From positions 1-64,000 of the forward strand of contig JAZDSV010000007.1 in NCBI GenBank assembly GCA_036784855.1: DNA of 64,000 nucleotides, in the 5' to 3' direction. Source of the stretch: Aphelidium insulamus. Its lineage: Eukaryota > Aphelidiomycota > Aphelidea > Aphelidiaceae. This document shows, piece after piece, positions 1 through 64,000 of the stretch. The notes below the pieces were generated by a model, which was not told where the DNA came from, made no database searches, and saw only the letters and a list, made by a program, of their open reading frames with translations. Within the stretch, counting starts at the first letter, position 1. Each line of letters starts with the position of its first letter. The translations under genes were made by a program, and so were the position numbers.

Positions 1-430
1 TGCGGCACACTAGCAATATTGCACAAAGCATACCAGACATGAAGGGTAAGCCACCAGGGCTGACCACCCTAAGGGTGAGTACGTCAATACACACCATTTA
101 TACACAAAACGTACAACACATGGAGAGAGAGAGCCACCAGCACCAACTAACCTAAGAGTGAGTGCGGCACATACAAGCCATTTATGCACACATACGTACC
201 CACACAGGGAGAGACCCACTAGCACTAACTAACCTAAGAGTGAGTGCAGTACACAGCACATATGCACAGATAACCACACCTGGAGAGAGTGTAAGGAGTG
301 CCAACTACCTAAGAGTGAGAGCTACATATGCAGCCATATTGCACATAGCATACCACACAGAGACAGAGAGCGAGCACCAGCACCAACTAACCTAAGAGTG
401 AGTGCAGCACATAGAGGCACATGCGCACAG
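1..430. repeat. ~80-bp minisatellite, at least 5 degenerate copies
   Basis: Units are recognisable by the shared core CCTAAGAGTGAGTGC, which starts near 68 (as CCTAAGGGTGAG), 151, 233, 308 and 391. Spacing is therefore about 83, 82, 75 and 83 bp. Each unit carries a purine-rich GAGAGA stretch, a CACCAACTAA segment and a GCACATA segment. The array runs off the left edge of the window, so its full length is unknown. Short ORFs crossing it on both strands are by-products of the repeat. Confidence 0.85.
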
Positions 431-663
431 ACAGTCCCATGGCGGTACAGAGGGAGCAAATGTGCCAGCATACTGTTGCATGATGAACTGTACTGCGTCA
501 AATTACCATTTATTAATTGATTGTGTGTCTGTTTCAAAAAAAATTTTTAGGCCCTAGAGCCTAGCTCTCTAAGCCAGGCCAATGGTCAAACCAGACATTA
601 GCGCGGCCGCCACCACCAAAACCGCCACCAGAGCCTGTTGTACGAGAATGGCTAGCTTACTGA

Positions 664-876
664 TACGGCCCCTACCAAGCGCAACCAGCATTTTCCGATG
701 CCATCTTTGGCCATGATGGCAAAGATTGGATGGAGGTTGTACTTCCGGTGGATTTCCGCAAGGTTCACAACGTGGGACAAGAGATAACTGCCGAAGCAGG
801 TGTGGTCGCAGTGGAATCAGAATTGATTGTGAAGGACAAAGAAAGTGCTGGTGGTGGCGAAATAAGTCCAGAATAA
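664..876 (+). CDS. possible 3' coding remnant of an unrecognised gene
   Basis: An open frame follows a TGA at 661-663 and ends at TAA 874-876. It encodes about 70 residues with ordinary composition (aromatic and charged residues, ending GGGEISPE). The same frame upstream of the TGA is proline-rich. It could be a last exon reached through an acceptor near 690 (ACCAG before CATTTTCC), or a decayed gene. I found no convincing upstream exon and recognise no family. Sequence from 877 to 1062 looks non-coding. Confidence 0.3.
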   Translation, partial: YGPYQAQPAFSDAIFGHDGKDWMEVVLPVDFRKVHNVGQEITAEAGVVAVESELIVKDKESAGGGEISPE

Positions 877-1062
877 GTGTTAGAGACGAGAGGCTATCAG
901 GTTAGCAACATCTCGTATCATTTTACCACACATGTAAACACCGCATGTCACATAATTGCTTGTGCAACAGATGTATGCACAATACGTGTTTAGTTGCGCT
1001 ATAGATTGCTGGGAGCACGGTTAATATAGCTGTCACTGTATCTATTGCGAGATGACGCTTTT

Positions 1063-2788
1063 TTACAGCTTACCATCGGCACTGAGCCGCTTAAAAAAGT
1101 TCTTCACCTTGTGGAAAGCGGCTGCGTCACCAACAGTGCGCAGGTGGACAGTGTTTCGCGGCGACAGCGCGCCCATCACCTCCTGAACAGTGAGGGAGTG
1201 CCGACCACCGGCACGCAAATGATCCACGGCCGCCATCAGCTGTTTATCCGCAGGCAGTCCGGCATTGACGGGATAGTCGGAGAATGCCGCAACTTTGGAT
1301 TGCTGGCGCCCCGATTTTGCAGTGTCTGCATTGGGCAGTAGTTGCAGCTCTTGCTCGGCCGGCAGCTGATCGAAATAGCGCTGAATTACCGCATCAGACA
1401 CTCCCGACAAGTGTGCCGGCTGCCACTTTGGCGCCCGCTTGCCCTTCTCCACCAGCACTGCCTGCACCCCTTCCTCAAAGTCGTGACAGGCATCTGGCGC
1501 CGTGGACAGGAATGATTCCAGCACCCGACACGCCATTCGATACTCCATTCTGAAACAGTCGGCAATGGACTGGCCCTGTCCCAGGCGCAGCTGTCGCAAT
1601 GTCAACTACCGCATGAGTTATTACCGCACGTGTTATTCTAGAGCATTAATTATATAACCACCATCTGTACCTTCAAGCTGGTGGGAGACATTTTGCGCAG
1701 TGTCTGCAGCGTGCCCAAGGCAAACTCGGAGCTATCGCGTTCCAGCGCCGACTCGATATCCTCCACTGTGGAGTGGCTGAAGCAGCGGTCGATGGTGCGG
1801 CGCACATCAGCACCGCCCAGCGCAAATTGCGAGTGCCCGCAGTCCTCCTGACTGCTGTCCAGGCCGTGGAACTGCTCAATGGCAGCGTGGAGTGTGTGCA
1901 CATTGACCGTCTCTGGCGGCATTCTGTCAATGTACGCCTTGAGTGCCGGGAGTCGATCAGACGGCACATAATGAGTGCCCACTCCCGCCCAGCTGCATGT
2001 GTAAATAGACATGAAATAATCAAAAGGCCACAATGTGCACTTACAAGACATCCTGACCAGTAAGGCGCGCACCAGTCATACCAAGGAAACGACCAAGCAT
2101 GGTGTCACAGACGCGAGACAAAAAGAAACTGCCGCCAACATCGGGAAACAATCCAATGGCAGTCTCGGGCATGGCAAACACCGTGTTCTCTGTGACCACG
2201 CGGAACGGCGCGTGCACCGACACACCCACGCCACCACCCATCACTATGCCGTCCAGGAACGTCACCACCGGGGTGCGCATCGACGCCAACCAGTGATTCA
2301 TAATGTACTCTTGGCGGAAAAACTCGCTCGCCCCCATGGCGTCCGTGCGTGCCCGCTCCGCCAATGCTGACAATATTTAGTAACTCTTGAGCAAGTGAAT
2401 GATCAAAGAACTACTACACTACCCTTGACATCGCCACCCGCGCAGAAAGCCCTGCCTGTGCCAGAGAGGGTGACCACGGCGCAGTCTGGAGAGGACTCGG
2501 CTTCACGCAGCATTGGAAGCAATGCATCTCGTATCATGGACACATTGAGCGAGTTGAGTGCCCGTGGCCTGTTCAGCACGATCTCGCGCACGCAGCCTGA
2601 CTGCCGTAGCAGCACCGGCGCCTCGGCCTGCCGCGAGTAAGCAGATGTCCGTGATGGGCATTCCGTGACACGGCACGGCACACTACCTGTGCAGAAGAGG
2701 TCACCTGACCGCCGCTCATTCCACTGGTGCTGGTGGCGCGCGACGACATGAGGCGCAGCTGCGACACGGTGCCCAGGCGTGCCAGCAT
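1063..2788 (-). CDS. HIBCH: 3-hydroxyisobutyryl-CoA hydrolase, mitochondrial
   Basis: Five exons (2788-2687, 2627-2423, 2366-2045, 1992-1671, 1605-1063) join to about 497 aa, near the length of yeast EHD3. The enzyme hydrolyses 3-hydroxyisobutyryl-CoA in valine breakdown, in the mitochondrion. The start chosen gives an Arg/Ser-rich amphipathic leader (MLARLGTVSQLRLMSS) typical of a matrix presequence; an in-frame ATG at 2830 would lengthen it. Crotonase-fold blocks are clear: GRAFCAGGDVK (oxyanion hole), GGGVGVSVHAPFRVVTE and the family signature FAMPETAIGLFPDVGG, followed by the THYVPS and FEEGVQAVL...KW blocks of the C-terminal half. Introns are 52-65 nt. The reading is unbroken and conserved, so it looks functional. 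Confidence 0.93.
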
Positions 2789-2869
2789 TAATTGCGCGTG
2801 CGTGAGTAATGATTGTGTGCTCAAGGGCATGTAAACAGGGCGTGTATTGTTCTTTCAGTTTAAACAAAC

Positions 2870-3660
2870 CTGATGCGACTTCTGCCGGCTGTCCTTTCCG
2901 CGCAAACCGATGGTCTCTGGCAGCTGGTCTGGTCGGACAAGTAGTTCCGGGTTCAGTATTAAAAAAAACCGGAACTGACGGTCAAAAACACTGCACTGCG
3001 CTATTATTGTACCAGTGCTTCTTCCTTTTTAGTATTCAATTATCTTCCATAGCGCAAACCACATGGCCAATGGCAGGTGCCAGACGTGCAGAAAATTTGT
3101 CATTGTACGGGCAGAATATCAGCGGCTTTGCTCCAGTATATGTATTTCTCAATGTATTCTGCAATTGGTAGCAGAACTTTTGCCCGCTCCATTAGGTTGC
3201 CTTCTTTTAAATGGGAGAAGAAACATGGGTGCGGCAGCATATTATATCAGATATCATATGATATGCATTTGTTGTGTATGTTCATTTATGAACGTTCTAT
3301 ATAAATATATGATATATTGGGACTGTAGAACCAATATATTCAGAGAAGGGATCTGATATATTATGTCAGATATCATTTGATAAATATGGATTTGTTGTGA
3401 ACGTTCATATATGAACGTTCTATAATTACATATATAATGGGACTGTAGAACCAATATATTCAGAGAGAGGGAGTGTACAGTAATGCATGTAGTATATGTA
3501 CGTTGACTCGATCAATTGGAATCTGGAATCAGCACAACATCTATATCATGTGTCTCTCTAGTATGGTTGTGGGCAGTGCGTTACAGCATTACGATAAAAG
3601 GATACAAATTAGCTTACAGATGGCAGGAAGTGTGTAGCTCAATCAACACAACACACCACC
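2870..3660. repeat. intergenic; AT-rich ~120-bp direct repeat at 3233-3475
   Basis: No gene is seen between HIBCH and DRG1. Two AT-rich copies of about 120 bp lie at roughly 3240-3355 and 3361-3474. Both hold a TCAGATATCAT(A/T)TGAT segment, GGATTTGTTGTG or GCATTTGTTGTG, the self-complementary ATGAACGTTC(TAT) segment, and end with GGGACTGTAGAACCAATATATTCAGAGAG in both copies. The inner ATATGAACGTTCATAT-like palindromes could form short hairpins. Confidence 0.8.
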
Positions 3661-3688
3661 ACACCACACACACACACCACACACGCAA

Positions 3689-5058
3689 ATGGGCATCGTG
3701 GAAAAGATCGCCGACATTGAAAAGGAGATTGCGCGCACGCAAAAGAACAAGGCCACCGAGTACCACCTGGGTCTGCTCAAGGTGGGTATGCATTACGTGC
3801 CGGCTTTAGTGTCTTTGTGCTCACGCGCCTCTCTGCGCTGTGTAGGCAAAGTTGGCGCGGTACCGCCTCCAACTGCTGGAGCCCACCTCCAAGCAGGGGG
3901 CCAAGGGTGAAGGCTTTGATGTATGTGGTGGTCATTGACCATTACAGACACGTCTTCATCACCAATGAATATGTAGGTGATGAAGAGTGGTGACTCGCGC
4001 GTGGTGATGATTGGGTTCCCGTCCGTGGGCAAGAGCACACTGCTGAACAAGATGACCACCACGCGCAGTGAAGCCGGCGCCTATGAATTCACCACCCTGA
4101 CATGCATTCCCGGCAAGATCGAGTACAACGGCGCCCAGATACAGCTGCTGGATCTGCCGGGGATCATTGAGGGCGCGTCGCAGGGCAAGGGTCGCGGCAG
4201 ACAGGTGGTCGCTGTGGCCAAAACCGCTGATCTGGTGCTGATGATGCTGGATGCCACCAAGGGCGCCGAACAGCGGCACCTTCTCGAAGCTGAACTGGAA
4301 GCAGTCGGTATTCGCCTTAACCGTTCCAGGCCCAACATTTACTTCAAGGTACATCATTGCATCTAATATGTATATGCTATTGTATATACTGCTGCTGCTG
4401 CTGTATGTCCGCGTGTGTTACTTCAATGAGCATGCATGTGTCCAAGTACAATGATGTAGTACCGTTATTATATACAACTAACATGTACAAACATTCGTAG
4501 GTCAAGACGGGCGGCGGCATAACATTCAATGCCACGGTCAAGTTGACGCACATGAGCGAGCGCATGGCCTACATGATCCTGCACGACTACCGCATACACA
4601 ACGCCGACATTTTGATCCGCGAGGATGTGACCGTGGACCAGTTTCTGGATGTGGTGCTGGGCACACGCAAGTACATCCCCTGCCTCTACTGCTACAACAA
4701 GATTGACGCAATCACCATCGAGGAGGTGGATCGGCTGGCACGCCGACCCGACTCGGTGGTGGTCAGCTGTGAGGCCGGCCTCAATCTGGACTATCTGCTG
4801 GAGCGCATCTGGCAGCGTCTAAATCTGGTGCGAGTGTACACCAAGAAGCGCGGCGAGTTCCCGGACTTTATGGGCGGGTTGATTCTGCGCAGCGGGGCCT
4901 CCATTGAGCATGTGTGTCACGCCATTCACCGCAGTCTGGCCGCGGACTTCAAGACGGCGCTGGTGTGGGGACGGAGTGCCAAGCACCAGCCGCAGCGTGT
5001 TGGACTGGCGCACGCGGTGGAGGACGAGGATGTCGTTCAGGTGCTCAAGAAGAAGTAG
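3689..5058 (+). CDS. DRG1: DRG1-family developmentally regulated GTP-binding protein
   Basis: Four exons (3689-3781, 3846-3920, 3977-4348, 4501-5058) give 365 aa against 367 in human DRG1. This is an Obg-class translational GTPase that works with a DFRP1/LEREPO4-type partner. The G motifs are intact: G1 [10 protein letters not shown]3 [10 protein letters not shown]4 NKID. The N-terminal helix-turn-helix segment ([17 protein letters not shown]) and a C-terminal TGS domain ([19 protein letters not shown]) sit where expected. The ATG is preceded by a long CA-rich leader (CACCACACACACAC). Intron 3 (4349-4500) is the longest in the gene at 152 nt. Identity is near certain. Confidence 0.97.
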
Positions 5059-5162
5059 AATGAACGTCGAGTTACATTGCTGTCATTTGAAAACTGCAAC
5101 TACATATGTACCACAAACCAATGTTAAGATGACTCTATAATTGAGTATGATAAAAGCTCTGT

Positions 5163-7284
5163 CTAATTAGAGCTGCCACCCACGCCGGCGATACTCGGCA
5201 TCACTGTCCAGATGGTGCCGACAGTGCCAATCACCGCAAACAGGCAAAATGCACACCCGGCCACCACCCGCTTCCACTGCGGGGTGTGCCACCATTCCAC
5301 CGTTAGTCTGCGTTTCTCGTACTTGTATCCGCCGCCAGTAGACTGTTGATGCTGCCTCCGAGGTGTGGTGCCGTGCGGTGCCGCCGAAGAGCCGCTGCCA
5401 TTATTACTACTGTTGCCGCCAACACCGCCGCTCAGCAGCGTCTGCCTTGAACTGCTGCCAGTGCACGGTGGCACGGGTGAGGATCGAGATGAAGACGGCT
5501 GTGAAGTGGAAGCCGGCTTGGGAGTACTCCGCCCCGTACCCACCAGCGATGAGTAGCATGTGGCCAGCTTGTCGCGCAGACTACCAGCCAAACTACTATT
5601 CTTTGAACGGGGCCGTCCATGCACGCCACCAATAATATCATCATCAAAATCGGCATCATCATCATCACCATCATTGGCAGCGGCGCGTGTCGTGTCTTTG
5701 AACAGCGACAAGTAGCACAGGATCGGAAATAGAATCGACGACGTCATTGCAAACAGCGAGCCGAGCAGCGAGAGCACACTGTCAAAGTAGGGAAACACAA
5801 TGGTGACCACGAGAACAAGTGCCGAAACTGCAGTTCGTACAACAACGCGCCTCAGCGTAAAGTTGTAGAGAATCACATCGCGCAACCGTCCTGCCGTTGA
5901 TATTGTGGAGGGCTTGGTCGGTGTGGTTGTAGTCGCAAGCAGAGGCGTCGTATCAGCAGTATCCTCGTTGTCCAAATCATCTCGTCTGCCTGGCCTGTCC
6001 AGGTCATTGTTGGCAATGCGGACCGACATGTCCCTGTTGTGGGACAGCTGAGTGCCATTGTTCGTGGAGACAGCATCGTCCCGCCGTGGCAGAAAGCTAA
6101 ATAAGAATATCTCCAGATCCATCACCACTGGGTAGATGCACAAAGCATATTTGGTGGAGGGATTGACGGCAACCAGCACCGTTGTCAATATGTATAGCGC
6201 GCGATAGTAGTCGGGATCGTTCAGCGAGCGTGTGATCTGCACAATGAGTAACATTCAAATATATATATATAAACAATTTACGAACCATGGTCTCGGACTG
6301 GCGACCAAACATGGCATAACCGACGCTGGCCAATACAATGTAGAATGATGTGGCCGTACTGAATGCTATTCCAATGGCCGTGCCAAAGCGGCTAGACTCG
6401 CGCATCGACGCAAACAGACCCGGGAAGCACGCGTGGCCTTTATAGTCCTTAGGATAAATATGGATGACAGAACATCAATTACCTGCAAAGCCAGCCATGA
6501 GAAGGCCAAATGCAGATGGCAGTTGTGCCCAGTCTGGCGGAAGGAGGGATGTGGTTGCTGGATAGAGCAGTGAGCCGGGACCTTCGGACTTGCAGCAAAA
6601 TCCATCCACAAGCAGTGCAACCATCAGATTAACGAGGCACAGCACGCCCAACATGCTCCCATAGCTGAGTATGGACAGCGACTTTGGCCACGTTGTCACG
6701 GTCAGCACGGACCACAGTGCCACCTTTATCTGCATTGATTCCCACTGAGGTGCCAGGTCCGCGACCGCGTGCGCCGCGAGCAACAATAAAGCACACGTGG
6801 CGCCAAACAGCTCACTATGCATCAAGTAAGTATGCTATACACACATATAAAGACATACATAAACACGATGAACGCACCAGGAAAAGATGCACTGAATAAA
6901 GAGACGACCGCGCCGGCCAAACGCAGCCTCGCCGATATCGCCATAGGTAAGCAGGGCGACGCCGGTGCTGCGTAGATGCGCCACCTGGATCTGGGACAGC
7001 ATGCGACCACACAGACCAGCCACAACCCCGAAAAGCAGCAGAAGCACTACGCCCAGGATCCAGCCGGTCTTGGCGAATGCGAACGGCAACGACAGCACCG
7101 ATATGCCCATGATCACGTTGCCCAGATTGAATGCCGTCTGCCAGAAGCTGGAGCTGGCATCGGATGCATTTGGTGGCGGCAACAGCAGCGAGTCGGGCGT
7201 CGTGCTTGTTGGCGTGGCTGCGAATGGTGGCGCAGACCGAGTGGGTGATCTCAATGTGCGCACTACATCCGGTATAGAGCGCAT
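5163..7284 (-). CDS. amino-acid/auxin permease family transporter (AVT/SLC32-36-38-like)
   Basis: Four exons (7284-6878, 6814-6483, 6437-6286, 6236-5163) encode about 654 aa. The first membrane segment carries NLGNVIMGISVLSLPFAF, the typical Aa_trans start, and the second exon junction rebuilds AGFAGHACFPGLFASM, the conserved S/AGHxxFPsLxxSM block. About eleven hydrophobic segments are visible. A long hydrophilic insert of roughly 220 residues, rich in Asp, Ser and Gly with an acidic run (DGDDDDADFDDD), separates the last transmembrane segments and looks like a cytosolic regulatory loop. Such transporters move neutral amino acids across vacuolar or plasma membranes with protons. The substrate cannot be read from the sequence. 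The start is the first ATG; in-frame GTG upstream was ignored. Confidence 0.85.
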
Positions 7285-9144
7285 AGCACTGGCGATACAG
7301 AGCACAATGCCGACGAGCCAGGTGATGAAGGAATGTGGAGCAGCGCCGTAAGAGTCACAGCGCTAGCGGAAGCAAATGGACGCACTAATTGGAGCGGTGC
7401 AAGGCGTGGGACGCGCGCACTCAAAAGCGCAAATGGGCCGACTTATCGCATCAATTCCAGCCAATCATATGGCTGCCCTTAAATATAGGCGATTGTCTGA
7501 CTTTGGAATATATTTCCAACAGCTAGTCATTTTTGTGTTACCAATGGATAGCGCTGTCTATTGCCCAGCATCTGCAAACCATGGACACCACATTCGAAAT
7601 TCAGCCATTGGTCGGACGATGGCAAAATTCGGAACTGTCCTCCCCACACACTGTAATGCACAAGTCAATCTAGCGGTCTCCTTTTACAGTCCGTGCCTTC
7701 TTCACCACGACACGTATTTGCGGTTGCACGAATTTTGAAATTCCATCGAAGTAAAAGTAACATCACTTTAAGAGCGAGCTACACTCTACAACTACCATTA
7801 CATACCTTACCCAGTCGTCCATATCTGACGCAGTATTGGTGCCACGTCAGATCTGATCTGACATTATGAACGAATGCTATCGTCAACCGACAACAACTTA
7901 TCGCAGTCACTGCGTCAGATACGGACGAACTGGGACGATATGTGGACTCGTTTTCTGCGTTGGTTACGGAGTGCTACCATGCAGAAAACTTCACCAGTGA
8001 TGGTGTCTATGGCTTGCACAAGCTGCCAAATCCTATTTATGGGGAATATCCGCCATGTGGGAAGCTAAACGACAAATCGTATGATAACTTTACTGATTTT
8101 TAGGTCAACTTCCACCGGGATAACCAATTAGTGTCTCATAATTTATTCTGGTCGCTTAACTTTGCATGTACGCTATTAGCCAGAATCACGTTGGTGTCCT
8201 TACTCTATAGATAGCGATGGCGTCGTTTAGTTTCTTTCTCTCTTCAAAAGATACAAAATGGTTGCAAGCGTGGCATCGATGAAGTTGATATGATGCAGTT
8301 GGAACTTTCAACATAGCATTGCCACCATCGCCGTCACTTTCAATCCAAAATCGACAAAAACGAAATGCTGGGTCAGTTACAAGAAACGTGTTTCGCACCC
8401 CGAAATGCGATGCAAACTGTGTTCCAAGCACACTGGCCTAGCTAGGAAGATTGAAATTGCCTAGAGAGCTCACAATCCATCAACAATCCCATCAACAATC
8501 CCATCAACAATCCCATCAACAATCCCATCAACACTAAAGGTACATTCGTTATATTATCTCCGCACCCAGTCCCTGTGATATTCACGGAGATTACTGTGGT
8601 CACAGGGGGTGGCGGTGTGATAAGTTTATAACACTGTTTAGTGTCTGAGGCCAGGACATCGGTACAATTTAAAGCGGATGGAGTTTATATAGTTTCAATA
8701 CAATCAGCGGAGCTAGTGATAAAGTTTATAGTCTTCGACGGTACGATTTGTACGGACCAATGGATGAACTGTCAGGAACGCCCCCTTTACTTTGAAATTT
8801 TGAGTCGTTGCACGAACCACTTGCTGGTTATAAATTAATGTTATTAACGTTTCTTAAATCTTTCATGTGGTGTATTAAGTGGCACAGCGGTATGTCAGCT
8901 ACATAGATTCAGCCATTCTTCATCTTGTGCGTATATCTGGCTTGCTTGCACAACGCGACATTCACATTGCCGTTGGTCTGGAATTATCTATTGCCTGTAC
9001 CCAATTTAACTGTTTTTTCCTTGATGAAGAGTATCTCCATCGCGTGGCAAGTTGTCACTGGCAAGTTGCCACTTCAATGTTATGTTGCCAGTAGCAGCAT
9101 ACCATTGAATTAATCAATTGAATCAATTGAACTAATACTTTAAC
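7285..9144. other. long intergenic region, no supported gene
   Basis: About 1.86 kb between divergent neighbours. It holds a 12-bp tandem repeat (8473-8535) and several short ORFs on both strands that lack introns, homology or conserved blocks. A minus-strand ORF at 8431-8186 has cysteine pairs (HRCHACNHF) but no recognisable fold and may be a decayed fragment. I see nothing else I can support. Confidence 0.5.
8473..8535. repeat. 12-bp tandem repeat (CCATCAACAATC)n
   Basis: About five head-to-tail copies of CCATCAACAATC, the last one diverging to CCATCAACACTA. It lies in the gene-poor interval between the amino-acid transporter and the small membrane protein. Confidence 0.9.
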
Positions 9145-9458
9145 ATGCACGCGTGGAGTGCTTATGCCAAGCTTCTGGGTGTTGGCATGGTGTGCGGCGC
9201 CGGCATCGAGTACGCGTTCATCAAGGCGGGCCTGTGTATGTACATGTACATACATGTATGGGGACGAACTAATCACCCTCAGTCGAGCACCTAAGATTGT
9301 CGGCCGCAAGGGAGCGCGCGGAGCAACGTGACGTAGTGGATATGGCCGTGGAGAGACTGGCGGAAAAGTATCCGCAGCGGTATGGCGATATGCCACAACG
9401 ATGGCAGCGTATAAAGGACGCGGAGGACGCCGCAGCCGCAGCCGCAGCCAATGCCTAA
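9145..9458 (+). CDS. small single-pass membrane protein, possibly a mitochondrial respiratory assembly factor
   Basis: Two exons (9145-9235, 9283-9458) give 88 aa; donor GTATGT and acceptor CCTCAG keep phase. The N-terminal third is one hydrophobic segment (YAKLLGVGMVCGAGIEYAF); the rest is a charged helix with Arg and Glu, ending in an Ala run. Size and layout (short N-terminal anchor, charged helical tail) resemble small inner-membrane assembly proteins such as UQCC6/BRAWNIN or SMIM proteins, but I cannot assign a family with certainty. It ends 75 bp before the next ATG. Confidence 0.55.
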
Positions 9459-9533
9459 TAGAATTGTTTGCATTGTGGCCTCTTCGTTGCAGTTCTTTGC
9501 CACACCGACAGGCCATCGACACTTTGCGCGGCC

Positions 9534-10766
9534 ATGGACACTGACGAGAGGGAGACCGACGAGAGGGATACTGCGCGATCTGATGGTGATGATGACGGCG
9601 GAGGTGACGCAGCGGAAGAGTCTGCGCAGAATCCCACAGACGCCACTGTTGTAGATGGCCCAGTGGACTCTCAAGCACCACCGCCACCCCCAGTTGTGCT
9701 CACGGAGGACGATATCATATCCAGTTTGACAGCCGTGTCACGACGAACAGACGCCAACAACATGTACCCATATCGCAGCTTCCTGATGCTGCCGGCCAAA
9801 GGCGACGACGACAAACCATCTCTTCGCCGAGACATTGGCGCCATTGCCAATTTCCCGTTTCTATTTCACATTGTATGCTGGTGGTGACCATGATGAACTC
9901 GCATACAATTATTATTTGCGCAGGATCTGTCAGGCGCTTTGCTGGTCGACATTGAACCCGTGTGCGCCGTGCGGTCACTGCTCAGCCTCACGGCAACACA
10001 CTGCGGCCTCAAATCGCTGCCTGCGTCTCTGGAACAGTTGCAACATTTACAGCACGTTGACTTTAGCAATAATTTCTTGGTGGATATTTCCTGGAAGCGC
10101 AGCTTGTCTGTCACGCGCCTAAACTTGAATGGTGGGTAGACATATTGACTGTCGTTGTATTTAAACTAATTTATTTTTCCGCAGACAATTCGCTGGTCCA
10201 GCTAGAGCTGCAACACTTTCCCGCGTTGAGAGTGCTTCATGCGCGCTATAACAAATTGGAACGGTTGAGTGCGGTCGCACCTCGACTGCAACATGTCTAT
10301 GCGGCAAGAATGATTTATGCGATTTCTATTAGCTAAATTATGACAGTCATTTAACAAACTTTCCGCCATGACCAGCCTGATATTAAGTGGCTGCCCAGTG
10401 AGCCGCCTTTATCTACGTGGCAATCAGTTGGCATCGTTGGAGGGAGCAGAGGCAATTATGCAGAGTGTAAAACATTTGAACCTGCGCGAAAACTTGCTGC
10501 TCAGCACGGAATCGCTCTACCCACTAGCTGCTCTGCCCGCCCTTGAATCTGTGGTTCTCTCTGGTACGTGCTTGACAATGTTTTACCATGCACTTAAGCC
10601 GACTATAGACAATCCGCTGTGCAGGGATCGCGAGACTGGAGAGCCGATTGTAGATTATCGTTTACGCATTTTGGCAGCGTTGAAAAACATCTCGGTTCTG
10701 GATATGACTCCAGTTACTGCTGAAGAGCGAGACGAGTCGGCCAAGCAAGCGGATCTTGGGCGCTGA
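9534..10766 (+). CDS. LRRC23: leucine-rich-repeat protein, LRRC23-like radial spoke component
   Basis: Five exons (9534-9872, 9924-10131, 10185-10303, 10347-10563, 10609-10766) encode 346 aa. An acidic, Pro-rich N-terminus precedes the block LTEDDIISSLTAV, then six or so LRRs, and an LRR cap (LSDNPLCRD...ILAALKNISVLDMTPVTAEERDESA). The order acidic head, LTEE-like block, LRRs and ALxxLxxLDxxxVTxEER tail matches LRRC23, a flagellar radial-spoke protein. Intron 3 (10304-10346) must use a GC donor (GCGGCAAGA): splicing there restores YASFNKLSAMTSLILSG, a perfect LRR, while no in-phase GT exists. Other ciliary LRR proteins cannot be excluded. Confidence 0.8.
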
Positions 10767-10883
10767 CACTCGTTTAACTGACGTGTGAATATGTACCTTT
10801 TTGATAATAACCACAAAATACTGTGCCGGACACCACGGTATAATACATGCAACTATATTGTTATGTGTACAATGCCATATCAG

Positions 10884-12650
10884 TCAGTGAGGTCGTGGAC
10901 GCTTGTACTCAGCGTCAGTGGTGGTTGGAATGTGTGCCGGTGTGCTCATCTGCTGGGCGGTGTCAGAGGAGCGTTTGATGTTTCCATTGGGTGCGTAATT
11001 GGAGGCTGGTCTTCCGGGAACGGTGGATTGGTACTGCGGCTGCGCTTGTCCTTGATTGTGGCGAGTCGATGCAGGGTTGTAAATAGCGGGCGAGTAGTTG
11101 CCACCAGTCGGATGGTATGAGGCCATCGGATTCTTCGTCGAGCTGGCGGGCTGTTGTTGCGGTTGAATATTATGTGGCGCAGGGTTCGTATTAGATGAGC
11201 CCGTAGGACCAAGGCGTGCTTGATTGTTGGTTCTATCCAGGTTGCTGCCTCCTGTGCTGTTGCCATTGCTGTTGGTACTTCCTCGAGAATCGTGCTGTGC
11301 GTATGGCGGCATATACGGGCGGTTCCGAGACTGGTCTGCTGCCAATATCTGTGCGCCTGTTTCATTAATAGTGTATCTATATTCCAAAACTTACCTTGTG
11401 GCTGTTGCCTTTGTTGAGGTTGTTGTATATTCTGCGGCTGTTGTGCGTGCGACGGCTGCTGTTGCTGAAGATGCGGTGAATGCTGTACATATGGCGGCTG
11501 TTGTGGCGGACGTGATTGTTGAGGTTGTTGTGCATTCAATGGGCGTGCAGTTTGTTTCGGTGCCAACGTATCTCCCGCAGAAGGCGGCTTGGTAGTGGTA
11601 GCAGGAGTGGGCTGATTTGTTGTGTCTGCCTCAAAGCTGATTTCTTCCTCCGTAAAGACGTACCCTTCAATGCTGTCCATGGACATTGAATGTTGTAGAG
11701 GTGGCTCCGTAGTTGTAGACACGCCAGATGTCAGAATGTTGCCGACGCTATGACTCGCTGTCAGCACTGGCGGTGTCGGCACGCGCTCTTTGGTAAAGTC
11801 ACTGGGCCTCAGCAGCTGGGCGGCGTCCATTTTGCTACCCGATTGCTTTACACCCTGCTTGGCCACATCGCGCAAATAAACCTTGTCGTAGAGACAGTTC
11901 CCTGTGGCATTCCCAAATGCACGCAAGCACCGCTTCAACCCGTCTGTCACCGCTTCCTTCTTTGCCTTCTCCAGTCCTAAAGAATGAGTAAGAAGTATCA
12001 AAAAATCAAGTTATTGTACCTTGACCGCGGTGACGCGCATTATCAACGTTTCCATAGCCAATGTCCTGCAAGAACATTGAGATACCATACACAATTACAG
12101 TGATATCACACACCTCACGGAAGGCCCCGTCACGCAGCGTGACACGAATGATACAACTGATGCCAATGTTGACCGCAGAACCATTTGCAGATTCCAGCAA
12201 GTAGTCCACCTACGATGAGGCATTCAATTATATATATAATCACATAATGAGATACTTGCCGTCATGTCCACAATGGTGGAGGACCAGCCGTTGAAGCCAA
12301 ACACCAAGTTGGCCAATTCAATTGCCTTATTACCTTCCAGGTACGGCACCTTGCCTACAGGACGCGCACATGCCAAGTTAGATGGCTTGTGACGTGTATG
12401 CATATGTGCATATAGAGCGTGGCCATACTGTTTCCCGCGCCTGTGCGGTAGGATACGAATTCTGGTCCCAGCTACAGCAAAATGCGTAAGATACGACCGT
12501 GTACCGTCAGAAGCGACACACCTGTCGCTGCAGCATATCCGCGATGGAGCGCGACTCCGAGACTGACCACGGCACGCTGCCAAACACATTGCGCTCCGCG
12601 GGCGCGGCATTGTAAGTGCCGGGTGGGCGTTGGGCGCGTTGATCCGTCAT
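10884..12650 (-). CDS. RAD52: RAD52 homologous-recombination mediator
   Basis: Seven exons (12650-12522, 12471-12429, 12354-12260, 12209-12114, 12065-12020, 11976-11395, 11338-10884) give 481 aa. The N-terminal DNA-binding and annealing domain is complete: [25 protein letters not shown], a REDIGYG junction rebuilt across an intron, and [21 protein letters not shown]. The protein anneals single strands and loads recombinase in double-strand-break repair. The C-terminal half is low complexity, rich in Gln, Pro, Thr and Asn, without a visible RAD51-binding motif. The intron at 12210-12259 has a GC donor (ACG|GCAAGT) and joins VDMT to VDYLLE exactly as in other RAD52 proteins. Confidence 0.93.
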
Positions 12651-12966
12651 TAAATAAGACAATTTGTTAGTTTATCGCGGAGCTGTTACAACGTTTAGTT
12701 GGAACGCTCAGTGAGGCGACAAATGTCCGGCCTTGATACTCATACCAAGATTGATAAACGTATCTAACCGGTCGGTCATGAAGTTGCACCATTGGTTGCC
12801 CGAGTGCACGTTGACATATACAAAATATACTCATACCAAGTTGTATCAATGTATATGTAGTTGTCATACGGCATTTGCATGGTCTGACTCAAGTCAGATG
12901 TATTATCTAGTACAGGACAATAAGCATGTTGCTGAGCGTATATTACTACAAATATATACACAAGTA
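12651..12966. other. intergenic region holding one copy of a dispersed 73-bp repeat
   Basis: This sits between the 5' end of RAD52 and the 3' end of the P450 gene. It carries the 12756-12828 repeat, listed separately, and two short ACTCATACCAAG segments. No gene is supported. Confidence 0.6.
12756..12828 (+). repeat. dispersed 73-bp repeat, copy 1
   Basis: This segment (AAACGTATCTAACCGGTCGG... to ...CAAAATAT) reappears at 62547-62619 on the same strand with about six mismatches and no gaps over 73 bp. Both copies are outside genes. Neither shows terminal inverted repeats or coding potential within the window. Confidence 0.85.
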
Positions 12967-14812
12967 TCAGTGGACGCCACCACGCTTCGACACCGTGACG
13001 GGCAAACCGTATCGCATAGGCAGGGTCAAGGCATTTGCGTACACCACATCACTGGTACTGCAGTGCTCCGCCAGCTGCACGTCAAGTTCTGTCGTAATTG
13101 TTGCGATTACCAGCGTGGCCTCCAAGTATGCCATTTGCATTCCAAGGCTGTTCATAGAGAAATATATAATGCACAAGAACAAATATAACCATACCAGAGT
13201 CGCGGCCCGGCATTGAAGGCGAGAAATTTGAACTGGCTAGGGTTTGGATCTGCCAGCCAGCGTTCCGGGCGATACTCGGCCGCATCACTGCCCCACAGCG
13301 ATTCCAGGCGCCCCATGGCCCACGCACTTATTGCCAGCCTGATGATATCAACTCCTACGACAAAATATGCAATTGTGGTGTTTAACTGACCAGTGTCCCT
13401 TGGGAACAAATGTGCCATCGGGCCACACATCGTCCGTGACGGCCATCTTGGCCTGTTTCGGCACGGATGGATGTAGTCGGAGCGCCTCGCTGAACGTGGC
13501 CTTTGTGTACTTTAGCTGTTTGAGCTGTTCGTAGGAGAGATCGGATGCATTTGTCATGCCACCGTTCTCGTGCATGACAGCCTCCACCTCCTCGCGCACA
13601 GCTTGCAATGCGTCTGGCCGTTGCATAAAGTTGAAAAATGTCCAGCTGAGTGCCTGTGCCGTTGTATCGCGGCCAGCACTACGTATGAGTGTAAGCAGTG
13701 CTTTGTCGAAGTTCTACGCACATGATCATGTTGAGAACAATGTCGCGCAGTTCACTGTCGGTGAATCCGTCTTGGCCGTCCCGTTTGTAGTTCATGAAGC
13801 GTGACAGCAAATCGCTGTAGCTGTCACTGTCGGGGTCTGCACGGCGCTCACGGATCACGCGGAACGCAAACTCATCCATGGTGCGCTTGTAGGCTTCCAT
13901 CTTGCGGCGTCTGCCATCCAGTCGCTCCGTGATACGCCACCAAGGGTTCCAGAATCTGGCGTCGATTATGGCTTGCGATGCGTCAAACGCCCGCACAAAT
14001 GGCATTGGAGTGTCGTCTCCGGTCGACAAGAATGCCTTCAGCGATCCCATCTCCATGCCAAAGCCGATACGGCAAAACGAGTCCATGGTGTACATGTGGA
14101 ACAGTTTGTGCAGGTCAAGCACCGTTTCCGCTGAGGCTGCCTTCTCCAGAATGGCGCGCAGAGTCTTGGCCTCGTCCTTGAACACTTCCAGAAAGTAATC
14201 GCGAAAGTTTTGCACATTGAATCTGTGAACGGTGAAAACTACATATGAACTCTATACACAAGCACTTGCATGTAGCTGGCCGTTTTCCTCTGAGCCTGCC
14301 ACATGTCTCTGCGAGTATTAATGTGCGTGTGGATAAATTAGTATTCTCGTTACCCATCCACCGCGAAAATACCCTCTCCGAGCAGATCTACAATATGTTC
14401 GTGGATGTCGGGGCCCTTGATGTAGCCGGCAAAATTAGTTTTGAGCGTCCACTCCAAATTGGCGGGAGACGTGGTGAAGTAGTAGCGTGGTGCGAATGGC
14501 ATTGCCATGACAAATGTGCGCTCGCCAAACTTGAGTGTCAGCTGCAGGAACTTGTGGTATAGTTGGTGGTAGCCGCGCGCCATCTCCACCAAATTGCCGA
14601 GAAGTGGCCACTGTACCGGAGCTGTCGTCGGTGATGCTAGTCAGTAGGTGTATGTACGTTGCACAATTCGGGTTACCGACGACACCGCCCACTGTCGAGT
14701 AGCCGCGCATCAAGTCAAGCGCCAGCAGAGACAGCCTGGACACTGCCCACACCACAAGTACTGTCTGCAACACCGATGGCACAGTCTCTACAATCCACGA
14801 AAACACTGACAT
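12967..14812 (-). CDS. cytochrome P450, CYP86/CYP4-clan fatty-acid hydroxylase-like
   Basis: Seven exons (14812-14677, 14621-14354, 14308-14270, 14222-13722, 13678-13391, 13338-13195, 13147-12967) encode 518 aa. There is an N-terminal membrane anchor (VLQTVLVVWAVSRLSLLAL), a WPLLGNL hinge, DLLGEGIFAVDGDMWQAQRK (C-helix), AGRDTTAQALSW (I-helix oxygen-binding groove), SEALRLHP (ExxR), YRPERW (PERF) and the haem loop FNAGPRLCLGMQMA with its Cys. The block pattern is that of microsomal fatty-acid omega-hydroxylases; the substrate is inferred only. The intron at 14223-14269 needs a GC donor (CAT|GCAAGT), restoring TASYIFNVQNFRDY. It is divergent from the SOD gene, sharing a 342-bp upstream region. 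Confidence 0.93.
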
Positions 14813-14871
14813 TGCAGTTATAGAAGTACAATAGCAGAAGCGGGAGTATCGTTGAGCGAATAAACAGCTGT

Positions 14872-14897
14872 CTGTCTGTCTGTCTGTCTGTCTGTCA
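14872..14897. repeat. (CTGT)n tetranucleotide microsatellite
   Basis: About six CTGT units lie 60 bp upstream of the P450 start, inside the divergent P450/SOD promoter region (14813-15154). The rest of that region holds no gene I can support. Confidence 0.85.
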
Positions 14898-15154
14898 GAG
14901 TGCGCGATCAATGCCGTGTAAACGCAATGCGACGCGACGTGTCAAACGCGTGGCGCCATTAACATTAACATTCTATGTGCCTTGCACATGCAAGCATGCA
15001 TATGTGCTTGCATATATGAATATCTATTTTTATAATCTGCGCTTGGTTACAGCGCGGCGTCATGTGCTGCTATTTATAGCTACCTGGGTCATCCCGAAAA
15101 AGCAGCACGCGTACACGCATACACCGCAACTCACGCACAAACCACAAGTCTACC

Positions 15155-15845
15155 ATGCTCTGCATCGCTCCCATTCTCCTCGCGCCCCTTATGGCCCACG
15201 TAGCATCTGCCGTGACGCTCTACACCGCGTCCATTCGCAACGGTTCCATCTCGGCCGATTTCGAGTTTTACACCGCGGGCACCGGGGACGCCACCGCTAT
15301 CCAGGTGCAGGTTTTGGGCGGTCTGTCCGCCACAAGCGGTCCGTACGCGTACCACATCCACGTGCTGCCCGTGGTGAATTCGAACTGCACTCTGACCGGC
15401 GGTCACTACAACCCCACTGCCATCAAGTATGTAATAGTGACATTGACTGGTTATCTAACTCTGCAGCTACACCGCCACAGCTGCCACGGCCGGCACGCTG
15501 AACACCTACGAAGTGGGAGACTTGTCTGGTACGTTCAAAGTATAACTATTCTATTGTTTAATAACATCCGTCACAGGCAAGTTTGGCAAGATCATCATCA
15601 CCAACAGCAGCGCGGTGTTTGGACCCAACAGCTATGTGGACACCACGCTCAAGGTGGCCACTGATATCGCCGCTACACCGCGCAGTGTGGTCATCCATGA
15701 TGCGACGGGTGCTCGAATTGCGTGTGCGAATATCTTGCAGACCGGTGGCAATGACAACAACAACTCGGCGACCGGTGCCACCGTGTCGGTTACGGTCGTC
15801 AACGCCTTCATGCTATTTGTCGCCGTTGTCATGCTGGCCATCTGA
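15155..15845 (+). CDS. secreted, GPI-anchored Cu-only superoxide dismutase (SOD5-like)
   Basis: Three exons (15155-15426, 15467-15528, 15577-15845) encode 200 aa. A signal peptide (MLCIAPILLAPLMAHVASA) leads into a SOD_Cu domain with copper ligands in YAYHIHV, TGGHYNP and SVVIHDATGARIACAN, and the block EVGDLSGKFGKI. The C-terminus is a hydrophobic tail after a Ser/Thr/Gly/Asn stretch, as expected for a GPI signal. This matches the fungal and oomycete surface Cu-only SODs, which lack zinc and the electrostatic loop and detoxify superoxide at the cell wall. A Cu/Zn origin is less likely because the region between the ligands is short. Confidence 0.85.
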
Positions 15846-15988
15846 GTGCCGGGGTGCTGATAAGAGAAGGTCTGATTTATAGAAATATATTATAGAGTCG
15901 CCGACTGCATTAAAGTTTGGAAAAAGAAGTCACTCTGCAGTGAAGAGTCGATGCACATCAAGACATCATTTGTATTACATATATAATG

Positions 15989-17036
15989 TCAAATAAGCTC
16001 CACGGTTCCCGCGCGGAGCATTGCGGCCACATAGCCAAACTGTATTAGAAATATCTGACCCTTCTTCATTGGCAGCGATAGCCTAATTTCGTTGAGTGAG
16101 TACTTTATCAACTATCATAAACCTACCCGCCATCCCCGAGCAACACTTCTCCCAGGTTCTTCAAGACGCGGACAAAAACTGGGTGCCGCGGATTCTCGGG
16201 GTTGACTAAATGTCCATTAATCAGGCAGATAAAATACACACTCAAGCAAACCATTCGGCATGGAGCACAAGTCTTCAGGGAACCCTTCAAAGCACGACTG
16301 GTTCAAATGGTTTCTCCGTATTTGTTCATAGCTAATGTTATTGGTGGCAGACTATATGAGGTGAACATACGATTTGCAGTATTCCAACTCGGGCGAGGAC
16401 AAATGGTCTTGCAAACTCTTGTCTGCAACTATTTGACCAGCAAACAATTCCACCTGCAAACTCAGCTTTAAAGGACACTTACCACAATGTACCTTGCGCA
16501 GGCGAGCTAGCAGATATGACTTGAGTAAGAATTTTATCCGCTCCACCTCTAACTCCATCAACTCTGCTCGCACCAGTTCGTCGGTCGTGTTTATCCGCGA
16601 GCGCTGCATCGCAACCTTCTCTGCCTGAATGTATAAGTTTGCATCATCAGTATCCGGAAGAGGCGGCACAAACAGTGTCCAGCAGATAGTCGGCCAGCGG
16701 TTCCACCACGTCGAACTGGAACGGGAGTACGGTCGGCGCGCACTTTTCATTGATCCACCACTGCGTCAGTTGCTGGACCAGCGTGGAGCTACGGGACTGT
16801 GCCGCCTCCTGCACCGGTCTCAGCTCCGCCAGCATGGCATCCAGCTCGGTGTCGGCGGCATTGTGGGCATCCCTCTCCCCGTATAATGCATCATCGCCGT
16901 AGCTTTCGTGGTTGCCGGGCTGGGGCTGCAGCAGGTCCGTCACGGCATTGTCGACACTCTCCGTATAGGCCGTGTTTGTCAGCAGCCCAGCGGTGGGCAT
17001 GCTCTCCGAGCCGAAGCCCAGATGTGAGGTGGACAT
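15989..17036 (-). CDS. SLD5: GINS complex subunit SLD5
   Basis: Six exons (17036-16674, 16624-16493, 16453-16371, 16331-16252, 16205-16127, 16082-15989) give 276 aa. GINS, with CDC45 and MCM2-7, forms the replicative helicase. Family blocks are WWINEKCAPTVLP, ELMELEVERIKFLLKSYLLARLRK (A-domain helix), LSSPELEYCKSY and the C-terminal B domain ending KKGQIFLIQFGYVAAMLRAGTVELI, the typical xxGxVELI terminus. An extra ~80-residue acidic N-terminus precedes the conserved core. Each exon is short, and the last four introns run 40-47 nt. Confidence 0.9.
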
Positions 17037-17494
17037 GGTGTTTCAAAGTCGATTTTTAAAGCAATCAACTCTGGCGGCGTGTTATATTTACAGTAGACCA
17101 CATGCTGACTAGGACTTAATACAACAGCAGATACTTAACATAGCAACGAATCAGTATGTGACCAGTATTGAAAGGTTATATGTATCAGTACAATGACGAT
17201 TCAAAATTAATAAATACTCTGTTGCTGTTGAAAAAAAGGTTATATACCGCGTTAAACTTTTTTCGACATGCAATCTATGTCAACTTTTGGCTCTTCCATC
17301 TTTCATTACCTCCGTTTCAACTTGGCTTCACACAGTATATTACTTTCGAATGCAACATACCAAACAAAAAGTTGAACTTTGTGATATTTATCGTCGGCAC
17401 ATGAAAAGTATATGTACGAAAAGAATGATGTATGAATATGTATGAAGAAGGCGATGAGTGAAACCAGACTTAAAACTTGTAACTCTCATGCATT
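17037..17494. other. AT-rich intergenic region
   Basis: 458 bp between the divergent 5' ends of SLD5 and the FAAP24-like gene, so likely a shared promoter region. No repeat or gene is apparent. Confidence 0.5.
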
Positions 17495-18425
17495 ATGCAC
17501 CAGAAGCCGTATGTTCTCGTAGCCGATGACTGCAAGGACAGCGAGCTGACTCGGCTCTTGAAGCAAGGTGAGCATTGGCTGCAAACACAATGGTGGTTGA
17601 CATAATAGCGGCAGAAAACGTCCTACTACGATATCACAAGGGAAGTGAAAGGGAGGCCACTCTGACCAGTTACTCCCCATTTCCCGGCTGTTTTTGTCGG
17701 CTCCAAACTGAGGCAGAACTGTTGCTGCTGGATGGGGATGATATGCAACAATCTGTGGATATTTTACTTGGTGGCTTCATGCCACTTTCAGTATGCAGTT
17801 GTGGTATTGAAGCCTAAACACTGATCTTGATCAGAATGATGCCAAGCGCATTTTGCTCGTGCTGCAGAGCAACATCACAAAAGAAGTCATTCTAAAGCTG
17901 CAAGTAGCAGCTGCTTGCAGGTATAGATTACTTTGAACATTATATACAACCACTAAGTTGCAGCTACTCTGGTTACGTAATTCCAATGCCGACATGCCAA
18001 GCCGCGGCACAGTTCATAGCACGGCTGGCACATCAAGATTCCAAACCGCCCAAAAATGCATCCGGGGATCTCCATGGACTTGCTGATGCCGGCTCTGCTT
18101 TGGGTCGCAAAAAGCTGGACTCTCCCGGGACGCAAGTGTGGAAAACGGTGCACACAATTCCCGGAGTCGGCGATGCAAAGACGGCAGCGCTTCTCGACGG
18201 CGTTGGCTGTACGTATGAATGCTTTGATGGCCGTGTTTATTTTATGCAGCTATTTACAATCTGGCCAATGCCGAGTCTGCCGAGGTATTCTTGCATTGCT
18301 ATGCTTACGTAAGTTAAAGTATTATTATATTACAGGCCATTGTACGCAAATGCCCCGCCATAACTTTATCAATTGCGCGGAGAGTGTTTACCTTTTTCAA
18401 TGAGCCGCTCAATGTACAACATTAA
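17495..18425 (+). CDS. FAAP24: FAAP24-like Fanconi anaemia / FANCM-partner protein
   Basis: Six exons (17495-17567, 17609-17790, 17835-17920, 17964-18208, 18250-18284, 18336-18425) join to 236 aa, close to human FAAP24 (215). The first part reads as a degenerate XPF-type nuclease fold without the ERKxxxD catalytic motif (for example RILLVLQSN, GYVIPMPTCQAAAQFIARL). The C-terminus is a tandem helix-hairpin-helix: TIPGVGDAKTAALLDGVG, then SIYNLANAESAEAIV and RVYTFFNEPL. FAAP24 targets FANCM to branched DNA at stalled forks. A more distant ERCC1/MUS81-family relative is the alternative. The start at 17495 is the ATG in frame with the first exon. Confidence 0.75.
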
Positions 18426-18598
18426 GGTGTTAATAGAGCCATCTCAGACAGCATTAATAACAGGTGCTCATTTCCACTTGAAATTCAGTGAAACAGCCTC
18501 GGCACCGCGCAGCAACCAGTCGGGCATCACGTGCGCAACAGACGGAGGTCACAGCAAGTGTGGCTGCAAGAAGCTCCACGTATAATGGCGCATATTCG

Positions 18599-19854
18599 AT
18601 GTTGCGCTGGGTGGCTCTCGTAGCACTCTTCGGACTGGCTGCGTTGTTATACTACTCGCGCGACATGCTGCTTAATGCTGCAAAAACAGCTCCACAAGGC
18701 GACATTCCATCAAAGGATCGCCGCTTCACCGCCGGACAGACGCTGGCATACGGTACAGAATGGCTTTAGTCGCACAGCACTAAGTCGGTTTTAGTAACGC
18801 CGTGGAACAGACGTGGATACGAGCTCTCAGTACAGGAGACCAAAAAATTCACCATGGTTTCGCCCGTGTGGTTCCGCATTGACCGCAATGCCGATAAAAT
18901 AGACGGTGAAGACGATGTGGATGAGGAGTGGCTGCGATCAATGCGCAAGCACAATCCAGCGCGCATTGTGCCACGAGTGCAACTGGACAATTCTTGGCAA
19001 CAGCAAGATTATCGACGGCTGGCCAGCGGCGACGCGGAACTCGCTGCCAACATCTCAGATGTTGTCGTACAGTTGTGCAAGTGAGTATCATATGTGGTAT
19101 CGTATGGACAATAACTCAGCTGGGCAGGAAATACAACTTTGACGGTATCGTGTTGGAGTGCGCGGTCCCGCAGTACATGATTCACTTTCTGCGGCATCTG
19201 GGCAGCACGATGCACCGACAGCCGAAGGAGCTACTCTTGATTCTTGTTATAGCGCCGAGCAGAGGTGACTCTGATCATGCCGATAGCGCATTTGGGAGCA
19301 GACACATGCAAGCAGTAGACGGACATGTCGACTTCTTCTCTCTGATGACATATGACTACACAACTGGTTCGGCGTCTCCAGTGCTTCACGGTCCGAACGC
19401 CCCACTTAATTGGCAGCGCCAACAGGTTCTCCGACTATGTCCCCGAAGAGCGGTACGTGTCAACGCCATGTATCTACACTCCATTTACAAGAGCCTCTGT
19501 CAGGACTGTTCCCGTGTGTTGATGGGAGTAAACTTTTACGGGACTGTCTTCGACGGCAGAGGTGCTAACAAACCCATAATCGGCCACGAATTCCAGGCGC
19601 TGATGGCGAGTCGCGCCGACAAGCAATTGTCGTGGGATGAAGAGGCACAAGAGCATGTTATGCACTATCGCGACAGAGATCAACAGCTGAGCGTATATTA
19701 CCCCAGTGATGGTAGTGTGGAACTGCGTGTAAAGTTGGCAGAGGAATTGGGCGCTGGATTAGCAATCTGGGAACTGGGCAAGTTGAAGTGAGTTGTGCTC
19801 GTGCATTAACGTGTTTCAGGGCAAGGACTTGATAGCTTTCTTGAGTATGTGTAA
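18599..19854 (+). CDS. CHID1: chitinase-domain-containing protein 1 (GH18-like)
   Basis: Five exons (18599-18752, 18795-19080, 19128-19452, 19504-19777, 19820-19854) encode 357 aa. An N-terminal membrane anchor or signal (WVALVALFGLAALLYYS) precedes YVTPWNRRGYEL, VSPVWFRI, VDFFSLMTYDYTT, GPNAPLNW, LMGVNFYG and IWELGQGLDSF, all blocks of CHID1 (SI-CLP), a secretory or lysosomal GH18-fold saccharide-binding protein. The classic GH18 DxxDxDxE active site is not present, as in CHID1. The last intron (19778-19819) needs a GC donor (CTGG|GCAAGT); only then does the conserved C-terminal IWELGQGLD appear. Confidence 0.9.
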
Positions 19855-20031
19855 TACGGAATAGAATTGTTATTGCGATGAACTCGTCATACTATTCCTA
19901 TATTGGCGCAGTATTGCAGTAGTTCCACAAACATAGTATCATCGGAGACATATTGCTTAGGGATCGGGAGCGCAAACGCAAACTTTGTCAGGCCGACTGT
20001 TTGTCGCCCGCAGACTTTCCACTCGCGTCAA

Positions 20032-23000
20032 ATGTCCACCACGGAGGGAGACAAGAGTCGAAAGGGCACCGTGCCGCCCAGCAGGCAACCATCGGACGTG
20101 TCGGTGCTGGGCGACTTGCGCTTCGACCAGTCCAAGATATATCGCCGATACGTGGCCACTGACAACGCCAACGGTTGTGTCGATGGCGGTAATGGACAAG
20201 ATTTCACTCAGTCGCAGTCGGCTCTCTCGGCCACCTCCACGGACTCGCTGCTGCCTGCCACTGCCGGCACCGACTCGGCGAACCCCGCACCGGTGTCGCG
20301 TAGCCATCGCCGGCTGTCACAGGTCCAGCGCGGAGACGACGCGACACACAAATCACTCACACCCGCCGCCGCCACACAACCGAGTCAGCGGCAACGCAGT
20401 GTCACATCCGGCTTCTTCTCGTCGTGGCTGCAGCAAGGCGCGTCACAGCCCTCCATCAACACCGCCAATAATACGGCAAGTGCCGCGCAGTCGCGGCAGC
20501 CATCCACCGTGCTGACAGTGACACCGACCCGTAAACGCTCATCAACCGCCACCGCCACCTCGCCTACCACAGCCGCCACAACCGGCACCGCCGACGATGT
20601 GTTCAGCAGTGTCATCATGCAGAACACGAGCATATTCAAACGGCGCTCCGATGGCACCGGTGCCGCCGAAACCGTGACGATTGTCACACGCGATGTCCCG
20701 CTGACCGAGGCCGACTTGTTGCCACGGTCCGCCTCTGCCGCCGCCGTCGTGCCGGCTTATAGCAGTGGCGACGGTCCGATGATTCCGCACTTGCCCGTCA
20801 ACCGACAGCACGGACGCGCCCACACAACAGTCGGCGCGTTCGGGGCGGGTGGCGCAGTGCAGAGGCCCGGTGCCTGGCGTCTCAGTGCCGACTCGATGAC
20901 TGCGGCCGGTGATGACAGACGGCGTCACCGCCCCCGCACAAGCAGCCACTACTCGGCCGTGGTCAGTGTGGGCGGTGGGAGAATCAAAAAGTCCTGTGCC
21001 ATGGTGTCGGCCACGGACATGCCGCCCGAGGGAGCGCCGCCACACCGCCGCGAAATGTCCATCGCCACCTTTCTCACGGCGCCGGACGCGTCTGGCCGGC
21101 TGTCGCGCACGTCGGGTGGACAGTGGCGCCGACGACGGCCACCGCTCAGCCTTGCGGGGCTGCGTGTGCCGCGGCGCTGGTTCTCCCTGCGCAACGTCAT
21201 CTCCTTCTTCAACGCGCTCATCCTCACCGCGGCCGTGCTGGTGGTGGTGCTGGTCAGTTACTACGCGGGCGTCGCCTCCACCCGCAGCGCCATCAGCGCC
21301 ATGTCCAACGTGACGCTCACCGATATCACGCTGAAGCTGGACGACGTGCTGGGCAACGGGCAGCTGGTCAACCAGTTCACCGAGGGCGCCCTGACCGGCC
21401 CCTCAAACACCATGAACGACACGCGGTCCAACGTGCGCCTGTTCTACGCCTTCATGTCGGTGGGCCGCGACAGCACCGACCAGATATTCGCGGTGGCCCC
21501 CGACAGTTCCTACGTGGGCGTGTCCACCTACCGCGACGCCGCCGGCCACCTGATCCCCGGCCAACTGCTGGTGCGCTACCTGAACAAGACCAGCCGGCCA
21601 AACATGCTGGCGTACGCGGTGCCCGCCGGCTGCACCACCAACCAGACCGTGTGCTACCGGCAGGCGTTCCTCGCCAGCAGCACCCCGCTGCTCAACGCCA
21701 CGTATAGCGTGTCGAATCAGCCCTACTACCAGCTGGCGATGCAGAGACGGCGGCCGGGCTGGGGCAACGTGTTCCTCTACAACGGCGGCCAATCCATCGG
21801 TGTCACGGCATTCCGCCCCGTCTGGGCCGCCGACGGATCCCTGATGTTTCTCGCCGCCGCCGACATTTGGCTGGTGGGTGTTCATAACTTAATTTCTGCG
21901 CCATAGTATACATTATGCTATGCCATAAACTCCTGTAATATGCACATTCACAACTAATCTTCACAATGGCAGAATAGTTTGTCAGACTATCTGAGCGATA
22001 TGGCGCGGCTTATATCCGGGTTGGAGACCAAGGCCACGCCGTCAATGTTTATATTCGAACCGTCCGGCATGATGGTCGCGTCGTCAAACCCGACCGAGTT
22101 GCCAGTGCTGAACCCTGCCACGGCTGCTGCTGCTACTGGTGGTGGTGGTGGCAGACAGTCTGTGACGGATATCCGGCGCGCCGAAAGCGACGTGGTTGTG
22201 CGGTACTTAATGGGCGCGTTCGGCCGGCTGGACGCCATCCAGTGGCCCGATGATGGGAGTCCGTTTGTGTTTGAGGATGCCGATGCCCATGTCATTATTG
22301 GCAACTATCGTCGGGAGCTGGGTGATATTGACTGGATTGTGGCGGCCTATGTGCCGTTCGCCGCCTTCAATGGCCGCCTGGTCAACGCGCACTTTATCCA
22401 GGTGCCCATTGTGTCGGTGGCGGTGCTGATACTGGCGACGCTGTGCTCTGTGGCAATGACACGTGCCATTGGGCGCCCACTAAAGCACATTGCCGAGGAA
22501 ATGCTGCGCGTGGCCGATCTCAATCTGGACAGTGATGAAGATGAAGACAGTGATGAATGTGATGCTGAGGGTTTCAGCGCCGAGAAAGAGCTGCAAAAGG
22601 CAATTAGCACAAACAGTTTGGCGTCTCGAATGCAATTAATGTGCCCCACTGTGTCGTTCAGCGAGTATCACGCATTTGACGAATTGAAGGAGTTGCAGTA
22701 CCTACGATCGGCCATGTCGGCCATGAAATCCGGCTTGAAATCATTCTCAAAGTATGTGCCGCTGGACGTTGTGACGCTGTTGATGAAGATGAAACGCGAG
22801 GCGGTGCTCGGCGTCGATGAGATGGAGTTGTCCATCTTTTTCTCCGACATTGTCAATTTCACAACCATTGCCGAATCCGTGACGCCCAAGCAGCTTGTCG
22901 ACATCATGTGGTCAGTGTCATCTATATAGTATGCTTTTGCTGAATAATTAAATAACCTTGGCAGTGAATACTTGTCGGAAATGTCGGATATTATCTTGCA

Positions 23001-23773
23001 CAGCCAGGGCGTGGTTGACAAGTATATCGGTGATGCGGTTATGGCCTTTTGGAATGCGCCGCTGCCGGTCAAGGAACACGCGAATGTTGCCTGCTCCGTT
23101 GCCCTAAAAAGCCAGCATCGGCTGGCCGAGCTGCGGAAAGGTATGGTATATGTTTATTTATTTGCTGAATGATAACCATGTGCAGCATGGCTGGCACAAG
23201 GATACCCAGAGATCAAGGCCAGGATTGGAATAAGTACTGGCAGTGCACTGGTTGGCAATCTCGGCTCCAACACGCGCCTAAACTACACATGTCTGGGCGA
23301 TAATGTTAACTTGGCATCGCGGCTTGAGGTATGTGTTCGTTTGAATTCATCGCATTTCTGCACGACTGAATTTGTCATAGGGAGTGAACAAGATGTATGG
23401 GACGGAAATCATAATATCCGAGGCGACAAACAATCAGATACACCGCGAATACTTTGTCACCAGGCCGCTGGATGTGGTTGCTGTCAAGGGGAAGAAGAAC
23501 TCGAGCCGAGTGTACGAACTGCTCGGGTTCCGGAAGCTAATGAGCCAGGCCGAGATATCCAAGTATTCCATGTATGAACGGGCGTTCAATGAGCTGTGTG
23601 AAGGGAATTTCCTCAATGCCATCGAGGGGTTCAAGACATTTATGCTGGCCGGGCATGAGGATGATATTCCCGCACAGAAACACTTAAACTTTTGTCGGAG
23701 TCAGCTGCGACAGACTTCTCGGCAGCCAAGTGCCCAACAATGGACATACCAAGTGCTGCTAGATGAAAAGTAG
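20032..23773 (+). CDS. class III adenylyl cyclase, two-transmembrane sensor type
   Basis: Five exons (20032-21873, 21973-22910, 22965-23140, 23186-23328, 23381-23773) give about 1163 aa. Order: ~380 residues of Ser/Thr-rich disordered cytosolic sequence, TM1 (~387-413), a ~340-residue extracellular sensor (dCACHE-like layout), TM2 (~755-776) followed by a HAMP-like segment, then one cyclase domain from ~870. Metal-binding Asp residues lie in FFSDIVNFT and YIGDAVMAFW; the Lys of VDKYIGD is the adenine-specifying residue, and Thr in NYTCLGDNVNLASR sits at the second specificity position. NLASRLE carries the transition-state Asn/Arg. It should make cAMP as a homodimer. A ~110-residue C-terminal tail follows. 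Confidence 0.9.
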
Positions 23774-24186
23774 ACATAGATAATGTAGTTTCAATAGATA
23801 TGTACAAATTTCACTTTGAAAGCTCATTGACGAAGCAAAAATCGAATTACGTTTCTGCCAAGACCGACATCAGAAACGCTTTATTAATCCTCCCAAACTC
23901 ATTGTATCCAGGTGATGGTAGCTTTGAAGTTGAAGGCAGCAAATCGGTATTGCTGTGTTTACTGTCATGATGAATAGCACTCCAGTGACTCTTGACGTCA
24001 CAGCATTCCACTCGACCGCTGTGACACTCGGTATTGCTGTGTTTACTGTCATGATGAATAGCACTCCAGTGACTCTTGACGTCACAGCATTCCACTCGAC
24101 CGCATTCGCTCTTATTGTTATACGTAGCAAAGTTCACTGCGGTGCCTCACGGCTGTTTAATTGGTGACCAACATGGAGTAAACGCA
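23774..24186. repeat. 84-bp tandem duplication with CRE palindromes, between convergent genes
   Basis: A unit beginning GGTATTGCTGTGTTTACTG at 23946 is repeated at 24030 almost perfectly (84-bp period; second copy runs to about 24105). Each copy holds the CREB/ATF-type palindrome TGACGTCA (23993-24000 and 24077-24084). Because both flanking genes end here, a promoter role is not obvious. Short repeated ORFs crossing it are by-products. Confidence 0.85.
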
Positions 24187-25578
24187 CTATCTGGCAACGG
24201 TGATATCACTATCACCAACAGGTGACGAAGGTAATCGAGTAATGTTCATAGCGGCCAGAGGACCCAGAGCTTCTTCTGCGTCGTCATTGCAGAGATGCAC
24301 ATGGCGTTGCCACTCGGCCGTCAGCTGGGCAATGTTGCCTTCAAGCAACACACAATACTTGGATGTCAAATGAGCGGGGACAGATTCTGGTGCGGGATCC
24401 GACAACCGGCGCAACCAGTACCCATTCTCTGCCAGAAGGCGTGTGCAGCCGCCAAGGCCGAGTGATGTCAATAGAGGCGAGGTGCATGCAACAGCAACCA
24501 CGGCCGTCATGGATACATTCTCGGCGTATGCGATATCCAAGTACGTCAAGTGCGTTTGCGGGTATTCCGCCAGTGCCATGAGAACCTCGTCCGTGACACC
24601 ACACCTGGCCAGAAACAGGAACCGGAGAAGACGACAGCCGCGCACTAGTGGCAGCAAACTTTGTGCCGTCACTGCACAGCATCCCGTCAGTCTCAGGTAG
24701 GTGAGTGCCGGTGCACGGCTGGCCAAGTGCTGCACAGCGTCATCATCTATGCCACTGCAGTCTGACAAGGACAATTCTTGCAGTTGGCTGCCGCCAGAGT
24801 TGCCACCATACAGCTGCAGCAAGCCAGATATTCCAGCTTCGGTAACCTTGGCACATCCATTAAGACTGATGCCCCGCAGTGACGGACAGTGCCGACCAAG
24901 AGCACAAAGAGCGGCGTCATCAACAAGCACGCACCGATTCATATTCAGCACTTGCAGGTGCCAGCCAGCCACACGTGCCAGCGAACAGATGGCGGCACTT
25001 GGAAGAGCATGGCATCCGGTCAAATCAACCACCTCGTATTGACGGCACAATTTACTTGACCTCGTGCCGCCGAATATATCTGCGTTGACCGCGGAAAATC
25101 CACACAGGTCCAGACAGCGAACATTGACACACGCGTCCAACAGAGACACCAAGGCTGCATTGTGGTCACTCGGGTTACTACTGCCGTCCACAGAGTAGTC
25201 GTCCAAGGCGCCAATAGTATCTTCGATGCAAGAAACTGTAAGCGTGCGCACAAAGCTGCCATAGGATTGTACTTGTTCTGCGCCACCAAAAGCTTCCGCG
25301 TGTCCAAGTAGCGTAAGGAGAGAGGGCACGAGCCTTGCGGCACGGCGCGTGAATACAGCGAGCGCGGATACATCTGATATCTCGACATCGCTCCACAGCA
25401 GCGGCATTAAAAGACGCGCCCACCGCCGACAGACCAAAGTATACCGCGCCAGATAACCGTGTCGGTGCGATAGGTCGCCATCACCAGGACGCCGTAGACA
25501 CTGAGGCGGCGATATGTGCGCAAACACCGCCAGAAGCAATTCATCTGGCAGCGCGTTGGCTGACATGGCGCGTACCAT
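24187..25578 (-). CDS. F-box and leucine-rich-repeat protein (FBXL type)
   Basis: An intronless frame of about 463 aa, unusual in this window. It starts at ATG 25578 (a second in-frame ATG is at 25566). The F-box is at the N-terminus (ALPDELLLAVFAHISP ... YTLVCRRWARLLMPLLWSDVEIS). About nine cysteine-containing LRRs follow, for example VVDLTGCHALPSAAI, LQVLNMNRCVLVDDAAL and LTYLRLTGCCAVTAQSL. Such proteins are substrate receptors of SCF ubiquitin ligases. The substrate is unknown. Confidence 0.85.
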   Translation of the reverse strand: MVRAMSANALPDELLLAVFAHISPPQCLRRPGDGDLSHRHGYLARYTLVCRRWARLLMPLLWSDVEISDVSALAVFTRRAARLVPSLLTLLGHAEAFGGAEQVQSYGSFVRTLTVSCIEDTIGALDDYSVDGSSNPSDHNAALVSLLDACVNVRCLDLCGFSAVNADIFGGTRSSKLCRQYEVVDLTGCHALPSAAICSLARVAGWHLQVLNMNRCVLVDDAALCALGRHCPSLRGISLNGCAKVTEAGISGLLQLYGGNSGGSQLQELSLSDCSGIDDDAVQHLASRAPALTYLRLTGCCAVTAQSLLPLVRGCRLLRFLFLARCGVTDEVLMALAEYPQTHLTYLDIAYAENVSMTAVVAVACTSPLLTSLGLGGCTRLLAENGYWLRRLSDPAPESVPAHLTSKYCVLLEGNIAQLTAEWQRHVHLCNDDAEEALGPLAAMNITRLPSSPVGDSDITVAR

Positions 25579-25649
25579 AGTCGCGTTGATAAAGACAATT
25601 TTGGCCTCAATAATTAACACCCGACCACTTCTTTAAAGTGCGATAGATA

Positions 25650-26410
25650 ACTGCCAACTTTGTCGTTGAATGATGCGAGCTCGTAGCAGTCTTTGGGTGA
25701 AGTTCTCGTAGTGCCTCTGCAGGACATACTGTGCGCGGCATCAAAGCTGCGAGACATTCAAGAAGTGAGAAAACAATGCACAATGCCGACGCCGTGTCCT
25801 TGCCATAATGACCCAACTTTTGGCTGAGCCGTATGAACTGCGAAGTACAAAATGCTTGCTCGCCATTATATACTTGGAATTTCGCAGCATCGAAGCAGCC
25901 AAATAATCAACGTTGCTATCTCTGACGACGGTTCTGAGAAAAAATCTTAACTCGCTTGGATCCATTTCGACGTATTTAGGATCATCATCCAAGAATGGGT
26001 GTCCGTCCATGTTCACAATCAGATACCACAGTTTCCGCAAAGGTCCCATCGGTCTTGCGTGATCAGCTGACTCGCCATCCACTAATGCACTTCTAGCACA
26101 ACGGTGATGCCTTATCGACACCCAGGCTCAGATTGTATAACTGTTCAGAAGATTGGAATGTGTGGCTTTGCCTTCAAAAGCTTCACGAAGGCGGCTTTGA
26201 TTAAAACCAAGTATTATGTGTGGCTGCGCTTGATGTCGCGTGACAGTAGTAGGTATATTTTTTGTTCCGGATCGACTGTGACACGAAGGGATCCGAACGC
26301 AGGCACGGCTCTCCATCTACGTTGACCAGATGGTACCTGGCGCAAAGCGTTTGGCCATGATGGCAGCAATCACAATTCAGCCGTTGTCGAATCGAATACA
26401 TAAGTGTAAT
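25650..26410 (-). pseudogene. broken copy of the Crinkler-like two-domain gene
   Basis: Three frames on the minus strand together resemble the intact gene at 63004-63806. 26390-26230 reads ARYHLVNVDGEPCLRSDPFV. 26200-26128 in another frame matches the REAF region. 26060-25800 reads GPLRKLWYLIVNMDGHPF, then DPKYVEMDPSELRFF and LAASMLRNSKYIMASKHF. The repeated order (first WYHLVNV domain, then WYLIV domain) is kept, but at least two frameshifts break it. Truncated or spliced use cannot be wholly excluded. Confidence 0.6.
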
Positions 26411-26491
26411 TTTAGCGTTACCCTAGCTAGTAGCTGAGCAATGATTAAGCGCATACCAGTCCCCTCTGTGTAGCTATATACATGTTGGAAG

Positions 26492-26496
<5 letters not shown>

Positions 26497-26529
<33 letters not shown>
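26497..26529. repeat. (TA)n dinucleotide microsatellite
   Basis: About sixteen TA units in the short region upstream of DNAL1. Confidence 0.95.
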
Positions 26530-26532
<3 letters not shown>

Positions 26533-26589
26533 GGCTGCGTTAAAAGCTCATTGTTGTTAAAGTCTGCTGTTTCATATAACGTCCCAGTC

Positions 26590-27521
26590 ATGGTAAGCCC
26601 AGGCTCCACGTCCATCCATACCACACTCAGATACTCATCTTCATGCTGCTAGTCCAAGGGTACATCGATCAAGGATGCGCTGAAGCAGTGGGTGGGTGAC
26701 CAGCAGCCTGAAGCTCACACCGCACACTGTCTCATACCCCGAGCGTAGGAGGAAAAGACCAAGCAGAACCCGGCCGATGCCGAGACGGTGAAACTGCTCT
26801 CTGTCATTCCATCCATTGTCAAGATGGACGCCACCCTGGCCACTCTGACCAAAGTGCGGCAAGTGCGTGCGTTTTTGGGCGGTGTGTGGTCTTATAACAA
26901 CTTGTCCTCGGCAGCCACTTGTCGCTGTCCACAAATCAAATCGACAAGATATCCAACTTGCAAGGACTGCGTATGTGCATGTCTGTTCTGCATGTCTGTA
27001 TGTCTATACCAACTGCGAATTTGGCAGAGTATCTGACGGTCCTATCGCTGGGACGGAATGCAATTAAAAAGATTGAGGCGCTGGAACCGGTGGCCGACAC
27101 TCTGCAGGAACTGTGGCTCTCCTACAACCTTCTGGAGCGCGTGAACGGAGTCGAGTGCTGCAAGAAGCTCAAAGTGCTCTATCTGTCCAACAACAAGATC
27201 AAAGACTGGGGCGGACTGGACAAGCTGGTATGTATGGAGTATGAAGGTTTATATTGTAAGTGCTAATAAGGGTTAGAAAGAATTACCAGAACTGGAAGAC
27301 TTGCTACTGCAGGGCAATCCACTTGAAGAGAAGCTATCAACGGATGGGACATGGCGTGATGGTAAAGCCTCAATGTGTAATCTTGTTCACCATTAAGTGA
27401 CTTTGCAGAAACCATCAAAAAATTTGCCCAGATCAAGCGGCTGGATGGAAAGCCGGTTATCCGCGACGACGCCGACGACGAGAAACCCGAGGCAGGCGCG
27501 CCGCCACCCGCTGCTGCTTGA
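26590..27521 (+). CDS. DNAL1: axonemal dynein light chain 1 (outer-arm LC1)
   Basis: Seven exons (26590-26592, 26659-26691, 26749-26858, 26915-26970, 27028-27227, 27277-27361, 27409-27521) give 199 aa; human DNAL1 is 190. The first coding exon is only the ATG, spliced to GTSIKDALKQWEEKT. LRR blocks follow: RHLSLSTNQIDKI, LTVLSLGRNAIKKIEAL, LQELWLSYNLLERV, KVLYLSNNKIKDW and LLLQGNPLEEKL, then the conserved IKRLDGKPVIRDD end. LC1 binds the outer-arm dynein gamma-type heavy-chain motor domain, so a motile flagellum is implied. The intron at 26859-26914 uses a GC donor (GCG|GCAAGT); the GT nearby is out of phase. Confidence 0.95.
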
Positions 27522-27772
27522 ATATGCACACATGTTGATTGTGACATCCCGGATGGAAATACATAAATGGTTCCTCACTTGATGTATACTTGTAATAAGT
27601 TTCATGTGCATTACATGGGAACTGTATAGCAGGTAAATTCTCCCATGCCCAACTAGAAGGCCAAGCATGCAAAATCGCGGCAAGTTCAACATTGCTGTTA
27701 AATACATATACATATACATTGTTAAAAACAATACACAACACACACCGCTGCTTCAACAGTCAACGGCCAGCA

Positions 27773-30700
27773 ATGAGCGCGACCAGCGGCGATGTGGACG
27801 ACGCACCGCCAACAGACTCGCTGACGTTGGCACAGCTAAAGAATCTTGTCAAGAACCCTCAGAAACGTGCTGTGGGTGCTGCTTGACTGGACCGTATGCA
27901 TCTTTTTGACCATCGCATCAGCCAGCCACAGTGGTGCGGCTGCCGGAGGGGTTCGCCTGTCGTAGTGCCGGCGCCGAACGCTCCGTATTCGACGCCATCA
28001 CCGATTTCTACAGCTATGTGGAGTTCGGGACGCTACTGGCACGCGGGGCCGACCTGTTCTACGGCAATGCGGCTCTGGGTGTTTCACCCGCGAAGGGTTA
28101 CTCAAGTCCACATATATATATTATACAGGGCAAGTATAACTAGATGTACAGGCTGGAAACAGGCACAGAATGCCGCACAGTTGGACATTATCACAATGCT
28201 GAGTGATGGCATGGAGCGGCACTCGCTGAGGGAGCGGCTTGACTGCGCCATGCAGCTGCACTATATCGCCGCCGGCAAGCATATTCCTACTCTTGACAAT
28301 AACATTATTTACACCACTGTGTGCAGGCGTATTCAAAGAGTCTGCTGGTGCCGACGAGCATTTGGAACTTGTGACATGCAACAATAAGCTTTTGCGCTCT
28401 GCCGGCCTGCTCGCCACTTACTTTACAAGTCTGCAGCGCGTAGTTGGCAAGTGGAAACAGTTTGCGTAGGTCAATGTTATTACGACTCTGCTTAATAGCC
28501 ATCGACTGACAAGGACGACGGCAGAGCCAAAGTGGTCACGAGTGATTTGGAGGCAGATGTGGCCACCGAGATGGACACGCTGCTGTCACTCCTATTTCTA
28601 CTACTCTGCGTGAATTCGCGGGATTCTGCTCTGCAAGATGAACTAGGTTAGATGATTTGTAATTACGCAATAATTATATCTTAAATCACTTTAAGCCTCA
28701 CTGCCAATGAACCCGGTCGTGTTTCTACTCGATCTCCTGGACTATGTCAACGTCTATCCGCTGCCGTCATTTCCCATGCGGAAGGTGAGTCTCATTTCTA
28801 ATAACTCATTTTTTTACCATTGCAGCTGCTGCTCGTCATTCGAGTAGTAACTCAGCTATACTTGGGAGACTTGAGTGAGCTGCAGCGTGTGTCCGACATG
28901 ACCCGCGAGGCATGCGGCCTGTCAAAATCTGTTCGCGACGGTACTCTCCATTATTGTCATTGTATAAGAATAATAAGCGTGACAGGCAAAAAACCAAAGG
29001 CGTCCATCGCCGACTATCAACTGTTTTTCAGCGACCTGCAGGCGCACTATCCCACAATCGGGATCCTGGCCACCTCCATTCATTTGCCGCACGTGCGACT
29101 GGTGTCCCAGTATCATCCCACGGCCAACTTTGAGACTGCGAGCCCGGCGTCCGTCACTCAGAGCGCCCTGATCGGCGCCCCGTTCATTTCGGGTATTCCG
29201 GCTGCCATTGAGGAGAGCGTAAGGGTGTTTGAGAGCCGGTTGCACATTTGCCGCGCCGATGTCGAGCTGGCCAGCGAGCGGAGATGGCTTAAGCGCACAT
29301 ACGCGTCCACTGCGGAACCGCAACAGTCGGATCATTTGGCTGTATTCCCGGGATATTCTGCCAGATGGGACAAGATGAAATCGATGCCGGACAACACTGA
29401 AAACTTTGCTCGACTATCTCGAATCAAGGATACTTATGTATGTGACGACAAAGTATTTGCGTACCTGACTCTCGATCGATCGTAGAGTGAAATGTTGCCC
29501 AACATGCGTGCATACATTGTCACACTACTGAAAATAATATTGGCATTGTCTCCGCCGTCCAAGCTGAAGCGCTCCGATGGCGACAAGCGCGGACTAGTGC
29601 AATCGGTTGTTGACATGTATACTTGTACGCATATATTCAATTTTTTATACCAGTATATGAACACTTGCAGTTCCTGGTGCCGGTGGGAACTCTGTTGAAA
29701 CGGCCAAGCTTGCCCTGGAGACTACAAGAAGTGCCGAAGTCAGTCTATCAGCGATCACTTCACTACTGGTCATGCTACTGAAAGTTTTTAAAGCTGCAAG
29801 CAAGTGAAACGGTTTTTGTAGCATCGTACTCCCTCTAATACTCTCTGCTACATAGATGCTTTGATGCAAGAGTTTCTCTGCCAGCAGCTGGTGGACGCCA
29901 ATGCAATTTTGCTTATCCTCAAGACGCTCAATGTGGACATTAAGGAACAGGTTCTGAAGAATAATGATTTCAGCCAGCAAGGGTATGAGTTGCAGTCATG
30001 TTCATTGTAAATGATTCATAGCTGCCTGGCAGGTTCTTTGTGTTTTGCCGCGAAGGCACCGGAGATAAGCAACATGATACACGCATACAGTTTGCCGCAG
30101 ATAGCTCGGCGGCCATCACTGGCAGCTCGTCCGATATGGCGGCTGAAGTGTGCTATCGCAATTTGTGCACACATGTGAATCTGCTACGTGTGCTCAACAT
30201 GATCGTCAAACGGAAACCGCATCACATTCAGACACTCTTGAAGCTTAAAGCTGTGGTTGGTTTGCGTTTATTACTAACACTATTGTGCTGATCATTTGCC
30301 AGACCATTGTCAAGAAGGCGCTGTCGATTGATCAGAACGATTTGAATGTGTATGCGCTCAAGGTCGTGAAGCAAATGGTACCATTTATGGGGCGCAAGTG
30401 GCGACAGAGTAATTGAGGAAGTTTACTACTTGCACTTCTCACATGTCAGGCAATATGCGCCTGGTTACTGGCATATACACGCATCTGCGACCTGAACTGC
30501 GAGACTTTGTCACGGGACCTGCAGAACCGTCCGCCGTACCGCAAGAGTATCAGGTACGATGACACTACTACTCACCCATTAATTGACGCCGACGCATAGA
30601 ATCTGGGCGCAATGTATCGCACTCTCACCACCAAGTTCAACTTGCGAGCATTTGGTTACGATGAGACTGCGAAACAGCTGGCGGAGAAGGCGCCCATATT

Positions 30701-30869
30701 TGACGACGACGACATTGTGCTGGATCCAGAGTTCATTAGTAACTACGAGCAGTGGATTGAACAAGAGGTTTTTAGTGGTTTGCCGGATGGCTGGGTGTAC
30801 GAGATGGACTTGACCACTCCGGAGCTCAGTCCGCTGGCCACCACCTTTGGATCGCTAGCCGTTAAATAG
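27773..30869 (+). CDS. STRIP1: STRIP/Far11 subunit of the STRIPAK complex
   Basis: Fifteen exons give about 797 aa (STRIP1 is 837): 27773-27871, 27922-28078, 28152-28274, 28327-28465, 28525-28646, 28696-28784, 28826-28940, 28986-29437, 29486-29624, 29671-29799, 29856-29982, 30033-30255, 30303-30408, 30450-30553, 30600-30869. Matching blocks include FPMRKLLLVIRVV, YIVTLLKIILALSPPSK, CYRNLCTHVNLLRVLN, KKALSIDQNDLNVYALKVVKQ, GRKWRQSNMRLVTGIY and ISNYEQWIEQEVFSGLP. STRIP scaffolds the PP2A-striatin-GCK kinase complex. Introns 28275-28326 and 29800-29855 need GC donors. The 28466-28524 intron is the least certain junction. Confidence 0.9.
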
Positions 30870-30950
30870 AGTTGCGTGATGGTATTATTTGCGCAACATG
30901 GTGTCCAGTAGCGCCGCAAAGAACCGTTTCGGTACTATCCTGCCAGAGAT

Positions 30951-33900
30951 TCATGTGTTTGGCAGCTTCATATGCGTGAAGTACCTTTCATCGGAACTCT
31001 TCGCTTCCTCAATTTCAACTGTTTCAGGCGCCGGTTCCGGTAGTGAGATTTGGGGCGAAACATTGTTGGCAAAGTTTGCATGCACTGGGGCCTCGGCATC
31101 TGTCTGATGAGCTTGAAGCACAGTTGCCTCGCTGTCATCCGGTTCTACGTTCCCAATAAGGCCCACAGTTGTCGTTTGTTGCCGCGGGTCGTTATTGGAG
31201 TCATTCATTGCCGCGGGAATTACATCGAAGTCGTCGTCGCCATACTGTTCAGGATGTTCTGTGATGACATGATGCTCAGGCCTGCGGGTTTCGACATGGC
31301 AGTCATCTGTGACAACACATTTTATCGCTGGAGGCGGTGGCGGCTCGTCGTCGCTCAATACATCTGCCGAAGAAAACTCGGAATCCTTAGGTTGAACGCC
31401 ATGTGTGGTCTGACTCAGATGCTGTCGAGCGATCTCGTTCAGCTCGTCGTCATCAAAGTCAAATAGTTCGACTTCATTGGACACCGGCGGGACTTCGAAA
31501 GCTGGCACATCAAAGTTGTGCTTTTGTACTTGTTTTGGCGAGAAGGCAGTCAGTTTCGTTATACGAGCCTTTTTAAATGTACTTGTAGGTCCGGGTAATT
31601 TGGCGTCAGCACTGCTTGGCAATGAGGCAACAAGCTTATTCAAAAATGCACATACGTGACATCAGGACAACATGTGGAACCAGTATAATCCCTGACCTTG
31701 TTGTCAATCGAGTATTTATACTGCTTGAGTGTTTCAGAGTGGGGAACAGGAGCCATGGTAGGGCCGAGATTTAGATTGCTGGTTTTGTCAATGCCGAGGT
31801 AACCATCGCATATTGCGTGGCATAATAGATTCTCCCCGGCAGCCTCAGTTGGCACTTTGACCACAAATCGTTTTCCAGTGCTGGTCAATTTCGACACTAG
31901 GATTTTGCGGAAATCAAGTAGCCGTCCCTTCTCAGTCCTTGCTACAAAGTTTATCTTTACGGTTAGATCCATATACGAACTCACACAAAACTTACGGATA
32001 TAAAGTTGTTCGTTTTAGCGCGTGTACTAGGAAAGTCGTTGCGCAGGTGCACATACATCTCCAAACAGCTGTTCGGGTCACATATGAGCTCCACTTGCGT
32101 GACATCCAGTTCTATGTTTGGAATTGCATTCGCCTTCTCGATAATTTGATTGCCGAATGGCGGGTGTCGCTTGCAAACCATTTCAATGTGCCGTGGACTA
32201 GCGGCTCGCAGCTGTTCAATCGAGGCGACACCGGACTGAACAAGCTTCGCAGCATTGACTGGTCCAATACCTTCAATTTGCCGCAGTGCCACTTCGGCGA
32301 ACGCTGGATCATCCCACGCACGGACATTGAGCGACTTTAATAGTTCCAGGCCGCTGCACACGGTGATGGCATCCGAGCATGTTCGCGCATGATCGACAAC
32401 GAATCTCGCAATTCGCGCGGCGTATTGCAACATACGTGTCGTTTCCGACTCGAGGACATGAGCCAGCTTTGGATCTGGGAACGCGACACCGCCCAGCACA
32501 GACTCTATCTGAACAAATACTTTTTGCGCAATTGTAGTGACGCGGCCTTGCAGCTTGTGGCGAATTTTACCGCTAACCTTGTTCAGCACTGTTTTGTCGC
32601 CAGACGTGAATCGAAAGTCATGTGCGAATTCTTGCGCCTCTGAAATTGTGTTCAGGACGTCACTGATATTTGCACCAGACTTCATTTTCTTCACAGCAAC
32701 AGCCTAGACGTTAATTCAAAGATAGATGTGAAATTTCACGTACCGTGAGTATCTTGATGTAAGATTTGGCCATTGATGCTGCCAGTTCGGTCGAGTTCAC
32801 TTTGTCTGCATTCAACTCGATTATTTTGTACTCGGCAAGCAACACCAAATGTTCTCGGCATTTTTCTTCCAGCTGTGAGTCGAACTGTTTCCGGATATCG
32901 AATCCGTAGTACAGCGGGTTCAGCCTGGCCCTGATGCTGAAGAATGTCGAGTTGAGCCACTGGACGGCATCCTCAAAACAAGTGATGGTGCCAAGCACAA
33001 TTTCGGCATTCAGGTACTCCATGAGATTCAGGTGCAGCGCGCTTTCTATCACAGACTGTCCGCTGACCAGATTTTCGTATCTCGCACGCTTATTGCGTGA
33101 TGTCATGATCACTGCGGTGCCATAACGGTCAAACTGCGGTCGGCCAGCTCGGCCAATCATTTGTAGCATGTCCAGGTCGCTGTACTCGGACCACCCTCCG
33201 TCACCATACATCACGGTCGATTTAACAACAACCAGATGAGCCGGAAGGTTGATGCCGACAGCTAGAGTGGACGTGGTGCAAACAACGCGCAGCTGGGAAT
33301 TGAGAAACAGCGACTCGACCACTGAGCGGTCGGCTGAGCTCAAGCCAGCGTTGTGGAATGCGATTCCGTGTCGAACAAACGGAGCCAGCTGACTGTCGCG
33401 GATTCTGTTCGCCCCAGCCGCCAGAGAGCCGGCATTGTTGCTACTGACGAACGGATGTTGTTTCGAGCCGGGCGGAGCCCCTTGACATGCTCGCATTAGT
33501 TCCGAACATGATTCCACCGTGGACTTGCGCGTATTGCAGAATATAAGCGCGGGTTTACCATCTGAATAGCGCTGCAGCAGGCCAAACAGTTTGTCATTCA
33601 GCGACTTGTCGAACAGGAATTCATTCTGGTTGGGGTGGCGAGGGAACGACACCACGATCTTGTTTAGTTGCACAGGACGGTACTCGTCGCCAAACACCCG
33701 CACTATTGCACTCGAGTTTCCACGTCCATAGTCCTCGCAGCGACCGTCGCCGATCCAGCGCGCCACATCGTTGATGTTGGGGACAGTTGCCGATATGCCA
33801 ATTATGCGCAACCGATTCCCCGACCGGCGAGCCACGGCTTTCATCCGACTCAACACCACTTCGAGCGTCGCTCCTCGACTGTCGCTTAAAGTGTGTATTT

Positions 33901-34850
33901 CATCAAGGAGCAGCAATCGCACGGCCTGCACTATCGAGGCGGCATTTGCGCTAAACCGGCGCGTAGTCGCGTCCCATTTCTCTACGTTAAATGTGATCAG
34001 GGGAGAGCAAGACAACACAGGTAACATACCCGGCGTTGTGACGATTAAATCGGCATCAAGAAGCTGCCTCTCGTTCAAGTCATTATCACCCGTCAATTCC
34101 GTGCCTATGTAAGTTGTCAATATGTAAACTCCATCAGTTAGGAGTAATATCCACTTGCATGTCAGTCCCAGAATTTTAAATCGGGCCGACCAGTCCGAAA
34201 GCCGCTCGGCGCACAGGGCCTTGATGGGCGCCATGTATACAATTTTGCCGCCACGATCGTTCAGCAGTTGACGTATACAGCACATTTCCATAAGCACCGT
34301 TTTTCCGGCACCAGTTGGAGCGCTCACAACCACATTGTCATTCGAATGCAGCATTGTATCCAGGCAAGCTGTTTGGACGGCATTGAAGTGGGTAAACTTG
34401 CCGCTGAACAAGTGTCGGTATTGTGGAGCTGCATCATTGTTGTGTGAATGTAGTACAATTTCAACAATGGTGTTGCTTACGCAGATTGCTCACGGGAGCC
34501 AGGCCAATCTTTTGCTGGCTGAACTGTTCGTTACGCGGAGGTGAAATCATCTTTCGCGTAGGCGGTGATGCCAGAGAAATTGTAGGAGAAGGTACATAGT
34601 AATTGACGTGTTTTGCGGCAGTGGTTGGCTGTGTGAAGGTCCTTGACATTGGCGGTGTCATAGACATTTCATACTTTTGGCGGGGAATGGGTGTTTGCGG
34701 TGCAGGTAAAGTTGAGGGACAAGGACCGCCGTCCAAGACTTCATATTGACCGTACCCAGAAGGCAACGCGACATTTGGCGCCACTGGCGGCTTGTTGTAG
34801 GCCACAAGATAGTTGTCGTCGTCACTGTCCAAATCGTACACGCTCGTCAT
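30951..34850 (-). CDS. HFM1: HFM1/MER3 meiotic DNA helicase
   Basis: Seven exons (34850-34481, 34428-34159, 34104-34030, 33981-32744, 32703-31996, 31954-31656, 31614-30951) give 1207 aa. An SF2 Ski2-like core has Walker A SAPTGAGKT, LLLDEIH, ISATVPN, FCNTRKS and QMIGRAGRPQFD, followed by winged-helix and Sec63 domains with an HhH (EGIGPVNAAKLVQSGV) and the CKRHPPFGNQI block typical of HFM1. MER3 unwinds branched intermediates to promote interfering crossovers. The C-tail is acidic and disordered. The intron at 34105-34158 has a GC donor and restores LTCTELTGD. It and the next intron (33982-34029) are both multiples of three without stops, so an uninterrupted reading is possible but would insert 34 non-conserved residues. 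Confidence 0.93.
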
Positions 34851-34935
34851 TGATGGATGAATGAAAAAAATTAGGGTTGTGCATCCGCTCCACATACGGA
34901 CAACAATAGTTTAGCAGCAGCAGACACCATTAATA

Positions 34936-35224
34936 CATGATAGTGTATGGCAAAGACATATTGTTTGGGACCCTCCAAGACCGACGCCGTGTTGCTAGTG
35001 TTAGACGATAATCTAGGAAGGCATACTTTAAAGACACATTCGGGCTGGAAGTGTTAAGATCACTCTCCGACAAGGGCGACGCGATTACCATTCAGTTCGA
35101 CTACAATAATGCATATACTGTGCAAATGTTCTCCCCCGTCGAGGTGACGAGCAAGTCGATGCCCGTAATTGCGATCACTGGCGAGCGGAGTAGTGAGTTT
35201 CCGGCTTCGGGGCCAGCGACGTAG
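34936..35224 (+). CDS. possible small gene of unknown function
   Basis: In the 440 bp between divergent HFM1 and the 3' end of AFG2, a plus-strand frame reads about 65 codons to TAG near 35222, with natural-looking composition (YFKDTFGLEVLRSLSDKG, then QFDYNNAYTVQMFSPVEV). A start near 34948 could join it only through a 26-nt intron, so the 5' end is unresolved. I recognise no family. Confidence 0.3.
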
Positions 35225-35290
35225 CGTTATTGCGACATCCGGCGGCGGCGCTGGTTGTTAATAGAGGCTCTAGAGTTATGTGCCAGACAT

Positions 35291-37890
<2,600 letters not shown>

Positions 37891-38036
37891 TATATTTTAT
37901 AGTTAATCAGTGTGTCGAAGTACAATATGATTGGACGTGGTGCAGCCTTCTCAGTTCCGCTGCATACAATATATATTCTGGCATTGATCATTTATTGTAT
38001 TGAATTGATGACGATCTGGTGACTTCTAGTATTACC

Positions 38037-38800
38037 TTACTCTTGAAGCACCAGCTTGTGTTTCAAAGTTTCGGACTGGACAGCACTGATGATTGCAGGG
38101 CCCTTGTTGTGTACCACATCAGCCATAACCTGCGAGATAGTCATGTAAGGCAAACTGACACATCTCTCAAATGGGATGGGAGGCGTGAATGCGTCGGCAG
38201 ACACGGAGCGTTGAAAGTTCTCAATGGCGACAGGCTCCGAGCCAAATCCTTCATAGAACATCACGTAGTCTCCGCGGGAATGGTCCACCAACATTCCGGA
38301 GCCATAGAAATTGTCAATAATAAGTGAACGAACATTCTTGAAAACGTTCAGCAAGCGTCTATCGCGCACCACCGTCTGATAATACTGCATGAAGTAAGCA
38401 CAAATAATAATGTGGTGATATTCTTATTTTGTCGACACATACGGTAGCCTTACGAAAGATGTTCAAGTCGATGTCTTCTTGTACCCGGGCGCATAATGAT
38501 TGATAAAAATCCGGAAATAAGTACAACGAGCCCTATGAAATTGCATCAAGCACATACATAGCAAGATATATGTGAAAAAATACGTAGCAATGAACTTGCA
38601 TTCACGTAAATGGAGTGACCGCCGTCGGCAAACTCCACGTGAGAGCGGTTTGCTGTTAGATCCAGATCAATAGCGCCATTCACAAATCGCGACGTGAAAT
38701 TTGCCGTGAACTGGGGCGCAAGCGGAAATAGTGGCTTCGCGGCCAGAGCCGATGCAATTCCGAGAACACTGCAGGCGAGTAGGACAGCGTTGGCAATCAT
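38037..38800 (-). CDS. secreted two-cysteine family protein, array member 1
   Basis: Three exons (38800-38600, 38532-38443, 38384-38037) give 212 aa. Family unrecognised. A signal peptide (MIANAVLLACSVLGIASALA) is followed by the family block FPLAPQFTA, exon 2 with one Cys (FYQSLCARV) and DIDLNIF, and exon 3 with MLVDHSRGDYVMF, FQRSVSADAFTPPIPFERC and the end VVHNKGPAI...KLVLQE. One Cys in exon 2 and one in exon 3 are invariant in the array, suggesting a single disulfide. Both introns are phase 0. Intron 1 (38533-38599) has a GC donor (AAT|GCAAGT) where paralogs have GTAAGT. It is separated from member 2 by the virus-like block. Confidence 0.8.
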
Positions 38801-39540
38801 TTTGAATGATTTTTTATTCCGGGAACTTGATGTGGCTAGCGGCCGCCACTTTACGTAATCAGTCAATGACCTAAACCATCGGTATGCCAACAGGCTACTG
38901 TTTCACGGCGTGCGTCTCAATAGCAGTTACGACAGGCACAGTGCATGCCGTAGAGATTATTGTTGAGTTATAAATTAATGTTCACTAAAGAGCTTTTAGA
39001 GATTTTTAAGAACTCATCAAAAACTCTCCACTGGTCGACGGGGTTTAACGGGGTTAAAATCTGGCTACATACTCTATCATGGTGGATGTTTTTGCAGAAT
39101 GTTTCGTCAGCCAGGCCGAGATGGTGAGCTATGTGTCGGCATGTCATTGGTTTGCTGCGATCATGCGTGCCATGCACACGCTGTGCGGTCTGCCCAACTA
39201 TAACCAATATTGTGTGTACGTTTTTTGTGATTGTTGTGATTGTTGTGACATGTAACAATGTCGATTGCGTACATTGTGAAGCCGTGGCGAGCGACGTGTC
39301 GTGTCCATTGATGATTTCAAATTCAACATGAATTAAAAATCTTTTGAAGAAGAGAATGGAAATGAACCGTGCCGCTAGTTTAAGTCGAGATCAAAAACGC
39401 TGAGAGCGAGAATGAATAACGTGAGCTGTCAGCTGTCTTTCTGTCAAACGCCTTCAATATGTGTCTACCCTCCTCCAACTGGTTCGACGGTAACTTCGTA
39501 TGGTTCTATTTCGTTTTTAATACGCGTTTAATATTCGTTT
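38801..39540. other. AT-rich intergenic region, no supported gene
   Basis: This region lies between array member 1 and the decayed virus-like block. A short plus ORF near 39079-39255 ends in a Cys-rich run made by a (TTGTGATTG) repeat and has no family signal. Nothing else is supported. Confidence 0.45.
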
Positions 39541-40003
39541 AATTTTTATTTAGACCCGTGGCACGCTTGACTCGACGAGTAGGAGTGTAGCATGCACGAG
39601 TGGCTTTGCTGCGCTTCGTACCCTTGGGGCAACGAAGCTGCTTTGGTCCTTGCTTGACATCCTTGCATCCCTTGACATTGGCATAATATCGCTGTCCTAG
39701 TGGACATGGATGTGCTGGAGGTTTGCGTACACGTGCCTTGCATATCTTTAGGACTTATCTGCCAGTGGCCGGGTTGATGGTATATGCATAGTCAGATGCT
39801 CGCTTGGAGACAGCCTTGACCTTCTTGACGCGAGGAGCAGCCTTGGGTTTGGTGCACAACGACGAGTGATATCGGAAAGTCCATACTTGCAGTTAGTGCG
39901 GGGCTTGCGGGGGGCTACTGGGGCAGGATTGTTACGAGCAGCACGCTGGGACGGCTTGCGCAGACCCACTTGGAGTTGCGGGCAGTCCCGACTTTCTTGC
40001 ACG
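39541..40003 (-). pseudogene. decayed basic, cysteine-patterned protein resembling giant-virus 2-cysteine adaptor proteins
   Basis: Read on the minus strand, 40003-39840 gives a Lys/Arg/Pro-rich stretch with CKYGLSDITRRCAPNP. After a frame change, 39840-39560 reads YAYTINPATGR, a TAA, then KICKARVRKP, CPLGQRYY, GCKDVK, LRCPKGTKRSKATRACYTP. The spaced CxxG...CxPNP and CP..G...CYTP units with an xINPxTGR motif are the style of the adaptor-like basic proteins of large DNA viruses. One frameshift and one in-frame stop break it. The family call is from memory of the motif style only. Confidence 0.4.
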
Positions 40004-40198
40004 GCATCGCCAAGAGTTCTAAAATTGATTTACGCATTTAGCTTGAGTGTACTTGATACATTAAGAGAATATTTAAATATTTAAAACAAAAAGTGAAGGT
40101 GCACGACTTGATACTTTGACTTGCAATCCAATCAGAACGTCGATTGATGTTACTCCATATTTTGTGATTCTCGCTTTCTTCTTCAAAAAGTGCGCGAA

Positions 40199-41319
40199 AT
40201 GGACGACACAAAGCAACAAGAAATCGTCACCGAGTTGCAGTTGATCGACAACGACAACGCGCGTGCTGACCTCGCTCATTGGAACGCCGATGGCCCACGC
40301 CGTGTGCGCATCATCCGCCAGTGGAACACACGCACCGAGGCGCAATGGATTACGCTGCTTGGCGCGTCGGACGGAATCGCCGTGGCAAACATCATCCGAC
40401 CTCCTGTTCATCCCAACCAGGGTAAGCATCAGTGATTACTGTGTGATTATGAAGGCTAACTGTGTGCGCAGGCGCTCCGTCTCCTCCTGCTAGCCGCAGC
40501 TCATCAGACCAAAGCCTGAATTTCCGCTCGGCACGCGAGAAAGAGTTATCATCAATTGCGCCGGATGTTCAACAAAAGATTTGGAAGTCAGTTGTTCGCT
40601 TGAGGGGTGATTGTGCCGACGGAGATTTTGTTGGCTCGGCCATTGTCGTGGACAAGGATGACACTAGTCTCTATATTCTCACTAATTTGCACTTGCTTCC
40701 CGTTGGCACTGATATGCAAAAGCGAGTTGGTCGAGATATTGCAGTCGAGATGAAACAATATGTCCGGGTTAATGGCCACGCAAAAAGGCAGAAGCGCCGA
40801 GCAGATACTGATGTTGATGTTGAGTCAATGGATCCTCCAAAAGTGTTTATCGACCAGTATAGTGACGGCAAGCTGGTTCATGTCACGGACTTTGTAATTG
40901 AGGAGAGTGTTTCTTTGAAGGCGAACGCCGCGTTTGATATGATAATCTTCAAGATTCCTCTGCCTGACAGTTGCAACCTGGAGCGATGTGATATAAGTTC
41001 TTACTATTGTGACACGATGCCAGTTCATATTTTCGGTTTCCCGGGTGATTTGGCAGACAACAGCAATTTCTCACATGACTATGCCATCATTCCTGCGCAA
41101 GTAACTGGAAAAGATGAATTGGGACATTTGTTGATGTCAGCACTTTCAACTCCCGGGCTGTCAGGAAGCGCCATAGTGTGTACTCAGCGAGGTGTGCCCA
41201 TTGCATATCTTGGAGGTGGATTTGATACCGAGTCTGGGAACCGACAGTACCAGTGTTATGGATATGGTTTTGGTATTATCTCCGGTATCTTGCCCAGATA
41301 CATGAAGAAGAATAGATAG
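40199..41319 (+). CDS. trypsin-like serine/cysteine peptidase-fold protein
   Basis: Two exons (40199-40421, 40472-41319; donor GGTAAGC, acceptor GCGCAG) give 356 aa. A ~75-residue charged N-terminal domain and a Ser-rich linker precede a chymotrypsin-fold domain: FVGSAIVV, LTNLHLLPV (His position), FDMIIFKIPL (Asp position) and STPGLSGSAIVCTQRG (GxSGS nucleophile). The triad looks complete although the His motif is NLHLL, not the usual TAxHC. No signal peptide is seen, so it is probably intracellular. The open frame and correct splice signals suggest a living gene, in contrast to the decayed genes on both sides. Confidence 0.7.
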
Positions 41320-41449
41320 TATGGTTGCATCGAGAGGCTTTTTGAGTCGATGCATTTATGGTCCAATTTTGTGTCACGCTATCACCCCCGGAATTCGGGT
41401 GGGTGTAAATATGAAAAATGATAAGGTCCACCTAATATAATGCCCAATA

Positions 41450-41660
41450 TCCCATCGACGGTAAAAGAGTCTGGATAAGTATATTCAGCGGGAATGTTAA
41501 ACGCGAAGGAGATTATGATGATGTCGAAGTTGATGGAGATTATGATGTCGAGGATGCTGGAGACAATGGAGACGCGATGAGTGACAGCAGCTCCGACTGA
41601 ACCGAACTCGCGGTTGACTTTGTACGAGACTGTGTAGTTTTGCAGGATTGTTTAAATGAT
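41450..41660 (+). pseudogene. orphan acidic C-terminal tail of a SIAH-like gene (repeat copy 1)
   Basis: The segment from about 41450 reads PIDGKRVWISIF, then EGDYDDVEVDGDYDVEDAG and DAMSDSSSD before TGA at 41598. The homologous tail at 43838-43976 ends the SIAH-like pseudogene. DNA similarity continues about 55 bp past both stops (GAGACTGTGTAGTTTTG...GATTGTTTAAA). So a second copy of the SIAH-like gene once stood here and only its 3' end is left. Confidence 0.65.
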
Positions 41661-41770
41661 GCGAATATCATTTTCAACGGAACCTGTCTGTACTGGCAAG
41701 CGTATCAAAGTGAAATACAAGGCCGTTGGACAGCGAATAAACATCGTTGTCAGTACGCGCATTAAGCTAA

Positions 41771-42750
41771 AACATTAACCCCAGGTTAACCAGAAGCAAA
41801 TCGACAAAAATAAAGGAAATTGTTAAAGGACTGGACAACTATGCACTACTGGCAACCACCAACAAAGCGGCCAAGCTGATAAATGGACAAACAGTGCATT
41901 CATTCTTTGGCATTGACATCAATGGGAGCTACAGTAAAGAAGTGGCGCTGAAGACTGCGAGAAAATACGACCACATCATAATTGATGAGTACAGCATGCT
42001 CAGTGCCGCGGTCTATGAGGTATTGTATGTAATCAAGTTGAATACCAACGTCAAGTACATTCTTGTTGGCGACCACGAACAGTTGGGTGCAGTTGAAGAG
42101 AAAAGCTACGACTACTTCAACTCGGAAATACTAAAAGAGCTTGTCAACTGCAACTTCCAACAACTGACTGTCAATAGGCGCTCTGATGATGAAATGTTTT
42201 GCCTGTATACGCGTATTGACGAGCTTGCACCGTGTGACTTTGGTGATACTGCGAATACAAGAATCCATATATGCTACACAAACAATAAGCGTAAGGAAAT
42301 AAACGCCATTACAATGAAGCAAGACAAACTGAAGAAGAAGCGGATGCTCTCTGTTCCCGCAAATCCAAGTGACCCAAACTCGCAAGATGTGCAGCTGACT
42401 ACCGGTACGCCGCTAATGGTAATAAAGAACTGCAATTCCACGGAACTAGTCAATGGTAGTACGTACAAGGTGATGCCGATAACCGGGAAATTCCAGATAC
42501 GCATCAAGTGCGATGACACGGGTGAAGTGCGTGAAATGATTTGGAAATAATCAAGGAGTACTTTTATGTAAACTACTGCTCAACCGTGTTCAAGTGTCAG
42601 GGAATGACATTTACAGACCCGTACACAATTCACGAGTGGAATAGAATGTCACGCAGGATGAAGTACACGGCTATCAGTCGAGCAACAAGCAAAGACCTCA
42701 TCAATGTTGTCGCGTCGGAATCAGATGTGTCAGATGTCCCAGATACAGAT
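41771..42750 (+). pseudogene. virus-like SF1 (PIF1/RecD-type) helicase, frameshifted
   Basis: The first frame (41771-42550) has LATTNKAAKLINGQTVHSFF, a Walker B IIIDEYSMLS, LVGDHEQLGAVE and VNRRSDDEM, then stops; a shift near 42540 continues with YCSTVFKCQGMTF and KYTAISRATSKDLINVV (motif VI). The P-loop region before 41800 is degraded, with stops in every frame. The motif set belongs to SF1B helicases of large DNA viruses and some mobile elements. No introns fit, unlike host genes here. Confidence 0.7.
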
Positions 42751-43085
42751 TTTAAGAAGCTCAAGGCCAAAGAGAAGCGAGAGCGAAGGGGAATGATGAG
42801 TTATTCAAAAAGCGAATGGAAGCACTGGCGGTCATCAACAACATTGTACGCAAAGGGAATGTCAGTGATGACTTTTGTTACCAACATACGTTCAAAACTA
42901 GAAGGGAACTGTTGGAGCATTTGAAGATTGACTGCGGAACTGTGCCAAAAGGATACGAAATAGACCATATCAGACCTAGAAGCGAGCATGTTACCGACGA
43001 CGATTTTACGCAGATTAACGCGTACTGGAACCTTCGGCTACTGACACGTAAAGATAATAATGAACGGAATTGGATAAAAGATTAG
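42751..43085 (+). pseudogene. HNH-type endonuclease domain, frameshifted downstream part of the helicase unit
   Basis: A third frame (42816-43085) takes over near 42815 and reads LLEHLKIDCGTVPKG, YEIDHIRPRS and INAYWNLRLLTRKDN: an HNH nuclease pattern with the DH pair, the central Asn and a WNLRLLT strand. Because the Lys/Arg-rich linker before it is in the helicase frame, helicase and HNH may once have been a single reading unit. Confidence 0.6.
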
Positions 43086-43130
43086 TTAAGCTGTTACAAG
43101 TCATAAAATTAAATATTTTCTCTTCATACA

Positions 43131-43976
43131 GTATGATGAGTAAAGACGAACCAGTCAAAATCGAATACCAACTGACCCGCCAAGACTTGTCGTGTTGCAT
43201 TTGTTACAAAGACATTGCCTTTCCGCTAATGCAATGCTGCAGTGGAAATCATTTCGTATGTGAGACCTGAAATGCATCAATGAAAAATGCACAATGCCCC
43301 GTGTGTATTGTAAACACGACGTTTAACAACTTGCTACTGCAACGTCTCTTGTATCCACAGATGGAACCATGTAACAATGCAGGCTGTCGAGATAGGTCAT
43401 TTAAGTGGGGTGTTGAGGCACACGCTAATGGGTGCAAGTACGCGCCTACAGTGTGCTTCTTGTGCAAAACGACAATTACCAGTCATGCACTGGAAGAACA
43501 CTTGAAGAATGAATGCGACGCCAGCTGGACTGAAGAAACGGACGCAGTCAACGGAAGATTCCCCAAGCAAGTACATCCCCAAGCCTCGACACCGGATGGC
43601 TATGACAAAGAATCACAAAAACACTGTCATATTTGTAGATGGAATAAACTTTATGTTTAAGGCAGTGCTGGATGGATATCGAGTAGGCTTGATTAATAGT
43701 GAAAACAATGAACGACTTGTGAGTATACTGCAAGTGACTACTTCAAAAGCTAAGGAATATGCAGTCAGGACTGACGTGGTAAGCCATTGCTACAAATCAT
43801 TAAAGGACTTGAATGCGATTGAAGAGTTACCTGTCATCGATGGGAGTGTTAAAGAAGTCTGGATAAGCATATTCAGCCGGAACTATAAATACGAAGGAGA
43901 TTATGGCGATTTCGAAGTTGATGATGTCGATGTTGAAGACGTTGGAGACGCGATTAGTGAGAGCAACTCTGACTGA
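43131..43976 (+). pseudogene. SIAH-like RING/zinc-finger protein with internal stop and frameshift
   Basis: The frame starts at ATG 43131 or 43134: LSCCICYKDIAFPLMQC (RING first half), an in-frame TGA at 43267-43269, then CPVCIVNTT and SIAH-type zinc fingers (CNNAGC...HANGC, CFLC...HLKNEC). Near 43550 the frame shifts, and the continuing frame reads NHKNTVIFVDGINFMFKAVLDGY and ends in an acidic tail at 43976. SIAH-type proteins are E3 ubiquitin ligases, also found in large DNA viruses. It is intronless and broken twice. Confidence 0.65.
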
Positions 43977-44032
43977 ATACGCGGTTGAGATTGTATGAGA
44001 CTGTGTAGTTTTGTAGGATTGTTTAAAATGAT

Positions 44033-44240
44033 GGCTATATCACGGAAATTGGGGTTTCTTGACGAAAAGGGCATATACGCGAAAGTTGCGGCGCAAAGCA
44101 CGCAAGCTACTAGCAAGATCTTGGCAAGCATTTTTGTGTGGGTGTGGGAAGCGTACAATCAGGCCGTGACCGAAGAGTTGATAAATAACATCTGCAGTGA
44201 GATAAGACATGAAGGTATTATATTTCTGTGGTTGTATTGA
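44033..44240 (+). CDS. small ORF of unknown function after the SIAH-like tail
   Basis: 68 codons from an ATG that lies just inside the end of repeat copy 2. The composition is helical (KVAAQSTQATSKILASIF, EELINNICSEIRH). It could be a fragment of a larger mobile-element or viral gene. No family is recognised. Confidence 0.3.
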
Positions 44241-44285
44241 ATGTATGAAATATTGCGGCGGATAACGCCTTGGGCCTTCCGTCCA

Positions 44286-45039
44286 TTAGCTCTGCAGGAC
44301 CAGCTTGTTCTCCGCAGAATTCAACTGAATCTGGCTGATGATTTTGGCGCTCTTATGGTGCACCATGTCGTCCATAATCTCGGAAATCGTCATCCACGGC
44401 GCGTCCACACAATCCTCAAACGGAAATGGAGGGTTGAACGCGTCGGCGGACAAGGTGCGATTAAAATTCTCAAACTTGATAGAATCGGACCCAACAATAG
44501 TCTCCACCAGCACCACATAGTCACCGGTTACGTGGTCGACATACATTTCGGATTGATAGTAATAGTCAAGAAGCAGGGAGCGGACGTTCAAGAAGCGATC
44601 GAGTGCGCGTCCATTTTGCACCGTAGTTTCTTCATACTACATTGACATGTATCTAGTGAATACATTCAAAAGAATTCAACCTGGTGACGACGTACGGTTG
44701 CCTCGCGAAAGATGTTCAAGTCGTAGTCCATCGGTAGCCGCGCGCACAAGGGAAACGTATCAGGGTAAACGAGTACAGAGCCCTGATAGTGAATGCACCA
44801 AGTGGAGGAAGATAAATCCGCAGTATACTTACATTCACGTAAAATAAGTCCCCGATATCGTTCACCGCCAGATGAGTGCGGTTTTTCGTGAGGTCCATGC
44901 TGACAGCACCATGTAACGCACCGTGTGCCAGCTCAAAATCCGCGGTGAACTGGGGTGCAAGGGGAAACTGCCGTTTCGCAACCAGGGCTGAGGCGATTCC
45001 GAGAACTATGCACGCGGCAAATGCGGCCTTGGCAATCAT
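44286..45039 (-). CDS. secreted two-cysteine family protein, array member 2
   Basis: Three exons (45039-44833, 44782-44696, 44636-44286), 214 aa. It is the closest relative of member 1 (MIAKAAFAACIVLGIASALVA; FPLAPQFTA; YDLNIFREAT). Exon 3 has MYVDHVTGDYVVL, FNRTLSADAFNPPFPFEDC and ends MVHHKSAKI...KLVLQS. The two family cysteines are present. Intron 1 (44783-44832) has a standard GTAAGT donor at the exact site where member 1 has GCAAGT. Five bases around the donor are otherwise identical. Confidence 0.8.
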
Positions 45040-45309
45040 TTTTGACACTTTTCTTCTGGGAACTTGATGTGGCTTAGCGGCTAGCGGCGTGTTGGACAAT
45101 TTTTCGCGGCCTTAACCTATCGGTAGTCTAACTAGCTGTTATGTGTTATATTACGCAAATACGTATGGCGAGCCTAACCTCACCCGCTATCCCTACCTGT
45201 GATTTAACCGCACAGTATGTAAACGGACTAGTCGACGGTAAATAAGCACATAATTGTGAGAGAAACGTTTATGTATTATGCCAAACGACCTAGCGCATAG
45301 CTAAACAAT

Positions 45310-46044
45310 TCACTGTTGCACAATAAGCTTCTCTCTCTGCGCGGCGTGCTGGACAGTAATGGCAGCAATCTTGGCACCCTTGTTGTGCAAGATGTCATTG
45401 AAGATATCTTGTGCAGACAGGTCGCCAGTCAGACCTTCTACACAGTCCGAGAACGGGAAAGGCGGAATGAATGCAGATGCGGCTACCGATCGCTGAAAAG
45501 CAACAAATTCTGTCCTTTCATACTCGACATAGTCCTTGGTGATGTGGTCGACAAGAAAATCGTCGCCATAGTGGCCGTAGACAAGCGAGCGCACGTTAAC
45601 ATAGTGGTCCAGGGTGCGTCCATTGCGCGTGATGGTAGCGTTGTGCTGCCAAATGAGAAATTTTATTTACATGTGATCACATTGGTGTACCTTTGCACGC
45701 GTGAAGATATCCAAGTCCAATTCGAATGGAACGCGCAGGCACACGGGAACATCTTTCAGATAAAAGTTGACGTAATTCTGCAAAGTTAGCATCGCTGCAC
45801 CGTAGACGCTCATCCACGAGAGCTTATGTACCTCCACGAAGAAAAAGTCTGCGCCTTGGTCAACCGTCACGCGCGCGCGGTGATCGGCCACGTCTATGTA
45901 CACGGCCCCATCCTTGGCACCATTGACGTAGATGTCGGCGGTAAACTGCAGCGCTACGGGGAATCCACCAGTCTGTGCCACTAGCGCGGATACGCTGTGG
46001 GCGACGCCGAGCACACACGCTGCAATGAAGAAGTTTGCGTGCAT
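45310..46044 (-). CDS. secreted two-cysteine family protein, array member 3
   Basis: Three exons (46044-45832, 45777-45691, 45645-45310), 211 aa. Signal peptide MHANFFIAACVLGVAHSVSA; FPVALQFTADIYVNG; exon 2 with DVPVCLRV and LDLDIF; exon 3 with LDHYVNVRSL, FLVDHITKDYVEY, FQRSVAASAFIPPFPFSDC and ILHNKGAKI...KLIVQQ. It is more diverged than members 1 and 2 but has the same exon layout and phase-0 introns. Confidence 0.8.
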
Positions 46045-46156
46045 GACAAAAGCGATAAAAGGATGAAGATTATCGTTCCAACACTAATAAATGCACTTGC
46101 ACCTATTTATACCCAATTTTGACGTGTATTTATTGTAAGTGACTAGAGGTTGTGGA

Positions 46157-46891
46157 TTATTCTTGCAGCACCAACCCGTCCGTCGAGGAGTGCTTTGCAG
46201 TGCTCCCCTTGTTGTGCAGCATTTCAGCAAGCGCCGATTTGAACGCCACCTGAGTGATGTCGACACACTGTGAAAACTCGAATGGCGGCGTGAATGCCGT
46301 GGCAGACAACGATCGCTGAAAGGAGGTAAAGTCCACCGCAGCAATGCCGGTGCTCTCCAGGAATCGGACATAGTCGCCAGTGGAGTGGTCGACGTATATT
46401 TCAGAGTAGAAATAGTCGTCAAAGAATATTGAACGAACATCGGTGTAGTGGTCAAGTTCGCGCCCCTCACGAGTAACCGTTGTTTCATACTGCTCTTGCG
46501 TATAGAGCTTGATAAAAGGATTACACACGTACCGTAGCTTGTGAGAAGATATTGATGTCATAGTCAATTGGGGCGCGCGCGCAGCCGGGAAAGTCTGATG
46601 GGTATATGTACCCGTAGCCCTTTCAAGTGTTAAGCGTTCAGTGCCAGATATTTAACGCTGCAAGCTTACATATTCATAAAACACGTCTCCCATTCCATTC
46701 AACGACAAGTGCGCGCGGTTGGCCTTCATGTCGGCATACACTGTGCCGGTTACGTATTCAGGACCATACACATTCACATTGGCAGTGAGCTGCTGCACCA
46801 AGGGAAACTTTGGTGGACCAACCACCACCACGGCAGAGGATATGAGTGGCGCGCAGAGCACACAGAGCGCGATGCCTTTTATTGCGTGCAT
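46157..46891 (-). CDS. secreted two-cysteine family protein, array member 4
   Basis: Three exons (46891-46670, 46619-46533, 46489-46157), 213 aa. Signal peptide MHAIKGIALCVLCAPLISSA, then PPKFPLVQQLTANVNVYG; exon 2 DFPGCARAPIDYDINIF; exon 3 LDHYTDVRSIFF, IYVDHSTGDYVRF, FQRSLSATAFTPPFEFSQC and LHNKGS...LVLQE. A decayed copy of its exon 1 lies at 48641-48836. Confidence 0.8.
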
Positions 46892-47076
46892 ATTTTGACA
46901 GTATGTACGTGGGAACGCTGTGTGATTATTATGGCGCTCGCTTTAATAGTGCTTATGTAAACGACCACGCCACCTCCACTTATAATTCATGTTCATTGAT
47001 GAGATTTTTATATGTCGGCATTGATTAATGGGCCGTGGTGTGAAATATGGTTTTGTGAATTGTGGGAAATTCCCTC

Positions 47077-47396
47077 TTATTCTTGCAGTACCAGCTTCTG
47101 TTGATGGGCCTGTGCAATAAGTGCAGCTATATTGGCACCCTTGTTGTACGCCAAATCATGCACGATATCATCGAAAGACGGCTCATGGAGCAACTTCATG
47201 CACTTGGAAAATGGAATCGGAGGGGTGAAGGCGTCTGATTGCACTGTACGTTGAAACTGATAGTATTTAGTGAATGCGCCTGTTGACACGTATCCTGCGT
47301 AGTTTTGCGTAGCGCGATCCACGTACATCGAACATTCGCCGCAACGTCATCAATGCAACGCATGGGGACGTAATGGTCCAATTCTGTATTGTATTA
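47077..47396 (-). pseudogene. array member 5, exon-3 remnant with frameshift
   Basis: Only the third exon is recognisable. LDHYVPMR is in one frame; a one-base shift near 47335 moves the reading to MYVDRATQNYAGY, FQRTVQSDAFTPPIPFSKC and AYNKGANI...KLVLQE. No exon 1 or 2 is found in 47400-47650, which looks non-coding. This is a 5'-truncated copy. Confidence 0.75.
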
Positions 47397-47660
47397 TACT
47401 AGCATTGGTAAGAACATAGATAGTCATGCACTATAAATTATGTTGCTATGCATTCGCATAAAATCACAAATGCATAATGCCAGGTGATACAACGTAAAAC
47501 ACAAACATATACATACACACTCAAAGTTAAAATAATCTAGGCGGCCGCGATTGTATGTAAGCGTAAGCGATTAAGCCATCGCTCAAACCCGAATTGATTG
47601 AGTTGGGAATATATTTATGTGGGCATTGCATTAAGGGGCGAAATTGAGAGGGGTGTTTTT

Positions 47661-48396
47661 TTACTGCTGGAGCACCAGCTTCGTCTTGCGCGCCTGTGAA
47701 ACCAGAGCAGTGATGTCGGCACCCTTGTTGTGTGCCAGAACATGCAGGATCTCCATGAATGACATTGTGTTGAGCAAATCCGGACAGTTTTCGAACGGAG
47801 TCGGTGGAGTAAAGGCGTCAGAGGGCACAGAACGTTGGAATTGAGAAAACTCAATATACGTATTTTCCAATACAATTTCGACGTAGTCTTTCTTAGCGTG
47901 GTCAACGTACATTGACGATTCGCCTTTTCCGTCAATGGGACGAATGTTGACGTAGTGGTCCAATTCACGTCCATCCCGCGTAATAGTCGTGTTAAACTAT
48001 AATGTGACGGATCAATTAATGCACAGGACACAGGTGAATAAAATCGATTATACCTTGGCATTAGCGGCGATGTTCCAATCTAGATCTTTGGCTTCGCGAA
48101 AGCAAATGTCGGGAGTGAGATAGGTATAAGTATAATGCTGCATATGAGACAACATTTTCATCAAAGCAAAGGAAGACAAACATTTTCATAGTAGACGTCC
48201 ACTTCAATATCATCCTCGGAAAAATGGGCGCGATTGCCTATGCTGGAGTAGTGCACTGCGCCATAGATGATTTCACACCCAAACTATATCTCGCAGAGAA
48301 CTCTGCGGCAGTCGGAAATTTGGGCTCGGCCACCAGGGCATCAGCGCACGAAGCCGCTGCGAGCGCACACGCAATGGCGGCGATTTTGTAGTACAT
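47661..48396 (-). pseudogene. array member 6, near-intact with a one-base frameshift in exon 1
   Basis: Exon 1 (48396-48182) is 215 nt against 216 in member 7 and shifts frame after the FSARYSLGV region; the correct frame resumes at IIYGAVHYSSIGNRAHFSE. Exons 2 (48137-48054) and 3 (47996-47661) are intact: YLTPDICFREAKDLDWNI; LDHYVNIRPIDG, MYVDHAKKDYVEI, FQRSVPSDAFTPPTPFENC and LAHNKGADI...KLVLQQ. It is most like member 7. It is either a young pseudogene or a sequencing error. Confidence 0.75.
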
Positions 48397-48640
48397 TGTC
48401 GATGACGACGCAAACGACGCAAACCTTAACCGTGTTTAACAAATCAGCTCTCAGCACGTATTCATATATATATAACTATATTTTGTGCATGTCACAACGA
48501 ACTAGGGCAACCAGCAGTGCAACGTCACGATCGACCGACTAGTTGCATAAAGAAATCACTAGTCAATGCTATTGTCAATTGAGTCTAGCGCAGCAGGCAA
48601 AGTAGAGAGATATGTGTATCCATGCAATTTAAAGCGTTAT

Positions 48641-48836
48641 GTGCCAAACACACAACGCTGCAAGCTTAAGTATTCGTTAAACACGTCCACCGTGATATTA
48701 TTCCACCAGTGTGGCGGTTAGCGTACACTGTCCTTTAAATCGGTGTTGAGCTGCTGCACCAGGGAAACGTTGGTTTGACCAATACAGATAGAACGCGCTA
48801 AGCACAGAAAGAGCTATTGTTTTTTGTGGGCATTTT
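48641..48836 (-). pseudogene. decayed exon-1 fragment of the secreted family (member 4-like)
   Basis: The plus-strand stretch AACGCTGCAAGCTTAAG...TATTCGTTAAACACGTC matches the exon 1/intron 1 boundary of member 4 (AACGCTGCAAGCTTACATATTC...AAACACGTC at 46654-46690). Similarity continues through GCATACACTG and GAGCTGCTGCACCA to the start-codon region. Many small deletions make it non-coding. Confidence 0.6.
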
Positions 48837-48985
48837 CCGACCTGTATAATACATGGACGCTATGATTTTGCAGCCGATCCATAACGTGCTTTAAGCAATT
48901 ACGCTACCGCTGCAATAAATGATTTGGGCATTTATATTTATGTGGGCATTGCATTATGGAGCGGCATTGATATTATTAATGTGTT

Positions 48986-49715
48986 TTACTGTTGGAGCAC
49001 CAGTTTGTTATGGTGCGCCTGGGCGACCAGAGCAGTGATTTTGGCACCCTTATTGTGGGCAAGATCATGCAGGATATCCTTGAATGACATTGCATTTAGC
49101 TCTTGCTGACAGTATTCGAAAGGAGTCGGTGGAGTGAATGCGCCGGAGGGGACAGAACGTTTAAACCGGTAAAATTCCACATAATCGTCTCCCCATACCA
49201 TTTTGACATAGTCTTGCGTCTCATGGTCCACGTACATTGACGCTTCGCCATCGCCTTCAATGGGACGAATGTTGACGAAGTGGTCCACCTCTACACCATC
49301 GAGTGTAATAGTCGCGTTGAACTACAATTTTACGGATCATGTAATTCACATGAACATGTATGTGTACCTTGGCATTAGCAGCAATGTTCAAATCACGGTC
49401 GTCGAATGAGCGAGAGCACTTGTTGGGAGAGAGATAGAAATAAGTATACGGCTGCAATTTAGATAAATAAAATGACGGTCAACTCAGAGCAAGACATACA
49501 CTTTCGTAGTAGAAGTCCACTTCCAAAAAGGGCACGGACAGGTGCGCGCGCTTGCCATTGTTGGCATAGTGCAAGTTGCCAGTGAAAAGTCCATCGGAAA
49601 AAATATATTTCGCAGAGAACTGTGGGGCAGTCGGGAATTTAGGCTCCGCAACCAGGGCATCAACGCATGAAGCGGCTGCAAGCACGCAAGCAACGGCAGC
49701 GATTTTGCAGTACAT
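48986..49715 (-). CDS. secreted two-cysteine family protein, array member 7
   Basis: Three exons (49715-49500, 49451-49368, 49321-48986), 211 aa. Signal peptide MYCKIAAVACVLAAASCVDA; AEPKFPTAPQFSAKY; exon 2 YLSPNKCSRSFDDRDLNI; exon 3 VDHFVNIRPIEG, MYVDHETQDYVKM, FKRSVPSGAFTPPTPFEYC and LAHNKGAKI...KLVLQQ. Intact. With member 6 it forms a recent subgroup with a different exon 2 opening (YTYxYLxP) from members 1, 2 and 4. Confidence 0.8.
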
Positions 49716-49953
49716 TTTGGAAGGTAACGCAAATTAAAGGTGGCGCAGGTTTTTAACATTTTCGTAACCTTAACCGTGGCTGACGAATCATCTCTGTAAG
49801 GCACAAATGTTTAACATATAATTAATATTTATGCATATGAATTCACAGTATGTCATTACTGAGCTTAGGTAAGCATTTCGCCGACTCACGAATCGAGTAT
49901 TTCTGTGGGCATTGATTGATCGAGTGCAGACTTTTTATCAGCGAGGTATTGGC

Positions 49954-50045
49954 ACTGTTGAAGCACCAGTTTATTAATGCGCACCTCTGCGACCAGAGCA
50001 GCGATGTTGGCACTCTTATTGCGGATATCCTTAAAGGACATTGCA
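49954..50045 (-). pseudogene. 3'-end fragment of the secreted family
   Basis: Minus strand reads MSFKDI, then NKSANIAALVAE and INKLVLQQ. It is the C-terminal block of member 7 with a deletion of about six codons (the LHDLAH region) and no stop codon. It marks the distal edge of the array. The rest of 49716-50232 holds no gene. Confidence 0.65.
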
Positions 50046-50232
50046 ATGCAATATAATTAAACATGAACGGCCAAGGTTCAAAAGCAAATTGATAGATTGA
50101 TTCATTCATTCATTATACGTAGCTTCTCCAACGCAGTGAACGTGTTTAATACAACAGGATAATATTTGACAATGATAGTTTCATTGCTTGTGAATATGCC
50201 GAAATTGCCAAAGCCGCAAATCACAATTCGCA

Positions 50233-50843
50233 CTACGCCTTCTTGGCAAGTGCCTTGACCAGGTCCTCGAACGCCTCCTGTTTCTTGTACTTGCCGTCCT
50301 GTACAATCTCTTGCGTGGCGTCGTTACTGTAGTCGGACGTCCATTCAATCAGCGTGGAGTTGTCCTGCATTGTGATGTCAGTTAAAAAAAGTAAAGATAA
50401 TAAAAGGTGCGAGATACAAATATGTACAACTTTCAATGTAATCACGTACGTGGGTCACGGTGTAGAGGCGAATGGTGTGCATGGCGCTTGTGACGTTGAC
50501 CGCCGGTTCACTGGCAATCACATCGTAGGTGACAAAGTAGCGAAGGTCCGACACCTCCAACACCATCAGTGTCTGCACGGTGCCGTCCTTGTACGACACA
50601 CGGCGTCTGGAACCGGCTGCACCAACGGGAAATGTATGTCAGAATCTGCTGTGCATTCTGCATATTCTATACGGTACCGTTGGTGCCCGCCGCGTCCAGT
50701 GACTGCACCTCCTTGACGGTGTTGAGCCAGGCAAAATCCATGGCACGCACCAGGGACCAGACACGCTGCACTGGTGCATTGATCACGCGGGACTCGACGA
50801 CGTGCGTGCTGGCCGGAATGGCGGTGGCAGCATTGATGGGCAT
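50233..50843 (-). CDS. SRPBCC (START/Bet v1-like) ligand-binding protein
   Basis: Three exons (50843-50678, 50616-50450, 50364-50233), 154 aa. A polyketide_cyc2-type pattern: ESRVINAPVQRVWSLVRAMDF, SYKDGTVQTLMVLEVSD, VTYDVIASEPA, IRLYTVTHDNSTLIEWTSDY and a C-terminal helix EAFEDLVKAL. This fold has a hydrophobic pocket for small lipids or polyketides; the ligand and role are unknown. Its upstream region (50844-51158) holds GT/CA-rich repeats and no gene. Confidence 0.8.
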
Positions 50844-51158
50844 TTTGGTGTGCGTGTGTTGTGAGTGTGTGTGTGCAGAGAGTGTGACTGTGCGTGTGTG
50901 ACTGTGTGCGTGGCTGTGCAAGGTCAGCTTGATTCATTCAGGCTGCCTGAAAGATTTACCGAGACTGCCAAATGTTGAAGGACACCATAAACAAAACATA
51001 TAAGCGCTTTACATATGTCTATCTGTGTATTGCAGTGCCACGTAGTAGTTCATGGTTGCATGGCAACGTACGGGCGGTATGCTAACGAAGAGTTCTCCAC
51101 TGACACCTCTAGAGATACACCGCCAAAATTGATACACCGCCAAAATTGATACATTAAC

Positions 51159-53322
51159 ATGAACAAGACGTTTCCGGACTTCCCGACGCGCGCAGGACCC
51201 GCGTGTCAGCGGCCTGGTAGCAGTGGTTCGTCTATATACATTGCTTGTGTACTCTGTAGACCGTCTAATCCAATACAGGTCGAACCCGGTCGAAAACATC
51301 AAAGTCCACGGCGTTGCGCGTGCCACCCGAACTGGGCGTGTACGGTGGCGCGGGGCCGACACCGTCTCAACAATCTGCCATGGACCAGTTGACGGCCATC
51401 AAGGCGCGGATGCGTGCACTCAACAAACCCACCAGCAGTCTGAACAGTCTGGCCGCCCACTTGTCCCAGTCGCAGGCCTACACTTCACCCGCGGCTGATC
51501 AGTATGGTGGTGCTGGTGCTGGCGGTGTCCATCGGTCTCGGTCGCGTGTTGGTGCCACTGTGGGTGGCGTGGCTGGCAGCGATGATTATGTCACCAATCT
51601 CCAGCAGCAAGTCTATCTACTCGAACTGGAGACGCGATATCTGTACGTGTTATGTGACTTCAACGTCTCTATAGATCTAATAAATTCGTAGGCGAGAGAA
51701 GAAAGGCCACGACTTTGTGGAGAGCGGCTTGTCGCAGGAGGTGGAGCAGCATGCCCTGCCGCTCCGTGACACATTCCGCTCACTCAAGTTGAAATATGTC
51801 GAGATGCAGGACAAGTACCAGGCGGAGATGAAACAGCTGGAGGACAAGCTGGACCTGAGCCGACGCGACGCCCACCACCACGAACTCACCATCGAGCACA
51901 TGCAGATGGAGAAGCATGATCTGTCCCGCGAGATTCAACATCTGCGTGGCAAGTTCAAAAATTCATAATTGTCTAAATAATACCGAAACTAACCGCTGAG
52001 CAGACTTGCGCGTGGAACAGACAGAGTTGGTGCACAGAGAATACCTGACTCTGCGCCAGCAACATCAACTGGTACTGGCAGAGAATGCCCAGCTGAAACA
52101 GTCATACACTCGTTCATCGGCGGAAAAGTTGTCAGCGGAAGAGCAGCTCCAAAAGACTCGCACGGCGCTTGATGCTCTTCAGGGCGAGCATGCAACGCTG
52201 GTGGAGCGCTCCGAGTCCATTCAACGCGATCTGGAGAGCAGTTTACACACACAGCACAACCTGGAGGCATGTTCACATTTTAATAGCATTTAATCTAATA
52301 TGTGCAGACCGAGGTCGAGCTGACTTCAACGTCGGCAGCATCGACTGCACTGTCGGTGCTGCGAGCACAGCACGACCAGCTGAAGGCAGACCACGTGGCA
52401 CTCGAGGTACAAGCCTCCCAGCTCCGATCGCAGAACAAGGCCGCCGCGGAACAGCATCAGGCGCTGCAGAAACAAGTCGATTCGCTGAATGAGGAGCGCG
52501 CCACGTGGAGTCTGGCCGTCACGGAAAAGAGCCGTGAGGTCAAGAAGGTCACCGAAATGCTGGACAAGTGGCGCGAGCAGGAAGCACGACGCGCCCAGCA
52601 CCGTCGATCAGTGTCACAAGTCGCCAGTGGCGCTGATACTGCTGCAGACATGGCTATCAATGAGCAGAGAATTGACGAGCAGGTCCGGGCAGAAATGCTG
52701 CAGGTTAAATTGGACACTGCACTGGCACAGCTGGCGGCCAAGGAGCAGCGTGTCAAGGCGTTGGAAGAACAGCTTGATGCACAATCCAGACAGCTGCATG
52801 AAGCGGTGGAGGAGAAGGAACGTCTGCAAAGTGATATTGAAGCTCTGAAAGCCGGCGTGCGACAGCAAGAAGAACTGCGCGTAGTCACTGAAGAGGAGCG
52901 CAAGTAGGTGTCTCGGTGTTTGTGGGTGTGTGTCAATATCCGAACTAATTGTGAAAAGTGCACTGGCCGCGTCGCTCAAGGCCTCCGAGCAAAAGTATGA
53001 CGACGTCATGGCCAAGTTGAAGAGTGTTGTGGCAGAGAACGAAGCCATTCAGACTGATCTCGATGAGACACGAAAGGAGGCCAACCGCCTGCGACAGGTG
53101 GAAAAGATTGCGGTACAGATGCGCGAGTGGCAGGGCATGCTGGAGGAGAATGCCAAGATCGCGTCCGAGATGCAGCTGCTGGTTCACAAATTTTCCGCCA
53201 GCGCCGACGCCGCACCTCAATCCAGTGTAACGACAAAAAGGAAGGGTCAAGCTGCTCGGGCCGATGAGGCGGAAAAACCAAACTCGCTGGACGTAGCAAT
53301 GTCCAATGTTCTGGACCTGTAG
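51159..53322 (+). CDS. long coiled-coil protein, possibly centrosomal or flagellar
   Basis: Six exons (51159-51216, 51279-51642, 51692-51948, 52004-52266, 52308-52903, 52959-53322) give 633 aa. After a short basic, Ser/Gly-rich head, coiled coil begins at NLQQQVYLLELETRYLREK and runs almost to the C-terminus. Such NLQQQ-LELE starts occur in basal-body and intraflagellar coiled-coil proteins, but I cannot name the family. Two introns need GC donors: 51949-52003 (GTG|GCAAGT) and 52267-52307 (GAG|GCATGT); both keep the heptads in register, and no in-phase GT serves. Confidence 0.75.
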
Positions 53323-53850
53323 CTCGTCTCGATGGAAATAGATTGATCAACTCTGGTTATAGGACATAGTCTAAATTAACGTCATTTACAAAGTTTCAGA
53401 TGGTTATCGTTTACTGCGTGAAACCACAGCAAGTTGGTCAGAGATTTCCACACCTGCATATAGGATGGCAGAGATATAAGAAGATGTCTTCTATTTGTGT
53501 ATGACGCCGGAGTGCGTAATCTAGGACGGACATGACCATCAATAAATGCGTCGCTGTCGGTCTTCTTTCTACTTAAAGTTAGAACTGATATCTCACTTCA
53601 TACGCACCACTCACCACAGATGCCCCTGCAGACGACAAAGCGGACAACGGCATGCGGACGATCATTGCTGGCACCCGACCGCACTGCGCTTCTTGAACTA
53701 GCCTTTTAACCGTTGTCAAGAGCAGCCAAATCCCGCGCTCCAGGACGAAACCCAGGCTAATACCCGTTAATCGGTGTGCATATGCTGCAAATATACTACT
53801 TGTAGCGCTCTGAATGTCCACCTTCCAACGATTGACCAAAGTAATTAAAT
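53323..53850. other. intergenic region, no supported gene
   Basis: It lies between two plus-strand genes. A minus-strand ORF is discussed under rejected items. Confidence 0.45.
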
Positions 53851-55614
53851 ATGGATAAAAGTGCCAGCGTGTTGTCCGCGGCGTCAGGCACCGATAGCGC
53901 AAGCAGCCGCACCGATGAAGTGGAAGTGCGGGTGTATGCACGTCGCTACGCACAGCTGGCCCTGTTCTCGCTGCTCACGTTCACATGCGGCTTCATGTGG
54001 ATCGCGTACGCGGCGCAGGCCGAAGTGTTCGTCACGTACTTCCACGTACCGTCCGCGCTCTACATCAACCTGTTGGCCATATCGTTCATGGTGGTGTACC
54101 CGGTGCTGCTCTACCCGTCGTTCTGGGTGTTCAACATTGAGGCGGCGTCGTGCCGGGGTGCAAATCAAAATGGTGTGATACCTTGTCGTGGTGGACTGCG
54201 GTACGCGGTGCTCATTGGCGCGTTGCTGATGGCCGCTGGAGGAGTGTTGCGCTACGTGGCGGTCACCGACGCGATGATGGCCGCTCACAGCGACGACACG
54301 TCACTGATACCGTTCGCGCTGACAATGACTGGACAGGTTCTGGCTGCCATTGGCCAGGTGTTTATCCTGGGAGTACCGCCGTATCTGGCCAGCAAGTGGT
54401 TCGGTGCGGAGGAGCGCAACACCGCGTCTGCCGTGGCCATCAGTGCCAACAATGCCGGCATTGCTGCATCGTATGTTATTTATAGTATTGACTGTAAATA
54501 CACTAGAAAGTACAACATAATTTACACAGATTCCTGGCATCGCTGCTTATCGAAGCAAAGCGGCCACAAGAAACTATTCCGCCGCTGTTTTTGGCGCAGG
54601 CTATTGTGTCCGTGGCAGCTTGTGTGCTGATTCTATTCTTCTTCCATGACAGTCCGCCCACACCTCCCAGGTGGATATTCTTTTTCTAATAGTTTTAATT
54701 TGTCTCTAATTCCCCTTCAGCCGCTCCAGCCAGCTGGAGAAATCGCTGACACCGGAGCGTTCGGCCACTCCATCAACTCAAAACACTCTGTCGTCAAATT
54801 GCGGCGCGGAGGAGCAGCAGCCTCTCATTGCCAGTGATAATGTTTGGTCGACGTGGCAGCGGCTGGCACATTTGGCACGCGATCGAGTGTTTATATTCTT
54901 TTGCCTGTCGTATGGTCTGATTACTGCCGTCTCTTTTGGCGTGTCCACTGTGATGGCACAGGTCCTAGCGCCCGCCTTTCCTCCCTACGCAGTATGCAAT
55001 GTTATTTTGTTGAAGTGGTTTAACAAAAGTCTCTAGTCGGCAGTTGGTATGGTTGGGTTCGTGGTGGTGGTGTGCGGCACCGTTGGAGCATTGGTGAGCG
55101 GCTGGTGGCTGGACCGAACACACAAGTACCGCCTTGCGTACATGCTCGCGTGCTGCACGTCCCTGCTGGCGGTGGTCGGCTTGCACTTTGTTCTGCTGTA
55201 CGCTCCACTGGGCCAGGCTCTCACGTACTATGTGACCTGTGCACTCATCGTTATCTGTGGCATCAGTGGTCTGGGTAAGTTGAAATTATAATGAATAGCA
55301 TAGTTAACTAACATCGGGCAGCCGCCATTCCCATTGCGTATCAGTATGCCAGCGAGTTGTTCTATCCGCACTCTGACGCCATGATCGCCAACATATTCAA
55401 CACGTCTGCCAATATTCTGGGCACAGTGCTGGTGCTGGGCATGTCGGCGCTGGACACCAGTGATGGCGGGGTAGTTGACGTGGATAGCCCCGGACAGTAC
55501 ACCATGTCGGAGGCCGTCTGGCTTGCAATCGCGACTCTTGCCGGCGCTGTAGGGTGCGCGCTGGGCATCTCTGGCCCACTCAAGCGGGCTTCCCAGGACA
55601 CTGCCGTTCACTGA
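53851..55614 (+). CDS. major facilitator superfamily transporter, FLVCR/SLC49-like
   Basis: Five exons (53851-54470, 54530-54670, 54721-54991, 55037-55274, 55322-55614), 520 aa with about twelve hydrophobic helices. Features of the SLC49 group: N-terminal FSLLTFTCGFMWIAYAA, GQVLAAIGQVFILGVPPYLASKWFGAEERNTA, and a central hydrophilic loop of about 60 residues between the two six-helix halves. Relatives move haem, choline or ethanolamine; substrate is inferred only. The last intron has a clear CTAAC branch site. Confidence 0.8.
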
Positions 55615-55690
55615 CTTCATAACTGCATTGATCAAATAGACGTCACTAGATAAACTGATGCTATGTGCAAGTCTGTATTGTGTAGCGTGG

Positions 55691-58169
55691 CTAGGCAGCG
55701 TCGTCATGCACGCCGTCCATATTCATCATTAGACGGCGTACGGTGGTCATGAGCGTGCCGAATGTGGATCCATTGGTGCCGAGCACCGACGACGCCGTCC
55801 ATCTGCCAGTCTTGCCCAGCGGCAGCTCCGAGTTCCCCGCCAGCACCGTCTCCCAGCTCTTGTTGACCACGGTGATTGCGATGAAGTCATCGGCGCGGCG
55901 CCCGCTGGCCAGATGATACTCGGGGCCGTAGCGCCACTCCCGAGTGGTCAGCACTCGCACATCCAAATCCGTGCTCAGCGCCGCCACAAACGGCGATATG
56001 CGGACAGCGTGTAGCAATGTGAACTACGACGATGAGAATATTGTCAATGGAACACAGCACACAACACGTACATTCGGCGTGACACCCGAAAACTCTAGCG
56101 ATCCGTCTGGCGAGGCTGTGATCGAGTTCATCAGTGCATTAATCACTTTGGAGTAGGCGCGCTTCTTGTGCGGCCGCAACTCTGTCTCGAAGCGCACACG
56201 CAACTCGAAGTCATACTTGCCGTTCGGTCGGATCCACGGCACATTGAGCAACTGGCGCTCCTGCACCATAATATTCCGACAGGTGAGCAGGTCGGCGCGG
56301 TCAGGGTTCGGGCGCAACACCACTCGCACGTCCATGTAGCCGCGCTGCCTCACCTCCTCGCTGACGATGGACTCTTCCATGTCGGCAAAGAGATGCACGG
56401 GCATCTGGCCAAACAGCTCGTAGCAGTAGTGAATGGGGTTGGGCGGCGCGGCGGGCGGCAGACCAAGTGACGCATAGAACTGCGACAGGGCCGCGGTGGA
56501 CAGACGCAACCGCGGGTCAAAGTGTGAGTGCGCCGATTTGAGCGAGTCCGAGAAATCCGCGGGGCACAACGATTTGCCGCGCAGATTTCCCACTTGTGAC
56601 AGGTGCACAGTGCCCATTCTAGTGCAATTAATTTTGAATGCAGCAAAACGTTATACAACAAACCTTATTTCAGCAATGATGCGGTCATTGTGAAAACACG
56701 CATGCTCCAGTGCACCGGCAAGCAGGCCGTATGTGATGTCCATGTTGTCGCGGAATAAGCTCGTAGACAGCAAGGCGCCGGAAAGCACACGGCCATCCGA
56801 CGTCACATCACTGCCGACCACCGATGTGTCCTCCACTGGTTTAGCCAACTCAAACACCTTGTCTGGGTCGTGGCGGTTCTCCAAAAAGGCCTGGAGCGGC
56901 AATGTTATCTGCTCGCCGCCATTATCGCCGCCCAGGCGCGCCATTATTCTTACATACACACATACATACACATACATATACACACATATACATACATACA
57001 CATACATACATACATACATACATACATACATACATACATACATACATACATACATACATACATACATACATACATACATACATACATACATACATACATA
57101 CATACATACATACATACATGAATATATCCAGCTATAGGCACACATACATACACACATACATACATACATACATACACACATACATACATATATACATACA
57201 TACATACATACATACATACATACATACACACATACATACATACATACATACATACATACATACATACATACACACATACACACATACATACATACACACA
57301 CACATACATACACATATACATACATAAATACACACACACATACATACACATATACATACATTCATACAACTATAGGCATACATACATACATACATACATA
57401 CATACATGCATACATACATACACACATACATACATACATACAAACATACATTGTTGGGGTCCCAGCCGTACTCGACGCCAGTGTCACGGGCAATGCCACG
57501 CAGATAGGGCGTGCCATTGTTGGAGACGCCTGCTAGGATCTGCTGCGGCGACGGCCCAGACAGCCGCACAATATTGACACGGATGCGGTGAGTGCGCCGC
57601 CTGTCCACCAGCCCCACATCGCGCGCCTCTGGGGTGTCGTCGTCGACGGGGGGCAGTCGCGCGGCAGCCTTTGCCTTTTGGAATATGCAACGGTCGGGTG
57701 GTTTGTCTGGTTTGGCCCAGCCCTTGCGCGTCGCAACCGAAGATGATCGCGACGACCGAGACTGACTGCGGCTGCTCGCGGTATCCTGTCAAGAGCATGA
57801 GCGTCCCTATGGCAATAGTATATTGCACACACGGACACAACATACAGGCCAGAGCAGCTGCTGCAGCCGCCGACGCGCCTCCTTGACGTCGTCCGCGGTG
57901 CGACCGCGGATAAAGATCAACTGGTCGGTGCGCCGGTACTCCAGCTTGGTGCCGGTCTCGCGTGAGATTGCCAGCGCGGATCGCTGCAGTATGGCCAGCG
58001 TTTCATGGTGGCTCATCTGGCTGGGCGCCAGCAGCTTGAACTCGTGCCAGGCAGGCGGGGACTGCGGGGTATTGTCGCCATTCTCGGCATTAGCCTCGCC
58101 GCCATTGCTTTCTGAAAAAGGCTCCGCAGTTTGGCGCGGACGGTCCACCGCAACGTCGTCCTCTGCCAT
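55691..58169 (-). CDS. KH-like domain protein of unknown function
   Basis: Five exons: 58169-57846, 57785-57450, ~56948-56664, 56618-56072, 56023-55691. The N-terminus has a KH-like unit (ALAISRETGTKLEYRRTDQLIFIRGRT...RRRLQQLL), then a Ser/Arg-rich linker and a large C-terminal region (VHLFADMEESIVSEEV, YDFELRVRFETEL, RVLTTREWRYGPEYH) that I cannot assign; fungal KH proteins with a DUF7905-like region come to mind. Intron 2 is the (GTAT)n tract; the phase of exon 3 shows the donor must lie a few repeat units inside the simple assumption (after 57450), so this junction is ambiguous. Confidence 0.7.
56949..57449 (-). repeat. ~500-bp (GTAT)n / (CATA)n microsatellite forming an intron
   Basis: On the minus strand the tract is almost pure GTAT with GTGTAT variants and two short unique islands (around 57119-57140 and 57365-57378). 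All frames are open across it, giving artificial Met-Tyr-Val-Cys ORFs on one strand and His-Thr-Tyr-Ile on the other. It sits between two conserved coding exons of the KH-like gene. Confidence 0.95.
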
Positions 58170-59033
58170 TGCACACAGCGCAATCACTGATCAGTGTTCA
58201 GTATTAACTGTCGACTGTCGCGTAACGGTGCTTCATGGCGCTGACGGTGCATCATCTATGATTATTAATAACGATACGTTACGCTACAGATAAATGCTCG
58301 GCTGTTGAATGTGTGCTTAGGACCATTGTAGTGAACATGAGCACATGTACAAAAAGATAGTATGTAGTACATACCTATCTTTTTATACATGTTTTTAACC
58401 TACATACTGTGTAGGTTAAATTCGGATATTTTTTTAAAAACCTGAGCATGGCCACAAGTCAAATAAATCATCACATGGAGGAGATTTTACCGTCTTCGAA
58501 CATCATGGTGGAAGATCTCTGATCACATGGCCTGTAGTCTTTGTCAGTGAGCCACTTCAAAGGCTCGTTAAGCCGTTCAGTGTAGTCCAGCTCCTTGATG
58601 CAGTCATACAGGGGTTCAATGGATTCTCTGCCTATCAAAGGAAAGTTTTGAAAGATTACACCCAAATCACCGTATCTATCAATTGATAGATATTATAGAA
58701 GCAAAAAAAAAGATATTATAGAAGCCTCTATGTATGAATATGCAATCTAATATCTTATTGCTTATATGGTATATGGCATATGGCGTTTATAACAAACATT
58801 CTACATATTGCTTCGTAAGAAGAATCTTTTGTGCAACGAACAGAGCAACAAGGAGATCACACTCTTAAAAAAACAAGGAGAGGAGATCACACACACCCGC
58901 GCGTTCCAACGTTTTCGACGAGATTCGTTACCGTCTTATTTAAGCGCGTCTGCAAATAATTGATTCTATAGCTTCCTCCATCAATACACCGACAGCTTCA
59001 TAGCCACAACGACACAACTACCACGACACCACT
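58170..59033. other. divergent intergenic region with small inverted repeats
   Basis: It lies between the 5' ends of the KH-like gene and AHSA1. An imperfect hairpin (AAAAAGATAGTATGTA...TACATACCTATCTTTTT, ~58351-58386) is followed by the near-palindrome AACCTACATACTGTGTAGGTT (~58398-58418). A minus ORF at 58665-58471 (64 aa, IEPLYDCIKELDYTERL) has no recognised family. Confidence 0.5.
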
Positions 59034-60337
59034 ATGACCAACGTGACCACGGACCAGACACCCGCATCGCAAAAGAACTGGAAGAATGTACGTGTGGACG
59101 TAACCAAACCCGCTCAAATAGTGTACTAACTGCATGTGTATGCACGACAGGTCAACAACTGGCACTGGGTGGAGAAGAATTGTCTGCCGTGGGCACGCGA
59201 CTACCTGACGCGTGAATTCCAACAGCTGTCGGCGCCGGTGGTGGTTGGCGATGGCGGCAGCAGCAAGCACGTGGTGCGCATTGCATCTGTGCGCTCCGTG
59301 GACGGCGATGTGGATGTCAATGTGCGCAAGGGCAAGGTCATTTACCTCTTTGACCTGAAGTGCGTGGCCACCTGGCAAGGTATTTGCACATTTATATATA
59401 TATATATATATATATATCTATATATTTATTTCAACATTGAATGGAATGGATAGCCGTGGACATGGACGGGAATGAGGTGGCCACGGGGGACATCACGCTG
59501 ACCGATTGCACATTTGATGAGACGCCCGACACGTATGGCACGAATATCACGCTGGATGGCGCAGACACGCCGGAGAAGCTGTCACTTAAACAAACTGTCG
59601 CCACACATCTGCGCCCCCTCTTCAACCCGGTGTTTGTCCAGTTTCCCATCGCTCTGGTCAATGGTGCGTGTAATTGTAGTTGGCATACAATTGTAATATC
59701 TCATGCACTGTGCAGAGCAGGGACCGGCATTGCTGGTGGAGGCGAGCGGAAACAAGCCGGCTGTTGGCAATAATAATGGTGATGTCGGTAAAGCTAGTGG
59801 CGCCACATCTGTGCCGTCCAAGACCGCGGCATCCACTGGTGCTGCATCATCATCCTCTCAGAAGTCAGAATCAGCCGGAGTTGGCCGGACAAGCAAGGTG
59901 ACTGTGCACTCCGAGTTCAAGGCCAGCGCCGAGGACGTGTACGAGTCGCTGCTGGACGAGGGCCGGGTGGCCATCTGGACCGGCGATCGGAACTGTGTGT
60001 GCAAGAAGGAGGCCGGGTCCAAGTTCTCGCTGATGAACCACTCCATCACCGGCGAGCTGGAGTCTCTGGAGCCCAACAAGATGATTGTGATGAAGTGGCG
60101 CTTGCGCTCCTGGCCAGCTGGTACGTAAATGCTGAATGAACGGTTATTGCAAGTGAACCGACTGAACGCTCAGGCCACCTGTCCACCGTGACCATCAAGC
60201 TGATGCAAGAGACCGACTGCACCAAACTGGAGCTGTCACAGACGGGTGTGCCGCACTCGGAGGAGGAGACTGTGCGCCAGAACTGGGAAAACATTTACTT
60301 TAACCGCATCAAGCACATCTTTGGCTATGCGATGTGA
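59034..60337 (+). CDS. AHSA1: activator of HSP90 ATPase
   Basis: Five exons (59034-59087, 59151-59379, 59454-59663, 59716-60120, 60174-60337), 353 aa. The Aha1 N-domain starts with NVNNWHWVEKN, the NxNNWHW motif that touches the HSP90 middle domain, and contains KGKVIYLFDLK. A Ser/Ala-rich linker of about 50 residues joins the C-terminal AHSA1 domain (TVHSEFKASAEDVYESL, ITGELESLEPNKMIVMKWRL, RIKHIFGYAM). Aha1 stimulates HSP90 ATP turnover. Intron 1 has a TACTAAC branch site; intron 3 contains a (TA)n run. Confidence 0.95.
59393..59417. repeat. (TA)n microsatellite inside AHSA1 intron
   Basis: About twelve TA units within the 59380-59453 intron, ahead of its branch and acceptor region. Confidence 0.9.
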
Positions 60338-60492
60338 TGCTGCGTCTCTGGGGCAGTTGAGTGTCAATATAGCCGATTAAAGTGCAGTAGACAGTCATCT
60401 GCTAATGTCTTGAACATGCATAAGCATGCACTGCTGTCCATTAACATTCAATCGCAACATGATATTAACAGCCCTGTTATGCAAAAAGACGT

Positions 60493-60922
60493 CTAGTCCA
60501 CGGTGACACCAGCTTGCCGCAGTTGGGCCTTGGCCTGTATTATTTGCTGCGGGCACGTTAGTCCACGTTCATGTGGAGTCATGTACACAACGCATATAAT
60601 GACATATAAAGCTTGTATAATATATATAATGTACCCGCTGGATCTCGTCGTGAGCGTCTGGGCACTCGCGAAACGTGACCAGACTCCAACCAATGGCCGC
60701 CAGTGAGTAGCAGGCGAACGTGATGAGAGCGTACAGCGGCATCTGCCCGCGTGAATGAGCCGATAGTTATATATGTGATCAATTCACAGGCACACGCACC
60801 ACTTGCACCACCTGGTCTACGGGGGTGCCGGGTGCAGCAGCCAGCCCACCCCACCACGCAGTCACCCACAGCACAAGCAGCGTGACCACCGGGCGCAGCA
60901 CTTGGATTGCGCGCCGTCCCAT
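60493..60922 (-). CDS. DPM3: dolichol-phosphate mannosyltransferase subunit 3
   Basis: Three exons (60922-60800, 60742-60635, 60546-60493), 94 aa against 92 in human. Two membrane segments (VVTLLVLWVTAWWGGLA and MPLYALITFACYSLAAIGWSL) are followed by VTFRECPDAHDEIQRQI and a coiled C-terminus ending KAQLRQAGVTVD. DPM3 tethers the catalytic DPM1 to the ER membrane for dolichol-phosphate-mannose synthesis, used in N-glycan, O-mannose and GPI assembly. Its presence fits a genome with GPI-anchored proteins such as the SOD at 15155. Confidence 0.88.
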
Positions 60923-60982
60923 CTGAATGTGTATGTTTGTGTTGATTCACGGCACTGTCTGTGAGACATATTCAAAAGTACT

Positions 60983-62113
60983 ATGGACGTGGCATTGGAT
61001 GAATTCCTTCGTGCACAGTTGCGGCCGCTGCAGCAATGCAGTGATATGGGTCTGCTGGGTGCACAGTGTAGCGCTGCACAGGTTACTGGTATGCCGTATG
61101 CCATATATATGTACCAGCAGCAATGCTCACACTCACATCAATGCAGCGATAAACAGCCACCTGAATGATATCCACACAATGCTGGTCAGAGTGGCCGTAA
61201 ACTTGGATGCTGCCGAACAGTATCTCAGTGAGGAGCAGCAGGCACTGGCTGCCACGGGACCGGTGGGCATGAGCATACATATACGAACATTATGTCACCT
61301 TTGTCAACATCTATAGGCCCTGGAGGAAAAGTTGATGGTGCAGCAACAGTTGCTTACTGAACTGCTTGAACACCGATTGCCGCCAGTTAATGCAACATAT
61401 GAAGACGGTTATGTGGATGGCGCCGTTGACAACAAGGAGAATCAGTCTCAAGCCTCAGACTGCAACATTGTCGCGGACAAGCTGAACCGTCTCTCCATAT
61501 CAGCTGTGCAGGAAAAGGATCCACAACCACACTCAACTTCCCCGACACCGCCTCCAGTGACAATGACAACAGCCATTGCACCCCTGACTAATGAGGAGAT
61601 GGCCAAAGTTCCAAAGTGCGTGGTGATTACCTATATATTACTGTTCACTAATAGTTTACAGGTACATGCTGCCCAACCGCTTGCTAGACCTGCCACGACT
61701 GAACCACATGGTGGCGGAATTCAATCGGGTGGTGGCGGAAAAGTACAAGATTATGCGCACACCACCAGCCAAGGTGTGTTGCTTTGTGTGTTTGTTGCAA
61801 TTGTCTAACCATTGGGTGGCAGATGAACAAGGAGACACGGCAGAGATTCTGGGCAAGTCATTTATACAATTGACACCACTCTCTTCTCTTCAAACAGAAA
61901 GCTTCACTTCTAACACACTGTCAGGCATTCAAAGAGTCTGCCAACGCTGACTGCGCACAACACCGCTTCATCACCGATGCCGATATATCGCGGTGTAGAG
62001 TGACGAAATTCCGTATGGACCCGACGGGCCGCGCCGTCATTGCCATCATGCGGCACTGTCGACGACTGCGAGAGTCTCGCGGTGGCGGTCTCACGCGCTT
62101 TATCCTTCTATAA
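60983..62113 (+). CDS. SKA1: spindle and kinetochore-associated protein 1
   Basis: Six exons (60983-61088, 61147-61262, 61317-61615, 61662-61773, 61823-61852, 61925-62113), 283 aa against 255 in human. The N-terminal coiled coil (for SKA2/SKA3 assembly) runs through EEQQALAATGP and MVQQQLLTELLEHRL; a disordered linker leads to the winged-helix microtubule-binding domain: YMLPNRLLDLPRLNHMV, EKYKIM and the signature RHCRRLRESRGGGLTRFIL. The intron at 61853-61924 needs a GC donor (TGG|GCAAGT), joining QRFW to AFKESA. Starts 60 bp from the divergent DPM3 gene. Confidence 0.9.
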
Positions 62114-63003
62114 TCAATACACTTCTTGCTGTAACATCAAACACCATGTAAACATGGGAGGACTTTACAAAGTGAGTTCTCGCATGATGCAGTATTCGTT
62201 ATTAAATATAATATAAATAAATATATATAAATGAAGTGCCGTACGCAAACGACGTGAATGAAGCTAGCTCCGATTCTGGAGCTATAAGAATGTGTGGGCG
62301 TCATTTGGACTAATAATAGGGCAGCTCAGTCGATACAGTTACTGCAAGACAGGTTGCTTTATCGCCATCCATGCATCCATGTAAGCCCCTATGCCATCAA
62401 GGTGCCTCTGCAGCCATTCGGGCATTCACGGAGCACAACTAGAATTACTTTATTCCACTGAATTAATCTGCTCCAGTTATGGGGCGCACATTGCTGAAAC
62501 ATGCGGATTAAACAGCGTTCGTTATTGATTGATTGATTTATTCATTAAACGTATCTATCCGGTCGGTCATGATGTTGCACCATTGGTTGCCCGAGTGCGT
62601 GTTGACAAATACAAAATATGCTTCAGTTCAGTGATAAACTCCATGCGGAGTATAGCGGCGTGGTCAGCCGTCGCACTGCATGAAGAAGTTTGCAAGAAAA
62701 AAGTTCGACAGTCGACACAGTCTATGAGTCGCAGTCATTTTAGCACAGAGAACGTTTCGTAGTAGCCGAAGCAGAGCTGAGTAAGAATGCTCGACTGTCG
62801 CCTAGTGCGGCCAGCATGCAGACATTGTAGGAGAGCCGGGGCCGAGAGAATGGCATCAGTTTACCTCTGTCTCCCACTTGGCTTGATGTTGCTGTCACAA
62901 CGGGCTTAAATTTGCTTTACCGGCTAAAGAGAGGAACATTTCAGCGAATCAGCTTCGACCTAATCAGCATCTCTTCCAATTCGTTATGGTCTGCTTTTCT
63001 GCA
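62114..63003. other. intergenic region with dispersed repeat copy 2
   Basis: About 890 bp downstream of SKA1. It holds the 62547-62619 repeat preceded by a short GATT run (GATTGATTGATTTATT). No gene is supported. Confidence 0.5.
62547..62619 (+). repeat. dispersed 73-bp repeat, copy 2
   Basis: Matches 12756-12828 over 73 bp without gaps and with about six substitutions (AAACGTATCT...CCGGTCGGTC to ...ACAAAATAT). The flanks do not match. Confidence 0.85.
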
Positions 63004-63806
63004 ATGTCGAAATCGCAGCGCGTATGGTACCACCTTGTCAACGTAAATGGGGAGCCGTGCCTACAGACAGACCCATTTGTCGTCGATGATTATCCGGAAG
63101 ATCCGTTACTTGCGTTCGCATGGCTTATCAAAAACAGTCACAGAAAATACTTGGCAGCCATTGATGCAAGCGAAATGATCATGTTTGACAGTGAAGAAGC
63201 ATTTAGAAATTCGCAGAAACTAACGTTAACTACGCATGTGCATGCAGTGGGGCGCGATGTAGCAACACCTCTGTGGATAGTCTTGCCGACGAGAAGCGCG
63301 TTAATGGATGGCGTTCATGAAGAACAGGCTCAACGGTGCGGTATCGTGAAGAAGATTTGGTATGTCCTCGTGGACAAGAACGGGCATCCTCTACAAGGTT
63401 CTGATCCGAAATACGTCGAGGCTAACCCCAGAAAATACATCGCAACTTTCAAGGATGTCATTCATGGCAGCAATTTGGAACATTGTGCAGCGTTTGATGC
63501 CGGGGAGCTGCAAATATTTGATGGCCCGCAAGGATTTCGGAAACTACAACCCTTGGAGCCAGACCAAAGGCTGGAAAAGGTGGGTGATGGTAAAACAAGC
63601 GCATTGTGGGTACTTGTTCCCATTGTGAAGGACGTATATAAGCACGTTGTTGCGGAACCGGAGTCCCTGTCGGTAATATTCTATTTGTAATCTCTGTGAC
63701 TGCATTTAACCCTACGATATAGACCGAAGTTCCAGAGCAAGTCATCTCACAGTCCCCCGCTGTAGCTAGCACCATGAGAAATTGGGTGCGAAAACGTCAA
63801 ATGTGA
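63004..63806 (+). CDS. tandem Crinkler-header-like protein
   Basis: Two exons (63004-63672, 63723-63806) give about 250 aa; an earlier in-frame ATG is at 62986. The protein is two copies of a ~95-residue domain. Copy 1: VWYHLVNVNGEPCLQTDPF ... YLAAIDASEMIMFDSEEAF ... PLWIVLP. Copy 2: IWYVLVDKNGHPLQGSDPKYVE ... HCAAFDAGELQIFDGPQGF ... ALWVLVP. The strand-helix layout with AxDAxEhxhF resembles the ubiquitin-like header domain of Crinkler (CRN) proteins, here without a visible effector C-terminus; it ends in a basic WVRKRQM. The alternative is an unrelated beta-grasp-like family. No signal peptide. Confidence 0.6.
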
Positions 63807-64000
63807 CGGAAATTTGCTACTTATATATGGGCGAGTAAGTGTAAATTAAATGGGGTGGTGCCATCTTGCAACCAAGTCTTGCAGTAGCACTTGGTGCTGA
63901 AATTTTAGACAAGAATCCACCTTGGGAATACCTGCGACAAGTTGGAACCGGAAGGGGCATTTAAATGCAGAAGAGGCCAGTTATTTTGTGGCAGTTCAAC
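63807..64000. other. window edge, no supported gene
   Basis: Downstream flank of the tandem-domain gene. No ORF or repeat of note. Confidence 0.4.

Follow-up and report, generated by a model that had tools for sequence, protein, structure and literature searches.

In this study, we describe a family of small, secreted-looking proteins with two conserved cysteines, encoded in a tandem array and at many further places of one genome. We propose, with a probability of roughly 0.6, that they are secreted or endolysosomal half-barrels of the LolA/ependymin kind, which would hold a hydrophobic molecule, be braced by one disulfide and form a repertoire multiplied by duplication.

A tandem array of two-cysteine genes

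The window, that is, the whole stretch of 64,000 nucleotides analysed here (C139:1-64000, from a genome of 18 Mb in 169 contigs), carries on its minus strand, at 38.0-50.0 kb, five intact three-exon copies of the gene, one copy with an exon-1 frameshift and three fragments. Exon models were obtained with a splicing script, the frameshift by three-frame reading and the fragments by blastn, and all nine pieces that the sequence-only reading had placed on one strand were thereby recovered. The intact copies span 38037..38800 (exons 38600-38800, 38443-38532 and 38037-38384), 44286..45039 (44833-45039, 44696-44782 and 44286-44636), 45310..46044 (45832-46044, 45691-45777 and 45310-45645), 46157..46891 (46670-46891, 46533-46619 and 46157-46489) and 48986..49715 (49500-49715, 49368-49451 and 48986-49321). 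Once spliced, all five encode 211-214 amino acids and share, as had been claimed, two phase-0 introns (43-67 bases, from the exon ends) and one cysteine in each of exons 2 and 3; intron 1 of the 38037 copy has a GC donor, or else a GT donor two codons upstream. In the 45310 copy, which was chosen for folding, both introns are in frame. A signal-like segment was recognized by eye at the N-terminus of the window copies. In the copy at 47661..48396, the single frameshift described before lies in exon 1, and exons 2 and 3 (48054-48137 and 47661-47996) are open. The fragments are real homologues by blastn: 47077..47331, the 3' part of an exon 3 (also seen by the script), matches the 47661 copy at 68% over 304 bases; the 48641 fragment (48632..48782) is what remains of an exon 1 with its intron 1, kin to those of the 46157 copy, with 80% identity over 56 bases and 89% over 37; and 49954..50045, the end of an exon 3, matches the 48986 copy at 83% over 71 bases. 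Three sequence blocks had been described as common to all intact copies, and this holds to the letter for VDHxxxDYV, exact in all five intact copies, whereas FQRSVxxxAFTPPxPFxxC is matched exactly by the 38037 copy only and HNKGAxI...KLVLQ by the 48986 copy only, so that the latter two are consensus patterns with substitutions.

Within the array, the interval from the 38037 to the 44286 copy includes a stretch (41460-44030, plus strand) with an SF1-helicase frame, further HNH-like and RING/TRAF-like frames (recognized by eye or below cut-off) and direct repeats close to either end (95 nt at 77%, and neighbouring ones). A genome search matched the helicase at 16 places, its own among them; six others reach 88-93% identity over nearly the whole length, and some matches sit in frames of more than 1000 amino acids. 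We read the stretch as a degenerate copy of an element, mobile or virus-like, that is repeated in the genome; a pattern search in viral contigs found no relative of the helicase. At 40200-41319 (plus strand) lies a trypsin-like serine peptidase look-alike, with a GLSGSA motif seen by eye and a main exon without Pfam match. Elsewhere in the window, the proteins of 62986-63690 (plus strand) and 25741-26121 (minus strand) share a module, WY.LV..G.P, repeated in the former (40% identity over 68 residues, E 4e-17; no Pfam match above cut-off), which we presume to resemble the Crinkler N-terminal domain.

Extent, age and selection of the family

The 12-kb array had been presented as the extent of the family, and this proved too narrow. 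A genome search with exon 3 returned 36 places on 14 contigs, the query included, 29 of them at E < 0.001 and the others at 0.001 to 0.015, and the matches are beyond chance. Two queries from diverged members gave 29 and 30 places that overlap with the exon-3 set and add contigs C30, C135 and C147. From 25 fetched regions we modelled 26 full-length domains, defined as running from the first strand through the last cysteine, on nine contigs (C1, C12, C29, C92, C108, C125, C139, C147 and C160); the number of intact genes is somewhat below 26, since the frameshifted copy is counted, one gene contributes two of the domains and a few models (C125, C147, C160) have low scores. The array itself resumes on C139 with two further copies at 79.1-82.6 kb. 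At C1:624.8-626.8 kb two domains are fused in one frame, and the C135 exons form, as read here, a chain of three or more domains, whose last-domain block also occurs on C1, C30, C64, C93, C95, C138 and C139. A subgroup marked by TVFQGRK.DRW is found on C64, C135, C30, the end of C1, C93, C95 and C138 (loci L025, L028-L031, L023, L019 and L021), includes one or more genes with three domains in tandem and, on C1 and C135, is located close to contig ends. Across a tree of the 26 models, the contig label changes 10 times against 16.4 in shuffles, with none of 200 shuffles as low; same-contig members thus tend to group, which fits tandem duplication with some dispersal.

Nei-Gojobori estimates were made for 20 clean models, with values listed for the 22 closest pairs and ten window pairs. 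Among the window pairs, the closest has a dS of 1.33 (dN/dS 0.26) and five of the ten are saturated, and the window copies are old, with dS of 1.3 or more or saturation. The birth and death of copies proposed earlier is borne out as duplication and decay on one strand, but not as fresh turnover. A trio on C92 is younger (dS 0.10-0.37, dN/dS 0.26-0.30). One of three similar copies there, C92:134051-134728 (L010 5552-6229), lacks a normal end, its frame entering other sequence after HNKG, and has a dS of 0.10 to its nearest neighbour. We found dN/dS of 0.16-0.40 among the listed pairs that gave an estimate, which, as pairwise counts, indicates purifying selection on average.

The C-terminal tail was counted as a hydrophobic pair (with 0-1 residue between) and a glutamine, followed by 0-3 further residues. 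It ends 19 of the 26 full-length models and is present in 22 of 41 models that reach the last-cysteine region, counts that are not independent events because the members are related. What stands out is that members of high divergence keep it, behind linkers that vary greatly in length. In the two-domain gene of C1, only the second domain carries it, and the chain-type (TVFQGRK.DRW) subgroup has different tails, such as MERDVRFR. The idea of a genome-wide sorting tag found no support in its strict form: the DNA pattern gave 11 matches, six in the family and five outside, against nine for the reversed control, and none of the five outside ends, by eye, a convincing secreted protein.

Sequence searches and predicted fold

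The description of a secreted-looking two-cysteine family without known relatives has stood up to the searches made here. No Pfam profile scored above cut-off for family members, the closest near-miss being VioE, in one of 11 members (E 0.031), and PF00811 had no match in 15 submitted sequences (1 + 11 + 3, some copies counted twice). Run on the whole genome, the PF00811 profile gave no match either, a search that is uninformative because 14 controls were equally silent. An 11-row alignment compared with 5.8 billion proteins, in a search that reaches only relatives sharing exact five-residue words, yielded 3712 word-sharing candidates, none of which qualified as a relative at E 0.01 or better; a profile search of the PDB returned WDR33 chains alone, none with an E below 0.17, and no viral structure matched at E 0.001. 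An HHalign match to EPDR1 (112 proteins) that was good with signal peptides was rejected, as it was not significant on the mature parts; with so narrow an EPDR1 profile (Neff 2.3), this null is weak evidence against kinship. Sequence alone gives no proof of EPDR kinship.

For structure prediction, two models of the 45310 copy were made from row sets that overlap but differ, misaligned sets (A2, A3, A5, A6) being left out. The AlphaFold2 core model (pLDDT 56, pTM 0.51) has ten exon-encoded strands of at least four residues, one short strand and a short helix, with pLDDT below 50 in several parts; the LolA superfamily fold is, for comparison, a half-barrel of 11 antiparallel strands plus a helix. 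For this low-confidence model, both Foldseek and VIA-align 2 rank EPDR1 first and LolA and VioE after it, in line with the ependymin/LolA-like fold that had been guessed. In Foldseek against 350,542 chains, where no match reached E < 0.001, the LolA superfamily, to which we take LprG to belong, occupies ranks 1-3 with one model and eight of the first nine rows with the other, both of low confidence; in VIA-align 2 it fills rows 1-7 with the better model, but not with the poorer one. From this modelling, the proteins resemble very divergent kin of the ependymin/LolA fold, a cup-shaped holder of greasy molecules.

Comparison with EPDR and other LolA-fold proteins

Modelling also places the cysteines. 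In the core model, the exon-2 cysteine (residue 77) opens the sixth exon-encoded strand and the exon-3 cysteine (residue 176) stands near the end, past the short helix; in the alignment they are kept in 24 of 25 rows (C82) and 25 of 25 rows (C174), with 84-99 residues between. Human EPDR1 (PDB 6e7o, 6jld) has about 200 residues, an N-terminal signal-like segment and the same fold as that predicted for the family, and the EPDR length of about 213 residues agrees with the 211-214 of the window copies. Its C113/C210 pair (alignment positions 94/186), which connects strand 6 with the C-terminal loop and, within the eukaryotic family, is conserved more than any other pair (PMC6363788), corresponds to the cysteines described here in both place and spacing. 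Further conserved EPDR positions (D70, R77, W151, P174, F191, F204) were placed by eye on our alignment: the D70 place holds Asp in 23 of 25 rows, the vicinity of R77 has R or H in 22, the W151 place is always aromatic (Trp in one row only), the P174 place is Tyr or Phe throughout, F191 is F or Y in all 25 and F204 is F in 22. EPDR C172 has no counterpart in the family, nor does the N-terminal C42 (alignment position 23), common to all three published EPDR cysteine profiles (PMC6280359), as the mature part has no conserved cysteine before C82. Since this counterpart and a PF00811 match are missing, we do not class the family as true EPDR; with the cysteine pair kept, it looks like, and probably works like, an EPDR outside the published definition. 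The Gln tail and the tandem-domain chains are features that the EPDR passages cited here do not describe.

The predicted half-barrel is the same as that of bacterial LolA/LolB, VioE and RseB; the LolA, LolB and VioE rows of VIA-align 2 have 5-14% identity to the family. Known bacterial structures of the superfamily are described in a passage of PMC6363788 as lacking a disulfide. Among eukaryotes, the lipoprotein-like domain of the Gal/GalNAc lectin heavy chain of Entamoeba histolytica shows, in a surface protein, a LolA-like fold such as that predicted for the family, but that domain is part of a large lectin and, unlike the proteins described here, is held by several disulfides, according to the text of PMC12948311.

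Proposed function and alternatives

Fatty acids are ligands of EPDR1, the presumed site being a deep pocket on the concave sheet (PMC6608618); the protein also binds membranes with anionic lipids at acid pH (PMC6363788). By analogy, the most likely task of the family described here is to catch a hydrophobic molecule, either extracellularly or in a compartment of acid pH. The concave sheet of the half-barrel would hold this molecule, and a single disulfide, linking strand 6 (exon 2) with the segment that follows the last strand (exon 3), would pin the C-terminal end onto the barrel. Past a linker of variable length, the short tail (hydrophobic-x-hydrophobic-Gln) may sort or anchor the protein, and duplication, domain fusion and dispersal would have led to a repertoire of about 25 or more full-length genes, probably with different ligands.

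It is also conceivable, if unlikely, that the proteins are rigid secreted building blocks for adhesion or a matrix, with a pocket that takes no ligand, as in the Entamoeba lectin. The lectin appears in rows 22 and 31 of VIA-align 2, with 136 and 135 residues aligned, the cavity of its LolA-like domain is reported as capped and empty (PMC12948311), and a chain of at least three domains would suit such a use. We give still less credence to secreted factors acting on another organism, for which the fold would be a mere scaffold for variable loops: the large family size, the failure of the protein search to show any relative at E 0.01 among its candidates, the tandem and dispersed duplication and the position of some members near contig ends would fit, whereas the pairwise dN/dS of 0.16-0.40 among the listed pairs that gave an estimate shows no sign of diversifying selection. 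Least probable to us is an artefactual fold match, produced by a weak model of a protein that in truth has some other all-beta fold. A pLDDT of 56, the absence of Foldseek matches at E < 0.001 and the negative HHalign result on mature parts point that way; against it, the two models of the same copy, built from overlapping but different rows, both put the same superfamily first among 350,542 chains, and the cysteine pair, its spacing and several positions conserved in EPDR fall in place.

Lineage and significance

The window also contains a housekeeping gene for an AFG2/SPATA5-type ATPase, for which a search scored the 7998 candidates with most shared words. All eukaryotes named among the 120 matches listed are fungi (chytrids, Neocallimastigomycetes, Mortierellales, Glomeromycotina, Mucorales and others; best identity 52%), and many other listed matches are archaeal or unnamed; the top match, known by a JGI code, is presumably Homolaphlyctis. 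The single-gene tree does not place the organism, because the window row is long-branched and joins archaeal rows. The Chitin_synth_2 profile has 20 matching stretches, distributed over 10 contigs (best E 8e-235), which is only supportive, as four of 14 bacterial controls match and chitin synthases are not confined to fungi. We take these sequences to indicate an early, poorly sampled lineage, either within the fungi or closely related to them.

Two surveys (PMC6363788; PMC6280359) report, in the passages cited here, no EPDR members in fungi; the second cites earlier reports of potential fungal EPDRs, and its abstract puts fungi among the groups without them. Titles and abstract openings of the literature on ependymin in chytrids and fungi (fungal from 2012) and on the LolA fold in fungi name no such fungal protein. 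A further-reaching reading, which we hold to be possible rather than probable, is that a deep fungal or near-fungal lineage independently built a repertoire of LolA/ependymin-fold carriers, both single and chained, most of the single ones bound for one destination through the hydrophobic-Gln tail; these would be eukaryotic secreted lipid catchers with a logic comparable to that of the odorant-binding or lipocalin families.

A fungal family of about 25 full-length genes that sequence profiles do not reach would imply that profile searches understate how widely the fold occurs among eukaryotes, and the family would supply natural variants for asking what the pocket binds.
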